Source of the DNA: Oceanospirillum multiglobuliferum
GTDB taxonomy: Bacteria > Pseudomonadota > Gammaproteobacteria > Pseudomonadales > Halomonadaceae
Direction of reading: 5' to 3'
NCBI RefSeq assembly: GCF_900167095.1
Contig: NZ_FUXG01000001.1
Coordinates: 186,001-250,000, forward strand
DNA: 64,000 bases
Part shown: in pieces, positions 1 to 64,000 of the stretch
Layout of the letters: every line of letters starts with the position of its first letter
Numbering within the stretch: position 1 is the stretch's first letter
Translations under genes and position numbers: made by a program
The notes under the pieces: model-generated
The model's input: only the letters and a program-made list of their open reading frames with translations
What the model was told of the DNA's origin: nothing
Databases searched by the model: none

Positions 1-568
1 ACAACCAACCTTTACGAATAGGTCGGCCTGCGATAAACACATCATCTTGAATTTTACGATTACCTAGCAAAGACTCGATCACTTGTAGCTGTTGCTCACG
101 ATCATCAATAGTGCGAGCTAGCTCGTCTATAGTAGAAATAAAATCATCAACTTCAACCGTTATACCCAGCTCGTTAGCCTCTGGACCACCCACTGGTGGA
201 GCTCTATCGAAGTCAAATTCGCCTTCATCTAAATCAGCAATATGGGTTAAACGTTTCCCTAGTGCATCAAGCCGTACCAAGCGTGCCTGTAGCTCTGCAA
301 TTCGTACAGTTAGAGCATCAAGTTGTTCACGAGAGGCTTTTCTTAAGTCATCAATTTGCTTTTTTTGTTCTTGAAGATCATCCATCCACTGCTTCGCAGA
401 TGCATCCGTCATTAGGGGCTGCTCGCTATCTAGCGCCAAATACAGACCCACGCCCCCTACTGATAAAGGTGCTACAATAAATATCGTAACTAGCAAAAAA
501 ATAATCAGCTTAGAAAGGTGAATATTTTTAGATGTTAAATGTTTATCATCAAAAATTACGACATTCAT
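1..568 (-). CDS. M23-family metallopeptidase, N-terminal part (cut by window edge)
   Basis: Only the first ~189 residues are present; the gene runs off the left edge. Starting at the ATG at 568 the product has a short cytoplasmic head, one hydrophobic segment at about residues 19-40 (LIIFLLVTIFIVAPLSV), then a Gln/Glu/Leu-rich coiled coil. After it come GEFDFDRAPPVGGPE and AGRPIRKGWL, which I recognise as the linker that precedes the LytM/M23 domain in inner-membrane cell-wall endopeptidases. The catalytic domain lies outside the window, so activity cannot be checked. A start with AAGG eight bases upstream fits. It is divergent from dciA, as expected for the secA-M23-dciA-lpxC neighbourhood. 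Confidence 0.8.
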   Translation of the reverse strand, partial: MNVVIFDDKHLTSKNIHLSKLIIFLLVTIFIVAPLSVGGVGLYLALDSEQPLMTDASAKQWMDDLQEQKKQIDDLRKASREQLDALTVRIAELQARLVRLDALGKRLTHIADLDEGEFDFDRAPPVGGPEANELGITVEVDDFISTIDELARTIDDREQQLQVIESLLGNRKIQDDVFIAGRPIRKGWL

Positions 569-589
569 TTATTCAACCTTATTTCTTGT

Positions 590-619
590 ATTTTAAATAC
601 TTTTTTCTTGACCTAACAA
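590..619 (-). promoter_or_regulatory. candidate promoter of the M23 peptidase gene
   Basis: On the minus strand TTGTTA and TAAAAT are separated by 18 bases, ending about 22 bases before the ATG at 568. The elements are imperfect and the region is AT-rich, so this is a weak call. Confidence 0.3.
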
Positions 620-631
620 TAGACAGAGTAT

Positions 632-1093
632 ATGCGATCATACCGCTCGACAAAACGCCTGAGTGAAATAATTCATACAGATTCCAGTCTTCTCGGTAAG
701 CTTTTTCATAAAGCTGAAATCTTACAATCTATACAGAAGCAAATAGCATACCTACTACCTGAGCCTTTACAGCACAAGTTTCAACTTGCCAATATTAGCC
801 GTAAAGAGATTGTTATTCACGTACACTCGGCAGCTCTGCTCTCAAGATTTCGGCTTTGTCAAAATCAGGTAATGCAGTTAATTAACAGCCAATACTCATG
901 GGCTAAAATTGAGAAAGTTGTTTTAAAAGTTAGACCCCACCGAGATCAAAACACTTCTATAGCAAAACCTCATAGAATTAAAAGCACTGCTATTGCTGAA
1001 ACCGTATTATCTTGCGCCCAAAGCTGTCACGATACCGAACTTAAAAATGCATTACTTTCCTTAGCTAAACATATCGCGCCAGAGCACTTATAA
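632..1093 (+). CDS. dciA: DciA-family (DUF721) replicative helicase loader
   Basis: A 153-residue basic protein. The N-terminal ~100 residues have the DUF721/DciA pattern: two helices, then a KH-like fold around ISRKEIVIHVHSAALLSRFR. DciA helps load the replicative helicase DnaB in bacteria that lack DnaC. The C-terminal ~45 residues are likely flexible, as in other members. The gene sits between an M23 peptidase and lpxC, its usual neighbourhood in pseudomonads and relatives, and converges on lpxC with a shared terminator. Family assignment rests on fold pattern and context; I found no catalytic motif to test. Confidence 0.8.
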   Translation: MRSYRSTKRLSEIIHTDSSLLGKLFHKAEILQSIQKQIAYLLPEPLQHKFQLANISRKEIVIHVHSAALLSRFRLCQNQVMQLINSQYSWAKIEKVVLKVRPHRDQNTSIAKPHRIKSTAIAETVLSCAQSCHDTELKNALLSLAKHIAPEHL

Positions 1094-1102
1094 TAAAGGC
1101 TA

Positions 1103-1133
1103 AAAAAAAACCTCAACTAGATGAGGCTTTTTT
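1103..1133. terminator. bidirectional intrinsic terminator between dciA and lpxC
   Basis: CCTCA-ACTAGA-TGAGG hairpin flanked by an A-run on the left and a T-run on the right, so it can work in both directions. It sits between two convergent genes, 9 bases after the dciA stop. Confidence 0.7.
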
Positions 1134-1147
1134 CAAATCAAAGAATA

Positions 1148-2062
1148 TTAAACTGCAGCGGCAGCGGGTTTCATATAAGAGATTGGCGCTTCTTCTGCAT
1201 CGTCAAAAGTAATAACCTCATAGCACTCTGGGTGCTCCAATAACTCTCTAAGCAGCTTATTATTTAGCCCGTGACCTGATTTATAGCCCGTAAACTGACC
1301 AATTAAGCTAAAGCCTAATAAGTACAAGTCACCAATTGCATCTAGAACTTTATGGCGTACGAACTCGTCCTCATAGCGCAGGCCGTCTTCATTAAGAATG
1401 CTGTACTCATCCACAACAATTGCATTATCCATACTGCCACCAAGCGCAAGATTTTTTGAGCGTAAGAACTCAATGTCTTGCATAAAACCAAAAGTACGCG
1501 CCCGACTTACTTCTTTAACAAAAGAAGTGCTAGAAAAATCAATCGCTATGTCTTGTTTTTGAGAGGCAAATACAGGATGGTCAAAATTAATAGCAAATGA
1601 AACTTTAAAACCATCATAAGGCAGAAAAGAAGCTTCTTTGTCTGCCTCTGTGACAGTTACTGGTTTCTTGATACGAATAAACTGTTTCGCTTTGTTTTGC
1701 TCTTCAATACCAGCAGACTGCAGTAAAAATACAAATGGCCCCGAACTACCATCCATAATGGGTACTTCGGGTGCACTTACATCAACATACAAATTATCAA
1801 TGCCTAAACCAGCCAAAGCAGACAACAGATGCTCAACCGTACCAACTTTGGCAAGATCATTACCAATTGTAGTAGACAATGTTGTTTCGCACACATTCAG
1901 TGCAGTTGCTTTTATTTCAACAACTGGGTCTAAATCTGTTCTACGGAATATAACACCGGTATCAACCGCAGCAGGACGTAGAGTTAAGTAAACTTTCTGA
2001 CCAGAGTGTAAGCCAACGCCTGTAGCTCGAATGGTATTTTTTAGTGTCCGCTGCTTAATCAT
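1148..2062 (-). CDS. lpxC: UDP-3-O-acyl-N-acetylglucosamine deacetylase LpxC
   Basis: Commits UDP-GlcNAc to lipid A synthesis by zinc-dependent deacetylation in the cytoplasm. I chose the ATG at 2062, giving 304 residues starting MIKQRTLKN, which matches the family N-terminus; an upstream in-frame ATG at 2104 would add 14 residues with no family match. The zinc ligand regions are visible: [13 protein letters not shown] near residue 80 and [10 protein letters not shown] near residue 236. It is the last gene of the dcw cluster, 106 bases after ftsZ. The C-terminus ends in an alanine-rich tail (AAAAAV), the kind of end read by FtsH in enteric LpxC, though that role is inference here. Confidence 0.97.
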
Positions 2063-2125
2063 TGTCACTTCTTTTCGGTTATGTGGAGAACTTTGAGAGA
2101 TCATAACAAATCCCCCAGAGAAGCC

Positions 2126-2156
2126 ACTATAGTTGTCTGTTTCGTTTTGTACTCAA
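2126..2156 (-). promoter_or_regulatory. weak candidate promoter for lpxC
   Basis: TTGAGT and TATAGT on the minus strand with a 19-base spacer, in the gap between ftsZ and lpxC. The spacer is longer than usual, so this is tentative; lpxC could also be read through from ftsZ. Confidence 0.25.
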
Positions 2157-2168
2157 GCAGAAAGAAAC

Positions 2169-3329
2169 TCAGTCCGCTTGTTTACGTAAAAAAGCAGGAA
2201 TATCCAGATAATCCATATCTGACTTACTTTCAGCCTGTTTTTTCACTGTAGACTCTGTTTTACGCGTGATAGCTGGCTGACGGTCAAGCTTTGTATAGTC
2301 TACAGGTGATGCCGCTTGAGGTTTAGGCTCAGATACTGGCTTTTTTACTGGAGCAGCCATCCGTACTTGATCAAGACCTGCTGCAACAACCGTAACTTTC
2401 ACTTCATCGCCTTCATCCATATCAGGATCAATAGAAGTACCAATCACAACTGTTGAGTGTTCAGAGGAGAACTGATTAAGCAAATCACCCACTGCTGTAA
2501 ACTCACCAATAGAAAAGTCTGAGCCAGCTGAGATATTCACCAAAATACCACGTGCATCACGTAGGTCGATATCTTCCAATAGAGGACTCTTAATTGCCTT
2601 CTCTGTGGCTTCAAGGGCTCTATTCTCACCGCTTGCCGTACCACTTCCCATCATTGCCATGCCTTTTTCAGACATAACGGTACGCACATCGGCAAAGTCG
2701 ACATTGATCATGCCTGGACGAGTAATCAAGTCTGCAATACCTTGTACAGCGCCTAGCAATACATTATTAGCTTCACTAAAAGCTTGCAGTAAACTGGTAT
2801 TTTTACCTAAAGCAGATAAGAGTTTCTCGTTAGGAATCGTAATTAACGAGTCCACTTGCTCTGACAACGCACGAATACCTTCTTCTGCAATTGCCATACG
2901 TTTACGCCCTTCAAAAGGGAACGGCTTGGTTACAACAGCAACAGTCAATATACCTAATTCACGCGCAACTTCAGCAATAACAGGTGCGCCACCAGTACCA
3001 GTACCACCACCCATACCCGCAGCGATAAACACCATATCTGAGCCTGCTAGTAGCTCTGCTATACGCTCACGATCTTCAAGCGCAGCCTGACGACCTACTT
3101 CAGGGTTTGCACCCGCGCCTAAGCCTTTGGTCAGCTCGCTACCCAGCTGTAGAATACTTTTAGCTTCAACTTTCTTCAGTGCTTGGGCATCAGTATTGGC
3201 AACAATAAAGTCAACGCCTTCAACATTATGGCGAAGCATATGTGTGACTGCATTACCGCCGCCGCCGCCAACACCGACAACTTTGATAACAGCATTGGCA
3301 TTTGCTGCATTATCTAAAATCTCAAACAT
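2169..3329 (-). CDS. ftsZ: cell division GTPase FtsZ
   Basis: Tubulin-like GTPase that forms the cytokinetic ring. 386 residues. Visible: the N-terminal Rossmann start (VVGVGGGGGNAV), the tubulin signature GGGTGTGGAP near residue 105, the T7-loop segment NVDFADVRTVM, and the conserved C-terminal peptide DYLDIPAFLRKQAD that binds FtsA and ZipA after a Pro/Lys-rich linker from about residue 318. It lies between ftsA (35 bases upstream) and lpxC, the standard order. Confidence 0.98.
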   Translation of the reverse strand: MFEILDNAANANAVIKVVGVGGGGGNAVTHMLRHNVEGVDFIVANTDAQALKKVEAKSILQLGSELTKGLGAGANPEVGRQAALEDRERIAELLAGSDMVFIAAGMGGGTGTGGAPVIAEVARELGILTVAVVTKPFPFEGRKRMAIAEEGIRALSEQVDSLITIPNEKLLSALGKNTSLLQAFSEANNVLLGAVQGIADLITRPGMINVDFADVRTVMSEKGMAMMGSGTASGENRALEATEKAIKSPLLEDIDLRDARGILVNISAGSDFSIGEFTAVGDLLNQFSSEHSTVVIGTSIDPDMDEGDEVKVTVVAAGLDQVRMAAPVKKPVSEPKPQAASPVDYTKLDRQPAITRKTESTVKKQAESKSDMDYLDIPAFLRKQAD

Positions 3330-3364
3330 TTTCCAGTCTCCATAAATGCAAAAATGCAGCTCAA

Positions 3365-4657
3365 TCAGAAGTTACCCTGAAACCAACCCCGAATTTTCCC
3401 GACTATTCCAACTTCATCAGTATCATTAACAGCGTGGTGGTCATCAGTGTGCGTTGTTCTTGACATGCTTGTTCGTACTGAAGAAGTGCGAGATGAAGCG
3501 ACTTCTAAATGCTCTAGGCCATACATCAGAAGGCCAACACCTGTTGAGTATATCGGATTTCCGACTACATCAGATAATCCTTTGATATTACTAGGTGACG
3601 CGATGCGCACTTGCATGTGAAAAATTTCTTCTGCAAGTTGCACAACACCTTCCATCTTTGACGTACCACCTGTCAGCACAACACCAGCAGGTATTAAATC
3701 TTCAAAGCCACTGCGACGGATTTCATCTAAAACAAGTGTAAACAGCTCTTCATATCGCGGCTCAACAACCTCAGCAAGGCGCTGACGGGATAACTCTTGA
3801 GGAGGACGCTCACCAACGCTTGGGACTTGAAATACATGTTCTTCACTGGCGAGCTGAGTCAATGCACAAGCATATTTGATTTTAATTTCTTCAGCATTTT
3901 GCGTAGGGGTGCGTAACGCCATTGCTATGTCGTTTGTCACTTGATCACCTGCTATAGGGATCACTGCTGTATGCTTGATGGCGCCTTCAGTAAAGATAGC
4001 AATATCGGTAGTACCACCACCAATATCTACAATGCAAACCCCTAGCTCTTTTTCATCCTCATTCAAGACAGAGTAGCTAGAGGCCAACTGTTCAAGAATA
4101 ACGCCATCAACTTCCAAACCACAGCGGCCAACGCAGCGCACAATGTTCTGAACAGCGTTCACTGCTGCTGTAACAAGATGAACTTTAGCTTCTAATCGCA
4201 CACCCGACATGCCAAGAGGTTCTTTGATGCCTTCATGGTTATCGATAGCATATTCTTGAGGTAAAACATGGATAATTTTTTGGTCCGCAGGAATAGTTAC
4301 CGCCTGCGCTGAGTCAATGACTCGATCAATATCTGATTGAGTGACTTCGCGATTAGTAGTCCCCACAATGCCATGGGAGTTCATACTACGAATATGACTA
4401 CCTGCAATACCTACATATACCGAATGGATATTACAGCCTGCCATCAGTTCCGCTTCTTCAATCGCACGCTGGATAGATTGAACCGTTGACTCAATGTTGA
4501 TCACAACACCTTTCTTTAAACCACGAGAAGGATGAGAACCAATACCAACAATCTCGATCTCATGATCAGGTGTTAGATGTCCAACAATAGCAACGACTTT
4601 TGATGTTCCAATATCTAGCCCGACAACCATATTGTTGTTTGTCATATTTGCAGCCAT
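3365..4657 (-). CDS. ftsA: cell division protein FtsA
   Basis: Actin-like ATPase that tethers FtsZ to the membrane. 430 residues. Visible: phosphate-1 motif VVGLDIGTSKVVAIVG at the N-terminus, phosphate-2 motif VDIGGGTTDIAIF near residue 212, adenosine motif VVLTGGTSKMEG near residue 326, and a C-terminal amphipathic helix (IRGWFQGNF) expected to insert in the membrane. The ATG at 4657 is used; a second ATG four codons later is possible. Lies between ftsQ and ftsZ. Confidence 0.97.
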   Translation of the reverse strand: MAANMTNNNMVVGLDIGTSKVVAIVGHLTPDHEIEIVGIGSHPSRGLKKGVVINIESTVQSIQRAIEEAELMAGCNIHSVYVGIAGSHIRSMNSHGIVGTTNREVTQSDIDRVIDSAQAVTIPADQKIIHVLPQEYAIDNHEGIKEPLGMSGVRLEAKVHLVTAAVNAVQNIVRCVGRCGLEVDGVILEQLASSYSVLNEDEKELGVCIVDIGGGTTDIAIFTEGAIKHTAVIPIAGDQVTNDIAMALRTPTQNAEEIKIKYACALTQLASEEHVFQVPSVGERPPQELSRQRLAEVVEPRYEELFTLVLDEIRRSGFEDLIPAGVVLTGGTSKMEGVVQLAEEIFHMQVRIASPSNIKGLSDVVGNPIYSTGVGLLMYGLEHLEVASSRTSSVRTSMSRTTHTDDHHAVNDTDEVGIVGKIRGWFQGNF

Positions 4658-4737
4658 AAGCCGGGCATACCCCTCAACGCAAAACGTTAACCATTAACTC
4701 TAAAGAAAAACTCAATCATGCCGATAGATTACAAAGT

Positions 4738-5433
4738 CTATTGTAATCTCTCAACAGAAAAACCGTTCGGATAGCGCATATCAATCAGCCTTACAGTTTC
4801 CCATTGTTCTAGGTGCTGAATCAACTGCTCTAATCGACTTAAGCGCAAATCTGTTTGTTCTCTGCCTAACAACACCCAAGGACCATCCTTAAAGTGTAAC
4901 GACCAAGCCCCATGCCCCGCCAAAGATACTACGTCCACGACCAAGGATGAACTTTGTAAGAAGCGCTGTTTACTTTGCTGATAAAATGCCCAAACCCTCT
5001 CCTCACTACCCGCAGGTCCCGCCAACTTGGGCAGATCGGGATAACTAAACTCAGAATCTGGGAAAAAGGCCGTTAGATTAGAGTCCAACAGCCCATTTTG
5101 CAACCAGTTCGCAACGGGTATTTTTTCTATTAGTTTAATTTCAATTTGTTCAGGCCAAACTCTACGTACCCGCACTTGGTCAACCCATGGTAAAAACTCT
5201 AACTGCTCTTTCACCAAATCCAAGTCTGAGAATAGAAAACCCTTACTCAAGCTCTCCGCAAGCACCCATTGTAAATCTGAGGCAGAAGTTTGACTCAACG
5301 CCCCTACAATTCGAACATCATCAACAGGCCACTTCAATAATGGCTGAATAAACTTATAAGACGCCGCCAGCACGATTAATGCTAGTGTTAATACTAGCGG
5401 GTTAACGAGCTCAAACTGTGATTTTTTACCCAT
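4738..5433 (-). CDS. ftsQ: cell division protein FtsQ
   Basis: Bitopic divisome protein that recruits FtsB/FtsL. 231 residues from the ATG at 5433; a GTG just before it at 5436 is equally possible. One membrane segment at about residues 13-32, a POTRA domain starting near VDDVRIVGALSQTS, and the FtsQ beta domain with PEQIEIKLIEKIPVANW. It follows ddl by 9 bases, so the two are probably translationally coupled. Confidence 0.95.
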   Translation of the reverse strand: MGKKSQFELVNPLVLTLALIVLAASYKFIQPLLKWPVDDVRIVGALSQTSASDLQWVLAESLSKGFLFSDLDLVKEQLEFLPWVDQVRVRRVWPEQIEIKLIEKIPVANWLQNGLLDSNLTAFFPDSEFSYPDLPKLAGPAGSEERVWAFYQQSKQRFLQSSSLVVDVVSLAGHGAWSLHFKDGPWVLLGREQTDLRLSRLEQLIQHLEQWETVRLIDMRYPNGFSVERLQ

Positions 5434-5442
5434 CACTTTTTG

Positions 5443-6384
5443 TTAGCTACCCAAATTCAATGAATAACGCTTTTGTGCTGCATTAATCACAGCCACTATG
5501 AACTCTGCAAAGCTATAGCCTGCGGCGTTGGCTGCCATAGGCACCAAGCTATGGTCAGTCATACCCGGCAAGGTATTGACTTCTAGTAACTGTGGCTGAC
5601 CATTTTGATCGACCATCAAATCCACCCGCCCCCAATCTTGGCACGAAAGGGCTTCAAAGGCCGATAATGATAGAGCTTGCAAGGCTTGTTCTTGAGCACT
5701 TTCCAAACCACAAGGCAGTAAATAACGAGTATCGTTGACTAGGTATTTAGCTTCATAATCATAGAACTGGTGATTGGTTTCTAAACCAATTACAGGCAGA
5801 GCCTGTCCATCTAAAATAGCAACCGTATATTCTTTTCCAGTGACCCATTGTTCGACAAATACCGAACTATCTAAAGCCGCGGCTTTATTAACAGCGTCTT
5901 TAAAGTGGTCAAAGCGCTCCACCTTAGACATACCAATACTCGATCCCTCATGCACTGGCTTAACCATTAATGGCCCAGACAGTGTCTCCCAGACCTCAGC
6001 AAGATCGGTACAACTCTCAACTACACGATATGCTGGCGTTGGAAGCCCTAATGTTTGCCAAATCTGTTTGGTTTTCAGCTTATCCATCGCAAGGGCCGAG
6101 CCTAAAACACCGCTACCTGTGTAAGGTATATTTAAGCAATCCAGCAATCCCTGAATAGTGCCATCCTCGCCACCACGGCCATGCAGTGCCAAAAAAGCGA
6201 TATCAAAAGAAGCAGTTTGTAGCTGTTGCAACCAGTTGCTTTTCGTATCAATGTCTATACCAAAAACATCGATCGAAACACTTTCTAGGGCAGCTATAAC
6301 AGCACGACCACTCTTTAATGACACTTCACGCTCGGCAGATGTACCGCCGTATAGCACCGCTACTCGCATAGTTTGATCACTCAC
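5443..6384 (-). CDS. ddlB: D-alanine--D-alanine ligase (DdlB type)
   Basis: Makes D-Ala-D-Ala for MurF using ATP. 313 residues, ATP-grasp fold: VLYGGTSAEREVSLKSG at the N-terminus, LHGRGGEDGTIQGLL near residue 68, the phosphate-binding loop KPVHEGSSIGMSKV near residue 142, and the metal-binding end LLEVNTLPGMTDHSLVP near residue 270. The gene follows murC with a 9-base gap, as in most gammaproteobacterial dcw clusters. Confidence 0.97.
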   Translation of the reverse strand: MSDQTMRVAVLYGGTSAEREVSLKSGRAVIAALESVSIDVFGIDIDTKSNWLQQLQTASFDIAFLALHGRGGEDGTIQGLLDCLNIPYTGSGVLGSALAMDKLKTKQIWQTLGLPTPAYRVVESCTDLAEVWETLSGPLMVKPVHEGSSIGMSKVERFDHFKDAVNKAAALDSSVFVEQWVTGKEYTVAILDGQALPVIGLETNHQFYDYEAKYLVNDTRYLLPCGLESAQEQALQALSLSAFEALSCQDWGRVDLMVDQNGQPQLLEVNTLPGMTDHSLVPMAANAAGYSFAEFIVAVINAAQKRYSLNLGS

Positions 6385-6393
6385 ACTTTATTG

Positions 6394-7812
6394 TTATAAG
6401 CCCTTTTGGCTTAATTCAACTGCCAACCCACTGATATCACCAGCCCCCTGCATCAAGAGAATATCGCCCTCTTGCAGCACTGAGCTGAGTACGTTCTTCA
6501 GATCATTTTTCTCTTGAATGAATATTGGTTCAACCTGACCACGCTCCCGAATACTACGGCTCAGCGCTCGACCTTCTGCTCCAGGAATAGGTGCCTCACC
6601 CGCGGCATAAACTTCCATCAGCAGTAACTTATCAACACCTGATAAAACCTGAACAAAGTCTTCATATAGATCGCGTGTACGAGAATAACGGTGCGGCTGA
6701 TAAACCATTACCAAGCGACGATCAGGCCAGCCATTACGAACGGCTTTAATGGTTGCTTCAACCTCTCTTGGATGATGACCATAGTCATCAACTAGCATCA
6801 CTTCACCTGTTGAGTGCTGTAACTGCCCCAAAATTTGGAAGCGACGCCCCACGCCGTCAAAGCCAGCCAGACCTTGGCAAATAGCTTGATCACTCACACC
6901 CTCATCACTTGCCACCACAATGGTCGCTAGCGCGTTGAGTGCATTATGTTCACCAGGCATATTCAATATGATCTCTAAATCGACCAAAGGCGCTGGGCGC
7001 TTTGCAGTAAACTTAATTTGAGATCCTTTTTGGGTAAAGTTCATCACTCTATAGTCTGCATCTTCACTAAAACCATAGGTCAATACTGGGCGACTGATTT
7101 TAGGCAGCAGCTCCCTTACCACGGGATCATCAATACAAACCACAGCCAACCCATAAAATGGCAAGTTATGTAAAAAATCAATAAAGGTTTGTTTTAACTT
7201 AGAGAAATCACCACCGTAGGTCGACATGTGGTCTGCATCAATATTGGTGACAATTGATACCATTGGTTGCAAATGTAAAAAAGATGCGTCACTTTCATCG
7301 GCTTCGGCAACCAAGTAACGGCTTTCACCCATCCGAGCATTAGTGCCTGCACTATTTAAACGGCCACCAATCACAAAGGTAGGGTCAAGATCAGCCTCAG
7401 CCAACACAGTTGCCATCAAGCTAGTGGTAGTGGTTTTACCATGAGTACCCGCAACTGCAATACCATGACGAAAGCGCATCAATTCAGCCAGCATCTCGGC
7501 ACGCCGCACTATGGGGACGCGCTTTCTAACTGCATAAGCAATTTCTGGATTATCTGTATTAATCGCAGTGGAAACGACCACCACGTCACTACCTTGTACA
7601 TTTGACTCTTCGTGACCAATAAAAACCTGAGCACCTAAAGAGATAAGGCGCTGTACAGCAGCAGACTCTTTCAAATCAGAGCCTGAAATACGATAGCCTT
7701 GGTTGAGCAATACTTCAGCAATGCCACACATCCCTACTCCACCGATACCAACAAAATGGATCTGTTTGATACGACGCATTTCTGGCACTTGATAACGCAG
7801 CTTCTCAATCAA
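6394..7812 (-). CDS. murC: UDP-N-acetylmuramate--L-alanine ligase MurC
   Basis: Adds L-Ala to UDP-MurNAc, the first amino acid of the stem peptide. I place the start at a TTG (7812-7810) whose last two bases overlap the murG TGA (TTGA junction); GGAGA lies six bases upstream. The resulting N-terminus, [25 protein letters not shown], lines up with the family ([24 protein letters not shown]). A longer ATG frame from 7842 and a shorter one at 7779 are less likely. Visible: Rossmann [17 protein letters not shown] loop [14 protein letters not shown], and [13 protein letters not shown]. 472 residues. Confidence 0.96.
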
Positions 7813-8909
7813 AACTTTTCTCCAAAAACAGCCGCACAGCAATGATCAACTACAGTTTGTGTTGCCATGGGCTGTGCTGCTTTACGGGCATTCAGCCCCA
7901 TCAATACGAGTTGTTCAGGTTCTGCAAACAACAATTGTAAACGCTCTGCAAGATGCTCTACCGACATCTCTTTCTGTGGTAATAAAACTGCCGCATCTTC
8001 ATTTACCAAAAAACGTGCATTTGCCGTTTGATGGTCATCCACTGCAATAGGTAAAGGTACCAAAATCGAAGCTCGACCTGCTGCGGCCAACTCAGAAACT
8101 GTTAAAGCACCCGCTCGACAGAGTACTAAGTCTGCCCATGCAAATGCGCCAATCATATCATCAATAAACTCAACAACTTGTGCTTTAACATTATTCGCTT
8201 GATACAAAGCTTCTGTCGCTTGTAACTTATCTTTTCCAGATTGATGCCAAACCTCTGGGCGAGACTGTTCTGGTAACAGTGATAGTGCTTTAGGTAAAGC
8301 TTGATTTAAGGCTAAAGCACCTAAGCTTCCTCCGACGACCAAAAGGCGTAATGGCTGTGAAGTCTCTGCTTTAGTCGGTAGCGCAAATAGTGCCTGACGT
8401 ACAGGGTTACCCGTTACTAGTGCAACAGACTCTGGAAAAGCGTTTGGAAATGCCGCAAAAGTTTGGCGCGCAATACGAGACAACCAGCGATTAGTCAGGC
8501 CAGCTACAGCATTTTGCTCATGCACAAAGACAGGTATACCGGATAACCAAGCTGCAATTCCACCGGGGCCACTGGCAAATCCCCCTAAGCCCAACACAAA
8601 ATCGGGACGATATTGGCGTAACACCATTTTTGCTTGCCACACTGCACGCAGAATTAAAAATGGCGCCAATAGCTTCCGTATTAACCCCTTACCTCTAACC
8701 CCTACAACTTCGACGCGATTAAGCTTAATCCCCGCAGCAGGCACTAGTTTATTTTCAATACCCTGCGTACTGCCTAACCACTCAACCTGAAAGCCTTTAT
8801 CTTGAAAACACTGCGCCAATGACAATGCAGGTATGACATGACCACCAGTGCCTCCCGCCATCAGCAGTACTTTTTTGCCTTTTGCTGGCAACTGATTACG
8901 ATTGGGCAT
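7809..8909 (-). CDS. murG: lipid II-forming GlcNAc transferase MurG
   Basis: Transfers GlcNAc from UDP-GlcNAc to lipid I on the inner face of the inner membrane. Start at the ATG at 8909 (MPNRNQ), preceded by GAGG at 5 bases; this gives 366 residues and a 14-base overlap with ftsW. Visible: glycine-rich loops [14 protein letters not shown] near residue 19 and [13 protein letters not shown] near residue 190, and the donor-site region [31 protein letters not shown]. Confidence 0.97.
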
Positions 8910-10212
8910 AAGTGCCTCGTCTTTGACTGTTTTGCTGACGCTTAACACGAGTTTCTAAATCAATTCTCAAGGCTATAGCCACCATCACACAGCTAATAAG
9001 CAAGCTACTACCACCATAACTCATAAATGGTAGGGTTAAGCCTTTTGTGGGCAGCAAACCTGTATTCACACCAATATTAATAAAAGTTTGTGCCGCAATT
9101 ACTAGTGCCAAGCCAAAACCAACATAACAATGAAACAATAAACCTATATCGCCAGCCCGCCTAGCAATGGCCACCATACGATAAATCACTAAGCTATAAA
9201 GCAACAAAGTGAGTAATGCACCAATTAAACCTAGTTCCTCCGCCAAAATCGCAAATACAAAGTCGGTATGCGCTTCTGGCAAGTAAAATAGCTTTTGTAC
9301 GCTATTACCCAAACCTAAACCACTCCAGCCACCTCGACCAAATGCGATTAAAGCTTGCGTCAATTGATAGCCCGAGTCGAACTGTGCTGCCCAAGGATCA
9401 AAGTAAGTGACCAAGCGCTTCATACGGTAGGGCTGTAAAATAGCAATTAAACCTGCCATAGAGATGGTTGCACTAAGCAAAAGCAAGAAGCGCTTCATGC
9501 CCACACCAGATAAAAACAGCATGCCCAGCATACTGCCTAAGATCACCATAGTGGCACCATAATCTGGTTCCATGATCAGTAACAGCCCCATGAAAACCAT
9601 AACAGCCAGAGGCTTAATAAAACCAGACCAACGCTCACGTACCTCATCTAAACGCCGGACTAAATAACCTGCGAGATACACAACCATAAACAGTTTGGCA
9701 ACCTCAGAGGCTTGTAGATTGACAATACCAAGGGCTATCCAACGAGAGCTACCATTCACCTCACGGCCAATACCGGGTACAAGCACGGCCATCAGCAATA
9801 AAAAAGCGATCATCAACAGCTCAAAACCGTGATCAAACCACCAATTCATAGGGACTAACAGTATCGCCAAGCCAAGCCCTAGCCCCATCAAAACATAAAT
9901 GCCATGACGCAAGCTAAAATAGAACGGATTACCATAACGCCCACCAGCAACTTCCATAGAGGCAGAGGTCACCATTAACCAGCCCAATACAAGAAGAGTC
10001 AGTGCAGAAAAAAGTAACCAGCCATCAACTCGACGGGTCATTTCACGGTTGACATACTCAAGATTTAGCGCTGAGGTTACAGGCTGAAGAATAAACTTCA
10101 AACGCTGCTGAGTCTCTCCTAAACCTTCTAGTCGGTCTGCATGAGGTGCCATTCGATCTTGCCAACGCTGCTTACGCTGATCAAACCAATTGTTTACACG
10201 TTCAATCAGCAC
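8896..10212 (-). CDS. ftsW: septal peptidoglycan glycosyltransferase FtsW (SEDS)
   Basis: SEDS-family polymerase that works with FtsI at the septum. 438 residues with about ten membrane segments; conserved PDYGATMVIL, GYQLTQALIAFGRGGWSG, EAHTDFVFAILAEELG and TGLLPTKGLTLPFMSYGGSS are all present. I choose the GTG at 10212, just 4 bases after the murD TAA, because GGAG lies 7 bases upstream. A longer ATG frame from 10347 would overlap murD by 131 bases. Residues before the first membrane segment form an unusually long (~75 residue) cytoplasmic head rich in charged residues. Confidence 0.95.
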   Translation of the reverse strand: MLIERVNNWFDQRKQRWQDRMAPHADRLEGLGETQQRLKFILQPVTSALNLEYVNREMTRRVDGWLLFSALTLLVLGWLMVTSASMEVAGGRYGNPFYFSLRHGIYVLMGLGLGLAILLVPMNWWFDHGFELLMIAFLLLMAVLVPGIGREVNGSSRWIALGIVNLQASEVAKLFMVVYLAGYLVRRLDEVRERWSGFIKPLAVMVFMGLLLIMEPDYGATMVILGSMLGMLFLSGVGMKRFLLLLSATISMAGLIAILQPYRMKRLVTYFDPWAAQFDSGYQLTQALIAFGRGGWSGLGLGNSVQKLFYLPEAHTDFVFAILAEELGLIGALLTLLLYSLVIYRMVAIARRAGDIGLLFHCYVGFGLALVIAAQTFINIGVNTGLLPTKGLTLPFMSYGGSSLLISCVMVAIALRIDLETRVKRQQNSQRRGTYAQS

Positions 10213-10216
10213 AAGC

Positions 10217-11596
10217 TTACTCCACGCCCTGAACTGCTGAACCAGCGGCAAGAGATTGCACCGCAGATGCAAAAGCTTGTCCACGTGCGACATAGTTAGC
10301 GAACATATCAAAACTGGCACACGCAGGTGAAAGTAAAACAATATCACCCGGCAAGGCTAACTCAGCTGCTTGTTGCACAGCATCGGTCATATCTTGTGCA
10401 AAGTTCAGCGCTAAGGACTTAGGTGCAACAGCGGCAATTTGTGGAACATCTCGTCCGATTAACACCAAAGCTCGGGCATATTGCTGCAAAGGCAATGTGA
10501 GTCCATCAAATTCAGCACCTTTACCATCGCCACCCGCGATCAGAACAATTCGACCTTGAATACCTGCCCCTAAACCATTCAGAGCGGCAACGGTCGCGCC
10601 AACATTAGTGCCTTTTGAATCATCAATAAAACACACTTGATTGAACTCTTTCACTAACTGGCAGCGGTGAGGCAAACCAACAAAATGACGTAAAGTCTCT
10701 AACATTGCTGACATAGGCAGGCCAACACTATGGCCTAAAGCAAGAGCCGCTAGTGCGTTGGCTTGCCCATGACGACCTGTTAACGTGATTTCTGTCGTTG
10801 GTATTAACAGCTCTTTGCCATATGCCAAAAATAATGCGCCCTCACTTTCTCTTAAGCCAAAATGGCCTAAATCAGGCTGATCCAAACCAAAGCTTATTTG
10901 CGTATTTTTAAAGCTATGAACAGGCAGCGTCGCCTCATCTTGTCGATTCACAATAGCGTATTCGCAACCGATATAAATCCGCTGCTTTGCTAGACCATAC
11001 TCCAGCATACTGGGATAACGGTCTAAGTGATCCGCACTCAAATTCAAGATAGAGGCCGCTTTTGCTTTTAAACTATGTGTTGTTTCTAGCTGAAATGAGG
11101 AAAGCTCTAAGACAAATAACCGTGGTTGCTCTGCTTCTGGTTTATCTTTTAGATCCAGCAATAAATCCAATACAGGAATACCGATATTACCGCCCACAGC
11201 TACAGGCCAACCAGCCGTTTCAGCCATCTTGCCAACTAATGTAGTCACCGTACTTTTGGCATTAGAACCTGTAATAGCAACAATAGGCACTGATACCGCA
11301 CGAGAAAATAGCTCAATATCACCCACAACAGATACACCAGAGGCAATAGCGCGAGCAATTGCAGGCTGACTGATAGCAACACCTGGGCTGACCACAAGCT
11401 CTTGCGCTTCGCAGAGCTGCGCTTCATCTAATGGCCCTAACCAAATTTCAGCATCGGGGAAAGCTTGCTCAAACTCATCTAAACCCGCAGGCTTAAAGCG
11501 CGTATCCGCAACTGCAAAGTCCACACCTTGAGCCGCCAAATAACGCGCGCAAGATAACCCTGTCTGGCCTAAACCAATAATCACTGTGTGTGGCAA
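10217..11596 (-). CDS. murD: UDP-N-acetylmuramoyl-L-alanine--D-glutamate ligase MurD
   Basis: Adds D-Glu to UDP-MurNAc-L-Ala. 459 residues. The start codon is TTG (11596-11594) with a GGAAAGGA purine tract just upstream; no ATG gives the conserved N-terminus HTVIIGLGQTGLSCARYLA. Visible: ATP loop VAITGSNAKSTVTTLVGKM (with A where many members have G before KST/KTT) near residue 106, LNLSADHLDRYPSM near residue 183, and FIDDSKGTNVGATVAAL near residue 316. Followed directly by ftsW. Confidence 0.97.
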   Translation of the reverse strand: MPHTVIIGLGQTGLSCARYLAAQGVDFAVADTRFKPAGLDEFEQAFPDAEIWLGPLDEAQLCEAQELVVSPGVAISQPAIARAIASGVSVVGDIELFSRAVSVPIVAITGSNAKSTVTTLVGKMAETAGWPVAVGGNIGIPVLDLLLDLKDKPEAEQPRLFVLELSSFQLETTHSLKAKAASILNLSADHLDRYPSMLEYGLAKQRIYIGCEYAIVNRQDEATLPVHSFKNTQISFGLDQPDLGHFGLRESEGALFLAYGKELLIPTTEITLTGRHGQANALAALALGHSVGLPMSAMLETLRHFVGLPHRCQLVKEFNQVCFIDDSKGTNVGATVAALNGLGAGIQGRIVLIAGGDGKGAEFDGLTLPLQQYARALVLIGRDVPQIAAVAPKSLALNFAQDMTDAVQQAAELALPGDIVLLSPACASFDMFANYVARGQAFASAVQSLAAGSAVQGVE

Positions 11597-11668
11597 AATC
11601 CTTTCCTCTTGCTAACTAAGCAAATTATCTTGATGCCTTAACAACAAAAGCTTAAACCTTAGATCCAA

Positions 11669-12751
11669 CTAACGTAGTTTGATAGTCGCTAATCCAATCA
11701 GTACCAGCACAACGGTAATGATCCAAAAACGTACAATTACCCTTGGCTCTGGCCAGCCTTTCAATTCAAAGTGGTGGTGAATAGGTGCCATGCGGAAAAT
11801 CCGACGCCCTGTCAGCTTAAATGATGCCACCTGCAAAATCACAGAGACCGTCTCCATTACAAAAACGCCCCCCATGATAAAGAGCACGATCTCTTGGCGC
11901 ACAATAACGGCAACAACACCCAAAGCTGCACCTAAAGCCAAAGCGCCTACATCACCCATAAAAACTTGCGCAGGATAAGTGTTAAACCATAAAAAACCTA
12001 AACCAGCACCCGCAATAGTGGCGCAAAATACGATCAGCTCTCCAGAACCTGCGATGTAAGGAATATTTAAATAAGAGGCAAATTGTGTGTGTCCTGACAA
12101 ATAAGCAAAAATGCCTAGTGCCGACGCTACCATCACCGTTGGCAGAATTGCCAGCCCATCTAACCCATCGGTTAGATTAACGGCGTTACTTGTGCCAACG
12201 ATCACAAAATAGGTCAGTACAACAAAAAAGATTCCCATTTCCCAAGAAAAGCTCTTAATAAATGGAATGATCAACGAGGTCTCTGCAACGGAGGGCGCAG
12301 TTTGATATAAAAAAATAGCAGCACCTAGCCCTGCCACTGACTGCCAAAAATACTTCCACTTACCAGGTAAGCCGCGAGAGTTTTTCTCGATGACTTTTCG
12401 GTAATCATCCACCCAACCCACAGCACCAAATAACAGCGTCACTAGCAATACAACCCAAACATAGCGATTACTCAAATCCGCCCATAATAAAGTACTGACT
12501 GCAATTGAGCTGATAATCAATGCACCGCCCATAGTAGGCGTACCGCTTTTGCTTAAATGGCTTTGAGGACCGTCAGTTCGTACTGACTGCCCGATTTGCG
12601 CCTCAACTAGCTTGCGAATCATCAATGGGCCCAGTAACAGTGACAATGCTAAAGCAGTTAAAACACCTAAAATGGCACGTAGCGTTAAATAATCAAAAAC
12701 TCGGAAAGGGCTGTAAAATTGCGCCAACCAATCGGCCAGAATCAAAAGCAT
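11669..12751 (-). CDS. mraY: phospho-MurNAc-pentapeptide translocase MraY
   Basis: Integral membrane enzyme that attaches phospho-MurNAc-pentapeptide to undecaprenyl phosphate, forming lipid I. 360 residues, about ten membrane segments. Catalytic motifs are visible: GTPTMGG near residue 70, [13 protein letters not shown] near residue 109, the [13 protein letters not shown] loop near residue 190, [15 protein letters not shown] near residue 263 and the [18 protein letters not shown] histidine motif near residue 318. Between murF and murD in the usual order. Confidence 0.98.
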
Positions 12752-12778
12752 TTCGGTGTTGTATCCTTTATTTTTCTA

Positions 12779-14203
12779 TTAATTTTGAAGCTGAAGCGGT
12801 TCAACTATGGTTTCCATAGCAGCACTACGTGACCCCTTTACAAGCACCGTACAATTGGCGCTCAACTCTCTTTTTAACTGCTCAACTAAACTTACTTTAT
12901 CAGGCAAGTGCTGTGCACCTGTACCAAAATGATCACTGGCATGTTGACTCAAAGTACCAACTGTATAGAGCTGATCAATGCCTTTATCCTTAGCATATCG
13001 GCCTAAGTCAGCGTGGGCAGATGATGCTGCATCACCTAGCTCACCAATATCACCCAATACCAGAATCTTTTTCCCTGAAATCGCTGACAAAGTGTCTATC
13101 GCTGCACGCACTGATCCGGGGTTAGCATTGTAAGTGTCATTAATCAGACAGGCACCATTTAAACCTGACAGCTGCTGCAAACGACCTTTAATACCAGAAA
13201 AAGCCGTCAATCCTGCCATAATTTCAGCAATTGTAACACCAACTGAAAGTGCGGCAGCTGCTGCCGCCAACGCGTTGGCAACGTTGTGCAAACCTAAAGC
13301 AGGCAATTGAATTTCTGCTGATAAGCTAGGCTCTATAGCACCTCGATCGTAAGATTGTAGCGTAAACTGGCACCCTGATGGTTGTGCTTGAATTTGCTGC
13401 GCGCTCAACACTTGCGACACTGATTCAGGCCAGTTTCGTGATTGCCAAAAATGGCTCATATTAGTTTCTAGCGTGAACAGCGACACTGAACGTGTACCTG
13501 CACAACTTAACCAATAGGCACAATGTGAGTCATCTGCATTAATAACGGCACAAGCCTTTTCAGGCAAGCCTGACAATAGCTCCGCTTTGGCTTGTGCGAT
13601 GTTTTCAATTGAACCAAACTCACCTAAATGTGCGCCAGTGACATTCAATAACACACCCACATCAGGCTGGGCCAATGCCGTAGTGTAGGCAATCTCACCT
13701 AAATGATTCGCACCTAACTCAATTGCCGCAGCTTGATGCTGCGGATCTAAGCGTAACAATGTCAAAGGTACGCCAATATCATTATTGAAATTACCTTGTG
13801 TTATCAGTGTATTACGCTGCTGGGACAATATACTGCCCAGCATCTCTTTTACGGTAGTTTTACCGCTATTGCCAGTGATAGCAATCAATGGAGCTGTAAA
13901 TAAAGTGCGGTTTAGCTGGGCTATTTGCCCCAATGCAATGCGTGTATTTTCAACTAGCCACTGTGGCACAGTTGTTTTTTGAGGCTGACTGACGACTAAA
14001 AAGCCAGCACCCTGCTCTATTACTTGCGCCAAAAACTCATGTGCGTCAAAACGCTCACCTTTTAATGCAACAAAAAGATCACCTTGTTGCACTTGACGCG
14101 AGTCTATTTGAAGACACTTGATCTCAAGTTCAGACTCTGTCTCTGAGCAGATTAACTCTCCGCCAAAGTGATGTTGAAGCTGCTTTAAATTAAGTGGGTA
14201 CAT
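12779..14203 (-). CDS. murF: UDP-MurNAc-tripeptide--D-Ala-D-Ala ligase MurF
   Basis: Adds D-Ala-D-Ala to complete the UDP-MurNAc-pentapeptide. 474 residues from the ATG at 14203, chosen because GGAG stands 6 bases upstream; a TTG four codons earlier is possible. It overlaps murE by 14 bases. Visible: AITGNSGKTTVKEMLGSIL (ATP loop) near residue 107, NFNNDIGVPLTLLRL near residue 136, ELGANHLGEI and INDTYNANPGSVRAAI near residue 330. Confidence 0.97.
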   Translation of the reverse strand: MYPLNLKQLQHHFGGELICSETESELEIKCLQIDSRQVQQGDLFVALKGERFDAHEFLAQVIEQGAGFLVVSQPQKTTVPQWLVENTRIALGQIAQLNRTLFTAPLIAITGNSGKTTVKEMLGSILSQQRNTLITQGNFNNDIGVPLTLLRLDPQHQAAAIELGANHLGEIAYTTALAQPDVGVLLNVTGAHLGEFGSIENIAQAKAELLSGLPEKACAVINADDSHCAYWLSCAGTRSVSLFTLETNMSHFWQSRNWPESVSQVLSAQQIQAQPSGCQFTLQSYDRGAIEPSLSAEIQLPALGLHNVANALAAAAAALSVGVTIAEIMAGLTAFSGIKGRLQQLSGLNGACLINDTYNANPGSVRAAIDTLSAISGKKILVLGDIGELGDAASSAHADLGRYAKDKGIDQLYTVGTLSQHASDHFGTGAQHLPDKVSLVEQLKRELSANCTVLVKGSRSAAMETIVEPLQLQN

Positions 14204-15770
14204 GGTGCGCTCCAATCTTTTGGCTCTGGCTCAGTGCAATCTTTTCAGCAGTAGCTTGTTGCGCTACCCGAGCACACACCACATCATCGAAATAATGACG
14301 CACAGATTGAATCTCTTGATAGTTTTCATGACCTTTCCCAGCAATCAAGACCACATCCTCAACCGCCGCACCTGTAATCGCCTGTTGAATAGCGAGAGCA
14401 CGATCGACCTCAATGTGCACCAATAAAGCGCTGTTAGGTGAAAAACCCGACAGGATCTCTTGCACAATCTGCTCTGGACTTTCGGTCCTTGGGTTATCAC
14501 TGGTTACCCAAATTTGATTTGCGTGCTGCTCTGCAGCTTGTGCCATAAGAGGCCGCTTGCCACGATCTCTATCACCACCACACCCAAAAACACAAATTAG
14601 ACGGCCTTTCAAATGTGCTTTAACGGCTTGCAAGGCATTATTCAAGGCATCTGGCGTATGAGCATAATCAATCACTACTTTTGCCACATCAGGCTGGCTT
14701 AAGAGCTGCATACGGCCTGCAACAGGCTTTAATTGAGCCGCAATGGGTAAAAGCTGTTCCAAACTAAAGCCTGAGCCTAAAAGTGCTGCTAATGCCGCCA
14801 GTACATTGGCAATATTGAACTCACCAAACAAAGGTAGTCTTAATGCATGCTCTCCCCAGCGACCAGCTAGCTGCAATAAAAAACCCTCTGGCAAAGCTTG
14901 CACTGACTCACAGTACAAGTCAGCTTCGGTGTTATATAAACTATAAGTTACACAGTTTTTGGCCTGCTGATGCTCAAGAATAGTTGCGGTAAAGGCATCA
15001 TCTAAATTAAGCACCGACAGAGCAAGATCCGTACATTGAAACAGCTTTAATTTAGCCGCCCCATAACTGTCCATATCACCATGATAATCTAGATGATCTC
15101 GACTTAAATTAGTGAAAATAGCAATCGAAAAAGGCACGCCAGCTATACGCTGTTGATCTAATGCATGGGAAGAGACTTCCATCGCCTGATAAACAAAACC
15201 ATCTTGCTGCAATTTAGCCAGTACAGCATGCAAGCTTATAAGATCAGGCGTTGTATGTGAGGCGGTTTGCAACTGATGAATAGCACCAATACCAACAGTT
15301 CCGATTACCGCGCAAGGTTTTTGCACCGCATCTAATAGCTGCGCCAAGTAATGTGTAACAGACGTTTTACCATTGGTGCCCGTCACCCCTATCAAGCAGC
15401 TGCCATGAGTTGCACCAAGTCCTGTAGATGCTGCTAACCAAGCCCCTAAACGACTACGTAAAGTCTTCAACTCAATAACGGGGATCTGTTGCTCAGCAAA
15501 AGTTTGTAATTCAAAATGGTCTTGATCAGCTTCAACCAGCACAATTGAAGCCCCTTTTGTTATGGCCGCAGAAATAAAGTTTCGACCATCTTGCTGACTA
15601 CCCCTAAGCGCAATAAAGAGATCGCCCGCCTGCACTAGTCTAGAGTCCAGCTGCAAACTGAAGGTTTTGTTGTCTAAAGCTCCTGCAAGCGCCAAAGGCA
15701 ACTCAGGAAAACATTGGCTTAACTGCTCAAGCACTTTACGCGCCATCACATTAATATGATGCGTTTGCAT
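14190..15770 (-). CDS. murE: UDP-MurNAc-dipeptide--meso-diaminopimelate ligase MurE
   Basis: Adds the third stem residue. 526 residues. Visible: LDSRLVQAGDLFIALRG near residue 36, ATP loop GVTGTNGKTSVTHYLAQ near residue 123, NLSRDHLDYHGDM, and the substrate motif VTSDNPRTESPEQI near residue 415. DNPR is the signature of meso-DAP-specific MurE, so the stem peptide should be of the usual Gram-negative type. The ATG overlaps the ftsI stop (TAATG), consistent with translational coupling. Confidence 0.97.
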   Translation of the reverse strand: MQTHHINVMARKVLEQLSQCFPELPLALAGALDNKTFSLQLDSRLVQAGDLFIALRGSQQDGRNFISAAITKGASIVLVEADQDHFELQTFAEQQIPVIELKTLRSRLGAWLAASTGLGATHGSCLIGVTGTNGKTSVTHYLAQLLDAVQKPCAVIGTVGIGAIHQLQTASHTTPDLISLHAVLAKLQQDGFVYQAMEVSSHALDQQRIAGVPFSIAIFTNLSRDHLDYHGDMDSYGAAKLKLFQCTDLALSVLNLDDAFTATILEHQQAKNCVTYSLYNTEADLYCESVQALPEGFLLQLAGRWGEHALRLPLFGEFNIANVLAALAALLGSGFSLEQLLPIAAQLKPVAGRMQLLSQPDVAKVVIDYAHTPDALNNALQAVKAHLKGRLICVFGCGGDRDRGKRPLMAQAAEQHANQIWVTSDNPRTESPEQIVQEILSGFSPNSALLVHIEVDRALAIQQAITGAAVEDVVLIAGKGHENYQEIQSVRHYFDDVVCARVAQQATAEKIALSQSQKIGAHHVPT

Positions 15771-17467
15771 TATTTTGCCCCTGCAACCTGTTTAACCGTG
15801 TCAATATTATCGGGTGCGACATTCAAATAACGCAGGGCATTACCCACTACGCGGGAAAAAATCGGAGCAGCCACTTCACCACCGTAATACTCTTGCCCTG
15901 ATGGGCTATCAATCCAGATTACAGCGACCACTTTTGGATCTGACGCAGGTGCCATACCTGCAAAAATAGCCATATATTCGCTGCCATAACCTGTGCTGCC
16001 AACTTTGTGAACAGTGCCTGTTTTACCCGCAACATGGTAGCCATGAATCGCTGCTCGAGTACCAGTACCCCCTGTTTGAGTCACTGTTTCCATCATTTTC
16101 ACGACCGCTTTAGCCAAGTGTGCGGGCAAAATAACTTCATCAGCAGGCATATCAATGCCCTTCATTAAGCGCACGTACTTTTTCACACCCTGATTGGCCA
16201 ATACCTGATATGCTTGTGCCAATTGCAACGCATTGACAGCGATACCATAGCCATAGGCCATGGTGGCAATTTTAGCTTTTTGCCCTGATAAAGGTGCAAC
16301 CAAAGAGCCTACGCCCTCCCCCGGAAACCCTGTACCCGTACTCTGGCCAAGCCCTACACGCTGTAGAAAAGATGACACCGTATCCTCAGGCATCGACAGC
16401 GCCATTTTTGCAACGCCCACGTTACTAGACTTAGTAATAATATGTGTTAAGTCCAGCACCCCATAATTACGGTGATCCCGAATACTCTGCCCACCTAAAC
16501 GTAAGTAACCCGGCGTAGTGTCAATCTCATCAGTAACCTTATAGTTGCCGCTAGCCAGCCCTGCCGCAACTGTTAGGGGTTTAATCGTTGACCCCGGTTC
16601 AAACAAATCAATTAAGGCACGGTTACGTAATGCGGCTACATCCAACTTAGAGCGATCATTTGGATTAAAAGAAGGTTGGCTCACCATTGCCAATACATCA
16701 CCTGACTTGGCGTCTAATAAAACAACGGCTCCTGATGCCGCACCATGCTGTTCAACCGCTGCCTTCAGCTCACGGTAAGCCATAAACTGTAAAGTTAAGT
16801 CTATAGTTAGAGTCAAATTTCTGCCGGGCTGTGCAGGCTCTACAATATTGAGGTCACGAAATACATGACCGCGACGATCCTTCAGCACTGTTTTACTACC
16901 AGACGTACCCGTTAAAGCCTCGTCAAAGGCCAGCTCAAAGCCCTCTTGTCCCTTATCATCAATATTGGTAAACCCCACTAAATGGGCAGCCATTTCATGA
17001 ACAGGATAGTAACGCTTATATTCTGGCTTAGCGTACACACCGGGAATATCTAGCGCTAAAATCTGATCCGCTTCCAAAGGAATCATGTGGCGCTTTAAGT
17101 ATACAAAACCTTTACCTTCTGACTGCTTCAGCTTTTTCTGCAAACTCGGCAGAGATATTTGTAGATACTTAGCCAATGCTTTCAGCTGAACCTCTGTAGC
17201 CTGAAAGTGCTTAGGATTCATCCAGATTGTAGTAACGGGAGTACTAACAGCTAGAGGCTCACCTTTTCGATCAGTGATCATGCCTCTGTAACCTGGGATA
17301 CTGTCCTCTCGCACGCTACGTGCATCACCTTGTTCTTGCAGGAAGTTACGATCAGCAATATGTAACTGAACCATTCGTCCAGCCAAAAGAAGTCCTGCCA
17401 ATAGTAATACGGTGAGTGCGATAGGATAGCGAAACCCGATGATTGCAAGTGTCGGCTTGGATCTCAT
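15770..17467 (-). CDS. ftsI: septal peptidoglycan transpeptidase FtsI (PBP3)
   Basis: Class B penicillin-binding protein that crosslinks septal peptidoglycan. 565 residues: short cytoplasmic tail, one membrane anchor near residues 14-34, a pedestal domain, then the transpeptidase domain. Active-site motifs: FEPGSTIKP (Ser near residue 293, Lys three later), SSNVG near residue 347, and KTGT in HVAGKTGTVHKV near residue 480. It overlaps ftsL by four bases (ATGA) and murE by one. Confidence 0.97.
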   Translation of the reverse strand: MRSKPTLAIIGFRYPIALTVLLLAGLLLAGRMVQLHIADRNFLQEQGDARSVREDSIPGYRGMITDRKGEPLAVSTPVTTIWMNPKHFQATEVQLKALAKYLQISLPSLQKKLKQSEGKGFVYLKRHMIPLEADQILALDIPGVYAKPEYKRYYPVHEMAAHLVGFTNIDDKGQEGFELAFDEALTGTSGSKTVLKDRRGHVFRDLNIVEPAQPGRNLTLTIDLTLQFMAYRELKAAVEQHGAASGAVVLLDAKSGDVLAMVSQPSFNPNDRSKLDVAALRNRALIDLFEPGSTIKPLTVAAGLASGNYKVTDEIDTTPGYLRLGGQSIRDHRNYGVLDLTHIITKSSNVGVAKMALSMPEDTVSSFLQRVGLGQSTGTGFPGEGVGSLVAPLSGQKAKIATMAYGYGIAVNALQLAQAYQVLANQGVKKYVRLMKGIDMPADEVILPAHLAKAVVKMMETVTQTGGTGTRAAIHGYHVAGKTGTVHKVGSTGYGSEYMAIFAGMAPASDPKVVAVIWIDSPSGQEYYGGEVAAPIFSRVVGNALRYLNVAPDNIDTVKQVAGAK

Positions 17468-17826
17468 TTCATGACCTGCACTTGATTGGGAGAGATCAGC
17501 TGCATCTGCAATGAGTCCCGCGCTATTTGCTCAATACGACTGGGTGAGGCGAGTGTGCTGCGTTCTAAGATTAACTGTCCCCATTCAACCTCATATTGCA
17601 ACTGCCGACGCTCCAAAGCCTGTAGCTGTGTATAAGCTTGACGGTTCTCATAAGCGGCATACACCACCAAAAGCGATGACACAAGCGTCAACAAAGTGAA
17701 GCCTATAAATAAAATAGCGGAATAAGGAACACGGGAAGGTAACAACGCCAGAAGCTCAGCCTGTATTCTGAGCATGAAAGACGGGGACTCATTATGTCGA
17801 GGCGTAGCGCCAATAATTTTAGTCAT
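17464..17826 (-). CDS. ftsL: cell division protein FtsL
   Basis: Small bitopic divisome protein of the FtsQLB complex. 120 residues: cytoplasmic head of about 38 residues, one membrane segment at about 38-60 (AILFIGFTLLTLVSSLLVVYAAY), then a coiled coil with an EVEWGQLILERSTLASPSRIE heptad stretch and a MQLISP end. Sequence conservation in this family is low; identification rests on topology, coiled coil and position between rsmH and ftsI. Confidence 0.93.
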   Translation of the reverse strand: MTKIIGATPRHNESPSFMLRIQAELLALLPSRVPYSAILFIGFTLLTLVSSLLVVYAAYENRQAYTQLQALERRQLQYEVEWGQLILERSTLASPSRIEQIARDSLQMQLISPNQVQVMK

Positions 17827-17926
17827 GCCATACTCTCATAAATGATGGCGATTCAATCGAAGTGACTTACAGCTTGCTCAAGCAGTTGCATACAAGCAAG
17901 CTCAAGCACTCCGACCATTTAATGTA

Positions 17927-18865
17927 TTAAGCTACTTTTTCCGCTATACGCATCACTGCACTACGAGAACGTGCATTAATGCGAACCTCTTCAGCAGACG
18001 GCTTAATTGCTTTACCAACATGCTTCAGACGAATATTCAGCTGATCTTGTGTAAAAGGAATGTGCGGCGGCAAGTGCGTATCCCCCTTTACCATGTCTCG
18101 CATAAAACGCTTTACGATTCGATCTTCTAATGAGTGGAAGCTGATTACAACCAAGCGTCCACCCACTTTCAATAGATCTAAAGATTGCTCTAGGCATAGT
18201 TCCAAATCAGCCAACTCTCGGTTGACATGAATACGAATCCCTTGGAAAGCACGCGTGGCAGGGTTCTTACCCTTTTCCCAAGCGGGATTCGCTTCTTTAA
18301 TGATTTGAGCCAAGCGCCCTGTCCGTGTTATAGGTTCGATCTGGCGTTCAGCCAGAATCGCACGCGCCATACGGCGAGCAAAGCGCTCTTCACCATAGTC
18401 TTTTAACACGCGGATAATTTCATTTTCTGAAGCGTAATTCACAAAGTCAGCGGCAGATTCTCCCGCATCGGGATTCATACGCATATCCAAAGGGCCATCG
18501 TTCATAAAACTGAAGCCACGTTCCGGATCATCAATCTGTGGAGAAGAGACCCCAAGATCCAGCAGAATGCCATCTAACTGGCCTACTACCTGCTCAGATT
18601 CCGCATAGCTTTGCATCTCTGCAAAAGAGCCTTGAAATATTTTAAAACGGCTATCTTGTTGTTCAAGGTTACGAGCTTCCGCCAACGCTAAAGGATCTTT
18701 ATCAACACCGATTAAACGCCCTTCGGCATCCAGCTGATTAAGAATGGCGCGGGAATGCCCACCTCGACCAAAAGTGCCATCAACATAAGTGCCAGATGGT
18801 GACTGAACTAAAGCCTCTACGGCTTCATTCAACAAAACGGTCAGGTGTTGAAAAGCTTGTGTCAT
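17927..18865 (-). CDS. rsmH: 16S rRNA (cytosine-1402-N4) methyltransferase RsmH
   Basis: SAM-dependent methyltransferase acting on C1402 of 16S rRNA. 312 residues. Visible: [15 protein letters not shown] loop [16 protein letters not shown] near residue 28, [30 protein letters not shown] near residue 104, and [15 protein letters not shown] near residue 225. It is the first gene of the dcw block; no mraZ precedes it. Instead the RNase P RNA gene ends about 80 bases upstream. Its partner rsmI (2'-O-methylation of the same nucleotide) lies on the other side of rnpB. Confidence 0.97.
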
Positions 18866-18905
18866 GATGTGTTCTGAATTTGATTTGCGTTAGCCAGATC
18901 AACAA

Positions 18906-18933
18906 CCGCTTAGAAAACAAGTTTACTAAGCGG
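18906..18933 (-). terminator. hairpin downstream of rnpB, likely terminator
   Basis: On the minus strand CCGCTTAG and CTAAGCGG form a perfect 8-bp stem, with an inner AAAC/GTTT extension. It begins about 15 bases after the expected RNase P RNA 3' end and is followed by TTGTTGAT, a weak T tract. It stands 40 bases before the rsmH start, so it would separate rnpB from the dcw operon. Confidence 0.5.
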
Positions 18934-18947
18934 CCGAAGCAAATGAT

Positions 18948-19318
<371 letters not shown>

Positions 19319-19327
19319 GCGAGCAAG

Positions 19328-19357
19328 GATATAAGGAAGCCCCACATCAAACAACTA
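19328..19357 (-). promoter_or_regulatory. candidate promoter of rnpB
   Basis: Minus-strand TAGTTG, 17-base spacer, TTATAT, ending about ten bases before the RNase P RNA 5' end. It sits in the 45-base gap after the rsmI stop. Elements match the sigma-70 consensus only partly. Confidence 0.4.
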
Positions 19358-19363
19358 GTTTTT

Positions 19364-20212
19364 TTAATTGTCGCTTTGTAATGCCAAGGCCTGCTGATAA
19401 AGTGCATTTTTCTTTTGACCTGTAATTTTAGCTGTCAGTGCCGCAGCCTGCTTGACAGGCAACTCTTCTAATAAGAGTTTTAACACCTGCTCTGCTGCTA
19501 TTTGCAGTGATTCAGACTCCTCTTGCTCTGGAGCTCCTGCAAGCACAAGCACAAACTCACCTCTCTGCTGATTCGGATCAGCCTGTACCCAAGTTATGAT
19601 CTGTTCAATTGAGCCAGATAGAATCGTCTCAAACGTTTTAGTCAACTCACGTGCCAACGTTAACAAGCGATCAGGGCCAAACACCGCTTGTAAATCATTC
19701 AGACATTCAACAATACGGTGCGGCGATTCATAAAACACCATAGTTCTAGGTTCATTCAACAGCGTTTGCAGCTGTTTTTTGCGACCGCTGCTCTTAGCGG
19801 GTAAGAAGCCCTCGAAGCAAAAACGGTTAGTTGCCAAACCTGCCGCAGACAGCGCCGCAACCATAGCGCAAGGGCCAGGCACTGGCACCACCTTAAAACC
19901 AGCCTGCCGCACCGCCTGAACCAAAACAAAGCCAGGATCAGATATTAAAGGCGTTCCTGCATCTGAGACTAGCGCAATTGAAAGCCCTGATGCTAAATCA
20001 GCCAACACCTTTTCAACTCGCTGATGCTCATTATGGTCATGTACAGAAAACAGTGGCTTGTTGATAGTAAAATACATCAACAGCTGTCGAGTATGCCTAG
20101 TATCTTCTGCTGCAATCAAATCCACTGAGCGCAATACTGTTAAAGCACGTTCTGAAATATCTGCAAGATTACCAATTGGAGTGGCAACCACGTACAATAT
20201 GGACTCTGACAT
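19364..20212 (-). CDS. rsmI: 16S rRNA (cytidine-1402-2'-O) methyltransferase RsmI
   Basis: Methylates the ribose of C1402 of 16S rRNA; RsmH modifies the base of the same nucleotide. 282 residues of the tetrapyrrole methylase fold: LYVVATPIGNLADISERAL at the N-terminus, AEDTRHTRQLL near residue 35, SDAGTPLISDPGFVLV near residue 82, VPVPGPCAMVAALSAAGL near residue 110, and FYESPHRIVE near residue 159. Divergent from lpoA, exactly as yraL-yraM in enterics. Confidence 0.97.
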   Translation of the reverse strand: MSESILYVVATPIGNLADISERALTVLRSVDLIAAEDTRHTRQLLMYFTINKPLFSVHDHNEHQRVEKVLADLASGLSIALVSDAGTPLISDPGFVLVQAVRQAGFKVVPVPGPCAMVAALSAAGLATNRFCFEGFLPAKSSGRKKQLQTLLNEPRTMVFYESPHRIVECLNDLQAVFGPDRLLTLARELTKTFETILSGSIEQIITWVQADPNQQRGEFVLVLAGAPEQEESESLQIAAEQVLKLLLEELPVKQAAALTAKITGQKKNALYQQALALQSDN

Positions 20213-20256
20213 CTTTGAAACCTTTACTGATTAATGGTTACCTGCGTAAATCGCTA

Positions 20257-20284
20257 TTAAAAACTGACCGATAACCGTTATATT
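20257..20284 (+). promoter_or_regulatory. candidate promoter of lpoA
   Basis: TTAAAA, 16-base spacer, TATATT, about 95 bases before the lpoA ATG. Moderate match to sigma-70. Confidence 0.35.
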
Positions 20285-20293
20285 GATGCTTTA

Positions 20294-20309
20294 AGCCGAT
20301 CACTCGGCT
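20294..20309. repeat. short perfect palindrome between rsmI and lpoA
   Basis: AGCCGA-TCAC-TCGGCT, a perfect 6-bp inverted repeat with a 4-base centre, ten bases after the candidate lpoA -10 element. Could be an operator or a leader hairpin; no other evidence. Confidence 0.4.
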
Positions 20310-20378
20310 ACGAATTTATTCTGACCTTACTGAGCACAAAAACACTCTCTTAACACTGAGTCACTCAAGAGTTAATTT

Positions 20379-22265
20379 ATGTTTGTTTCAAACTATAACG
20401 CCACTAACTGCCATCGTTACATCAAGCCTTTATTGGTGATCACCCTGACTGCACTTGTCGCAGCCTGTGGCACACCAACACAAAAGCCAGTTGCACCAAC
20501 ATCAACACCCGCAGTAGAAAAAACTGTAGTGGCTCGTGCATTAACTGCTGATGAGTTATTAGCTTTGGCTCAACAAGCAAACTTTGACCAAGCGCAAATA
20601 TACCGCTTACGTGCCGCGCAGATTCTAGCACAAGAGCAAAAAAACGATTCAGCTTTACGCTTGCTTGCTAAAATTCACGCTTATCGCCTGCCTTTTGAAC
20701 AGCAGAAACAGTTTGTCTTTTTGAGTGCTGAACTCAGTTTAAACAGTGGCGAAGGCTGGCAGGCACTCATTGCACTCAATAATACTGGCACACTGATCTA
20801 TGACCGCATGAGTATCAAAGAACAGCTGCAGTTCACCTTATATCGCGCTAAGGCATACAGCGCGCTAGGCTACCACGAGGCCAGCGCTCGGGAATACCTG
20901 ATGCTGGGCCAGCAACAAAGCGGCAATGAGCAAATGCAATCTTATGAGCAGCTTTGGAGCAATATTCTAAATATCACCCTAGAAGACATTCGGTTATTAC
21001 TAGCCGAAGAGCAGCACCCTGAGATGCTAGGTTGGTTAGACCTTGCAAGAGTACGCAAAGAAGCGGCGACTAATCTAGATCAATTTACAGCAGAATTGAG
21101 TCGTTGGCTCAGACAATGGCATGATCACCCTGCTGCATTAAACCTACCTCGGGATATGGCCTTCCTAGTCGATATTAGCCGCAGCCCCATTCAACATATT
21201 GCCGTCTTTTTACCCCAAACAGGCAACCTAGCGGCAGCAGGCAATGCGATTCGGGACGGTATGCTCTCAGCAATATTAGAAGCTCAATCTCAGGGAGCAA
21301 GTACGCCAAAGCTGAGCTTTTTTGACAGCAATAGCTTCAATACTGGAGAACTGTATCGTTCGGCATTAAGCGTAGGTGCTGAAGTTGCCATCGGCCCCTT
21401 AGAAAAAAGCAGAGTAACCGAACTGCAAACTAGAAACAGCCTACCGCTGCCTACACTTGCTTTAAACTATGGTACAGCCCCGTCAACAGATAATTCTCAG
21501 CTATTTCAATATGCCATCTCTGCGGAAGATGAGGCCGCACAGGCGGCACAAGCGGCATGGCAAGATGGTAAAAAGCGCGCACTAACATTAACCCCATCCA
21601 GTGATTGGGGTGGGCGAGCACTGACCGCATTCGAAGCCGATTGGCAGAAACAAGGTGGTACTATTGCTGAAAACAGCCAATACTCATCTAAAACCAATTT
21701 AGGTTTAAGCATCAAAAAAATGCTTGAGATTGATCGTAGCGAACGACGCTGGAGACGGATAAGCCAACTACTTGATCAAAAAGTAGAGTTTGAGCCTCGC
21801 CGCAGACAAGATGCCGATATGCTGTTTTTAGTCGCCACGCCCACCACAGCCCGACAAGTAAAACCTGCATTGGCCTTTTATTACGCCAGTCAGATCCCTG
21901 TTTACGCAACTTCTCATCTTTATAACGGTAAGCCTGACACACAGCGCGACCAAGATTTAAATGGTATTCATTTTTGCGATATTCCTTGGTTCTTTGAAGA
22001 AGGTTCTGCCTTAAAGGAAAATATTCAGAAAGCTTGGCCAAAAGAGAGCAGTCGCTATGGGCGACTGTTTGCGATGGGTACAGATGCACTACAGCTTGCA
22101 GGTCGTTTGCGTATGCTAGAAGCATTGCCCGGCAGCAAAGTTTATGGCGCAACAGGCGCATTATCACTACAGGAAAATCAAATTGTCACACGTCATCTTG
22201 AGTGGGCAACTTTTATTAACGGCCAACCTGTAATGCGCCAACGGGTCGAATCACCTTCTAGCTGA
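20379..22265 (+). CDS. lpoA: LpoA-type outer-membrane lipoprotein, PBP1a activator
   Basis: 628 residues with a lipoprotein signal peptide: hydrophobic PLLVITLTALVAAC with the lipobox cysteine near residue 30. In enterics LpoA reaches through the periplasm and stimulates PBP1a. The N-terminal half (to about residue 265) is an alpha-helical TPR-like repeat domain; the C-terminal half, from HIAVFLPQTGNLAAAGNAIRDGML, has the periplasmic-binding-protein fold typical of YraM. AAGAG lies 7 bases before the ATG. Neighbours rsmI and yraN match the enteric order. Confidence 0.95.
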   Translation: MFVSNYNATNCHRYIKPLLVITLTALVAACGTPTQKPVAPTSTPAVEKTVVARALTADELLALAQQANFDQAQIYRLRAAQILAQEQKNDSALRLLAKIHAYRLPFEQQKQFVFLSAELSLNSGEGWQALIALNNTGTLIYDRMSIKEQLQFTLYRAKAYSALGYHEASAREYLMLGQQQSGNEQMQSYEQLWSNILNITLEDIRLLLAEEQHPEMLGWLDLARVRKEAATNLDQFTAELSRWLRQWHDHPAALNLPRDMAFLVDISRSPIQHIAVFLPQTGNLAAAGNAIRDGMLSAILEAQSQGASTPKLSFFDSNSFNTGELYRSALSVGAEVAIGPLEKSRVTELQTRNSLPLPTLALNYGTAPSTDNSQLFQYAISAEDEAAQAAQAAWQDGKKRALTLTPSSDWGGRALTAFEADWQKQGGTIAENSQYSSKTNLGLSIKKMLEIDRSERRWRRISQLLDQKVEFEPRRRQDADMLFLVATPTTARQVKPALAFYYASQIPVYATSHLYNGKPDTQRDQDLNGIHFCDIPWFFEEGSALKENIQKAWPKESSRYGRLFAMGTDALQLAGRLRMLEALPGSKVYGATGALSLQENQIVTRHLEWATFINGQPVMRQRVESPSS

Positions 22266-22307
22266 TAAGTCATAACGTACTAAGTAGCTGTATAAAATGC
22301 TTTTCAT

Positions 22308-22334
22308 GCTCTTAATAGTGTAAATATTAAGAGC
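22308..22334. repeat. perfect 10-bp hairpin in lpoA-yraN gap
   Basis: GCTCTTAATA-GTGTAAA-TATTAAGAGC, perfect inverted repeat 36 bases before the yraN start. No T-run follows, so it is not a standard intrinsic terminator; possibly an attenuating or mRNA-stabilising hairpin. Confidence 0.6.
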
Positions 22335-22369
22335 AGTTCACCGAACACAAGTTTCTAAGGATAAGAAAC

Positions 22370-22738
22370 ATGGACAAAGTACAGTCTTATCAAATGGGAA
22401 TGGAAGCTGAAAATTATGCACTCGCATATTTAGAACAACAAGGTCTGGGCTTTAGCGCCCGAAACGTGCGCTTTAAAGGCGGAGAACTAGACCTTGTAAT
22501 GCAACATCATGACGTTCGTGTCTTTGTTGAAGTACGCTTTCGTAAGAGTAATCGTTATGGTAACGCAGCAGAAAGTATCACCTCTACAAAACAGCAGCGT
22601 TTAATCCGAGCAGCACTGTTGTACAATCAGCGCTTTCCGACCTCGCAGCCTTGGCGCATTGACGTTGTTACGTTAACTCCTACAACAAAAACAGGAGTAC
22701 TTAACGTACAGTGGCTTGAGTCTGCAATTACAGCTTAA
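22370..22738 (+). CDS. yraN: YraN/UPF0102 nuclease-fold protein
   Basis: 122 residues. The PD-(D/E)XK-like pattern of UPF0102 is clear: GMEAENYALAYLEQQG at the N-terminus, FKGGELDLVM near residue 38 and VFVEVRFRKSNRYG near residue 51, followed by TKQQRLIRAALLY. The biological role is unknown; a Holliday-junction-resolvase-like fold is inferred from the family. AAGGA lies upstream of the ATG. The next gene starts right after its stop. Confidence 0.93.
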   Translation: MDKVQSYQMGMEAENYALAYLEQQGLGFSARNVRFKGGELDLVMQHHDVRVFVEVRFRKSNRYGNAAESITSTKQQRLIRAALLYNQRFPTSQPWRIDVVTLTPTTKTGVLNVQWLESAITA

Positions 22739-23350
<612 letters not shown>

Positions 23351-23387
23351 GCCTAACCAGGATTAGCAAAAGAAGTACAGACAAAAT

Positions 23388-23424
23388 AAAAAAGGCATAG
23401 TGGCTTGGCCGCTATGCCTTTTTT
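23388..23424. terminator. bidirectional intrinsic terminator
   Basis: GGCATAG(T)GG-CTTGG-CC(G)CTATGCC stem flanked by an A-run and a T-run; lies between the convergent diaA-like and sspB genes. Confidence 0.85.
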
Positions 23425-23476
23425 ATGATTCACTTATCGTTGACCAAAGCCTAAAAACTACATTGATCAATGCGAC

Positions 23477-23911
23477 CTACTTTACGACACGCAAAGCTGG
23501 ACGCTTACTTGCACTCTCTTTCGCAGGTGCTTTATTAGCGCCTTCGCCAATAGAGTCGGCGCTAAAGTCATCATCTTCAGGATCAGGTAGATCTGGTTCT
23601 TGACCAAAAACCATACCTTGTCCATTTTCTTTCGCGTATATAGCCATTACAGCCAAAATAGGGATGTAAACTTGCTGCGGCACCCCTCCAAAACGCGCTG
23701 AAAATGATACAGCATCATTAGAAATCAAAAGATCATGCACTGCACTCATTGAGATATTGAGTACAATTTGCCCATCATGGACATGTTGAGAAGGCACCAT
23801 CACATCTTGCAGCGTGGCATCTACCGCAATATAGGGCGTCATCGAGTGGTCAACTAACCACTCATATAAGCCTCGAACCAAATAAGGACGACTTGTCGAC
23901 ATAGGATTCAC
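23477..23911 (-). CDS. sspB: ClpXP adaptor SspB
   Basis: Delivers ssrA-tagged proteins to ClpXP. 144 residues: folded substrate-binding domain to about residue 105 (RPYLVRGLYEWLVDHSMTPYIAVD, LNISMSAVHDLLI, FSARFGGVPQQVYIPILAVMAIYAKENGQGMVF), then an acidic, disordered linker, and a basic C-terminal end RPALRVVK that matches the ClpX-docking tail. A second ATG three codons in is possible. Lies 5 bases after sspA. Confidence 0.95.
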   Translation of the reverse strand: MNPMSTSRPYLVRGLYEWLVDHSMTPYIAVDATLQDVMVPSQHVHDGQIVLNISMSAVHDLLISNDAVSFSARFGGVPQQVYIPILAVMAIYAKENGQGMVFGQEPDLPDPEDDDFSADSIGEGANKAPAKESASKRPALRVVK

Positions 23912-23916
23912 GCTGA

Positions 23917-24549
23917 TTACAAACGCATTTCACGCTCAGCTTCAGACAAACTTGCCTGAAATGCTTCACGCTTAAATAAACGATCATTCATGTACCTCAA
24001 AAGCGGCTGAACTTGCTTCTCTGGCAATTCAATACCTAAAGCAGGCAGACGCCATAAAATCGGTGCTATACAGCAATCGACCAAAGTGAACTCTTCATTC
24101 ATGAAGTAAGGCATTTCGTCAAAAATTGGCGCGATACCGATAATGCTTTCACGCAGTTCTTTACGCGCTAGCTCCACTTCTTTTTCATTTTTAGCTGCAG
24201 TAATAGTGTCCACTTTCACGCACCACTCGCGATGAATGCGATGCATCCACAAACGGCTTTGTGCACGTGCGACTGGATAAACAGGTAGTAATGGCGGATG
24301 CGGGAAACGCTCATCCAGATATTCCATCATTACATTTGCTTCATATAAAACCAGCTCACGGTCAACCAAAGTAGGCAGACTGTTATACGGATTGATATCA
24401 GCCAATTCAGCAGGCTTGTTGGATTCTAAACAATCCAAAATATCAACCGCGACTCCCTTCTCCGCCAGCACTATACGGACACGATGGCTGTAGTGATCTT
24501 CGCCGTTAGAATAAAAAGTCATCGAAGAACGCTTGGCTGCTACACCCAT
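23917..24549 (-). CDS. sspA: stringent starvation protein A (GST-fold RNAP partner)
   Basis: 210 residues with glutathione-S-transferase fold but no expected GST activity; SspA binds RNA polymerase and acts during starvation and acid stress. Visible: [64 protein letters not shown], and the C-terminal all-helical domain. Paired with sspB as in most gammaproteobacteria. Separated from petC by a strong terminator, so it should have its own promoter. Confidence 0.96.
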
Positions 24550-24607
24550 TGTCTAACCCCTATCAAAAATTTTAAGGCTACTATAAAAGCATATCTTTGC
24601 TCTAAGA

Positions 24608-24651
24608 GCAAAAAGAGCGCACAACTTTAAAAGCTGCACGCTCTCTTTTTT
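24608..24651 (-). terminator. intrinsic terminator of the petABC operon
   Basis: Minus strand AGAGCGTGCAGC-TTTTAAA-GTTGTGCGCTCT, a 12-bp stem with G-U pairs, followed by TTTTT. It stands 20 bases after petC and before sspA. Confidence 0.8.
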
Positions 24652-24663
24652 ACCAGCTAACGA

Positions 24664-25425
24664 TTAATGAATATCGCGCCAGTATTCTTTCTTCAGCAGG
24701 TATGAGAAGAAGAACAGAATTACGATGAAGCCCAACACCCAAGGTGCCATGCTGTTACTCTGTAGCTTAGAAGGCTCACCTACATAAGCTAAAAAGTTGG
24801 TCAGGTCGTAAACTGCTTTATCAAACTCAGCTTTGCTCATCGCACCTTCTTTAGTGGTTTTCAAGCAGCTTTCGCCCACTTGCTTACCAGAAAGAGGATC
24901 CACTTCTGCGTTATGCGTATTAGGGTCACACACTTTCTCCTGAATACCTTGCAGAGAAGCCAATACGTTTGGCATACCTACGTCAGGGAAAACCGTGTTA
25001 TTCACACCCCAAGGACGCTTATCATCAGCGTAGAAACTACGCAGATAAGTGTACACCCAGTCAGTGCCACGCAGACGTGTTTCTAAACTTAGATCAGGTG
25101 GTGCAGCACCAAACCAAACCGCAGCATCATGCTTTTGCATAGAGATGCGCATTTGGTCATTGTACTTAACAGTGCTGTTGAAAATCAGGTTTTCTTCAAT
25201 CACATCTTGAGGAATACCTAAATCTTCTGCAGTACGGGCAAAACGCTGAAACTGTGCAGAGTGACAACCCATGCAATAGTTTACAAACAGCTTAGCACCA
25301 TTCTGTAATGAAGCTTTATCATATAGATCAGGCTCCATTTTATCTAGGTGGACATTACCACCACCTGCTGCAAGCGCCGTGAAAGGAATCAGCGCTAAAA
25401 TCAGTGCAATCAGTTGCTTTTTCAT
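24664..25425 (-). CDS. petC: ubiquinol-cytochrome c reductase, cytochrome c1
   Basis: Carries the c-type haem of the bc1 complex, passing electrons from the Rieske centre to cytochrome c. 253 residues: Sec signal peptide ending near AALAAGGG (residue 20), haem motif VNYCMGCHSAQ near residue 50, an AAPPDLS motif near residue 110, and a C-terminal membrane anchor (VLGFIVILFFFSYLL) at about 229-244. The ATG overlaps the petB stop by one base. Confidence 0.97.
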   Translation of the reverse strand: MKKQLIALILALIPFTALAAGGGNVHLDKMEPDLYDKASLQNGAKLFVNYCMGCHSAQFQRFARTAEDLGIPQDVIEENLIFNSTVKYNDQMRISMQKHDAAVWFGAAPPDLSLETRLRGTDWVYTYLRSFYADDKRPWGVNNTVFPDVGMPNVLASLQGIQEKVCDPNTHNAEVDPLSGKQVGESCLKTTKEGAMSKAEFDKAVYDLTNFLAYVGEPSKLQSNSMAPWVLGFIVILFFFSYLLKKEYWRDIH

Positions 25426-26681
25426 TAGCCTGTCACTCTCTCTGGCACTGGTTTAGTGGACTCCATTCTGGTGTACCAAGGCATCAGAATGAAATATGCG
25501 AAGTAGATAGCGGTACAGATCTGCGCCAGCAATGTACGACCCGGAGTCGATGGGATAGCACCCAACACACCCAGAATCACAAAGCTAATAGCAAAGGCAA
25601 CCAAGAACAGCTTGCTGATCATGCCTTTGTAACGCATTGAGCGCACAGGACTCTTATCCAACCAAGGCAGTACGAATAGAATCGCAATTGCCGCACCCAT
25701 CACAACCACACCCCAGAATTTAGCGTCTAGACCAAACATTGGGAACGTGATCGCACGCAGCATCGCGTAGAATGGTGTGAAGTACCAAACTGGTGCAATG
25801 TGAGCAGGTGTTTTCAACGGGTTAGCGGGTTCAAAGTTAGGCGCTTCTAGGAAGTAGCCGCCCATCGCTGGTGCGTAGAAAATAATCGCACAGAACACAA
25901 ACAAGAACACCGCTACGCCCACGATATCTTTCAGGGTGTAGTATGGGTGGAAAGGAATGCCGTCAAGCGGAATACCGTTCTCGTCTTTGTGTTTCTTGAT
26001 GTCGTTACCGTCTGGGTTGTTAGAACCTACTTCGTGCAATGCAATGATGTGCAGAACCACCAAGGCCAACAGAACGATTGGCAGGGCAATCACGTGTAGC
26101 GCGAAGAAACGGTTCAGTGTAATACCAGAGATCAGGTAGTCACCACGCACCCACTGTGCTAAGTCTGCACCGACCACTGGAATTGCAGTGAACAGAGAGA
26201 TAATAACCTGAGCACCCCAGTAAGACATTTGACCCCAAGGTAGCAGGTAACCCATAAAGGCTTCTGCCATCAGTGCCAAGTAGATCGCCATACCGAAGAT
26301 CCAGATCAGCTCACGAGGCGCTTTGTACGAACCGTACATCATGCCGCGGAACATGTGCAGGTAAACAACCACGAAGAACGCAGAAGCACCTGTAGAGTGC
26401 ATATAACGCAATAACCAACCGTATTCCACATCACGCATGATGTATTCAACAGAAGCAAATGCGCCTTCAGCACTTGGGTTAAAGCTCATCGTTAGCCAAA
26501 CACCTGTTAGGATTTGGTTAACCAGTACCAATAACGCCAAAGAGCCAAAGAAATACCAGAAGTTGAAGTTCTTTGGTGCGTAGTATTTGCTCAGGTGATC
26601 TTCCCACATTGCCGTAGCTGGGAAACGATCATCAATCCAGCCCATTAGACCTGGATTACCTTTATTACGATGACCAGCCAT
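25425..26681 (-). CDS. petB: ubiquinol-cytochrome c reductase, cytochrome b
   Basis: Integral membrane subunit of the bc1 complex with two b haems and both quinone sites. 418 residues, about eight to nine membrane segments. Haem-ligand histidines lie in LRYMHSTGASAFFVVVYLHMFRG (near residue 95) and RFFALHVIALPIVLLALVVLH (near residue 195); the Qo motif region around GYLLPWGQMSYWGAQVI is intact. Fused cytochrome b (not split b6/subunit IV). Between petA and petC. Confidence 0.98.
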   Translation of the reverse strand: MAGHRNKGNPGLMGWIDDRFPATAMWEDHLSKYYAPKNFNFWYFFGSLALLVLVNQILTGVWLTMSFNPSAEGAFASVEYIMRDVEYGWLLRYMHSTGASAFFVVVYLHMFRGMMYGSYKAPRELIWIFGMAIYLALMAEAFMGYLLPWGQMSYWGAQVIISLFTAIPVVGADLAQWVRGDYLISGITLNRFFALHVIALPIVLLALVVLHIIALHEVGSNNPDGNDIKKHKDENGIPLDGIPFHPYYTLKDIVGVAVFLFVFCAIIFYAPAMGGYFLEAPNFEPANPLKTPAHIAPVWYFTPFYAMLRAITFPMFGLDAKFWGVVVMGAAIAILFVLPWLDKSPVRSMRYKGMISKLFLVAFAISFVILGVLGAIPSTPGRTLLAQICTAIYFAYFILMPWYTRMESTKPVPERVTG

Positions 26682-26682
26682 A

Positions 26683-27276
26683 CTATGCGCCCTCCTGATC
26701 TACACCGATAACAAGAACTGCATCAGTCTCGTATTTGTATGGTGGCACTTCCAAGTTTACAGGTGCTGGAACGCTCTTATAAACTCGGCCTGCTAGGTCA
26801 AAACGAGAACCGTGACAAGGACAGAAGAAGCCACCCAACCAATCTGAACCTAGATCAGCTGGTCCTACTTCTGGACGGTACGTTGGAGAACAACCCAAAT
26901 GCGTACAGATACCGATCATTACTGCATACTCTGGTTTAATAGAGCGCAGAACACCGGTCACATATGCAGGTTGCTGAGGCACTTGAGACTGTGGGTCGGC
27001 GACTTGATCGTTTAACTTCTCAATATTCGCAACCATCTCAGGTGTACGGTAGACAACCCATACAGGTTTACCACGCCACTCAATTGTCATTTGTTGACCC
27101 GGTTGTAGCTTAGAAATATCAGCTTTCACCGGAGCACCTGCCGCCCGTGCCTTAGCACTAGGATTCCAGGATGCAACAAAGGGAACCGCTACCCCCACAA
27201 CGCCCACTGCACCAACTGCAGATGTCGCGCCGAGAAGGAAACGGCGCCGCCCCTTGTTTACGCCGTCATTACTCAT
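26683..27276 (-). CDS. petA: ubiquinol-cytochrome c reductase, Rieske iron-sulfur subunit
   Basis: 197 residues from the ATG at 27276 (MSNDGVNKGRRRFLL); a longer frame from 27327 adds 17 residues without family match and lacks a better ribosome site, while GGGAGAG lies upstream of the chosen start. The N-terminus has a twin-arginine motif (GRRRFLLGATSAV) and a membrane segment, typical of Rieske proteins exported by Tat. The [2Fe-2S] ligands are in CTHLGCSP near residue 129 and CPCHGSRFD near residue 150. First gene of petABC. Confidence 0.97.
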   Translation of the reverse strand: MSNDGVNKGRRRFLLGATSAVGAVGVVGVAVPFVASWNPSAKARAAGAPVKADISKLQPGQQMTIEWRGKPVWVVYRTPEMVANIEKLNDQVADPQSQVPQQPAYVTGVLRSIKPEYAVMIGICTHLGCSPTYRPEVGPADLGSDWLGGFFCPCHGSRFDLAGRVYKSVPAPVNLEVPPYKYETDAVLVIGVDQEGA

Positions 27277-27383
27277 CGTAAGTACTCTCCCATCAACCAA
27301 CCCGTTAAATTTCAAAGGGTTATGCATCTCATTATTAAGAAGCCTAACCCGTTGTCATTTTTCACGGAAAATAAATGGCACAA

Positions 27384-27412
27384 ATAGTAAAAAAATCAGC
27401 CTTGTAACACAA
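27384..27412 (-). promoter_or_regulatory. candidate promoter of petABC
   Basis: Minus-strand TTGTGT, 17-base spacer, TACTAT, about 108 bases before the petA start. The -35 lies inside a small palindrome (CCTTGT-AAC-ACAAGG, 27400-27414), a possible operator. Confidence 0.35.
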
Positions 27413-27489
27413 GGAAATATAACCCTATAAAAATGATGCATTAGTTGCATAGACTAGAGGATTGATCCCTTTATCCATCACATTTATAG

Positions 27490-27532
27490 GCAAAAAAAAC
27501 GCCCAGACACCAAAACTGCCTGAGCGCTTTTG
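27490..27532 (-). terminator. intrinsic terminator of rplM-rpsI
   Basis: Minus strand CGCTCAGGCA-GTTTTGG-TGTCTGGGCG stem followed by eight T; 31 bases after the rpsI stop. Confidence 0.8.
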
Positions 27533-27562
27533 AAGACAAACCCAATAAGGTCTGTAAGCGAA

Positions 27563-27955
27563 TTAACGCTTGGAGAACTGTGGACGCTTACGTGCTTTAC
27601 GCAGACCCACTTTCTTACGTTCAACCTTACGAGCATCACGAGTCACATAGCCAGCCTCACGCAGAGACTTACGCAGTGTTTCGTCGTATTGCATCAGAGC
27701 ACGAGTAATACCGTGACGGATTGCACCCGCTTGACCGAAGTTACCACCACCTGCAACAGTGATGATTGCATCGAACTTATCAGTCATTTCAGTCAACTCT
27801 AATGGCTGACGAACAACTAGGCGCGCAGTTACACGACCAAAGTATTCATCTAGCGGCTTGCCGTTTACAACAATGCTGCCAGAACCAGCACGCAAAAATA
27901 CGCGAGCTGTAGAAGTCTTACGACGACCGGTACCGTAATACTGAGTTACAGACAT
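27563..27955 (-). CDS. rpsI: 30S ribosomal protein S9
   Basis: 130 residues. Conserved [17 protein letters not shown] start, [19 protein letters not shown] near residue 69, and the basic [18 protein letters not shown] tail whose last residues reach the P-site tRNA. Follows rplM by 13 bases. Confidence 0.99.
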
Positions 27956-27968
27956 GATTACCTTCCTA

Positions 27969-28397
27969 TTAGATGTTCAGTTCTTGCGGCTGTTGTGCAG
28001 CATGTGGGTGGTTAGCGCCCGCATACACTTTCAGCTTCGCCTGCATTGCACGACCCAGTGGGCCTTTCGGAAGCATGCCTTTAACTGCCAGCTGGATAAC
28101 ACGCTCTGGAGCGTGATCGATCATCTTCTCAAAAGACATAGACTTGATACCACCGATAAAACCAGTGTGGCGGTAATACATTTTGTCTTTTGCTTTGTTG
28201 CCAGTCACTTTCACTTTCTCTGCGTTGATTACAACAATGTAATCACCAGTATCAACGTGAGGCGTGTACTCGGCTTTATGTTTGCCACGTAGACGACGCG
28301 CCAACTCAGTAGACAGACGACCTAAAGTCAGATCTGTAGCGTCTACAACATACCAGTCGCGCTTGACTGTCTGCGGTTTTGCACTAAAAGTTTTCAT
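27969..28397 (-). CDS. rplM: 50S ribosomal protein L13
   Basis: 142 residues. Conserved [27 protein letters not shown] near the N-terminus, [30 protein letters not shown] and [12 protein letters not shown]. First gene of the L13-S9 operon. Its mRNA leader is about 115 nt (see promoter at 28521-28549); in enterics L13 represses its own operon through the leader, which is plausible but not shown here. Confidence 0.99.
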
Positions 28398-28520
28398 TTT
28401 ACCAATAGCCTATAACGGTCATACGATCGGAGCTTCTTTCTCACCTCGATAGACCAGTTGCCTATTTTTATTGGTTGCACTCCGTTGCAACGTTCTTCAC
28501 CTTGATTTCAAGGAGCGCGA

Positions 28521-28549
28521 ATTATAGCGATTTGACTTGGGAAAGTTAA
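28521..28549 (-). promoter_or_regulatory. promoter of rplM-rpsI
   Basis: Minus-strand TTAACT, 17-base spacer, perfect TATAAT, followed by a GC-rich start region (TTCGCGCTCC) that resembles a stringent-control discriminator. Confidence 0.6.
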
Positions 28550-28614
28550 GTGCTAATTACAATAACTTTCTTATCAAGCCTGACCAAGGTCAACACTTTG
28601 CCGACTGAGCCCCA

Positions 28615-29706
28615 TTAAGGTCGGTGCTCACGCCCTAAATACTCATGAGATTGCATCTCAAGCAAACGAGAAACGGTTCGATCAAACTCAAAACTGAGGT
28701 TACCACCAAGATAGAGATCATGAATCGCCGCTTCTGCCGAAATAATTAATTTCACATTACGGTCGTAAAACTCATCAACCAAGTTGATAAAGCGGCGAGC
28801 CTGATCATCTGTATCACGCTTCATCTGTGGCACATCACTCAAAAAGACAGTATGAAACTCTTTCGCAAGCTCAATATAATCATTTTGGCTACGAGGTCCA
28901 TCGCATAACTCATAAAAATCGAACCAGACAACATCATCATGTAAACGTACGGCTTTAAGCTGACGATGATTAATCTCAATTGAAGTTGCATCGCCACCTT
29001 CGCCTAACGCAATACTCTTAAAGCTTTTTAATAAGCCTTCATTTGCACTAGCATCTAATGGGTAGTGATAGATCTCAGCCTGCTCCAAAGCTCGCAAGCG
29101 ATAATCAACACCACTGTCAACATTTACCACTTCCGTATACTGCTTAAGCAGATCAATGGCTGGAATAAAGCGCGCACGCTGCAAACCGTTCTCATACAAA
29201 CCATCTGGCACGATATTAGAGGTCGTTACCAATGCCACACCGTTTTTGAACAGCTCACCTAACAAACCAGCCAAAATCATCGCATCAGTAATGTCTTTGA
29301 CAAAGAACTCATCCAAGCAAAGCACACGAATTTCTTGAGCAAGATTAGCCGCAACCAGAGTAAGAGGGTTTTTCTCGCCATCAAATTTACGCAAGTCATC
29401 GTGTACTCGCTGCATAAAACGGTGAAAGTGAACCCGCATTTTTTCGTCAAAAGGCAAACTTTCAAAGAAAGTGTCCACCAAATAGGTTTTACCGCGACCT
29501 ACTCCACCCCAAAAATACAAACCTTTTGCAGGCTCTTTTACAACAGGCTTACCCAACAGACTTTGTAAGAACGATTTTTTAGGCGGCTGATAAGCCACCA
29601 AATCATCATATAAGCGCTGCAAGTGTTTGACCGCCATCTCCTGTGCAGGGTCATAGCTAAAATCATCACGTTCTAAATCTTTTTTATAGCGCTCAAGTGG
29701 TGTCAT
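28615..29706 (-). CDS. zapE: cell division ATPase ZapE (AFG1-like)
   Basis: 363 residues from the ATG at 29706 (MTPLERYKKDLER), which matches the family N-terminus; the frame continues 30 codons upstream with no similarity I recognise. P-loop YFWGGVGRGKTYLVDTFF near residue 68, Walker B VLCLDEFFVKDITDAM near residue 137, and VTTSNIVPDGLYENGLQRARFIPAI near residue 165 define ZapE, an ATPase that destabilises Z-rings late in division and under low oxygen. In E. coli it also lies beside rplM and zapG (yhcB). Confidence 0.96.
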   Translation of the reverse strand: MTPLERYKKDLERDDFSYDPAQEMAVKHLQRLYDDLVAYQPPKKSFLQSLLGKPVVKEPAKGLYFWGGVGRGKTYLVDTFFESLPFDEKMRVHFHRFMQRVHDDLRKFDGEKNPLTLVAANLAQEIRVLCLDEFFVKDITDAMILAGLLGELFKNGVALVTTSNIVPDGLYENGLQRARFIPAIDLLKQYTEVVNVDSGVDYRLRALEQAEIYHYPLDASANEGLLKSFKSIALGEGGDATSIEINHRQLKAVRLHDDVVWFDFYELCDGPRSQNDYIELAKEFHTVFLSDVPQMKRDTDDQARRFINLVDEFYDRNVKLIISAEAAIHDLYLGGNLSFEFDRTVSRLLEMQSHEYLGREHRP

Positions 29707-29859
29707 GGGTCTAAGGTTCCAGCGTGTACAAAAATGAAGGCGGGTATTATACGGCTTCTTGCGCCAACCCCCAAACATGACCTTAGTCAGAAACAACTCA
29801 ATATTCGTCTTAATGATCTTTTACGCTGTATTGACAACAATTTATATCAACTTGGGTAG

Positions 29860-29887
29860 GTTACAATACTGAGTGAAACTGTATAAT
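29860..29887 (+). promoter_or_regulatory. candidate promoter of zapG
   Basis: GTTACA, 16-base spacer, perfect TATAAT, about 90 bases before the zapG GTG. A consensus TTGACA at 29831 is too far (25 bases) from the only suitable -10. Confidence 0.4.
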
Positions 29888-29978
29888 CGATCATAAGTTA
29901 CAAAACCTAAAGTGCAGAAAAAACCAGTGCCTTCAGGTATTTTAGATCTACGTATTTGATTGTTTTAAGGAGTCACTT

Positions 29979-30437
29979 GTGGACACTAATATTGACTGGG
30001 TGTTAATGATACTGACATTCACCCTTGGCTGTGGTGCTGGCGCACTGCTTTACCACTTAATAAAAGCAAATACCGGACAAAGTGCCGATCTCAAACAGCG
30101 CATGAATCAGAAAGAAATGGAGCTAGCGCGCCTAACAGAAAGTGTTGGCGAGCACTTTGCCCGCACAGACGAGCTGGCTTCTGTTTTAGAGAAAAACTAC
30201 CAAAGCTTACTCAGCCATCTGCAAAAAGGCGCGGACTCATTTTGTGATGACGCCACTTTATATAAGCAGATCGGACATAAAAAAGGCCGCAATAAGGCGA
30301 CCTTTACCGAAAGCGCAGAAGAAGAGAACTACGCATCTGAACCACCTAGAGATTATGCACCAAAATCATCAGGTACATTATCTGAGAAATTTGGCTTAGA
30401 TCCAGAAGTAACACCGCAGCCACCTAAAGGCTTGTAA
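29979..30437 (+). CDS. zapG: ZapG/YhcB (DUF1043) inner-membrane protein
   Basis: 152 residues. The start is GTG at 29979, fixed by TAAGGAG six bases upstream. One membrane segment at about residues 5-26 (WVLMILTFTLGCGAGALLYHLI) followed by a coiled coil and the DUF1043 core GEHFARTDELASVLEKNYQSLLSHLQKGADSF near residue 51, then a disordered C-terminus ending PQPPKGL. YhcB/ZapG links division, elongation and envelope lipid balance in enterics. Divergent from zapE. Confidence 0.92.
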   Translation: MDTNIDWVLMILTFTLGCGAGALLYHLIKANTGQSADLKQRMNQKEMELARLTESVGEHFARTDELASVLEKNYQSLLSHLQKGADSFCDDATLYKQIGHKKGRNKATFTESAEEENYASEPPRDYAPKSSGTLSEKFGLDPEVTPQPPKGL

Positions 30438-30450
30438 AAAGGCATATTGA

Positions 30451-30496
30451 AGCGGCTAGCTTTGTGTTAGCCGCTCTATCTCTTGTAATATTTTTT
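30451..30496. terminator. hairpin between convergent zapG and NIF3 genes
   Basis: AGCGGCTA-GCTTTGTGT-TAGCCGCT stem, 8 bp, with a T6 run 15 bases further on. Imperfect as an intrinsic terminator but placed between converging genes. Confidence 0.45.
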
Positions 30497-30514
30497 CCGT
30501 CTGATTATTAATAT

Positions 30515-31291
30515 TTAAACAGGGTTATTCTCATCCAGTGCCAGATGCTGCACCCCGAACTTTTTACTTAGCCACTCACCTAATGCAACAACTCCGTAAC
30601 GCTCTGTGGCATGATGCCCAGCAGAAATATAAGCAATACCTAACTCCCTTGCAGCATGCACAGTATTCTCAGAGATTTCTCCACTAACAAAAAGATCACA
30701 CCCTCTCATCGCAGCCTGCTCTAGCATTCCTTGAGCTGCACCTGAGCACCAAGCAATATGTTTAATCGCTTTGTTAAGATCACCTATAACCAAAGGCTCT
30801 CTATCAAGAACATTATGAATAGTCGACGATACTTGCCCCAATGTTTGCACCTCTGGCAGCATACCAACTAAACCAATACTGCGGGGGTTACCAGCCTCAA
30901 GCCCAGCCGTAATTTGCCAATTTAGTTTCTGAGCCAACTGTGCATTATTACCCAAAACAGGGTGTGCATCTAAAGGCAGATGATAAGCCAACAAGCTGAT
31001 ATCATTTTTGATCAAACTTGATAAGCGGCGATATTTCATACCAACAATCTCTGGCGCCTCATTGCGCCAAAAATAACCATGATGCACCAACAAAAGATCT
31101 GCATTCGCAGCGATCGCTTGATCAATAATATTTTGGCTTGCGGTAACTGCCGTAGCAATCAAACCAACCTGCTCTGTCCCCTGGACTTGTAGGCCATTTG
31201 GGCAATAGTCTTTAAAAGCATCAATCTCTAACTCAGCATTAACAGCTGAAATTAACTCTGACAACGACACTTGCCTGTGCTGAGTATTCAT
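30515..31291 (-). CDS. NIF3/YbgI-family dinuclear-metal protein
   Basis: 258 residues of the NIF3 family: EIDAFKDYCPNGLQVQG near residue 17, DLLLVHHGYFWRNE near residue 65 and the C-terminal SAGHHATERYGVVALGEWL near residue 222 hold the histidines and acids that bind two metals in YbgI. Linked in the literature to GTP cyclohydrolase-like or radiation-response roles, but function is not settled. In pseudomonads this gene also lies beside algW. Divergent from algW. Confidence 0.93.
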   Translation of the reverse strand: MNTQHRQVSLSELISAVNAELEIDAFKDYCPNGLQVQGTEQVGLIATAVTASQNIIDQAIAANADLLLVHHGYFWRNEAPEIVGMKYRRLSSLIKNDISLLAYHLPLDAHPVLGNNAQLAQKLNWQITAGLEAGNPRSIGLVGMLPEVQTLGQVSSTIHNVLDREPLVIGDLNKAIKHIAWCSGAAQGMLEQAAMRGCDLFVSGEISENTVHAARELGIAYISAGHHATERYGVVALGEWLSKKFGVQHLALDENNPV

Positions 31292-31358
31292 TTAAACCTC
31301 TTCACTACTACTTGTTGTGCTTATACAGATATTTACGGGTTAATTTATCTAGATAAAC

Positions 31359-31386
31359 TTGATTTGCAGACTTTTACCACCATAAT
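31359..31386 (+). promoter_or_regulatory. candidate promoter of algW
   Basis: TTGATT, 16-base spacer, CATAAT, 37 bases before the chosen algW start; supports that start over the longer frame. Confidence 0.35.
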
Positions 31387-31423
31387 CGATGCATTATATC
31401 TTTTTCGACAGCAAGTGTTTTTT

Positions 31424-32578
31424 ATGCAACAGATCCTTCGATATTTATCATGGCCTGTCACCGCAGGTGTCTTGCTCGGCATCTATATTCATTATCAAAA
31501 CACTAATACTGTTGAAACGACCTTAAAGCCGACCACCGCGCTTTTCCAAACTGCACAGGCAGCAACTCAAACACCAAAACTGAGCGGGCCATACAGCTAC
31601 TCTGATGCAGTAAAACAAGCCGCTCCTGCTGTTGTGAATATCTATACCAGTAAAATTATTGAAGAGCGCAGCCACCCCCTATTACAAGACCCAGCCTTTC
31701 GTCAGTTCTTTGGCTATAACAACATGCCTCGCCAACAGCGTATGCAATCTAGTTTAGGCTCAGGGGTTATTGCCAGTGCTGATGGTTATATTTTAACAAA
31801 CAATCATGTAATTGCAGGCGCCGATGAAATTAAAGTAGCGCTTAAAGATGGTCGAGAAACAATTGCACAATTGGTCGGTGCAGACCCTGAAACAGACCTT
31901 GCAGTGCTACGTATAAACCTACCAAATTTACCAGTTATTACCATCGCGCCCTCTGATCAAATTGACGTAGGAGATGTTGTTTTGGCCATTGGCAATCCCT
32001 TTGGTGTAGGGCAGACGGTTACCATGGGAATCGTGAGTGCTACAGGCCGAGATCAGCTGGGCATTAATACCTTTGAGGATTTTATTCAAACAGATGCTGC
32101 AATCAATCCAGGTAACTCAGGTGGTGCGCTCATCAATCCAAGAGGTGAACTACTAGGTATTAACACCGCTATTTTCAGCAAATCAGGCGGTTCCCAAGGT
32201 ATAGGCTTTGCAATTCCCTCTAATTTAGCCCGCGACATCATGATTGATCTGATTCGAGAAGGCAGCGTGGTTAGAGGCTGGCTAGGCGTTGAAGTTCAAG
32301 AGCTTACACCATCATTAGCCCGATCTTTTGGCTTCAATAACAGCGGCATATTGATCGCAGGCTTACTACGTAATGGCCCCGCACATTTAGCAGGCTTACA
32401 GCCTGGGGATATTATTACCGCAGTTGAGGGACAGGCTGTGGAAAACGGCCGCTTAACCATGAATGCCATTGCCAAGAAACGCCCAGGCACCAAAATTAAG
32501 CTTACTATTTTCCGTAATGGTCGATCACTCAATATCAATGCAGAAGTGGGCCGCCGCCCTGTTCTAGTCAACAACTAA
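31424..32578 (+). CDS. algW: AlgW/DegS-type site-1 periplasmic serine protease
   Basis: 384 residues from the ATG at 31424 (MQQILRYLSWPVTAG). The longer frame from 31271 would overlap the divergent NIF3 gene and lacks family similarity. One N-terminal membrane anchor (about residues 7-24), a trypsin-like domain with His in ILTNNHVIAGADEI, Asp in DPETDLAVLRI and Ser in AAINPGNSGGALINP, then one PDZ domain (GWLGVEVQEL...GLQPGDIITAVEG). A single PDZ and membrane anchor point to DegS/AlgW, which cleaves the anti-sigma factor RseA/MucA when PDZ senses misfolded porins. Confidence 0.95.
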   Translation: MQQILRYLSWPVTAGVLLGIYIHYQNTNTVETTLKPTTALFQTAQAATQTPKLSGPYSYSDAVKQAAPAVVNIYTSKIIEERSHPLLQDPAFRQFFGYNNMPRQQRMQSSLGSGVIASADGYILTNNHVIAGADEIKVALKDGRETIAQLVGADPETDLAVLRINLPNLPVITIAPSDQIDVGDVVLAIGNPFGVGQTVTMGIVSATGRDQLGINTFEDFIQTDAAINPGNSGGALINPRGELLGINTAIFSKSGGSQGIGFAIPSNLARDIMIDLIREGSVVRGWLGVEVQELTPSLARSFGFNNSGILIAGLLRNGPAHLAGLQPGDIITAVEGQAVENGRLTMNAIAKKRPGTKIKLTIFRNGRSLNINAEVGRRPVLVNN

Positions 32579-32603
32579 CCATCTTTCGGCTGGACTCGAT
32601 CAT

Positions 32604-32933
32604 ATGGCGTATGACAAAGGCTTAGCGGAGCGTATTCGTGAGCAACTCAAGGGCAATATCTATATCACCGAAAAGAAAATGTTCGGTGGGCTGTGTTTTT
32701 TGCATGACGGCAATATGCTCTGCGGCATCGTCAAAGATGAATTGATGCTGCGCACAGGGCCTGATCTTTATGCAACACTGCTGACCAAACCCCATGCCCG
32801 TGAGATGGACTTTACAGGTCGCCCTATGAAAGGCATGTTAATCGTCGAAACGCAGGGTTTCTCAGAAGATACTGATCTGAAATGGTGGCTAGATCAGGTA
32901 CTGGTGTTTGTAAGCGGGTTGCCGCCGAAATAA
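32604..32933 (+). CDS. TfoX N-terminal domain protein
   Basis: 109 residues, a stand-alone TfoX-N domain: RIREQLKGNIYITEKKMFGGLCFLHDGNMLCGIVKDELMLRTG, then ARPMDF-like AREMDFTGRPMKGMLIVE. Full-length TfoX/Sxy regulates competence, but small single-domain proteins of this type have no proven role. It follows algW by 25 bases. Immediately after its stop codon (2 bases) the repetitive accessory DNA begins. Confidence 0.85.
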   Translation: MAYDKGLAERIREQLKGNIYITEKKMFGGLCFLHDGNMLCGIVKDELMLRTGPDLYATLLTKPHAREMDFTGRPMKGMLIVETQGFSEDTDLKWWLDQVLVFVSGLPPK

Positions 32934-32935
32934 AT

Positions 32936-33177
32936 GCCTGAATGACTTAGTTCAAGAATATAATCAGTCTTTCGAGAGAGCTTATAAAAATACGAATGTC
33001 AGAGAAAGAGATATATCAACAGGTATCGAAAAAATGATACCAACAACTGAAAAATACCCAACATTTTCAGAACGACTTGAAAAGGGCGGTCTAGAGCTTT
33101 TTGCTATACTTAAGTTCTCCCATGAAAGCCCCTCTGACCTATCAAATATCTATTCACTTATAGACCTTAATGCTTAG
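32936..33177 (+). pseudogene. 5'-truncated third copy (copy A) of the tandem unknown gene
   Basis: An open frame of about 80 codons with no start codon that matches the last third of the two full copies at 33388 and 34564 (from LNDLVQEYNQSFE to NIYSLIDLNA and stop). Similarity begins two bases after the tfoX-like stop and ends a few bases into the flanking hairpin. It keeps a clean reading frame and is closer to copy C than to copy B (it shares KNTNVRERDISTGIEKM). Probably a remnant left by unequal recombination; unlikely to be expressed. Confidence 0.85.
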
Positions 33178-33333
33178 CTGTGAGGGTCCGAATGATCGCA
33201 CACCCATTTCGCATACAAAATAACACCTTACCTTCAATTTAATTCTTGCCTATAAAATATAACACTGCGATTAATTTTAAACCCTACACCGCAAATAAAA
33301 CCGAATAAAATACGATATTGCCTATTAATGCTA

Positions 33334-33361
33334 TTCAAATTTTAGCCGATATAACTATAGA
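33334..33361 (+). promoter_or_regulatory. candidate promoter of copy B
   Basis: TTCAAA, 16-base spacer, TATAGA, 26 bases before the ATG; the same sequence precedes copy C. Confidence 0.4.
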
Positions 33362-33387
33362 TTAAAGCCATCTTATGGAGAAAATAT

Positions 33388-34203
33388 ATGGATATTCGTA
33401 ATACATCTTCTTTCCTTTCAACCCTCACAGCTGGCAGTGCTTCAGCAACGACTAAGAACAGGTTGAAATACACGCCTCCTGCCGATGAGGGCATAAACCT
33501 GAAAGAAGCTATTGAAGGGGGTAAAGCATATCAAGAAATGCAAGATCAGCGTCACGCCGAGTATAGGAAAATCTGGGGCGATAATTTTCAAAATGTATTT
33601 AAGCTAGCTCGATCTGCAGAAGATCATTTATCAACAGGGTTTCAAGGCTTTGAAAGCTTCAAAGAAAAGCAAGCCATAGAGCATCCCAATATAGATATAG
33701 ATAGCCTGGATGTTGCCTTGGAAGATGGTCAACTCAAGCTCAGTGCACTCGATGTGAATGGTCAACCTATATCAGATAAACAACTCGCATCAATTGAAGA
33801 CGAGTTTTTTAAAGAGGAAGAGCTAGTTGAGTCACTAACACTTGGCCTATCGGAGCTAACAGAATCAATTGCTCACTCCACATCAGATTTTTTCAGAGAT
33901 TATGACCTTGAGTTCAGCCGCGAGGGTATCGTAAAGGATGGTCGGTTTAGCCTGAATGATTTAGTTCAGGAATATAATCAATCTTTCGAGAAACGCTATA
34001 AGGATTCGAATGAAAGAGAAAGAGAAAGAGAAAGAGATATATCAAAAGGTATTGATAAAATGATACCAACAACTGAAAAATACTCAACATTTTCAGAACG
34101 ACTTGAAAGGGGCGGTCTAGAGGTTTTTGCTACACTTAATTTCGCTCATGAAAGACCCACTGATCCAGCAAATATCTATTCACTCATAGAGCTTAATGCT
34201 TAA
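33388..34203 (+). CDS. unknown tandem-duplicated protein, copy B
   Basis: 271 residues; I do not recognise a family. No signal peptide or membrane segment; the N-terminus is Ser/Thr-rich (MDIRNTSSFLSTLTAGSASA) and the rest is acidic and probably helical, with a charged DLEFSREGIVKDGRFSLNDLVQEYNQSFE stretch and a run RERERERERD near residue 210. ATGGAG precedes the ATG at 9 bases. It differs from copy C mainly near residues 50-80 and in the last 65 residues; the middle (about 85-185) is almost identical. The RE run comes from a six-base tandem repeat absent from the other copies. Function unknown. Confidence 0.85.
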   Translation: MDIRNTSSFLSTLTAGSASATTKNRLKYTPPADEGINLKEAIEGGKAYQEMQDQRHAEYRKIWGDNFQNVFKLARSAEDHLSTGFQGFESFKEKQAIEHPNIDIDSLDVALEDGQLKLSALDVNGQPISDKQLASIEDEFFKEEELVESLTLGLSELTESIAHSTSDFFRDYDLEFSREGIVKDGRFSLNDLVQEYNQSFEKRYKDSNERERERERDISKGIDKMIPTTEKYSTFSERLERGGLEVFATLNFAHERPTDPANIYSLIELNA

Positions 34204-34218
34204 CTGTGAGACCCCGAA

Positions 34219-34257
34219 TGATCGCATAGAAATATAATTATTTTCACTATGCGATCA
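34219..34257. terminator. long perfect hairpin after copy B
   Basis: TGATCGCATAG and CTATGCGATCA form an 11-bp perfect stem around an AT-rich 17-base loop that can pair further (AAATA/TATTT). There is no T-run after it. It is repeated after copy C and disrupted after copy A. Confidence 0.5.
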
Positions 34258-34284
34258 CTCTTAATCTAAAACGTTAATATGTAA

Positions 34285-34411
34285 TTACAAACATGTCCAC
34301 TTTGAACCACCCGTGTTGTAATCTCTCTCGTAGTAAAACATTTTCGCTAACTTTTCTTGGCAGATATGGATGAAATAATTGTTATCTATTGTAGTACCAT
34401 CAGACATCTTA
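34285..34411 (-). pseudogene. detached 3' end of the convergent secreted-protein gene
   Basis: Minus-strand frame encodes about 40 residues ending YFIHICQEKLAKMFYYERDY and then the same last residues as the intact-end copy at 35455. It has its own stop (TAA instead of TGA), and diverges upstream (SDGTTIDNN against PNNTIVDDN). There is no start codon. It is part of repeat unit 1, so the duplicated unit carried the tail of the neighbouring gene. Confidence 0.85.
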
Positions 34412-34509
34412 AATTTAATTCTTGCCTATAAAATAGAACACTGCGATTAATTTTAAACCCTACACTACAAGTAAAACCGAATAAAATACGATATTGCCTA
34501 TTAATGCTA

Positions 34510-34537
34510 TTCAAATTTTAGCCGATATAACTATAGA
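34510..34537 (+). promoter_or_regulatory. candidate promoter of copy C
   Basis: TTCAAA, 16-base spacer, TATAGA, identical to that of copy B. Confidence 0.4.
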
Positions 34538-34563
34538 TTAAAGCCATCTTATGGAGAAAATAT

Positions 34564-35373
34564 ATGGATATTCGTAATACATCTTCTTTCCTTTCAACCC
34601 TCACTGCTGGCAGTGCTTCAGCAACGACTAAGAACCGGTTGGAATACACGCCTCCTGCCGATGAGGGTATAAACCTGAAAGAGGCTATTGAGGGGGGTAA
34701 AGCATATCAAGAAATGCAAGATAAGCGTCTCGCTGAGTCTTCGAAAATCTGGAGCGATAATTTTCAAAATGTATTTAAGCTAGCTCGATCTGCAGAAGAT
34801 CATTTATTAGCAGGGTTTCAAGGCTTTGAAAGCTTCAAAGAAAAGCAAGCCATAGAACACCCCAATATAGATATAGATAGCCTGGATGTTGCCTTGGAAG
34901 ATGGTCAACTCAAGCTCAGTGCACTCGATGTGAATGGTCAACCTATATCAGATAAGCAACTCGCATCAATTGAAGACGAGTTTTTTAAAGAGGAAGAGCT
35001 AGTTGAGTCACTAACACTGGGCCTATCGGAGCTAACAGAATCCATTGCACACTCCACATCAGAGTTTTTCAGAGATTATGACCTTGAGTTCAGCCGCGAG
35101 GGTATCGTAAAGGATGGTCGGTTTAGCCTGAATGATTTAGTTCAAGAATATAATCAATCTTTCGAGAAAGCTTATAAAAATACGAATGTTAGAGAAAGAG
35201 ATATATCAACAGGCATCGAAAAAATGATACCAGCAACTGAAAAATATCCAACATTTTCAGAACGACTTGAAAAGAATGGTCTAGAAATTTTTGCTACACT
35301 TAATTTCGCTCATGAAAGACCCTCTCCCTCTGAACGATCAAATATCTATTCACTTATAGACCTCAATGCTTAG
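34564..35373 (+). CDS. unknown tandem-duplicated protein, copy C
   Basis: 269 residues, paralogue of copy B with the same start context and N-terminus. Same lack of signal peptide or known domain. Differences from B: SSKIWSDNF in place of YRKIWGDNF near residue 60, LLAG in place of STGF near residue 81, no RE-run, and a two-residue longer ERPSPSERSN near the end. Most substitutions are in-frame and conservative, which suggests both copies are or were under selection. It converges on the secreted-protein gene across the 35389-35427 hairpin. Function unknown. Confidence 0.85.
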   Translation: MDIRNTSSFLSTLTAGSASATTKNRLEYTPPADEGINLKEAIEGGKAYQEMQDKRLAESSKIWSDNFQNVFKLARSAEDHLLAGFQGFESFKEKQAIEHPNIDIDSLDVALEDGQLKLSALDVNGQPISDKQLASIEDEFFKEEELVESLTLGLSELTESIAHSTSEFFRDYDLEFSREGIVKDGRFSLNDLVQEYNQSFEKAYKNTNVRERDISTGIEKMIPATEKYPTFSERLEKNGLEIFATLNFAHERPSPSERSNIYSLIDLNA

Positions 35374-35388
35374 CTGTGAGGGTCCGAA

Positions 35389-35427
35389 TGATCGCATAGA
35401 AATATAATTATTTTTACTATGCGATCA
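35389..35427. terminator. long perfect hairpin after copy C
   Basis: Same 11-bp TGATCGCATAG/CTATGCGATCA stem as at 34219; between two convergent genes, so a bidirectional termination role is likely though no T-run is present. Confidence 0.5.
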
Positions 35428-35454
35428 TTCTGAATCTAAAACGTTAATATGTGA

Positions 35455-36911
35455 TCATAAGCATGTCCACTTTGAACCACCCGTGTTGTAATCTCTCTCG
35501 TAGTAACACATTTTTGCTAACTTTTCTTGGCAGATATGAACAAAATAATTGTCATCTACTATAGTATTATTAGGTAAAGAAACCTCATAGAAACCTACGC
35601 CCCAAGCAATATCCCACCATTCAGAAGGATTAGTTGGTGTTCCACTATGCACCCTATTATGGACATCAGGTTCCTCCCTGACTACACCGCACTTATCTCC
35701 TTTCAATGAAACCGATCCATTAAAATAACCGTTCTCATCTGCTAATAGAGTTTGAGACTCCAGCAATCCTGATCCGCCAGTTTGAATACGAACTCTCACA
35801 GATGTGAGCGGAACAGGGTTATTGTTACTATCTTTAACTGTGCCAGAGAAGCTTATACGATCATGGGCTTCAATAGATGCCGTTTTTAGCACCTCTACAT
35901 CATCCAATCTACCCGATTGCACTAAGAGCTTCGTCAGGTTTTCATTATTCCAGGCTTTAAAGCCTGTGACACTCTCAGCTGAGCCTGGATTATGAACACC
36001 CAGAGAGTATTGGGCCGATGCCGGAGGTGGATTACCTGCCGCAGACCGAACCAGGAGGTTAATCGTGGGCCAGGAGTAACATTGTAGGTATTTAACTGGT
36101 TCTTCACTAACTGAACCCAGGCAGCACCATTCCAGATTTCAAATGAAAACTGTTCACTCGCACTAAAACGAAGGCTTAAAAGGCTTTGATCTGGCCCGAC
36201 AGTATAAGAGAAAAAGTCCAGATCATTAGCATTATCCAGATTACCCTGAATCACCGCATTAGTTTGAAGGCTGGTGCTCTGGCCGAATTTATCATTGGCT
36301 TCATACTGGTCAAAGTTATTATAACCGAGCCAGCCTAAAGTGACGGGGTCACCAGAAGAACCCTGAGTCGCCTGAGCAAATAGCACATAAGCACCTGCTG
36401 CAGCCTTAGCAACAGTCTGTTCACTCGTTGAGTTTGGGCTAACAGACGAATCAATAAGCGTGAACTGCCCATCATCTTCATATTTAAAGAAGAAAAGATC
36501 ATAGTTAACGGCTGACGGTATATTCAGCATTAACCCTTCAATTTTTGTCTCGGCATCCACGACAGTACTGACACAATAAGACGATCCTTCCGTATTAAAA
36601 GCAACCAGCGTACCGCTGCCAATCGCTAAATTAGGACAGCCTGTTTCCATTTCGACCTGACTTGCTGTTTTCGATAGCATTTGAAGCTGAGAGGCCATTC
36701 TATTACGTTTTGACTTATATTTTGGCTCAATAGCCAGAGAATACTCTCGCTTTAAGTCTTCATGTTCTCTTGTTTCTTCTCCAACAATATCTACGTAGTC
36801 CGCATTATAAATAGATGGTGGTTGAGTGAAATCAAGAGGCGCATCTTTAATATCGGCATGGGTTACAAATGATGCCAGCAATAGCGTGGCAGAAGATAAT
36901 ATCTTAAGCAT
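35455..36911 (-). pseudogene. secreted PPC / Ig-like domain protein, split by a frameshift
   Basis: Reads as two frames: 36911 to about 36070 (about 280 residues, then 45 residues of unrelated frame to a stop at 35934) and about 36068 to 35455. Joining them by one extra C in the CCC run near 36067-36069 restores GPTINLLVRSAAGNPPPASAQ and a continuous product of about 484 residues. Parts: Sec signal peptide (to about residue 19, THA-D), an unknown region, a PPC-like domain (YEANDKFGQSTSL...NDLDFFSYTVGPDQSL), an Ig-like domain (DRISFSGTVKDSNNNPVPLTSVRVRI), and a Cys-containing tail. Likely periplasmic or extracellular. Recent mutation, phase variation or sequencing error are all possible. Confidence 0.8.
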
Positions 36912-37295
36912 AAAACATCCTTTTTATGCAGTTTTTATTAAAAATCAATCGATCAATTTGTTTATTCAGTGTATTGGATAATACTGAGCCAGTAATATAT
37001 CGGATAAAACTCAAGTCAATATGAAAAACTAATCTCATGATCAATACAAAGACACTTGCTGTCTTGAATCTCAATTTTAAAAATACCGCAGATATCTATT
37101 ATACGTTTATGCTCAACCCATTTTTCATGCTTAAATACTGCCTCTTCCTGAATCCTGAGTTATTATAATCCTTTTATAATATCAACTGCATTCTGCATAA
37201 AGAATAAATGTGGTAGCTATAGGACGTTGATGTGCGCCTTTAGACTATAACCACCAAAGAATATATTTATTATTAAATTGAAAAATAATAAGAAA
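36912..37295. other. gene-free AT-rich gap
   Basis: No intact gene, RNA or convincing promoter. It contains one stop-free stretch on the minus strand (37016-37159) noted separately, and short AT-only inverted repeats near 37265-37290. Confidence 0.6.
37016..37159 (-). pseudogene. possible coding remnant
   Basis: A 47-codon frame without a start codon whose translation looks protein-like (HEKWVEHKRIIDICGIFKIE ... SKCLCIDHE). A stretch this long can be open by chance in this AT-rich gap, so this is only a hint. Confidence 0.15.
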
Positions 37296-38747
37296 TTATT
37301 CAACAACATCTGGCAATAAATAATAAAGACCTTTAGAGGTCACTCTATGTTGCTCACCCTCTTTACCACTATAGAATTTTGCAAGTATAAGTAGCAAATA
37401 ACCCTCTCTCTCAGGAATAAAGAATGGAACTATAGGATTGAAACCTTCTCCTGTTGCACTCCCTATTCTCGAAGGAAGCGATGTAAAGTCACCTGGGAGT
37501 TTAGACCAGTTTTTCCCACCATTTTTTGTATAAAACAAATTATTAACAACATCAGTCATTGCAATACGCAAACTATCTTCTGGATGAACAGAGTAATTTG
37601 CAATATTTACAATCTCTGGACTGATAGTAACAAAATTATCAGAATCTACTTCTTTCCTTTTCAACTTACCATCAGCATACATAAACATATCACCAGAGAC
37701 TGGGTGCACTCTCACTCGGCCTGTTATCCTAGAATTATCCGGATATTCTTTTATATCACCATTTGATAGGTTTAGCTCTTTAACAGCTCCTGATTTAAAA
37801 AATACTGTTCCGGAAGTACAACTTTCGTGAATATAATCAATCGAAGGTGAGCCATAATAGGGATGCAAATTACCGTGATATGCAATCTGCCAAGCATCGC
37901 TGGTAAGGTCATCAGAATAGGCTAGAACATCATAAACTTTTGGCGTACCATCATCTCCCTTCTCTTCCAAGTCTGGTAGAGTAAAGCTTAGCCATAAGCG
38001 CTGATCATTGCACTGTGATTTTGAAAAACTAACGCTTCTCATCTTCATCTCTAAATAATAGCCTTTTAACTTAGCACTAATATAAGACCTATCAACAATC
38101 CCTGCATTAACCAAGGAATCTAAAACATAGGGCTCTAAATTAAACCAAGTCTCGCCTATATTTAAAGTCTTAATGAGCGCACTACCAACATCAGCATATG
38201 CCCCGCCAGCAATTATGCTGTTAGTAGGGTTATCCATATGAGCAAAGTTATAAAATGCTCCCGATGGTACAGATAACTTTTGCCATGATTTCCCACCATC
38301 TAGAGAGTAATGGTGAGTAGGACGATAATTATAGCAATTACATCGCATATCCAACTTGCTACTAACTATTTTCATAGATTTAGAAGAATAAAGATAGCCA
38401 AAGCCATCAGTAATATCAAAGGCATTAATGTCAGATTTTGTAAAGTTACTACCTCCATCCTGACTTATTGATATAGACATCGTATCAGGGGCTGATTCCT
38501 TATCTATTATTATTCCATAATAAAGATCACCTTCCTCGTCAACCCCAGAGAGGTCAAATACAGACTGTATATTGGGAGATAGATCCATATAAAATGAGTT
38601 AGCATCTCTAGGAGGCTGATCTATATTGGGTATACTCTCTTTATTTGAAGATGAATCACCGCAGCCACTTAAAATCATTATAAAAATGTAAACGGTTGCA
38701 ATCTTTCTATTAAAAATATATTTTCTAATCGCAGAATAGCATTCCAT
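37296..38747 (-). CDS. lipoprotein with Asp-box (BNR/sortilin-like) propeller repeats
   Basis: 483 residues. Signal peptide with a clear lipobox (FIMILSGC, Cys near residue 29) followed by a Ser/Asn-rich spacer. Several Asp-box motifs are visible: SISQDGGSNF, HYSLDGGKSW, KTLNIGETW and YTKNGGKNW, typical of six- or seven-bladed beta-propellers of sialidase/sortilin/photosystem-assembly (YCF48-like) type. No catalytic residues of sialidases are evident. Asp after the lipobox Cys is not at +2 (it is Gly-Asp, i.e. +1 Gly, +2 Asp by one count), so inner-membrane retention is possible. Function unknown; not in an operon with its neighbours. Confidence 0.8.
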   Translation of the reverse strand: MECYSAIRKYIFNRKIATVYIFIMILSGCGDSSSNKESIPNIDQPPRDANSFYMDLSPNIQSVFDLSGVDEEGDLYYGIIIDKESAPDTMSISISQDGGSNFTKSDINAFDITDGFGYLYSSKSMKIVSSKLDMRCNCYNYRPTHHYSLDGGKSWQKLSVPSGAFYNFAHMDNPTNSIIAGGAYADVGSALIKTLNIGETWFNLEPYVLDSLVNAGIVDRSYISAKLKGYYLEMKMRSVSFSKSQCNDQRLWLSFTLPDLEEKGDDGTPKVYDVLAYSDDLTSDAWQIAYHGNLHPYYGSPSIDYIHESCTSGTVFFKSGAVKELNLSNGDIKEYPDNSRITGRVRVHPVSGDMFMYADGKLKRKEVDSDNFVTISPEIVNIANYSVHPEDSLRIAMTDVVNNLFYTKNGGKNWSKLPGDFTSLPSRIGSATGEGFNPIVPFFIPEREGYLLLILAKFYSGKEGEQHRVTSKGLYYLLPDVVE

Positions 38748-38817
38748 AGCAAAAAATCCCTGTAAAAAAATGATACAAAACCATCAAACTCTAAGCAATT
38801 TCAATAGAAAAACCCTC

Positions 38818-38961
38818 CTAAACGCCATTTTTAAAAAAATGATCTGAAAGTGCTTTATTAAAGATAGCATTAGTGACATCAACAGGTAAAGGGGCTATTA
38901 ACTGTGATTCCGAATTTGTATGCGGAAAGGATAAATTTTTAAGCGTGTGGTGAGAAAGATA
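38818..38961 (-). pseudogene. possible coding remnant
   Basis: 47 codons without a start, reading ...NLSFPHTNSESQLIAP then VDVTNAIFNKALSDHFFKNGV and a stop. The composition is very protein-like for intergenic DNA. I do not recognise the family; it could be the 3' end of a lost gene or a transposon scar. A small inverted repeat (TTCCG...CGGAA) lies within it. Confidence 0.25.
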
Positions 38962-38982
38962 CTATTTAATGTATCGATTGGA

Positions 38983-39011
38983 GGCTACTCAGAGCTTAAA
39001 CCTGAATAGCC
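38983..39011 (-). terminator. hairpin downstream of hisD
   Basis: GGCTATTCAG-GTTTAAGCT-CTGAGTAGCC on the minus strand, 10 bp with one G-U pair, about 53 bases after hisD. There is no T-run, so efficiency is uncertain. Confidence 0.35.
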
Positions 39012-39063
39012 GTCTAATTACACTTTTTGGCTTTTACAACCGGATCGATTAAGCAGTGATAAA

Positions 39064-40377
39064 TTACTCTGGTTTGATACGATATTCTGCTGAGCGAGCA
39101 TGAGCCGTTAAGCTTTCACCTCGTGCTAGCACAGAGGCAATTTTTCCCATCTCAGATGCCCCTTCAGCAGAGCACATTATAAGAGATGAGCGCTTCTGGA
39201 AATCATAAACACCCAATGGTGATGAAAAACGCGCAGTACCTGATGTTGGCAAAACATGGTTTGGCCCAGCGCAGTAATCACCTAAAGCCTCTGCCGTATA
39301 ACGCCCCATAAAAATCGCACCCGCGTGACGTATTTGGCTGGAGACTTCTAAAGGATTCTCGACTGAAAGCTCTAAGTGTTCAGGTGCAATACGGTTGGTT
39401 ACTACAATGGCTTCTGCTAGATCTTGCACTTGAATCAAGGCTGCACGTTCGGCCATTGAGACACGAATGATGGCTTCACGCTCCATTGTTGGTAGCAGTT
39501 TTTGAATACTTTGTTCAACTTGCTCTAAGAATGCGGCATCCCAGCTCACTAATATCGGCTGGGCATCTTCATCGTGTTCAGCCTGAGAGAATAGATCCAT
39601 TGCAATCCAGTCAGGGTCAGTTTTGCCATCACACACTACTAAAATTTCTGAGGGGCCAGCAATCATATCAATGCCAACCGCACCAAAGACCATGCGCTTG
39701 GCAGTTGCGACATAGATGTTGCCAGGGCCAACAATTTTATCGACTTTAGGCACAGATTCTGTGCCATAAGCCAAAGCGGCTACAGCTTGAGCTCCACCAA
39801 TGGTGAAGACGCGATCAACACCCGCTAAACAAGCAGCGGCTAGCACTAGTTCATTCACTTCGCCATTAGGTGTAGGCACCACCATGATAATTTCTACAAC
39901 ACCTGCCACTTTGGCTGGAATAGCGTTCATCAAGACAGAGGATGGATAAGAGGCTTTACCACCTGGTACATAAATACCAACGCGATCCATAGGTGTGACT
40001 TGCTGACCTAAGAGCGTGCCATCGGCTTCAGTGTAATGCCAAGAGTCTTGCACTTGCTTTTCGTGATAACGACGTACACGTTCACAAGCTTGCTCCAAGG
40101 CTGTGCGCTGAGCCTCCGGCAAACCATCCAGAGCCTGTTGTAATCGCACTCTAGACATTTCAAGTTCAGAAAAGTCGGCTACCGTTTGACGATCAAACTT
40201 TGCTGTAAATTCCAACAAGGCATCATCACCACGGGTTTTCACTTGATGCAAAATGTCGGCAACCGTCTGATTAACAGCAGTATCGGAAACTGCTTCCCAA
40301 GCCAGTAAATGATCTAACTGTTGGGCAAAGTCAGTTTGGGTTGAATCAAGCCGATTAATTTTGACAGGTGCACTCAT
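39064..40377 (-). CDS. hisD: histidinol dehydrogenase
   Basis: Last two steps of histidine synthesis, histidinol to histidine, with NAD and zinc. 437 residues. Visible: [34 protein letters not shown] near residue 130, [27 protein letters not shown] near residue 195, AGPSEILVV near residue 240, the zinc/active-site region QAEHDEDAQ near residue 266 and RIAPEHLEL near residue 333. Downstream of hisG by 37 bases. Confidence 0.98.
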
Positions 40378-40414
40378 GGTGATTTAACTCTCGCAACAAG
40401 CAGTGTAAATAGGG

Positions 40415-41050
40415 TTAGTTATTATTGACGGCAGCAGCTAAACGCTCAATTAAAGGCTGAATCATTTGATGCTTCATTTTCATAGCCCCTTGGCTAACCA
40501 CAAGACGTGTACTGATTTGGGCAATATCTTCACGAGCCTCTAAGCCATTGGCTTTCAAAGTATTACCCGTATCAACGATATCAACGATTTCATCCGCTAG
40601 GTGCATGATGGGCGCAAGCTCCATACCACCATAAAGCTTGATAATATCAGCTTGTACGCCTTGTTCTGCATAATAGCGTTTGGCCACATTGACAAACTTA
40701 GTTGCCACACGGATACGGCCTTGCGGACGCTCTTGCCCCTTCATACCCGCTGTCATTAAGCGGCAACGGGCGATATTTAGGTCTAGTGGTTCATAGACAC
40801 CTTTGGCGTCATGCTCCATCAGCACATCTTTACCTGCAACACCAATATCCGCAGCGCCTAATTCGACATAAGTTGGCACATCTGTGGCGCGAATAATGAT
40901 CAATTTTACTTGTTCAATATTAGTGTCAAAAATCAGTTTTCGACTTTTACGCACATCTTCTAAAGGGTAAATCCCTGCCTTCTCAAACAAAGGCAGAGTC
41001 TCATCCAAAATACGTCCTTTAGACAGTGCGATAATCAGTTGTTGAGACAT
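40415..41050 (-). CDS. hisG: ATP phosphoribosyltransferase, short form HisG
   Basis: First step of histidine synthesis. 211 residues, so this is the short HisG_S form that lacks the regulatory domain and needs HisZ for activity and feedback control; hisZ is not in this window. Visible: [21 protein letters not shown] at the N-terminus, [14 protein letters not shown] near residue 68 and the PRPP-binding [12 protein letters not shown] near residue 160. Between murA and hisD. Confidence 0.97.
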
Positions 41051-41067
41051 ATCAGTATCAAACCTGT

Positions 41068-42357
<1,290 letters not shown>

Positions 42358-42615
42358 TTAACCGACACGAAGCTTTTCGGCATCTTTCCACTGTTCTGGT
42401 GTGTAGGTTCGGATCTGTACAGCATGAACTGCACCTGAGGAGATCAGTTCATTTAGGCCGGAGTACACGTGTTGCTGCTTTTTCACTGGAGACAATGTTG
42501 CAAATACTTCACCAATAGCGATAACTTCAAAGTGACGACCATCATCACCATTAACTATAACTTGGCAATCAGTAAGTTTGCTTTCTAAAACCTGTTGTAA
42601 TTCGTTGGCTTGCAT
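42358..42615 (-). CDS. ibaG: BolA-family protein IbaG
   Basis: 85 residues from the ATG at 42615 (MQANELQQVLESKL), fixed by GGAG 6 bases upstream; the open frame extends 30 codons further but into the mlaB end region without family match. BolA/IbaG fold with GDDGRHFEVIAIGEVFATLSPVKKQQHVYSGLNELISSGAVHAVQIRTYTPEQW. Works with monothiol glutaredoxins in iron-sulfur handling in related bacteria. Between mlaB and murA as in E. coli. Confidence 0.94.
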   Translation of the reverse strand: MQANELQQVLESKLTDCQVIVNGDDGRHFEVIAIGEVFATLSPVKKQQHVYSGLNELISSGAVHAVQIRTYTPEQWKDAEKLRVG

Positions 42616-42706
42616 TTCTGCCTCCGCTCCAAAAAAATAAGCTAAGCTGACAATATTATTAGAAAAGGCCGCAAAAGGCGATTTATCACTGCGACTGATT
42701 TGCAAA

Positions 42707-43009
42707 TCAGCATTGATCTATAAATAAATTTTCTGTTAACCCAGATACCGTAATTATTTTTTTGAGCAGTTCTGGTAGTTGTGTAAAACGGATCTGCCTT
42801 TTCTCTTGGCAAGCAGTACGTAGCCAACACATCATCAAAGAAACTGCAGCACTCCCTGCTCTTTCAACACCAGAAAAGTCAATCACAACCTCTTCTGGAG
42901 CTTGGCGAATCAGTGCTTCTCCAGAAGATCTCACTAGTAGTACACCTGAAAAATCAAGATCACCTGACACCAGTAAGTGGTTGGGCTGTAATGCTATGAT
43001 TTGTGTCAT
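42707..43009 (-). CDS. mlaB: STAS-domain protein MlaB
   Basis: 100 residues, one STAS domain (LVSGDLDFSGVLLVR, VVIDFSGVERAGSAAVSLMMCWLR). MlaB is a cytoplasmic subunit that stabilises and activates the MlaFE ABC transporter. The ATG overlaps the mlaC stop (TAATG). Identification by domain and operon place. Confidence 0.92.
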   Translation of the reverse strand: MTQIIALQPNHLLVSGDLDFSGVLLVRSSGEALIRQAPEEVVIDFSGVERAGSAAVSLMMCWLRTACQEKRQIRFTQLPELLKKIITVSGLTENLFIDQC

Positions 43010-43680
43010 TACTCTTTAGTCTCTGCTTTGGGCTCATTCACGATAGAAGCAGATTCACTTTTTAGCCAGTTATCAATGACGTAGTTAAAATCACGATCAT
43101 GGGCTTGCATTGCGCTATCAAATTGGTTGCGAAAGGTCAGTCCTAAATTAATTCCATTTACGGTGACATTATTGATACGCCAGTGTCCATCTTTGCTTTT
43201 ACGCATAGAGTAATTGATTGGGTAAACGGTGCCATCTACTGCGATAACTTCCATATCGACTGAATCTCGATCAGGGTCTCGTGATGGTGCTTTAGGCTCT
43301 AAAACGCGAATTTCCTCGTTGGAAAATGCTAATAAACCTTTAGCATAGGTGCGAATTAAGCTGTCTTGAAACACTAGTAAGAACCTTGCTCGCTGGTCAT
43401 CTGATGCTGTTCGATAATATTTTGCCATTACACCAGCAGAAAAGCGGCGCATATCTACAGCTGGCTCTAAGATCGCTTCAACTTGCTTGTAAAAACGCTC
43501 AGGATCTTGATCGTAATAAGTGCGAGCCTCTTCGATGGTGCCGAGTAGATCATTGGCGGTACGTGTAATCACTTGCTGTGGAGTCTCTTCACTAGCCGCT
43601 ACAGCATGAGTAGATATTAAACCGGTCAGCATGATCAAAGTGAAAAGACAACCTATAGACGCTCTTTTGATCAAAACCAT
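43009..43680 (-). CDS. mlaC: periplasmic phospholipid-binding protein MlaC
   Basis: 223 residues with a Sec signal peptide (LFTLIMLTGLISTHAVAA). Carries phospholipids between MlaA in the outer membrane and MlaFEDB in the inner membrane. Conserved FYKQVEAILEPAVDMRRFSAGVMAKYYRTAS and DGHWRINNVTVNGINLGLTFRNQF are present. AAGGAG precedes the ATG. Confidence 0.95.
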   Translation of the reverse strand: MVLIKRASIGCLFTLIMLTGLISTHAVAASEETPQQVITRTANDLLGTIEEARTYYDQDPERFYKQVEAILEPAVDMRRFSAGVMAKYYRTASDDQRARFLLVFQDSLIRTYAKGLLAFSNEEIRVLEPKAPSRDPDRDSVDMEVIAVDGTVYPINYSMRKSKDGHWRINNVTVNGINLGLTFRNQFDSAMQAHDRDFNYVIDNWLKSESASIVNEPKAETKE

Positions 43681-43692
43681 GATGCTATCTCC

Positions 43693-44157
43693 TTAATTTT
43701 TACCCATGCTAGAAAGGAACTTACCGATTAAATCCTCCAATACTAACGCCGGTTGAGTATCTCGGATTTCGCCATTTTCACCTATAGTCTCTTCTTCTGC
43801 GCCAACGACCAAACCGATGTAATTTTCACCCAATAGGCCAGAAGTTAAAATTGCAGCAGAAGTATCAGTGCTAAGCTTGTTTCTCATCTGATTGTCGATC
43901 AATAGTGTCACTTTGGCATCATACCACTTAGGGTCAATTTCGATGCTAGCCACACGACCAACGGTTACACCTGCCATCGTTACTTTTGCCCTTGGTTTAA
44001 GTCCACCCACATTGCTGAAGTGTGCATAAACTTTATAAGATTGTTCGCTACTTGAACTGTAGTCTAGACCGCTAACTTTGAATGCCAGTACGAGTAAAGC
44101 TAAGCCTGCTGCGATGACAAAAGCGCCAACACTGATTTCTATCCAACGGGTGCTCAT
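43693..44157 (-). CDS. mlaD: MCE-domain protein MlaD
   Basis: 154 residues: one membrane segment near residues 9-28 then a single MCE domain (SYKVYAHFSNVGGLKPRAKVTMAGVTVGRVASIEID). Forms the hexameric ring on MlaE that accepts lipid from MlaC. Ends ALVLEDLIGKFLSSMGKN. Confidence 0.96.
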   Translation of the reverse strand: MSTRWIEISVGAFVIAAGLALLVLAFKVSGLDYSSSSEQSYKVYAHFSNVGGLKPRAKVTMAGVTVGRVASIEIDPKWYDAKVTLLIDNQMRNKLSTDTSAAILTSGLLGENYIGLVVGAEEETIGENGEIRDTQPALVLEDLIGKFLSSMGKN

Positions 44158-44159
44158 TA

Positions 44160-44942
44160 TTAAAAATCCCCAAACATCAATGCAGTCAATACAAAATCCA
44201 AACCTAATATCGCTAAAGAGCCATAAACAACCGTTTTAGTGGTCGCGCGACTAATACCTTCAGAAGTGGGTTCAAGATCATAGCCTTGAAAAACTGCGAT
44301 CCAAGTCACAACAATGGCGAATACTATACTTTTAATGACGCCGTTCATGACATCGTGAAAGAAGCTAACTGAAGCTTGCATATTGCCCCAATAGGAGCCG
44401 TCAAATACCCCAAGCCATTCAACCCCAACTAACATACCACCCCAAACGCCAACTACGCTGAACAAAATGCAAAGTAGCGGTAACGAGATGATTCCAGCAT
44501 ACAAACGTGGGGCGATGATTCGCTTAACCGGATCAACGCCAATCATCTCCATACTGCTGAGCTGTTCTGTTGCTTTCATCAAGCCAATCTCTGCTGTCAA
44601 TGCAGAACCTGCACGCCCAGCAAATAGTAGAGCTGCCACTACAGGGCTTAGTTCGCGTAGAAGTGTTAAGGCAACCATTTGTCCTAGTGCATCTTCAGCA
44701 CCAAAATCTACAAGTATTGAATAGCCTTGCAAGCCCAGCACCATGCCAATAAATAAACCTGAGACACTGATGATCGCAATCGAAAGTACACCAGTAACGT
44801 AGATCTGCTTTATTAGCAGCCTGAAATTTTTTAGTACATAGCTTGCGCCGAGTAGCGCCGACAGTAGTAGCTGCGCTGAACGTCCCAATCCTGCAATGAG
44901 AGCCAGAATTCGAGCACCGATTTGCTGTAATAAATCCAGCAT
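44160..44942 (-). CDS. mlaE: MlaE permease of the Mla ABC transporter
   Basis: 260 residues, five to six membrane segments, MlaE/permease family. Conserved [27 protein letters not shown] near residue 62, [56 protein letters not shown] and a C-terminal [30 protein letters not shown]. Two-base gap to mlaD. Confidence 0.97.
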
Positions 44943-44991
44943 GAATCACATTACCCCTAAAGCCAACCTGCAACTTATCTTTAAAGCTTTA

Positions 44992-45801
44992 CTAAAGCTT
45001 GGTCATTATATCTTTTGCAAAATCATCTGCTGGAAAGCGAAATGCCACTGGGCCATCGGGCAATCCTTGAATAAACTGTTTCACTTCTAGCTTTTCGCTG
45101 CGAATAATCTCCTCTGGAGATCCTTCTGCCACCACTTTGCCACCTGAAATAACACAAACGTGGTCAGCAATGCTTAAGCTCTCATCAATATCATGAGATA
45201 CCAACACGGTTGTCATATTCAGCGCATCGTTTAACTGACGAATAAGCTTTACCAAAACCCCTAATGTAATAGGATCTTGCCCAACAAAAGGTTCATCATA
45301 CATCATCAGCTCAGGATCTAAGGCTATAGCCCGAGCCAATGCCACACGACGCCCCATGCCGCCAGAAAGCTCTGATGGCATTAAATTACGAGCACCGCGC
45401 AAGCCAACAGACTCTAGCTTGATTAGCACCAAGTCTCTAATCATATCCTCAGGCAGCGCGGTATGAACCCTGAGAGGAAAAGCCACATTTTCAAAAACAT
45501 TCAGCTCTGAAAATAAAGCACCACTTTGAAACAACATACCCATGCGGGTTCGCAGCTCAAACAGAGGCTTTCGTGCAAGGCTAGGCACCTCAATACCATC
45601 AACCACAATGGAACCAGAGTGGGGTTTTAGCTGTCCACCAATCAAGCGAAGAAGGGTTGTTTTGCCTGTGCCGCTAGGGCCCATTACAGCGGTGATTTTG
45701 CCGCGAGGAATTTTAAGGCTTAAACCTGAAAAAATAGCCCTTTGTTCACGCTTAAAAACCAGATCGGTAATTTCAACAAAACTGTCGTTACCAGATGTCA
45801 T
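44992..45801 (-). CDS. mlaF: MlaF ATPase of the Mla transporter
   Basis: 269 residues, ABC ATPase: Walker A GPSGTGKTTLLR near residue 41, signature ELSGGMGRRVALARAIA near residue 144, Walker B PELMMYDEPFVGQD near residue 166 and H-loop LVSHDIDESLSI near residue 200. First gene of mlaFEDCB-ibaG-murA-hisGD on the minus strand. Divergent from yrbG. Confidence 0.97.
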   Translation of the reverse strand: MTSGNDSFVEITDLVFKREQRAIFSGLSLKIPRGKITAVMGPSGTGKTTLLRLIGGQLKPHSGSIVVDGIEVPSLARKPLFELRTRMGMLFQSGALFSELNVFENVAFPLRVHTALPEDMIRDLVLIKLESVGLRGARNLMPSELSGGMGRRVALARAIALDPELMMYDEPFVGQDPITLGVLVKLIRQLNDALNMTTVLVSHDIDESLSIADHVCVISGGKVVAEGSPEEIIRSEKLEVKQFIQGLPDGPVAFRFPADDFAKDIMTKL

Positions 45802-46029
45802 TAAAGTCGGAACCTTATGTGTGTATAAACTCGATAAAATTCAGGCGGTCACTTTACCCCAGTGCCAACAAAAATACATCTTCTGTTGTTAATCTAAACA
45901 GAGGTATTGATAAAAAAGCCTCAACTATTCCGTTAGCGTCTCGCTACGGTTAAACTTGTCGGCACTGACAGCTGTTCCATAATTGCCAGCCGACTCAACC
46001 TTCTACCCATCACTTAAATATTGAGCATC

Positions 46030-46977
46030 ATGATTCTTTACTCTGTAATTGCTTTAATTATTGGTCTTGCTTTACTAGTCTGGAGCGCAGATCGCTTTAT
46101 TGGTGGTGCCGCTGCAACCGCCAAAAATATGGGCATGTCACCACTGCTTATAGGTATGACCATTGTCTCTATTGGTACTTCAGCGCCTGAAATTCTAGTG
46201 TCTACTATCTCTGCCATGAGTGGAAACCCTGGTATTGCGATTGGTAACGCCCTTGGCTCTAACATAGCCAATATTGGTCTGGTGCTAGGCATCACTGCAT
46301 TGATTGCACCTCTGCCAATAAATATGAAACTGATGAAAAAAGAGATTCCACTCTTATTGGGTGTAACGGTACTTGCTGGCGTTTTAATGTTTGATGGTGA
46401 GTTAACATTTCTGGACTCATCAATTTTATTGGCTTGTCTAGTCGGCACACTGTTTTTACTCTTTAAAGGTGATGAGGGTGCGGCTCAAAGTGATGATGAA
46501 ATCCCTGATCTATCTCAGAAGCAAGCGCTGTTCTGGTTAATTGTTGGTTTGGTATTGTTGATTGCCAGCTCGCGTATTCTGGTATGGGGTGCAGTGAATA
46601 TCGCTCAATACTTTGGTGTTAGCGACCTAGTTATTGGTTTAACAATCGTTGCTATTGGCACAAGCTTACCTGAGCTAGCGGCCAGTGTGGCAAGTGCGCT
46701 AAAAAACCACCATGAAATTGCGCTTGGTAACGTAGTAGGTTCTAACATCTTTAACTTGCTGGCAGTATTGCCTGTGCCAGGTTTCTTTGCAGCGACGGTA
46801 CTTGATGCGGGCGTGATGGAACGAGACTACCTTGTTATGGCTGGTATCACATTCCTGGTTGCTGCGCTCATTGTTATCATGCGCAAAAAAGCCAAGTTAA
46901 ACCGTTTGGAAGGCGGTATCTTTGTTGCTGTTTATGCTGCTTATATGTATGCACTGTACGCTTCGACTTTAGCTTAA
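46030..46977 (+). CDS. yrbG: YrbG-type Ca2+/Na+ antiporter
   Basis: 315 residues from the ATG at 46030, matching the family start; a TTG three codons earlier is possible. About ten membrane segments with two inverted alpha repeats: GMTIVSIGTSAPEILVSTISAMSG near residue 43 and GLTIVAIGTSLPELAASVASALKNHHEIALGNVVGSNIFN near residue 205, the CaCA signatures. First gene of the block running to mgtE; always beside kdsD in enterics. Confidence 0.95.
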   Translation: MILYSVIALIIGLALLVWSADRFIGGAAATAKNMGMSPLLIGMTIVSIGTSAPEILVSTISAMSGNPGIAIGNALGSNIANIGLVLGITALIAPLPINMKLMKKEIPLLLGVTVLAGVLMFDGELTFLDSSILLACLVGTLFLLFKGDEGAAQSDDEIPDLSQKQALFWLIVGLVLLIASSRILVWGAVNIAQYFGVSDLVIGLTIVAIGTSLPELAASVASALKNHHEIALGNVVGSNIFNLLAVLPVPGFFAATVLDAGVMERDYLVMAGITFLVAALIVIMRKKAKLNRLEGGIFVAVYAAYMYALYASTLA

Positions 46978-46991
46978 TCTGGATCTGAATT

Positions 46992-47957
46992 ATGCACGCA
47001 TATCTTGCATCGGCTCACCGTACCATTCGTTTAGAGGCTGAAGCAGTTGCACATCAAGCACAGCATCTTGATGAACACTTTGTACAGGCTTGCAATCTAA
47101 TACTAAACTGCCAAGGTCGTGTCGTAGTAACTGGTATGGGGAAATCAGGGCATATCGGTAATAAAATTGCGGCAACCTTAGCATCAACAGGCACACCTGC
47201 TTTTTTTGTACACCCAGGAGAAGCTAGCCATGGTGATCTAGGTATGATCACTCGGGGTGATGTCGTTATTGCGCTATCTAACTCTGGTGAAACTAGTGAA
47301 GTCACAACATTAGTACCGCTGTTAAAGCGCCTTGGCATTCCGCTGATCAGCTTAACAGGCGCCAAAGAATCAACATTGGCCAAGCTATCTGATGCGCACC
47401 TATTTATTGATATTCAGCAAGAGGCCTGCCCTCTAGACCTAGCGCCCACTTCAAGTACAACTGCAGCCTTGGTACTGGGTGATGCCCTTGCAATTGCTCT
47501 GCTAGAAGCGAAAGGTTTTAGCGCTGAAGACTTTGCCTTTTCGCATCCAGGGGGCAGCCTAGGCCGTCGGCTACTTTTAAAAGTGAGCGATGTGATGCAT
47601 GTAGGTGAACGTTTACCTTTGGTGCAAATAGGTACTGCTTTGCAGGCTGTATTATTGGAAATCACTCGTAAAGGTTTAGGTATGGCTGGAGTGGTAAATA
47701 GTATTGGCCAGCTACAAGGTATATACACAGACGGTGATTTACGCCGAACCTTAGATCAGGGTCTGGATATTCATAAAGTAATTGTGGACGAAGTGATGAC
47801 AGCTCATCCTGTCACAGTTACAGCTAACATGCTGGCTGCGGAAGCAGTTGAAATAATGCAGCAGAAAAAAGTGAATGCACTATTGGTAACTGATACTAAG
47901 AAGACCGTTATCGGCGCACTTAATATGCATGATCTCCTGCGGGCAGGAGTGATTTAA
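46992..47957 (+). CDS. kdsD: D-arabinose-5-phosphate isomerase KdsD
   Basis: Ribulose-5-P to arabinose-5-P for Kdo synthesis. 321 residues: SIS domain (VVVTGMGKSGHIGNKIAATLASTGTPAFFVHPGEASHGDLGMI near residue 38; SNSGETSEV near residue 97) and two CBS domains from about residue 205. The HPGEASHGD active-site stretch is intact. Fifteen-base gap to yrbG. Confidence 0.97.
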   Translation: MHAYLASAHRTIRLEAEAVAHQAQHLDEHFVQACNLILNCQGRVVVTGMGKSGHIGNKIAATLASTGTPAFFVHPGEASHGDLGMITRGDVVIALSNSGETSEVTTLVPLLKRLGIPLISLTGAKESTLAKLSDAHLFIDIQQEACPLDLAPTSSTTAALVLGDALAIALLEAKGFSAEDFAFSHPGGSLGRRLLLKVSDVMHVGERLPLVQIGTALQAVLLEITRKGLGMAGVVNSIGQLQGIYTDGDLRRTLDQGLDIHKVIVDEVMTAHPVTVTANMLAAEAVEIMQQKKVNALLVTDTKKTVIGALNMHDLLRAGVI

Positions 47958-47969
47958 TCAGAGGTACTT

Positions 47970-48509
47970 ATGAGTAATCTTGAAGCTGTACTCACCAAGG
48001 CACGTGCTATCCGCTTATTGGTATTAGATGTTGATGGTGTGCTCACTGATGGCAGTTTGTACTTCCATGCGGATGGCAGCGAGAGCAAAGTATTCAATAG
48101 TCTCGATGGCCACGGTATTAAAATGCTACAGGCCAGCGGAGTTGAAGTTGCAATTGTCACTGGACGACGTTCACAAATGGTTGCCCAACGTGCACAGGCG
48201 CTAGCTATCAAAACGGTTATGCAAGGTAGGGAAGATAAGCTAGTAGCGCTGAAAGAGATCCAAGAAACCAAAAAATTAGACTGGTCTCAAATAGCCTATT
48301 GTGGAGATGATTTACCTGACTTGGCTGCGATTAGAAATGCAGGTCTAGGGATAACAGTACCAAATGCCCCAGAGTATATAAGAGGCTATGCTGACTATTG
48401 CTGTAGCGTGCAGGGCGGGCAAGGGGCAGTACGAGAAATCAGCGATCTCATTATGAAAGCTCAAGGCACTCTACAAGATGCAATTGATCATTATTTGCTC
48501 GGGTTTTAA
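47970..48509 (+). CDS. kdsC: Kdo-8-phosphate phosphatase KdsC
   Basis: 179 residues, small HAD phosphatase without cap: LLVLDVDGVLTDGSLYF near residue 16, IVTGRRSQMVAQRA near residue 62 and IAYCGDDLPDLAAIRNAGLGITVPNA near residue 109. Releases phosphate from Kdo-8-P. Next to kdsD and lptC. Confidence 0.97.
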   Translation: MSNLEAVLTKARAIRLLVLDVDGVLTDGSLYFHADGSESKVFNSLDGHGIKMLQASGVEVAIVTGRRSQMVAQRAQALAIKTVMQGREDKLVALKEIQETKKLDWSQIAYCGDDLPDLAAIRNAGLGITVPNAPEYIRGYADYCCSVQGGQGAVREISDLIMKAQGTLQDAIDHYLLGF

Positions 48510-48514
48510 GCTCA

Positions 48515-49117
48515 ATGCTATTTGGTAAACGCCTGAAAAAACGTGCTGTCAGCCTTATAGGGCTGAGTATCTTAGCCATAGTTATTCAGTTTTTAGATAA
48601 CCAAAGACCACAGCCTGTCGACCTGTTTTCAGATCTTCCAGACCAACACTTAGAGCCTGACTATTACACTGTCAAAAGCTTCTATAAGGAGTTTAACACA
48701 GAGGGTAACTTGAGCCGGACATTACAATCTGACCGATTGGTTCACTACCCTGAAAGCGAAAACACTTTAATGGAGCAGCCTTTAATCATTACCTTTAATG
48801 CGCAGGGCTCTCCACTATGGCAGGCTAAAGGGGACAAAGGTCGCCTTGAAGGTGACGGCGACCATTTTTTACTTACAGATAATGTGATGATTTGGAAGAC
48901 TGAGACGCTTGCAGCTGAGAGCGCGACACCTAGCAACGATTTCAAACTAAAAACAGAATCAATGAGCATTAATTTAAAAGATGAGTACGCTCATACCAAA
49001 GACCCAGTTGAACTAGAGTCAAACTTTGGCAATACTCATGCCATAGGCCTTGAAGCCAATCTAAAAACCAATCAAATCAAATTGTTAGATCAAGTTCGAG
49101 GAACCTATGCACAGTAA
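48515..49117 (+). CDS. lptC: LPS transport protein LptC
   Basis: 200 residues: one N-terminal membrane anchor (about 12-26) and a beta-jellyroll periplasmic domain, with DYYTVKSFYKEFNTEGNLSRTLQSDRLVHYPES near residue 50 and GNTHAIGLEANLKTNQIKLLDQVRG at the end. Bridges LptBFG to LptA. Overlaps lptA by 11 bases. Confidence 0.94.
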   Translation: MLFGKRLKKRAVSLIGLSILAIVIQFLDNQRPQPVDLFSDLPDQHLEPDYYTVKSFYKEFNTEGNLSRTLQSDRLVHYPESENTLMEQPLIITFNAQGSPLWQAKGDKGRLEGDGDHFLLTDNVMIWKTETLAAESATPSNDFKLKTESMSINLKDEYAHTKDPVELESNFGNTHAIGLEANLKTNQIKLLDQVRGTYAQ

Positions 49118-49706
49118 ACGGGTAAAGCAGAGCATTAGTACAGATCAACAATTATTACTGGTGATTGTTGCTACCTGTGTCTTTTTTCTAATAAGTTTTA
49201 GTCGTATCAGCTTGGCACTGGAAAGCGATCGCCAGCAACCGATTCAGATAGAGGCTCAGCAGGCAGAATTCAATCCTGAGACTGGCATTGCAGTTTACAC
49301 TGGCAACGTAAAAATGGAGCAGGGCAGCCTAAAAGTTTCAGCAGATCAGATAACTATCTATCAAAATGATCAAAAAGAGGTCGATAAGGTTGTTGCAACC
49401 GCAAAGTCCATCCTTGTACATATGCAGCAGCAACCTAAACCAGATGAGCCACTGGTTCATGCCTATGCACAAAAAATTGAGTATCTTTCTGCGGAACAAG
49501 AGATGCTTTTGCAAAAGAATGCTCGTTTAGAAAATGGCCAAGATCAGTTTGCAGGGGATAAGATTCGCTATCATTTACAAACCCGTCATATTAAAGCATG
49601 GGGTGCTGAAGAAAGTGATGATTCAGAAGCGGCAGTAAAAGGGCCTCAGGTAAAAATTATTTTATACCCAAAAACACAGACTAATGCGCAGGATAAGGGG
49701 CAATGA
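49107..49706 (+). CDS. lptA: LPS transport protein LptA
   Basis: 199 residues: signal peptide or anchor (about 17-36), then the OstA/LptA jellyroll repeat [42 protein letters not shown]. Forms the periplasmic bridge for LPS. Shares ATGA with the lptB start. Confidence 0.95.
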
Positions 49707-50428
49707 AAACCCTAAAAGCGGCTCATCTCGCAAAAGCCTACAAAAAACGACAAGTGGTTAAAGATATCAGCCTTGAAGTTAATCAAGGGCAGGTTGTAGG
49801 CTTACTAGGCCCTAATGGAGCAGGAAAAACCACCTCATTTTATATGATTGTTGGGTTGATACGCTCTGATGCAGGCTATGTCAAAATTAATGATGAAGAT
49901 ATTACAGCACTTCCCATGCATGGCAGGGCGCAGCGCGGTCTAGGTTATTTACCTCAAGAAGCCTCCATTTTTCGGAAACTTACCGTTGAACAAAATATTC
50001 TAGGTATTCTTGAAACTCGAAAAGAACTCAGTAAGGCACAACAAAAAGAGCATCTTGAGCGTCTTTTAAATGAGTTTAGTATCACACATATTCGCAAAAG
50101 TTTAGGCATGAGTTTATCTGGTGGCGAGCGTCGGCGCGTAGAAATTGCGCGTGCCTTAGCTACTGAACCAGCCTTTGTTTTGCTAGACGAACCCTTTGCA
50201 GGCGTAGATCCTATTTCAGTAAATGAAATCAAATCTATTATTCGTCAGCTTAAGGCGCATAATATTGGTGTGCTAATTACTGATCATAATGTGCGGGAAA
50301 CCTTGGATATTTGTGAAAAAGCCTATATTGTCAGTGAAGGACAAATTATTGCTGAAGGCGATGCTCTAGATGTGATGAATAATCAACAAGTTAGAGAAGT
50401 CTATCTAGGGCATGAATTTAAGTTATAA
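49703..50428 (+). CDS. lptB: LPS transport ATPase LptB
   Basis: 241 residues: Walker [21 protein letters not shown] near residue 32, Q-loop [16 protein letters not shown] near residue 80, signature [17 protein letters not shown] near residue 137, and Walker [14 protein letters not shown]. Powers LPS extraction with LptFG. Between lptA and rpoN as in nearly all gammaproteobacteria. Confidence 0.98.
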
Positions 50429-50455
50429 CCACTTATCGGGAATAAGCCGTAACCT

Positions 50456-51982
50456 ATGAAGCCGGCATTACAGCTTAAAATTGGTCAAAGTTTAACCATG
50501 ACACCTCAGTTGCAGCAGGCGATACGCCTATTGCAGCTTTCAACGTTGGATCTACAACAAGAGATTCAAGAGGCTCTCGAGTCTAATCCTATGTTAGAGC
50601 TTGAGGATGAATTCGAATCATCTCCAAGCAGCGATGATAAAGAGCTTGAATTTCAAACTAAATCTGAAAGTCTTGCCAGTAACGCCGAGCACTCAGATGC
50701 TGAAGTTGAGCATGAAAGTTATACGGCAACTGCGGAGGATAGCTGGCAGGATTCTATTCCTGAAGATTTGCCCGTTGATGGTGGCTGGGATGATATTTAT
50801 CAAGAAAGCCTTTATACCTCTTCCTCTGGCTCAGGTGATGATGACAACAGTGTATTTGAGCGTGGTACAGTAACAGAGACACTACAAGATCATCTGCTAT
50901 GGCAAATCAATTTATCCAGCCTGTCTCCGCAAGATGTATTGATTGCAGAGAGTATCATTGACAGCATTGATCCAGACGGCTATCTGAACTCAGACATTGA
51001 AGAGATCTGGCAGGGCTTACAAACTCGGCCAGAGTTTCAAAATACTGAGTTTGAGCTAGAGTTTGATGAGGTTAAAGCTGTTTTAGGTTTTGTCCAGCAT
51101 TTAGATCCTATTGGCTGTGGTGCCAAAAACCTACAAGATTGCTTACTTATTCAGTTACAAACGATTGATACTACACCTTTTTTATTAGAAAAAACCCGAA
51201 AGCTGATCACTTTCTATTTAGAGTTACTAGGCAGTCGAGATTTTGCTCAGTTAATGCGTAAACTACGGATTAAAGAAAATGAGCTACAAGAGATTATCGG
51301 CTTAATCCATAGCCTGAATCCTAAGCCTGGCGCGTCGATCTCAACGGAACATGCTGAATATATTACGCCGGACCTTTTTGTGACTAAAGAACATGATCAC
51401 TGGAAGGTTGATCTTAACCCAGATATTGCCCCAAAAATTCGTATTCATAATACATACTCTGGATTGATCAAACGTGCAGATAGCAGCCCTGATAACACCT
51501 TTATGAAAAATCAGCTGCAAGAGGCACGATGGTTCTTAAAAAGCCTTCACAGCCGCAATGAAACTCTATTAAAAGTAGGTTTAGAGATAGTCAAGCGCCA
51601 ACAGGCTTTTCTAGAAATAGGTGAAGAAGGTATGAAACCCATGGTGCTGCACGATATTGCTGACGCCATTGGTATGCACGAGTCAACAATATCCCGTGTT
51701 ACAACACAGAAGTATATCCATACACCACGAGGTATTTTTGAATTGAAGTACTTTTTCTCCAGTCATGTGAGCACAAGCTCAGGTGGGGAAGCATCTTCAA
51801 CCGCAATTAGAGCATTGATAAAAAAACTGATAACCGATGAGCCACCCAGAAAACCTTTTAGCGACAGCAAACTTGCGAATATGCTAGCAGAGCAAGGTAT
51901 AGAGGTGGCTCGCCGTACCGTAGCAAAGTACCGTGAAGCCATGAATATTCCACCCTCGAACGAACGTAAGAGGCTGATTTAG
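50456..51982 (+). CDS. rpoN: RNA polymerase sigma-54 factor RpoN
   Basis: 508 residues: region [41 protein letters not shown] at the N-terminus, an acidic region II (about 46-120), the core-binding domain, an HTH around [29 protein letters not shown], and the RpoN box [15 protein letters not shown] near residue 484. Directs transcription from -24/-12 promoters with enhancer proteins. Followed by the usual hpf-ptsN-rapZ-ptsO. Confidence 0.98.
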
Positions 51983-52003
51983 AATTGCTTTACAAAAAAA
52001 AGG

Positions 52004-52031
52004 TTTGCAAATACCACAAAAGCGATACAAT
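52004..52031 (+). promoter_or_regulatory. candidate promoter of hpf
   Basis: TTTGCA, 16-base spacer, TACAAT, about 35 bases before the hpf ATG, within the 84-base rpoN-hpf gap. Confidence 0.4.
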
Positions 52032-52066
52032 CAAATTGCAGACCGCGAAATAATAAGGAGCTCGTT

Positions 52067-52375
52067 ATGCAATTGAATATTACCGGTCAACAACTTGAGT
52101 TAACTGATGCACTTCGTGACTATGTTTCCGAGAAATTCTCTCGCTTGGAACGTCACGCAGATAACATTACTAACGCACAAGTTACTCTGAAAATAGAAAA
52201 AGAACGTCAGATTGCAGAATCCACTCTACATGTAGTTGGCGCAGATTTACACGCCACTGCAGAAGCAGAAGATATGTACGCCTCAATCGATCTACTGATT
52301 GATAAAATTGACCGTCAACTGATTAAACATAAGGAAAAAGCTCAAGCTCGCAATCATGGCAATGTCGTTCGTTAA
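52067..52375 (+). CDS. hpf: short ribosome hibernation promoting factor HPF
   Basis: 102 residues, the short HPF form of gammaproteobacteria (MQLNITGQQLELTDALRDYVSEKFSRLERH, EADLHATAEAEDMYASIDLLIDKIDRQLIKHKEK-like end). Binds the ribosome decoding centre and promotes 100S dimers with RMF. TAAGGAG lies upstream. Confidence 0.97.
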   Translation: MQLNITGQQLELTDALRDYVSEKFSRLERHADNITNAQVTLKIEKERQIAESTLHVVGADLHATAEAEDMYASIDLLIDKIDRQLIKHKEKAQARNHGNVVR

Positions 52376-52410
52376 TATGCCTGTTGCTCACTGAGCCTAT
52401 AATCTTATCC

Positions 52411-52860
52411 ATGTTACTCAATTCCGTTCTGACTCCCCTAAGAACCCTTGACGGGGTTCCTGGGGGTAGTAAAAAAAGACTCCTCGAATTCTTCGGCAAA
52501 TATATTTCCCAACAGATATCGACCCTAGATAGCATTGAAGTTTTTGACAACTTAATTGCGCGTGAACGACTGGGAAGTACAGGGGTTGGCGAAGGTATTG
52601 CAATACCTCACTGTCGGGTGAAAAACTGTACAGAAAGCATAGGTACATTTATTCGTCTAAAAGATAAAATCGATTTTGATGCAATTGATGGTAAGCCTGT
52701 TGATCTTCTCTTTGTGTTATTAGTACCTGAAGAGGCTAATGATCAACATCTTAACTTACTGTCAACGCTTGCTGAAAAGTTCTCTAATCCTGAGTTTTGT
52801 CGTCTATTAAGAGAGGCACCTAACGCACAAGAACTGTATCAACTTTGGGTTACAGACTAA
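52411..52860 (+). CDS. ptsN: nitrogen PTS EIIA component PtsN
   Basis: 149 residues from the ATG at 52411; this start matches the family N-terminus (LNSVLTPLRTLDGVPGGSKKRLLE). A TTG at 52384 opens the same frame nine codons earlier. Phosphoryl-acceptor His in GSTGVGEGIAIPHCRV near residue 70. Last step of the PtsP-NPr-EIIANtr relay, which controls potassium uptake, sigma-54-linked and stress responses. Confidence 0.95.
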   Translation: MLLNSVLTPLRTLDGVPGGSKKRLLEFFGKYISQQISTLDSIEVFDNLIARERLGSTGVGEGIAIPHCRVKNCTESIGTFIRLKDKIDFDAIDGKPVDLLFVLLVPEEANDQHLNLLSTLAEKFSNPEFCRLLREAPNAQELYQLWVTD

Positions 52861-52907
52861 TCTAAGATATAACTTTTGCAGTTTTATGATTAAAGGGGGG
52901 TAACCCA

Positions 52908-53774
52908 ATGAAGCTTGTGATTATCAGTGGTCGGTCTGGCTCTGGCAAAAGCATCGCCTTACATGTGTTGGAAGACCTAGGCTATTTTGCGATTGATAAT
53001 CTCCCTATTGGGCTACTCAGTGCACTACCCTCACACCTACCGAGCAGCAATCAACGTATTGCTGCTAGCATTGATGCTAGAAATATCGCTACAGATCCAA
53101 TGGGGATTCAACCCCATTTGAATGCGTTGCGTGCTAATGGGGTTGCGGCCAGTATTATTTACTTAGATTCCGATGAAGCAACTCTGATTGAGCGCTTTAA
53201 CGCTACTCGCCGAAAGCACCCTCTATCATCAGAGAAAATCTCATTAGCGGAAGCAATTGAAGCAGAAGCCCAACTACTGGAAACAATTGCTGAGCAAGCC
53301 GACCTACGTATAGATACCAGCAGCTTAAGTATTTACGACCTGCGCGATATTATCGCTCAGCAGATCAGCAGCACCAGCCCTCGTACAGTCGCATTACAGT
53401 TCCAATCTTTCGGCTTTAAACGGGGTGCGCCAAAAGACTGCGATTATATTTTTGATGTCCGTTGTCTACCGAATCCCTATTGGGAAACACACTTAAGAGG
53501 TTTTACAGGACAAGACCAACCTGTTATTGATTTTCTCAATCAAGACTTCAGTGTTAGGGCAATGATCTCAGATATTTCTGGGTTCTTAGACAAGTGGCTG
53601 CCAAGCATTATTGCCAGTAGCCGTAGTTATATCACGGTCGGCATTGGTTGTACGGGAGGGCAGCATCGTTCAGTCTTTGTTGCTGAAGAGCTGTCTAAGC
53701 GCTTTCAACATCAATACCCTCAAACTTTGGTCAGGCATCGCGATCTTTCACAGGCTGTTAAGGAGCATCACTGA
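52908..53774 (+). CDS. rapZ: RapZ RNase adaptor / nucleotide-binding protein
   Basis: 288 residues: P-loop IISGRSGSGKSIALHVLEDLGYFAIDNLP at the N-terminus and the C-terminal RNA-binding half with FGFKRGAPKDCDYIFDVRCLPNPYW and GIGCTGGQHRSVFVAEELS. In E. coli guides RNase E to GlmZ and controls GlcN6P supply. AAGGGGGG precedes the ATG; its stop overlaps the ptsO start (TGATG). Confidence 0.97.
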   Translation: MKLVIISGRSGSGKSIALHVLEDLGYFAIDNLPIGLLSALPSHLPSSNQRIAASIDARNIATDPMGIQPHLNALRANGVAASIIYLDSDEATLIERFNATRRKHPLSSEKISLAEAIEAEAQLLETIAEQADLRIDTSSLSIYDLRDIIAQQISSTSPRTVALQFQSFGFKRGAPKDCDYIFDVRCLPNPYWETHLRGFTGQDQPVIDFLNQDFSVRAMISDISGFLDKWLPSIIASSRSYITVGIGCTGGQHRSVFVAEELSKRFQHQYPQTLVRHRDLSQAVKEHH

Positions 53775-54058
53775 TGCTTGATTTTACGGTGATGGTCACC
53801 AACAGCAAGGGATTTCATCTAAGACCTGCTTCACAGCTTTTGCAGTTAGTATCAAAACTTGAAGCCACAGTGACTTTGCGCCATCCCGCCTCAGGCCGTA
53901 AGGCCGACTGCCGCAACATGATGGCGCTAATGCTAATGTCTTCACCCAAAGATACTGAATTTGTCATCGAAGTTATGGCAGAGTGTGAAGCCCATGAACT
54001 AGCCGCCAAAGCACAAATCATTAAGCTTTTTGATAACGGCTTTAACGAGCACAGCTAA
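53774..54058 (+). CDS. ptsO: nitrogen PTS phosphocarrier NPr
   Basis: 94 residues, HPr fold. Phosphorylated His in NSKGFHLRPASQLL near residue 16. The position matching HPr Ser46 reads Asn (DCRNMMALML), so HPr-kinase type control is not expected. Relays phosphate from PtsP to PtsN. Confidence 0.95.
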   Translation: MLDFTVMVTNSKGFHLRPASQLLQLVSKLEATVTLRHPASGRKADCRNMMALMLMSSPKDTEFVIEVMAECEAHELAAKAQIIKLFDNGFNEHS

Positions 54059-54128
54059 ATCTGCCAATTGTCAAAAAATCCAGTTATTATCAAAGGATAC
54101 ATCACCCAATAACGTAGATGTGATAGCT

Positions 54129-55484
54129 ATGGCCAGCGATAACTATGAAGTAACACCTATGATTGAACGTCTGAACGAAGCGATGGAATCGGGTGCATTT
54201 GCACAAGTTCGACGCATGATCAACCGCGGCTTACCTGCACAGGATGTTGCACATCTATTGGAATCGTCACCACCAAAAGAACGTGACTTGCTTTGGAGTA
54301 TGATTGAAGCTGAGTTTCGTGGTGATGTACTGCAATATCTCACCGATGATATTCAGGCGATCTACCTGAACCGAATGAATCCTGAAGAGTTTTTGGCAGC
54401 AACCGAAGGCTTAGATACGGATGATATTGCTGACTTATTACAGCAGCTGCCCGATACCATTATTAAAGAAGTCTTGGTATCAATGGATACCCAAGACCGC
54501 CACCGCGTTGAGGCTGTTCTATCATACCCTGAGGACACCGCTGGCGGCTTGATGAACACCGATACCATCACAATTCGTCCAGATATTACTCTAGACGTTG
54601 TGATTCGCTATCTACGCCGCCACCAGTCTATACCAGACTCTACCGACTCATTGATTGTGGTCAGTCGTAAAGATCACTTTATCGGCATGCTGCCTCTAAC
54701 ACGCTTATTAGTATCCGATCCGAACATTACTGTTCGAGAGGTCATGAACACCGATGCCATCGTGATTTCAGCTGATATGCCTGACAGTGAAGTAGCGAAT
54801 CTATTTGAAAAGTATGACTTAATTTCAGCCCCCGTTATTGATGAGAACGGTGCATTGTTGGGGCGTGTAACCATCGATGATGTGGTTGATGTTATTCGAG
54901 AAGATGCTGAACACTCATTAATGAGCATGGCAGGTCTGGATGAGGATGAAGATACTTTTTCACCTGTTTTATTAACTGCCAAGCGCCGAGCAGTTTGGTT
55001 GGGTATTAATCTGCTTACCGCTCTTTTGGCTTCAGCTGTCATTGGGATATTTGATGCCACTATCGAGAAAGTAGTCGCGCTTGCTGTATTGATGCCCATT
55101 GTAGCCAGCATGGGGGGGATTGCAGGTAGTCAGACGCTTACGGTTGTTATTCGAGGTATGGCGCTAGGGCATATTAATTCTGGTAACACAGGCTGGCTAA
55201 TTAATCGCGAGTTTATTGTAGGGCTAATTAATGGTGCGATTTGGGCAGCAGTCGTTGCTGGAGTTGCTATGTTTTGGTTTGATGATATGATGCTCGGTTT
55301 TATTATTGGCACAGCAATTATCATCAACCTTATTGTTGCAGTAGTTGCAGGTGCATCATTACCTTTGTTTTTGAAATGGATGAAAATTGATCCCGCCTTA
55401 GCTGGTGGTGTGCTACTAACTACTGTTACTGATGTAATAGGATTTATGGCCTTTTTAGGTTTAGCGACTGTTTTCTATCTTTAA
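54129..55484 (+). CDS. mgtE: MgtE magnesium channel/transporter
   Basis: 451 residues from the ATG at 54129; the frame is open from 54030 but the extra 33 codons overlap ptsO and do not match the family. Cytoplasmic N domain (LNEAMESGAFAQVRRMINRGLPAQDVAHLLE), a tandem CBS domain with DTAGGLMNTDTITIRPD and DSEVANLFEKYDLISAPVIDENGALLGRVTIDDV, then five membrane segments from about residue 300 (SMGGIAGSQTLTVVIRGMALG, which includes the selectivity stretch). No good ribosome site is visible. Confidence 0.95.
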   Translation: MASDNYEVTPMIERLNEAMESGAFAQVRRMINRGLPAQDVAHLLESSPPKERDLLWSMIEAEFRGDVLQYLTDDIQAIYLNRMNPEEFLAATEGLDTDDIADLLQQLPDTIIKEVLVSMDTQDRHRVEAVLSYPEDTAGGLMNTDTITIRPDITLDVVIRYLRRHQSIPDSTDSLIVVSRKDHFIGMLPLTRLLVSDPNITVREVMNTDAIVISADMPDSEVANLFEKYDLISAPVIDENGALLGRVTIDDVVDVIREDAEHSLMSMAGLDEDEDTFSPVLLTAKRRAVWLGINLLTALLASAVIGIFDATIEKVVALAVLMPIVASMGGIAGSQTLTVVIRGMALGHINSGNTGWLINREFIVGLINGAIWAAVVAGVAMFWFDDMMLGFIIGTAIIINLIVAVVAGASLPLFLKWMKIDPALAGGVLLTTVTDVIGFMAFLGLATVFYL

Positions 55485-55510
55485 TCCTAAGCAACAATCT
55501 TAAGCAACCG

Positions 55511-55549
55511 AAAGCCGTGTTAGCGAATACACTGACACGGCTTTTGTTT
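55511..55549. terminator. intrinsic terminator between mgtE and pmbA
   Basis: GCCGTGTTAG-CGAATACA-CTGACACGGC, 10-bp stem with one G-U pair, then TTTTGTTT; lies between two convergent genes. Confidence 0.75.
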
Positions 55550-55577
55550 CTAAACTAATTTTTGAACACTAGGCTAC

Positions 55578-56924
55578 CTAAGCCCCTGCTATCATCATCT
55601 CTCCGATCAGAACAGAGCCTACGTGGGTATTGCCACGCGTGTCGATATCGGTGCCAATCGCCACAATCTGTTGATACATCTGATTAAGATTACCTGCGAT
55701 GGTTATCTCATGTACCGGATACTGAATCACACCATTTTCGACCCAAAATCCAGCCGCCCCACGAGAGTAATCACCTGTCACCATATTTAAGCCTTGTCCC
55801 ATTAGCTCTGTCACTAAAAGCCCTGTACCTAGCTTTGCTAGCATTTGATCGGCATCTTCTCCTGTTGAAGTCACACGTAAGTTGCGTGCGCCACCAGAAT
55901 TAGCAGTAGTACTTAAACCTAACTTACGTGCCGAGTAACTACCTAACATGTAGCTTGCTAATATGCCATTTTGCACAAAAATATTGTCCCTAGTGGCCAC
56001 GCCTTCTTGGTCGAAAGGGGAGCTGCCCATACCGCCTTTGATATTAGGCTGCTCATAAACAGAGACAAAATCAGGAAATAACTTCTCACCTAAGCGATCT
56101 TTCAAAAATGACGCATTGCGGTAAAGACTGCCGCCACTAATAGCCCCCATTAGATGACCAATTAAACCTGATGACACTTCTGGGCTAAACAATACAGGCG
56201 CTTTTGTTGTACTGAGCTTTTTAGGGTTCAAACGAGCAATGGTTCGCTCTGCCGCTTTTTGACCAATAGACTGAGGATCCGCTAATGCGAGCCACTGACG
56301 CCCCGAGTCATACCAATAGTCACGTTGCATGCCATCACCCTGACCTGCAATCAACACGCAACTTGCAGAATAGTTGGTGCTGGCAATCATGCCTGAAAAG
56401 CCATGACTGTTAGCATAGAGAAAAACACGCTCTCCGCTGTAGGCACTTGCACCATCAGAATTAGTGATTAAAGGATCTGCTCGGCCTGCGGTTTCACAAG
56501 CTAAAGCTTGTTCGACTAACTGATCAACTGATACGTTAGCTGGGAAATAAAGCTCAGGATCTTGCCAGTTCTTTGCCATAAGCTCAGCTTCCGCTAAGCC
56601 TGAAAATGGGTCTTCGGCAGTATGTTGCGCAAAAGCCAATGCTACATCAACCGCGTTGCTAAGCGCTGACTCCGTCAAGTCTGTAATGGAAACATGGCCT
56701 TTGCGTTGCCCCTTGTAAAGCGTTAAGGACAGGCTTTGGTCTTGGTTAAATTCTACTGTCTCCACCTCACCTAAACGGGCGTTTACTGATAAGCCACTGC
56801 TACCACCCAAAGAGACCTCTACGCTGGTGGCGCCACGCTGCTTAGCTTGCTCAATAAGCTGATTGGCACAAGCTGGCAGTTTTTGCTGCCATAGTTGAAT
56901 CTGTTCGCTGTATTGTACGGACAT
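55578..56924 (-). CDS. pmbA: PmbA/TldE subunit of the TldD/E protease
   Basis: 448 residues. Family signatures: ATSVEVSLGGSSGLSVNARLGEVETVEFNQDQSLSLTLY near the N-terminus, LFSPEVSSGLIGHLMGAISGGSLYRNASFLKDRLGEKLF near residue 245 and GAAGFWVENGVIQYPVHEITIAGN near residue 392. Lacks the HEXXXH zinc motif, as expected of the TldE half. TldD/E processes peptides such as microcin precursors and CcdA. GGGGG precedes the ATG. Confidence 0.96.
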   Translation of the reverse strand: MSVQYSEQIQLWQQKLPACANQLIEQAKQRGATSVEVSLGGSSGLSVNARLGEVETVEFNQDQSLSLTLYKGQRKGHVSITDLTESALSNAVDVALAFAQHTAEDPFSGLAEAELMAKNWQDPELYFPANVSVDQLVEQALACETAGRADPLITNSDGASAYSGERVFLYANSHGFSGMIASTNYSASCVLIAGQGDGMQRDYWYDSGRQWLALADPQSIGQKAAERTIARLNPKKLSTTKAPVLFSPEVSSGLIGHLMGAISGGSLYRNASFLKDRLGEKLFPDFVSVYEQPNIKGGMGSSPFDQEGVATRDNIFVQNGILASYMLGSYSARKLGLSTTANSGGARNLRVTSTGEDADQMLAKLGTGLLVTELMGQGLNMVTGDYSRGAAGFWVENGVIQYPVHEITIAGNLNQMYQQIVAIGTDIDTRGNTHVGSVLIGEMMIAGA

Positions 56925-56985
56925 AGGTCCCCCTTAATTCTTTATGATTGCTCAGTCGGCCATGTCAATGAACTGTGTTAGACTT

Positions 56986-57018
56986 ATGTCATTTGATAAC
57001 TGAACAAGTGAATGACAT
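56986..57018. repeat. perfect 8-bp inverted repeat across the darP start
   Basis: ATGTCATT and AATGACAT are separated by 17 bases; the right arm includes most of the darP ATG at 57017. Could fold in the mRNA and limit translation. Confidence 0.45.
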
Positions 57019-57520
57019 GACTGAAGATACGTTTGATGAGTACGAAGCCCCCAGCAAGAGCCAGATAAAAAGGGAAATGCATGCCCTACAAGTTCTGGGT
57101 AAAAAGCTGTTGGAGCTAAATGCTGATCAGCTGAAGCAGATTGTTTTAACAGATGATATGTTGGCTGCCATTGCTGAGTCTCGTCGTATTCGCGCTCATG
57201 AAGCACAGCGTCGGCACCTGCAATATATTGGCAAACTAATGCGCCATGAAGATATTGAAGCCATTTCAGCCAAGCTTGCACTATTTGATAGTAGCAGCGA
57301 TGAATACAACAAACAGTTTCACCAATTAGAGCATTGGCGTGATCGTTTGGTCGCTCAGGGTGATGATGCGCTGAATCTATTGATGAATGAAAAACCAGAA
57401 GCTGATCGTCAATCTTTTCGCCAATTGATTCGTCAGGCTCAGAAAGAACAGTCTCAAGGAAAACCACCCGCAGCGGCCAGAAAGATTTTTCGAGAATTGC
57501 GCACACTCTATGGTCTTTAA
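57017..57520 (+). CDS. darP: DarP/YjgA, 50S ribosome assembly factor
   Basis: 167 residues from the ATG at 57017 (MTEDTFDEYEAPSKSQIKREM), the family start. Conserved PSKSQIKREMHALQVLGKKLLEL, ESRRIRAHEAQRRHLQYIGKLMR and AARKIFRELRTLYGL. Associates with late 50S precursors. Divergent from pmbA and convergent with tldD; the three stay together in pseudomonads. Confidence 0.95.
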   Translation: MTEDTFDEYEAPSKSQIKREMHALQVLGKKLLELNADQLKQIVLTDDMLAAIAESRRIRAHEAQRRHLQYIGKLMRHEDIEAISAKLALFDSSSDEYNKQFHQLEHWRDRLVAQGDDALNLLMNEKPEADRQSFRQLIRQAQKEQSQGKPPAAARKIFRELRTLYGL

Positions 57521-57545
57521 CTCTATCATCACAGAGTGATAAAGC

Positions 57546-57593
57546 ACTTTGCAGTTGAGTGGCTACTATCGCCAACTTCAGCTGCAAAGTTTT
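57546..57593. terminator. long hairpin, bidirectional terminator
   Basis: About 18 bp of stem with two single-base bulges, outer arms ACTTTGCAG/CTGCAAAGT, then TTTTAG; between convergent darP and tldD. Confidence 0.75.
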
Positions 57594-57616
57594 AGTATTT
57601 ATGTGCAAAGCAATGA

Positions 57617-59050
57617 TCACTGCCCTGTGCCACCTACGGTCAACTCATCAATTTTGAGAGAAGGCTGACCTACTCCTACAGGCACACTCTGCCCATCTTT
57701 ACCACAAACCCCTACACCATCATCCAAGCGCAGATCATTACCGACCATAGACACTTTTTGCATGGTTTCAGGACCATTGCCGATCAGGGTTGCACCTTTA
57801 ATAGGTGCTGTCACTTTACCATCTTCGATTAAGTAGGCTTCACTGGCTGAGAATACAAACTTGCCAGACGTGATATCAACCTGTCCACCGCCAAAGTTAA
57901 CTGCATAAATACCTTTCTTAACACTTTTGATCAATTCTTGTGGGTCATGCTCACCTGCTAGCATATAAGTGTTGGTCATACGTGGCATAGGTAGATGTGC
58001 AAATGATTCTCGACGACCATTGCCTGTTGGGCGCTGTCCCATCAAGCTTGCGTTCATCTTGTCTTGCATATAGCCAACGAGCTTGCCCTGTTCGATTAAC
58101 GTGGTGCACTGTGTTGGTGTGCCTTCGTCATCAACAGATAAAGATCCTCTGCGATCTAGTAAGGTGCCATCGTCAACAATGGTACAAAGTGGCGATGCCA
58201 CTTGCTCACCTAAACGTCCTGCAAAAGCAGAGCTACCTTTACGATTAAAGTCACCCTCAAGGCCATGACCAACCGCCTCATGCAGTAAAACGCCCGGCCA
58301 ACCAGAACCTAATACAACAGGCATATTACCTGCGGGGGCATCAATTGCCTCAAGGTTAACCAATGCTTGGCGAACAGCCTCCTTAGCAACCGACTCTGCT
58401 AATCCTTTATCTAATAAAGTTTTCAGCGAATATCGGCCTCCCGCTCCAGCACTACCGCGCTCACGGCGACCATTTTGTTCTGCAATCACACTGACGTTGA
58501 CGCGAACCAATGGTCGAATATCCGCGGCTAAAGTACCGTCTGATGCAACCACTAAGATTTGTTCGAAATTGGCTGAAAGAGAAGCTGTCACTTCTTTTAC
58601 ACGGCTGTCAGCCATGCGGGCAATAGCATCTGCCTCTTGCAATATTGCCAGCTTCTCATCAGCATTCAGAGCAAGTATGGGATTTTCTGCAGCATATAGC
58701 GGTTGGCAACGTACAGGCGTTATAATCTCTACTGCTTTTTGCTGTCCTTGGCGCACAATACTGCGTGCAGCAATAGCCGCTTGCTCTATTGCATGGGCAG
58801 AAATATCGCCGCTATATGAAAATCCTGTTTTCTCCCCAGAAATAGCGCGGACCCCCACACCTCGGTCAGCACTGTAACCTGCATCTTTAACAATGCCCTC
58901 TTCCAGTACCCAACTTTCACTCATAGATTGCTGAAAATAAAGGTCTGCGAAGTTAATGCCTACGCCCATCGCCTTTGCTAATAAGCCATCAAGTTGATCA
59001 ACACTCAGGTCGCCAGGTAGTAATAGCTCTTGTGATACTCGCTCAATCAT
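57617..59050 (-). CDS. tldD: TldD metalloprotease subunit
   Basis: 477 residues from the ATG at 59050; a TTG four codons upstream is less likely. Zinc motif [20 protein letters not shown] near residue 260 (HEXXXH) and the family end [30 protein letters not shown]. Forms a heterodimer with PmbA/TldE, encoded 0.7 kb downstream. Confidence 0.97.
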
Positions 59051-59093
59051 AGTCACTCTCAAAATCTGTAGCCTGCCGATATAAAGGTTTAGG

Positions 59094-62000
59094 CTAGAAA
59101 ACGCGCTTCAACTCAATTTTTGGCTGGTCCCAACCACCTTTTACAGAATAAGTAGCACGCGTGAACTTATCGAATAAATTGCCAAATACTTTTTGCACTA
59201 AGTAAATTGTGCCACCAATTTGCGGGGCCCCAGCCAAAATAGCTGCTAGAGGCAGAGTTTCTGCTACGGGCAAAGTCACCGTCAGCTCTTGATCCAAGGT
59301 TTCATCTACAAAGTTGAGGCTACCTTTCATTTCAAACTTTGTAGAGCTGCCATCTACTTTTAACGGCTCTACAAATTGCCCCTGCCCATTCAGTATAGAA
59401 ATTTTTCCAGAAACTTTGTTATAAGATAGGCCACTGCCTTTTAGATCAGAGAAATCTAGCTGTAAACGGCGAATCAATGATTCGAAGTTTAATAGAGAAA
59501 TAAGCTTCAAAGCTGATGCTGACTTTACTTGTTCAAATTTCCCTTTTTCTAACTCAACAGAAGCATTACCTGAAAGGCTATTTGCCTTGAATTCGCTAGG
59601 GAGGCCCTGCCAATGTAGCCTGGTAGAAACTGCAGCCTTTTGGCTACTGATCATTACTTCAGAGCCGATAGCTTTTTGCATATCAGCAAGATCGCCACCT
59701 GCTATATTGTAGATCAATGAACTTTGCGCAGACTCTCCTGTAACTTTATGTAACAACCAGTCTAGCGTGCCTGAATGTGTCACTTTACCCTGCTGTAATT
59801 GATGTAGTTTGAGTTGCCTTGAACCTTCTTGAGCACGGTAGCTGGCACTTAGGGCTTGAGCGCTAAAACTATTAAAGCGCAGCTTTTTCACTTCTAAGTC
59901 AAAATCTGGCCAAGCTGCGCTAAACAATGAATTCAGTATCGATAAATCTTCTACAGCAGATTTTTGCTCTTCAGGCTTAGTCTCCGAAGGTTTTTGATAG
60001 TCAAGCTTATCCACTGATATGCCTATAGCAGGGTTATGTTCGGAACGCATAAATTTAGCCTGAAGCTCTTGGCTCGTAATGGCCGCGGATAGATCTTGAT
60101 CTTTCAATGAGCTACTCAGCAAAAAGTCGTTTAGTGCGAAATCACCATAGCTTAAGCGGTCGCTCTTTAAGTTCAGCTGAATTTGATGCTCAGCCTCAGC
60201 AGAGTTAATTGAGCCATGCTTATTTTGCTCAGCACTTTTCTGGTTAGAACGAGTAATAGAGTCAGTTAAAGCCTGTTTAGCAAACTCTGCCTTTATAAAT
60301 TCAACCCAAGGCTCAGTCTGTAGTTGCGGTTGTGAAAAAAACAATTGAGTAAGGTTGAGAGGAGCCTGAGGCATAGGTTGTTGCTGAGGTAAAACACCTG
60401 CCCATACATTAACACTGTAACTAGGGGCTGAAGGAATTGACTTTTGTGTCGTCCATAACCCTTTTGCTGTTAATTGGTCGGTATAGGCCACCTCAAAATG
60501 GTTGCCTGTAGAGGCAAAGTTCATTTCCAAATTGAAGTCTTTTATTTGCGCCTCTGATTTGCCAAAAGGCTCTGGCAAGTCGACCACGACTCCTTTTAAA
60601 TCGCTCTTAACCTGTACATGGCTGATAGTATCAAGCTGTACTTGATACTGATACTCAGCTGTGCCTGACAGCCAAGGAGAAAAAACCATAGGTTGCCACT
60701 GACTGATGGCTGTTACTAAGGCTTGACCTTGACCTTGAATATTCACGACACCTGTATCCATATTAGTGTCTACATCAAAAGTTGTGTCACCGGCTAAAAA
60801 CTCCGCCTCTCCCTTTACAATATTCAAGCCTTGCTGAATATCATAACGCACCACGGCATCAATTTTTTTAATAGGTGTTGAAAGTTCTGGTATTAGCAAA
60901 TGATTGTCTTTGGCTTGCACCTCAACATGGCCGTAACCGTCTCGGCCATCGATAGGAAAGCTTAACTGAGTGTCTAGCTTCAATGGCGCCCCTGATAGTT
61001 GCCAGTGTAACAATGAATCAGGGGTTAATTTGGCCAAAGGTGTTTGAGTCAAAACTTGCCAACCCCATTCAGGTACAACCGGACCACTTAAATTTAAGCC
61101 CACGATGCTGCCTTGCTGATCTTCGGTCAACGTCACCTGCCCTTGCACATTTTCATTACCCAAGTAATGAGCATGTGAAACTTGAGCATCTAATTCAGTG
61201 CCGTCCACATATAACCTTGTATTCACCTCTGTAACACTGGGCCAATCAGGTAAAAACTGTAACTCCCCCTCATACACATCTAATAACAGCTGTGTTGAAG
61301 TTTGTCGCTCAGGATTAGTAGATGACAGGTCTAAGCTACCATCATAGATAAATCCACCTCGGCTAACTTTAGCTGTTTTAATGCCATTTTTTAGCCAATT
61401 CACCAGAGCGCTATCTACGATCAAGTCGGGAATTAAGCTTAGTCCAAACTCTTTCGCCACATCTGTCACAGCAACATTGAGATAAAACAGATCTTTCTCT
61501 GGCTGCTGATGTAACAACACATCAAACTCACCTGAAATACCTGAACTTGCTTTATTGAGCTGTAGGTTTTGACCATATACTCTAATAGCCTCACCAATAT
61601 CCCAATTCACTTGCCCTTGAGTGCGATTGAAACTCCAGCCATTGCTGTACAGTAGAGGAAATCCCATAGCAAACTGATCGGAGTAAAATTGAATAAACCC
61701 CGAACTTGCCGTTGACTGTACATAACCATTTACATGCTGCAACGTCGGTGCACCGTAGTAGGCTGATACTCCCACATCATTTAAGTTAGTTTGTACTAAT
61801 AATGGCTTTTCACTTGAGCTGGATAAGGTTAGGTTTTGTAGTTTGCCTGTGGGTTTTAAGCGCTCTAAAGCGTCAATACCATCGGTGGGTAGGTCTGGCC
61901 ATTGGCGTAAAACCTGATCGACTGCTTGTAGGTCTATTTCACCTATTTGAGCCAGCCACTGCTCTGGAGAATATTCTACTAATAGCTGTTGTAGTGGAAA

Positions 62001-63077
62001 CTGCTGCCCCTGTAACTGAAAAGAAAGCCTATCTGCAATCAGCTGCCAGCCATCATTTTGGCGCTCCCAAGACAATAAAGTATTAAGTGTTTCAAAACGA
62101 ATCGTAGGAAAGCCTGTAGAGGCAAATCGGATACTATCTGCCAGCAAGTCTGCTTTTAAACTTATTAAGCGTCCCCCTTGCCAATGACTCCAAAGCTCCA
62201 TTCCTGCATTCAGCTCTTGCAGTTTAATTGGTAAAAGATGTGCAAATTTTTCGACCCAAGGCGTCCAAGCTTGATTGTCTGCTTGCAAGTATAATTGAAC
62301 ATCAACACTATTCTGATCAAAGGGGTCTCCGCTTACTTCCATAATAAACGCCACTTGTTGAGCCGATTCTGTATCAAGCTGCAAGTTGCCCTGAATACGC
62401 TGTTTACCTTCTGATTCAAATACCTCCATGCGATTGCTAAACGCACGATATTGGCGGCCAAAGCGATCGTAAAATTCAAGCCAGACATATTCCATTTTTA
62501 AATGTTGTTGCGCGAGTAAGAACTCTAAAACCTGTGCCAATGGTTCAACATCTTTACGCAGCTGTTTGTTTGCAACATGACTGGGTATATCACTCTTTTT
62601 GGTCTCTTTAACAGCCTCCTCTTGTAAGGGAATTTTTCCCTTCAAGCTATTACTGTCCCAGCCTTTTAGCGCCCACAGCAGATCCTCTTGCTGTTGCAAG
62701 CGCAGCGTTACACCTTGAATAGAGGCTTGTCGAATAACGGGGAACTGGTAGCGAAAAGAAGCAAAGCTATCCAGCTCTAAAGAAAACGAATCAACTTCAA
62801 TTGCAGGTAAATCAGTTTCGTTATCTTGATATCGAGAGTGAATTTTCACCCCATCAAATTGCAAGAAGGGGTCAAAACGGTTCCATTGTCCACCGAGCTG
62901 GCCAACATCTAAAACAATGGCCAGTCGTTCATTCGCCATGCGAATGAGATCCTCTCGGTAGTTTTCCACTAACGGAAAAAAATAACGGCCAATACTGACA
63001 TAAGTAGCCAGTACCACCACTATGGGTAGTACCAGCCAAATCATACTATGGTTAAACAGGCTACGAAAAAAAGTCAT
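59094..63077 (-). CDS. yhdP: YhdP, AsmA-like envelope lipid transport protein
   Basis: 1,327 residues. N-terminal membrane anchor (about 13-29) followed by a very long beta-rich periplasmic body with the YhdP start [14 protein letters not shown] and a C-terminal AsmA-like domain ([37 protein letters not shown]...[40 protein letters not shown]). YhdP, TamB and YdbH share phospholipid delivery to the outer membrane in E. coli. Lies between rng and tldD, its conserved place. Confidence 0.95.
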
Positions 63078-63106
63078 CGTAAAAAAACCGTTAACCTATG
63101 TGCCAG

Positions 63107-64000
63107 TTAAAGTAACACAACATCAAACTGCTCTTGCCCATATAAGGTTTCAACCTGAAACTTAATGGTTTTATTAATAAAAATTTCTAGATCAGCAACA
63201 CTAGCAGACTCTTCATCAAGTAAACGATCCACAATAGGCTGCGCAGCCAACACTAAATAGGTATCAGAGCCATAGGCTCGCTCTTCACGCAATATCTCAC
63301 GGAATATTTCGTAGCAAACCGTTTCAGGTGTTTTTTGAGTGCCACGTCCTTGGCAAGTTGGGCAGGGTTCACACATGACCTGTTCTAAGCTCTCTCGTGT
63401 TCGTTTACGCGTCATTTGTACTAAGCCTAGCTCAGTGACCCCTGTCAGTTTAGTTTTTGCGTGATCACGCTCAAGATTTTTTTCTAATAGGCGCAGTACT
63501 TGACGCTGATGCTCAGGATCTTCCATGTCGATAAAGTCGATGATAATAATGCCGCCCAAGTTACGTAGTCGTAGCTGGCGCACAATTGCAGTAGCTGCCT
63601 CTAGATTGGTTTTGAAAATAGTTTCTTCTAGATTGCGGTGACCAACAAAAGCCCCCGTATTAACATCAATAGTGGTCATCGCCTCAGTTTGGTCTACGAC
63701 CAAATAGCCACCAGACTTTAACTGCACTTTCCGGCCAAGAGCTTTTTGAATCTCGTCTTCAACACCATAAAGATCAAAAACAGGGCGTTCACCGGGGTAA
63801 TACTCAATTTTTGACTCTAAAGCAGGTACAAACTCTTGTACAAACTCTTTTAGCTTGACGTAGTTCTCTTTAGAGTCGATACGAATTTTCTCAATTTCTG
63901 GGCGTACAAAGTCACGCATAGTACGCATAAATAGAGGCAGGTCTTCGTAAATAACGGTTTTTGGTTGTACATCTTTGCAACGGCGCTCAACAGACTTCCA
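63107..64000 (-). CDS. rng: ribonuclease G, C-terminal part (cut by window edge)
   Basis: The frame is open to the right edge (about 297 residues visible). RNase E/G catalytic half: AMTTIDVNTGAFVGHRN and GGIIIIDFIDMEDPEH hold the two magnesium-binding aspartates, and CEPCPTCQGRG is the Zn-link. The protein ends soon after, with no long RNase E-type tail, so it is RNase G (16S rRNA 5' maturation, adhE decay). Last gene of the rng-yhdP-tldD block. Confidence 0.96.
   Translation of the reverse strand, partial: WKSVERRCKDVQPKTVIYEDLPLFMRTMRDFVRPEIEKIRIDSKENYVKLKEFVQEFVPALESKIEYYPGERPVFDLYGVEDEIQKALGRKVQLKSGGYLVVDQTEAMTTIDVNTGAFVGHRNLEETIFKTNLEAATAIVRQLRLRNLGGIIIIDFIDMEDPEHQRQVLRLLEKNLERDHAKTKLTGVTELGLVQMTRKRTRESLEQVMCEPCPTCQGRGTQKTPETVCYEIFREILREERAYGSDTYLVLAAQPIVDRLLDEESASVADLEIFINKTIKFQVETLYGQEQFDVVLL

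What the first reader, a model, noticed from the sequence alone, without database searches (positions are those of the whole stretch)
32936..35565. Tandem amplification of an unrecognised gene: one truncated and two full copies
Two direct repeat units of about 1.18 kb abut exactly at 34411/34412, each with the same promoter, gene and hairpin; a third, 5'-truncated copy lies just before. The central ~100 residues of the two full proteins are almost identical while the ends differ, a pattern of gene conversion or selection. I recognise no domain. Local amplification suggests dosage or diversification is useful to the host.
Basis: partly seen in the sequence, partly recalled or inferred. Interest (0 to 1): 0.6.

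Follow-up and report, generated by a model that had tools for sequence, protein, structure and literature searches.

The report
Duplicated flagellum-linked gene of unknown family
A marine spirillum carries two intact copies and one broken copy of a gene from an undescribed protein family that appears to be switched on together with its flagella, and its product may be exported through the flagellum, giving a first concrete clue to what this orphan gene does.

Summary
Window 33232-35573 carries two tandem units of about 1.17 kb, each with leader, a 271/269-aa gene and a hairpin; a 79-codon 3' fragment precedes them. The genome is Oceanospirillum multiglobuliferum ATCC 33336 (size matches the published JGI assembly).

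Gene conversion is not supported; the near-identical core reflects purifying selection (dN/dS 0.09).

No Pfam, NCBIfam, PADLOC or fold match was found for the window proteins. A convergent secreted-protein gene led to a diverged family in 12 of 390 genomes of the order. Sixteen of 19 members, two of them found afterwards, have a sigma28 (FliA) flagellar promoter-like site, TAAA-N15-GCCGATAA, 26-45 bp before the start, against 2 of 270 other ORFs. All 19 lack cysteine (0 of 4,683 residues, 48 expected), as do the flagellins examined. N-termini are Ser/Thr/Pro-rich and predicted disordered.

Best reading: a new family of flagellar-regulon accessory proteins, probably exported by the flagellar apparatus, duplicated in tandem in at least two lineages. 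FliA control is inferred from sequence; export is weaker inference. The window genes' link to the wider family rests on synteny, promoter and a weak profile match.

The parts
32938..33177 (+). 5'-truncated copy (79 sense codons, residues 189-269, plus stop); hairpin cut at about 33200
   Evidence: tblastn 88% identity, E 1.3e-38; repeats D1 and D4; reading frame
33326..33352 (+). sigma28 (FliA)-like promoter site of copy 1, TAAT-N15-GCCGATAT, ends 35 bp before the ATG
   Evidence: own-genome pattern hit G000:C32:219326-219352; consensus passage in PMC4866697
33388..34203 (+). copy 1, 271 aa, no cysteine
   Evidence: ORF; alignment; 0 Cys
34012..34037 (+). hexanucleotide microsatellite (GAAAGA, 4.3 units); copy 1 has 4 extra residues (ERER) here
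   Evidence: TRF; alignment
34216..34260 (.). hairpin after copy 1, between convergent reading frames
   Evidence: strand folding -18.4 kcal/mol, z -7.3; not flagged by the terminator scan
34288..34425 (-). fragment of the 3' end of the convergent secreted-protein gene (about 45 codons) carried in unit 1; the match runs a few bases past the unit join
   Evidence: tblastn place G000:C32:220288-220425, 53%, E 1.2e-9
34502..34528 (+). sigma28 (FliA)-like promoter site of copy 2, same sequence and spacing
   Evidence: own-genome pattern hit G000:C32:220502-220528
34564..35373 (+). copy 2, 269 aa, no cysteine; 96% identical to the O. beijerinckii ortholog
35386..35430 (.). hairpin after copy 2
   Evidence: strand folding -22.3 kcal/mol, z -9.1; not flagged by the terminator scan
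35455..36911 (-). convergent gene for a secreted protein (signal sequence judged by eye) with weak PPC/Ig-like matches; broken here into two ORFs (35934-36911, 325 aa; 35455-35922, 155 aa), intact (491 and 489 aa) in two other Oceanospirillum loci

Best explanation
The duplicated gene belongs to an undescribed family of cysteine-free proteins of 191-283 aa with a disordered Ser/Thr/Pro-rich N-terminus followed by a long helix, a beta-hairpin and further helices. Its members are transcribed by the flagellar sigma factor sigma28 (FliA), so they are made late in flagellar assembly, at the time of flagellin. The most likely mechanism is export of the protein, unfolded, through the flagellar type III secretion apparatus, to act at or beyond the flagellum (filament accessory, adhesin-like or effector-like). 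The duplication in the window copied leader, gene and hairpin as one unit, which raises dose and lets the C-terminal third diverge while the core is kept. Shown here: the repeat structure, constraint on the core, the promoter-like sites, the absence of cysteine, the N-terminal bias. Inferred: FliA control, export, and any role outside the cell.
For: Promoter: 16 of 19 full-length members have at least 10 of 12 matches to TAAA-N15-GCCGATAA within 100 bp upstream, ending 26-45 bp before the start; 0.23 expected from dinucleotide shuffles; 2 of 270 other ORFs in the same loci; Fisher 2e-21. Two of the 16 were found only afterwards, by protein profile. In this genome a gene that looks like pomA/motA (recognised by eye) has TAAA-N15-GCCGATAT, and 2 of 4 flagellin genes scanned have 10-of-12 sites. 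FliA-bound E. coli sites such as flxA and tar have the same N15 spacing (PMC4183435, passages). Cysteine: 0 in 4,683 residues of 19 members, 47.9 expected; 12 of 111 background genes of 180-400 aa are Cys-free; the four flagellins read here, and FlaG of this genome and of O. beijerinckii, are Cys-free, while the secreted partner has 6. N-terminal 40 residues: 42% S/T/N/Q/P vs 26% in 200 ORFs, lower peak hydrophobicity. Models: low-confidence N-terminus and a helix-hairpin-helix core in two predictions from non-overlapping alignments. Constraint: dN/dS 0.33 overall, 0.09 core. Link of the window genes to the wider family: a homolog of the secreted partner (27%, E 5.6e-22) lies convergent to a member in another taxonomic family; hhalign score 27.1 vs at most 23.1 in 400 column shuffles; the window genes are the top two non-members of the family HMM.
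Against: The link of the window genes to the wider family is weak by sequence alone: single-sequence hhalign P 0.64, profile hhalign probability 19.5% and 9.5%, HMM E 0.014 and 0.22 among the locus ORFs, and the profile does not find the window genome at E 0.001. Taken alone, the window sites are 10 of 12 and are reached in 2-7% of shuffles of these AT-rich leaders. The strict pattern occurs 9 times in the own genome against 3 for the reversed control; besides the two window sites, only the pomA/motA-like one stands before an evident flagellar gene start. Two of four flagellin genes scanned reach only 8 of 12. L048 has no site, O. beijerinckii's second paralog 9 of 12, and L051's site lies at -78 from the start I chose. 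Several of the 19 are close relatives, so they are not fully independent, and I chose the start codons of some. Export has no direct test: Cys-lessness and N-terminal bias are circumstantial. The two partial copies of genome G001 show dN/dS 0.94.
Confidence: 0.5

Rival explanations
1. FliA-controlled but cytoplasmic: a motility- or chemotaxis-phase regulator, like other non-structural FliA genes, not exported.
For: FliA also drives genes such as flxA, modA, ycgR, trg and tsr in E. coli (PMC4183435, passages). No export assay exists. The helix-rich core could be a protein-binding module.
Against: Absence of cysteine in all 19 diverged members and a long Ser/Thr-rich, poorly structured N-terminus are more usual for exported flagellar proteins (general rule recalled; the four flagellins and the FlaG read in this genome agree).
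Confidence: 0.25
2. A mobile accessory gene pair whose duplication is driven by its island (selfish or surface-diversity cassette); the flagellar promoter is incidental.
For: In three Oceanospirillum genomes the gene lies next to its convergent partner, at different places: near hisD here, between integrase genes in O. beijerinckii, near hemF/aroE in G001 (hisD, hemF and aroE recognised by eye). Other partner copies are broken, IS-interrupted or fragmentary. The region is AT-rich (37.3% vs 43.9% GC; the 2-kb stretch ranks 4th lowest of 124).
Against: In 10 other loci of the order (L044-L053) no partner homolog was found, and 9 of the 10 hold a single member. No match in phages or plasmids. The promoter-like site is kept in members 19-28% identical to L029's protein.
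Confidence: 0.1
3. Toxin-immunity style array: tandem copies are extra immunity genes next to a secreted toxin-like partner.
For: The partner looks secreted, with weak PPC/Ig-like matches; the copies are tandem; in the window the partner is broken while both copies are open.
Against: The partner has no recognised toxin domain. The genes are convergent, not an operon. No partner in L044-L053. No PADLOC match for the window proteins; among the 13 A4 members only two weak single-member hits (E 0.004 and 0.007).
Confidence: 0.04
4. Relaxed duplication: an old, nearly neutral tandem duplicate on the way to loss, like the truncated copy.
For: One copy is already truncated. Copy 1 has 35 unique changes against 18 for copy 2, clustered in its last third, plus a microsatellite.
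Against: Both copies are open, with promoter-like site and hairpin. The c1-c2 dS (0.14) is about as large as that to the O. beijerinckii ortholog (0.16), yet dN/dS stays 0.33, and 0.09 in the core.
Confidence: 0.15

Closest known systems
Feds (flagellar coexpressed determinants) of Campylobacter jejuni
   Same: [quoted passage not shown] flagellar secretion of some such proteins is recalled.
   Different: No sequence comparison was run. The present family was found in genomes of the order of Oceanospirillum (GTDB order; most unnamed), occurs in tandem copies, and its secretion is untested.
FlaG (PF03646)
   Same: Small flagellar protein, Cys-free in the two read here, N-terminus beginning MKI, with a beta-hairpin region (recalled); one match in this genome.
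   Different: No PF03646 match in the window proteins or the 13 A4 members. hhalign with only 2 FlaG rows scored 16.4 against shuffle maxima of 17.4 (of 100) and 16.4 (of 150), so no relationship is claimed.
E. coli FliA-dependent genes such as flxA
   Same: [quoted passage not shown]
   Different: No direct sequence comparison was run; no Pfam family matches the window proteins at E 1.
Flagellins (PF00669)
   Same: In this genome 2 of 4 scanned have FliA-like sites and all 4 read lack cysteine.
   Different: No flagellin domain; the six PF00669 matches of this genome are other genes.

Membership tests
Sigma28 (FliA)-regulated flagellar-regulon genes | promoter site TAAA-N15-GCCGATAA at the expected distance | tested here: met
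   16 of 19 members vs 2 of 270 background ORFs; window sites 10 of 12, reached in 2-7% of shuffles when taken alone
Sigma28 (FliA)-regulated flagellar-regulon genes | transcription depends on FliA | not testable with these tools
   needs RNA data from a fliA mutant
Flagellar type III export substrates | no Sec signal, unfolded N-terminal region, cysteine-free (general rule recalled) | tested here: inconclusive
   features present but circumstantial
Flagellar type III export substrates | secretion through the flagellar export gate | not testable with these tools
   bench test needed
FlaG (PF03646) | match to the Pfam model | tested here: not met
   no PF03646 match for the two window proteins or the 13 A4 members
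FlaG (PF03646) | profile similarity to FlaG proteins | tested here: inconclusive
   score 16.4, shuffle maxima 17.4 and 16.4, only 2 of 5 FlaG loci parsed
Flagellin | flagellin N-terminal domain | tested here: not met
   six PF00669 matches in the genome, none at the window genes; no Pfam match
Campylobacter Feds | sequence homology | not tested
   no Fed sequence was compared
Toxin-immunity array | partner with a toxin domain | tested here: inconclusive
   only weak PPC/Ig-like and similar matches in the partner and its homologs

The most novel reading that the evidence does not exclude
The window genes belong to a previously undescribed family of flagellum-exported, sigma28-controlled proteins of marine-type gammaproteobacteria that diversifies by tandem duplication of complete promoter-gene units. 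A second, unrelated-looking sigma28-controlled Cys-free family (about 390 aa) accompanies it in two genomes. Flagella of these bacteria would then deliver a lineage-specific set of secreted proteins in the manner of the Campylobacter Feds.
Probability: 0.38. Interest if true: 0.66.

Novelty: new variant of a known kind. Interest (0 to 1): 0.5.

Why it matters
An orphan gene with no domain, named homolog or fold becomes testable: promoter, composition and constraint all point to the flagellar regulon. If export is confirmed, free-living marine spirilla would have a family of flagellum-secreted proteins, a role known mainly from pathogens (recalled). The combination used here, FliA site plus no cysteine plus no domain, could uncover further such families; the 390-aa companion seen beside two members fits it too.

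Tried and rejected
Gene conversion: rejected, no excess of shared tracts. Assembly artefact: judged unlikely (133-bp longest identity), not excluded. Phage or plasmid origin: no tblastn match for window copy 2 or L029's protein in phages or plasmids; none encoding a relative in viral contigs with A2. Known folds: Foldseek best E 0.3 and 0.57; VIA-align best Z 4.4 and 5.6; viral library best E 0.036. Model confidence is moderate (mean pLDDT 67.7 and 72.2), so absence of a match says little. PHROG 'methyltransferase' (E 0.006 and 0.012, 126-position profile) judged chance. FlaG kinship not supported. A sigma70 promoter was not found above chance (6 found, 9.1 expected), and the terminator scan did not flag the hairpins. 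The class-wide search with A4 rang in 0 of 369 genomes but held no known positive. Searches with the narrow alignment A2 found only the own genome (1 of 390, 1 of 369).

Rows left out: the truncated copy and the two partial G001 copies (no upstream sequence) are not among the 19; the two G001 frames read are also Cys-free. Two of six flagellin loci (L067, L068) and three of five FlaG loci (L085-L087) were not parsed by my scripts. L079 and L080 were not checked for the partner gene.

Literature: searches gave no paper that I recognised as describing this family or its regulation in Oceanospirillum; listings were seen, not all papers, and the library holds only open-licence papers. That exported flagellar proteins lack cysteine found no paper and is recalled; it is backed here only by the flagellins and FlaG that I read. 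PMC9856085 was seen only as two reference-list passages.

Full report
What is there. The two full genes are 33388-34203 and 34564-35373, 91% identical. Each unit carries about 156 bp of leader, the gene and a strong hairpin, which the terminator scan does not flag; unit 1 also holds about 45 codons from the 3' end of a convergent gene (window 34288-34425). The unit join lies at 34403-34412. A 3' fragment (residues 189-269, 79 codons) begins 4 bp after the stop of a TfoX_N-like gene (Pfam E 9.5e-14) and loses its hairpin at about 33200.

Selection, not conversion. Between the copies dN/dS is 0.33 overall, 0.30 for residues 1-72, 0.09 for 73-165 and 0.44 for 188-269, with dS 0.14, 0.10 and 0.24 in those three parts. 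Of 78 sites where one of copy 1, copy 2 and the O. beijerinckii ortholog differs, 35 are unique to copy 1, 18 to copy 2 and 25 to the ortholog. Agreement of the two copies against the ortholog never runs longer than 4 sites (2,123 of 5,000 shuffles reach that), while copy-1 changes cluster at the 3' end (run of 9; 82 of 5,000). Synonymous divergence between the copies (0.14) is close to that from the ortholog (0.16), and the tree puts copy 2 with the ortholog, at mixed support (98/58). The duplication is therefore not recent. Against constraint: the two partial copies of genome G001 have dN/dS 0.94.

Distribution within the genus. Of 58 genomes searched, the own one included, 3 have matches, all among the 6 of this genus. 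G002 is O. beijerinckii DSM 7166 (same contig); it has an ortholog (96%) next to a 39-40% paralog. G001 has two partial copies on contig ends, cut at the same residue. In all three genomes an adjacent convergent gene encodes a secreted-looking protein: intact at 491 and 489 aa in O. beijerinckii and one G001 locus, broken into two ORFs here, IS-interrupted in the other G001 locus. In O. beijerinckii the locus lies between two integrase genes.

The wider family. The secreted partner has a 27% homolog (E 5.6e-22) in a genome of another family of the order (G041). Convergent to it is a 272-aa gene of similar build. With that protein as query, 10 of 293 order genomes match; with a 13-row profile, 12 of 390. 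G109 has three tandem members; the first and third are sister copies, the second groups with a member from another genus. The window genes' place in this family rests on the convergent partner, similar order of elements in two separate models (long helix, hairpin, helices), a profile score above all of 400 shuffles (27.1 vs at most 23.1) and a shared promoter-like site. By sequence alone it is weak: hhalign probability 19.5% and 9.5%, HMM E 0.014 and 0.22 among the locus ORFs, single-sequence P 0.64, and no match of the profile in the window genome at E 0.001.

A flagellar promoter. The leader is 93-97% identical between the copies and O. beijerinckii over 156 bp, with one difference in the last 92. 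It holds TAAT-N15-GCCGATAT, close to the FliA site TAAAGTTT-N11-GCCGATAA (PMC4866697, passages). Across 19 full-length members, 16 have at least 10 of 12 matches within 100 bp (9 have 11 or 12), against 0.23 expected by shuffling and 2 of 270 other ORFs. The three exceptions are L048 (8), O. beijerinckii's second paralog (9) and L051, whose site lies at -78 from the start I chose and so outside the 100 bp. L079 and L080, found only afterwards by profile, both carry it. The 390-aa companions in G041 and G109 carry it too (11 of 12); the secreted partner does not (6-9 of 12). In this genome the strict pattern occurs 9 times (3 in the reversed control): the two window genes, one pomA/motA-like gene recognised by eye, and six places without an evident flagellar gene start. 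Two of four flagellin genes scanned have 10-of-12 sites, the other two only 8.

No cysteine, unusual N-terminus. The 19 members hold 0 cysteines in 4,683 residues (47.9 expected). Among background genes of 180-400 aa, 12 of 111 are Cys-free. The companions (779 residues), the flagellins read in 4 of this genome's 6 flagellin loci, and FlaG of this genome and of O. beijerinckii also have none; the partner has 6. The first 40 residues are 42% S/T/N/Q/P, against 26% in 200 ORFs of at least 200 aa (p 1.7e-10), with lower peak hydrophobicity (p 0.007). No Pfam, NCBIfam or PADLOC match was found for the window proteins; the best PDB sequence hit of A2 has E 0.7, and no fold match is convincing.

Interpretation. 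The simplest account is a sigma28-dependent accessory protein of the flagellar regulon, most likely exported by the flagellar apparatus. I put FliA control at about 0.85 and export at about 0.5. [quoted passage not shown] In the window each copy kept its own promoter-like site, and in G109 each of the three tandem members has one, so tandem copies here look like complete transcription units.

Noticed in passing
window 32604-32933; L026 4880-5205 (G000:C23): The TfoX_N-like gene beside the array is a 93% nucleotide copy of a second gene in the same genome; similarity is confined to the coding sequence. In the other contig and in genome G005 a similar ABC-type ATPase gene (by eye) lies upstream nearby, which looks like the original place.
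   Followed up: partly
window 35455-36911: The convergent secreted-protein gene (weak PPC/Ig-like matches) is split into two ORFs by what looks like a frameshift; it is intact in O. beijerinckii and in one G001 locus.
   Followed up: partly
L029 10706-11878 (-) and L045 10767-11936 (+): A second undescribed family of about 390 aa, FliA-type site 11 of 12, no cysteine, next to members of the main family.
   Followed up: partly
L008 6259-7203 and 15065-16255: Two 92% similar integrase genes bracket the O. beijerinckii locus, with further repeated segments, suggesting an island.
   Followed up: no
L010 1048-2622: An IS transposase gene (DDE_Tnp_1_6) interrupts the partner gene in G001.
   Followed up: no
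L030 7152-7529 and L028 213-731: Remnants of the partner gene lie near clpB (by eye) in G001 and G004, a possible older site of the pair.
   Followed up: no
L010 3-635: The C-terminal motif SLIDLNA occurs three times in a row in one G001 copy.
   Followed up: no
window 34012-34037: A GAAAGA microsatellite (4.3 units) in copy 1, where it has four extra residues (ERER): a possible length-variable site.
   Followed up: no
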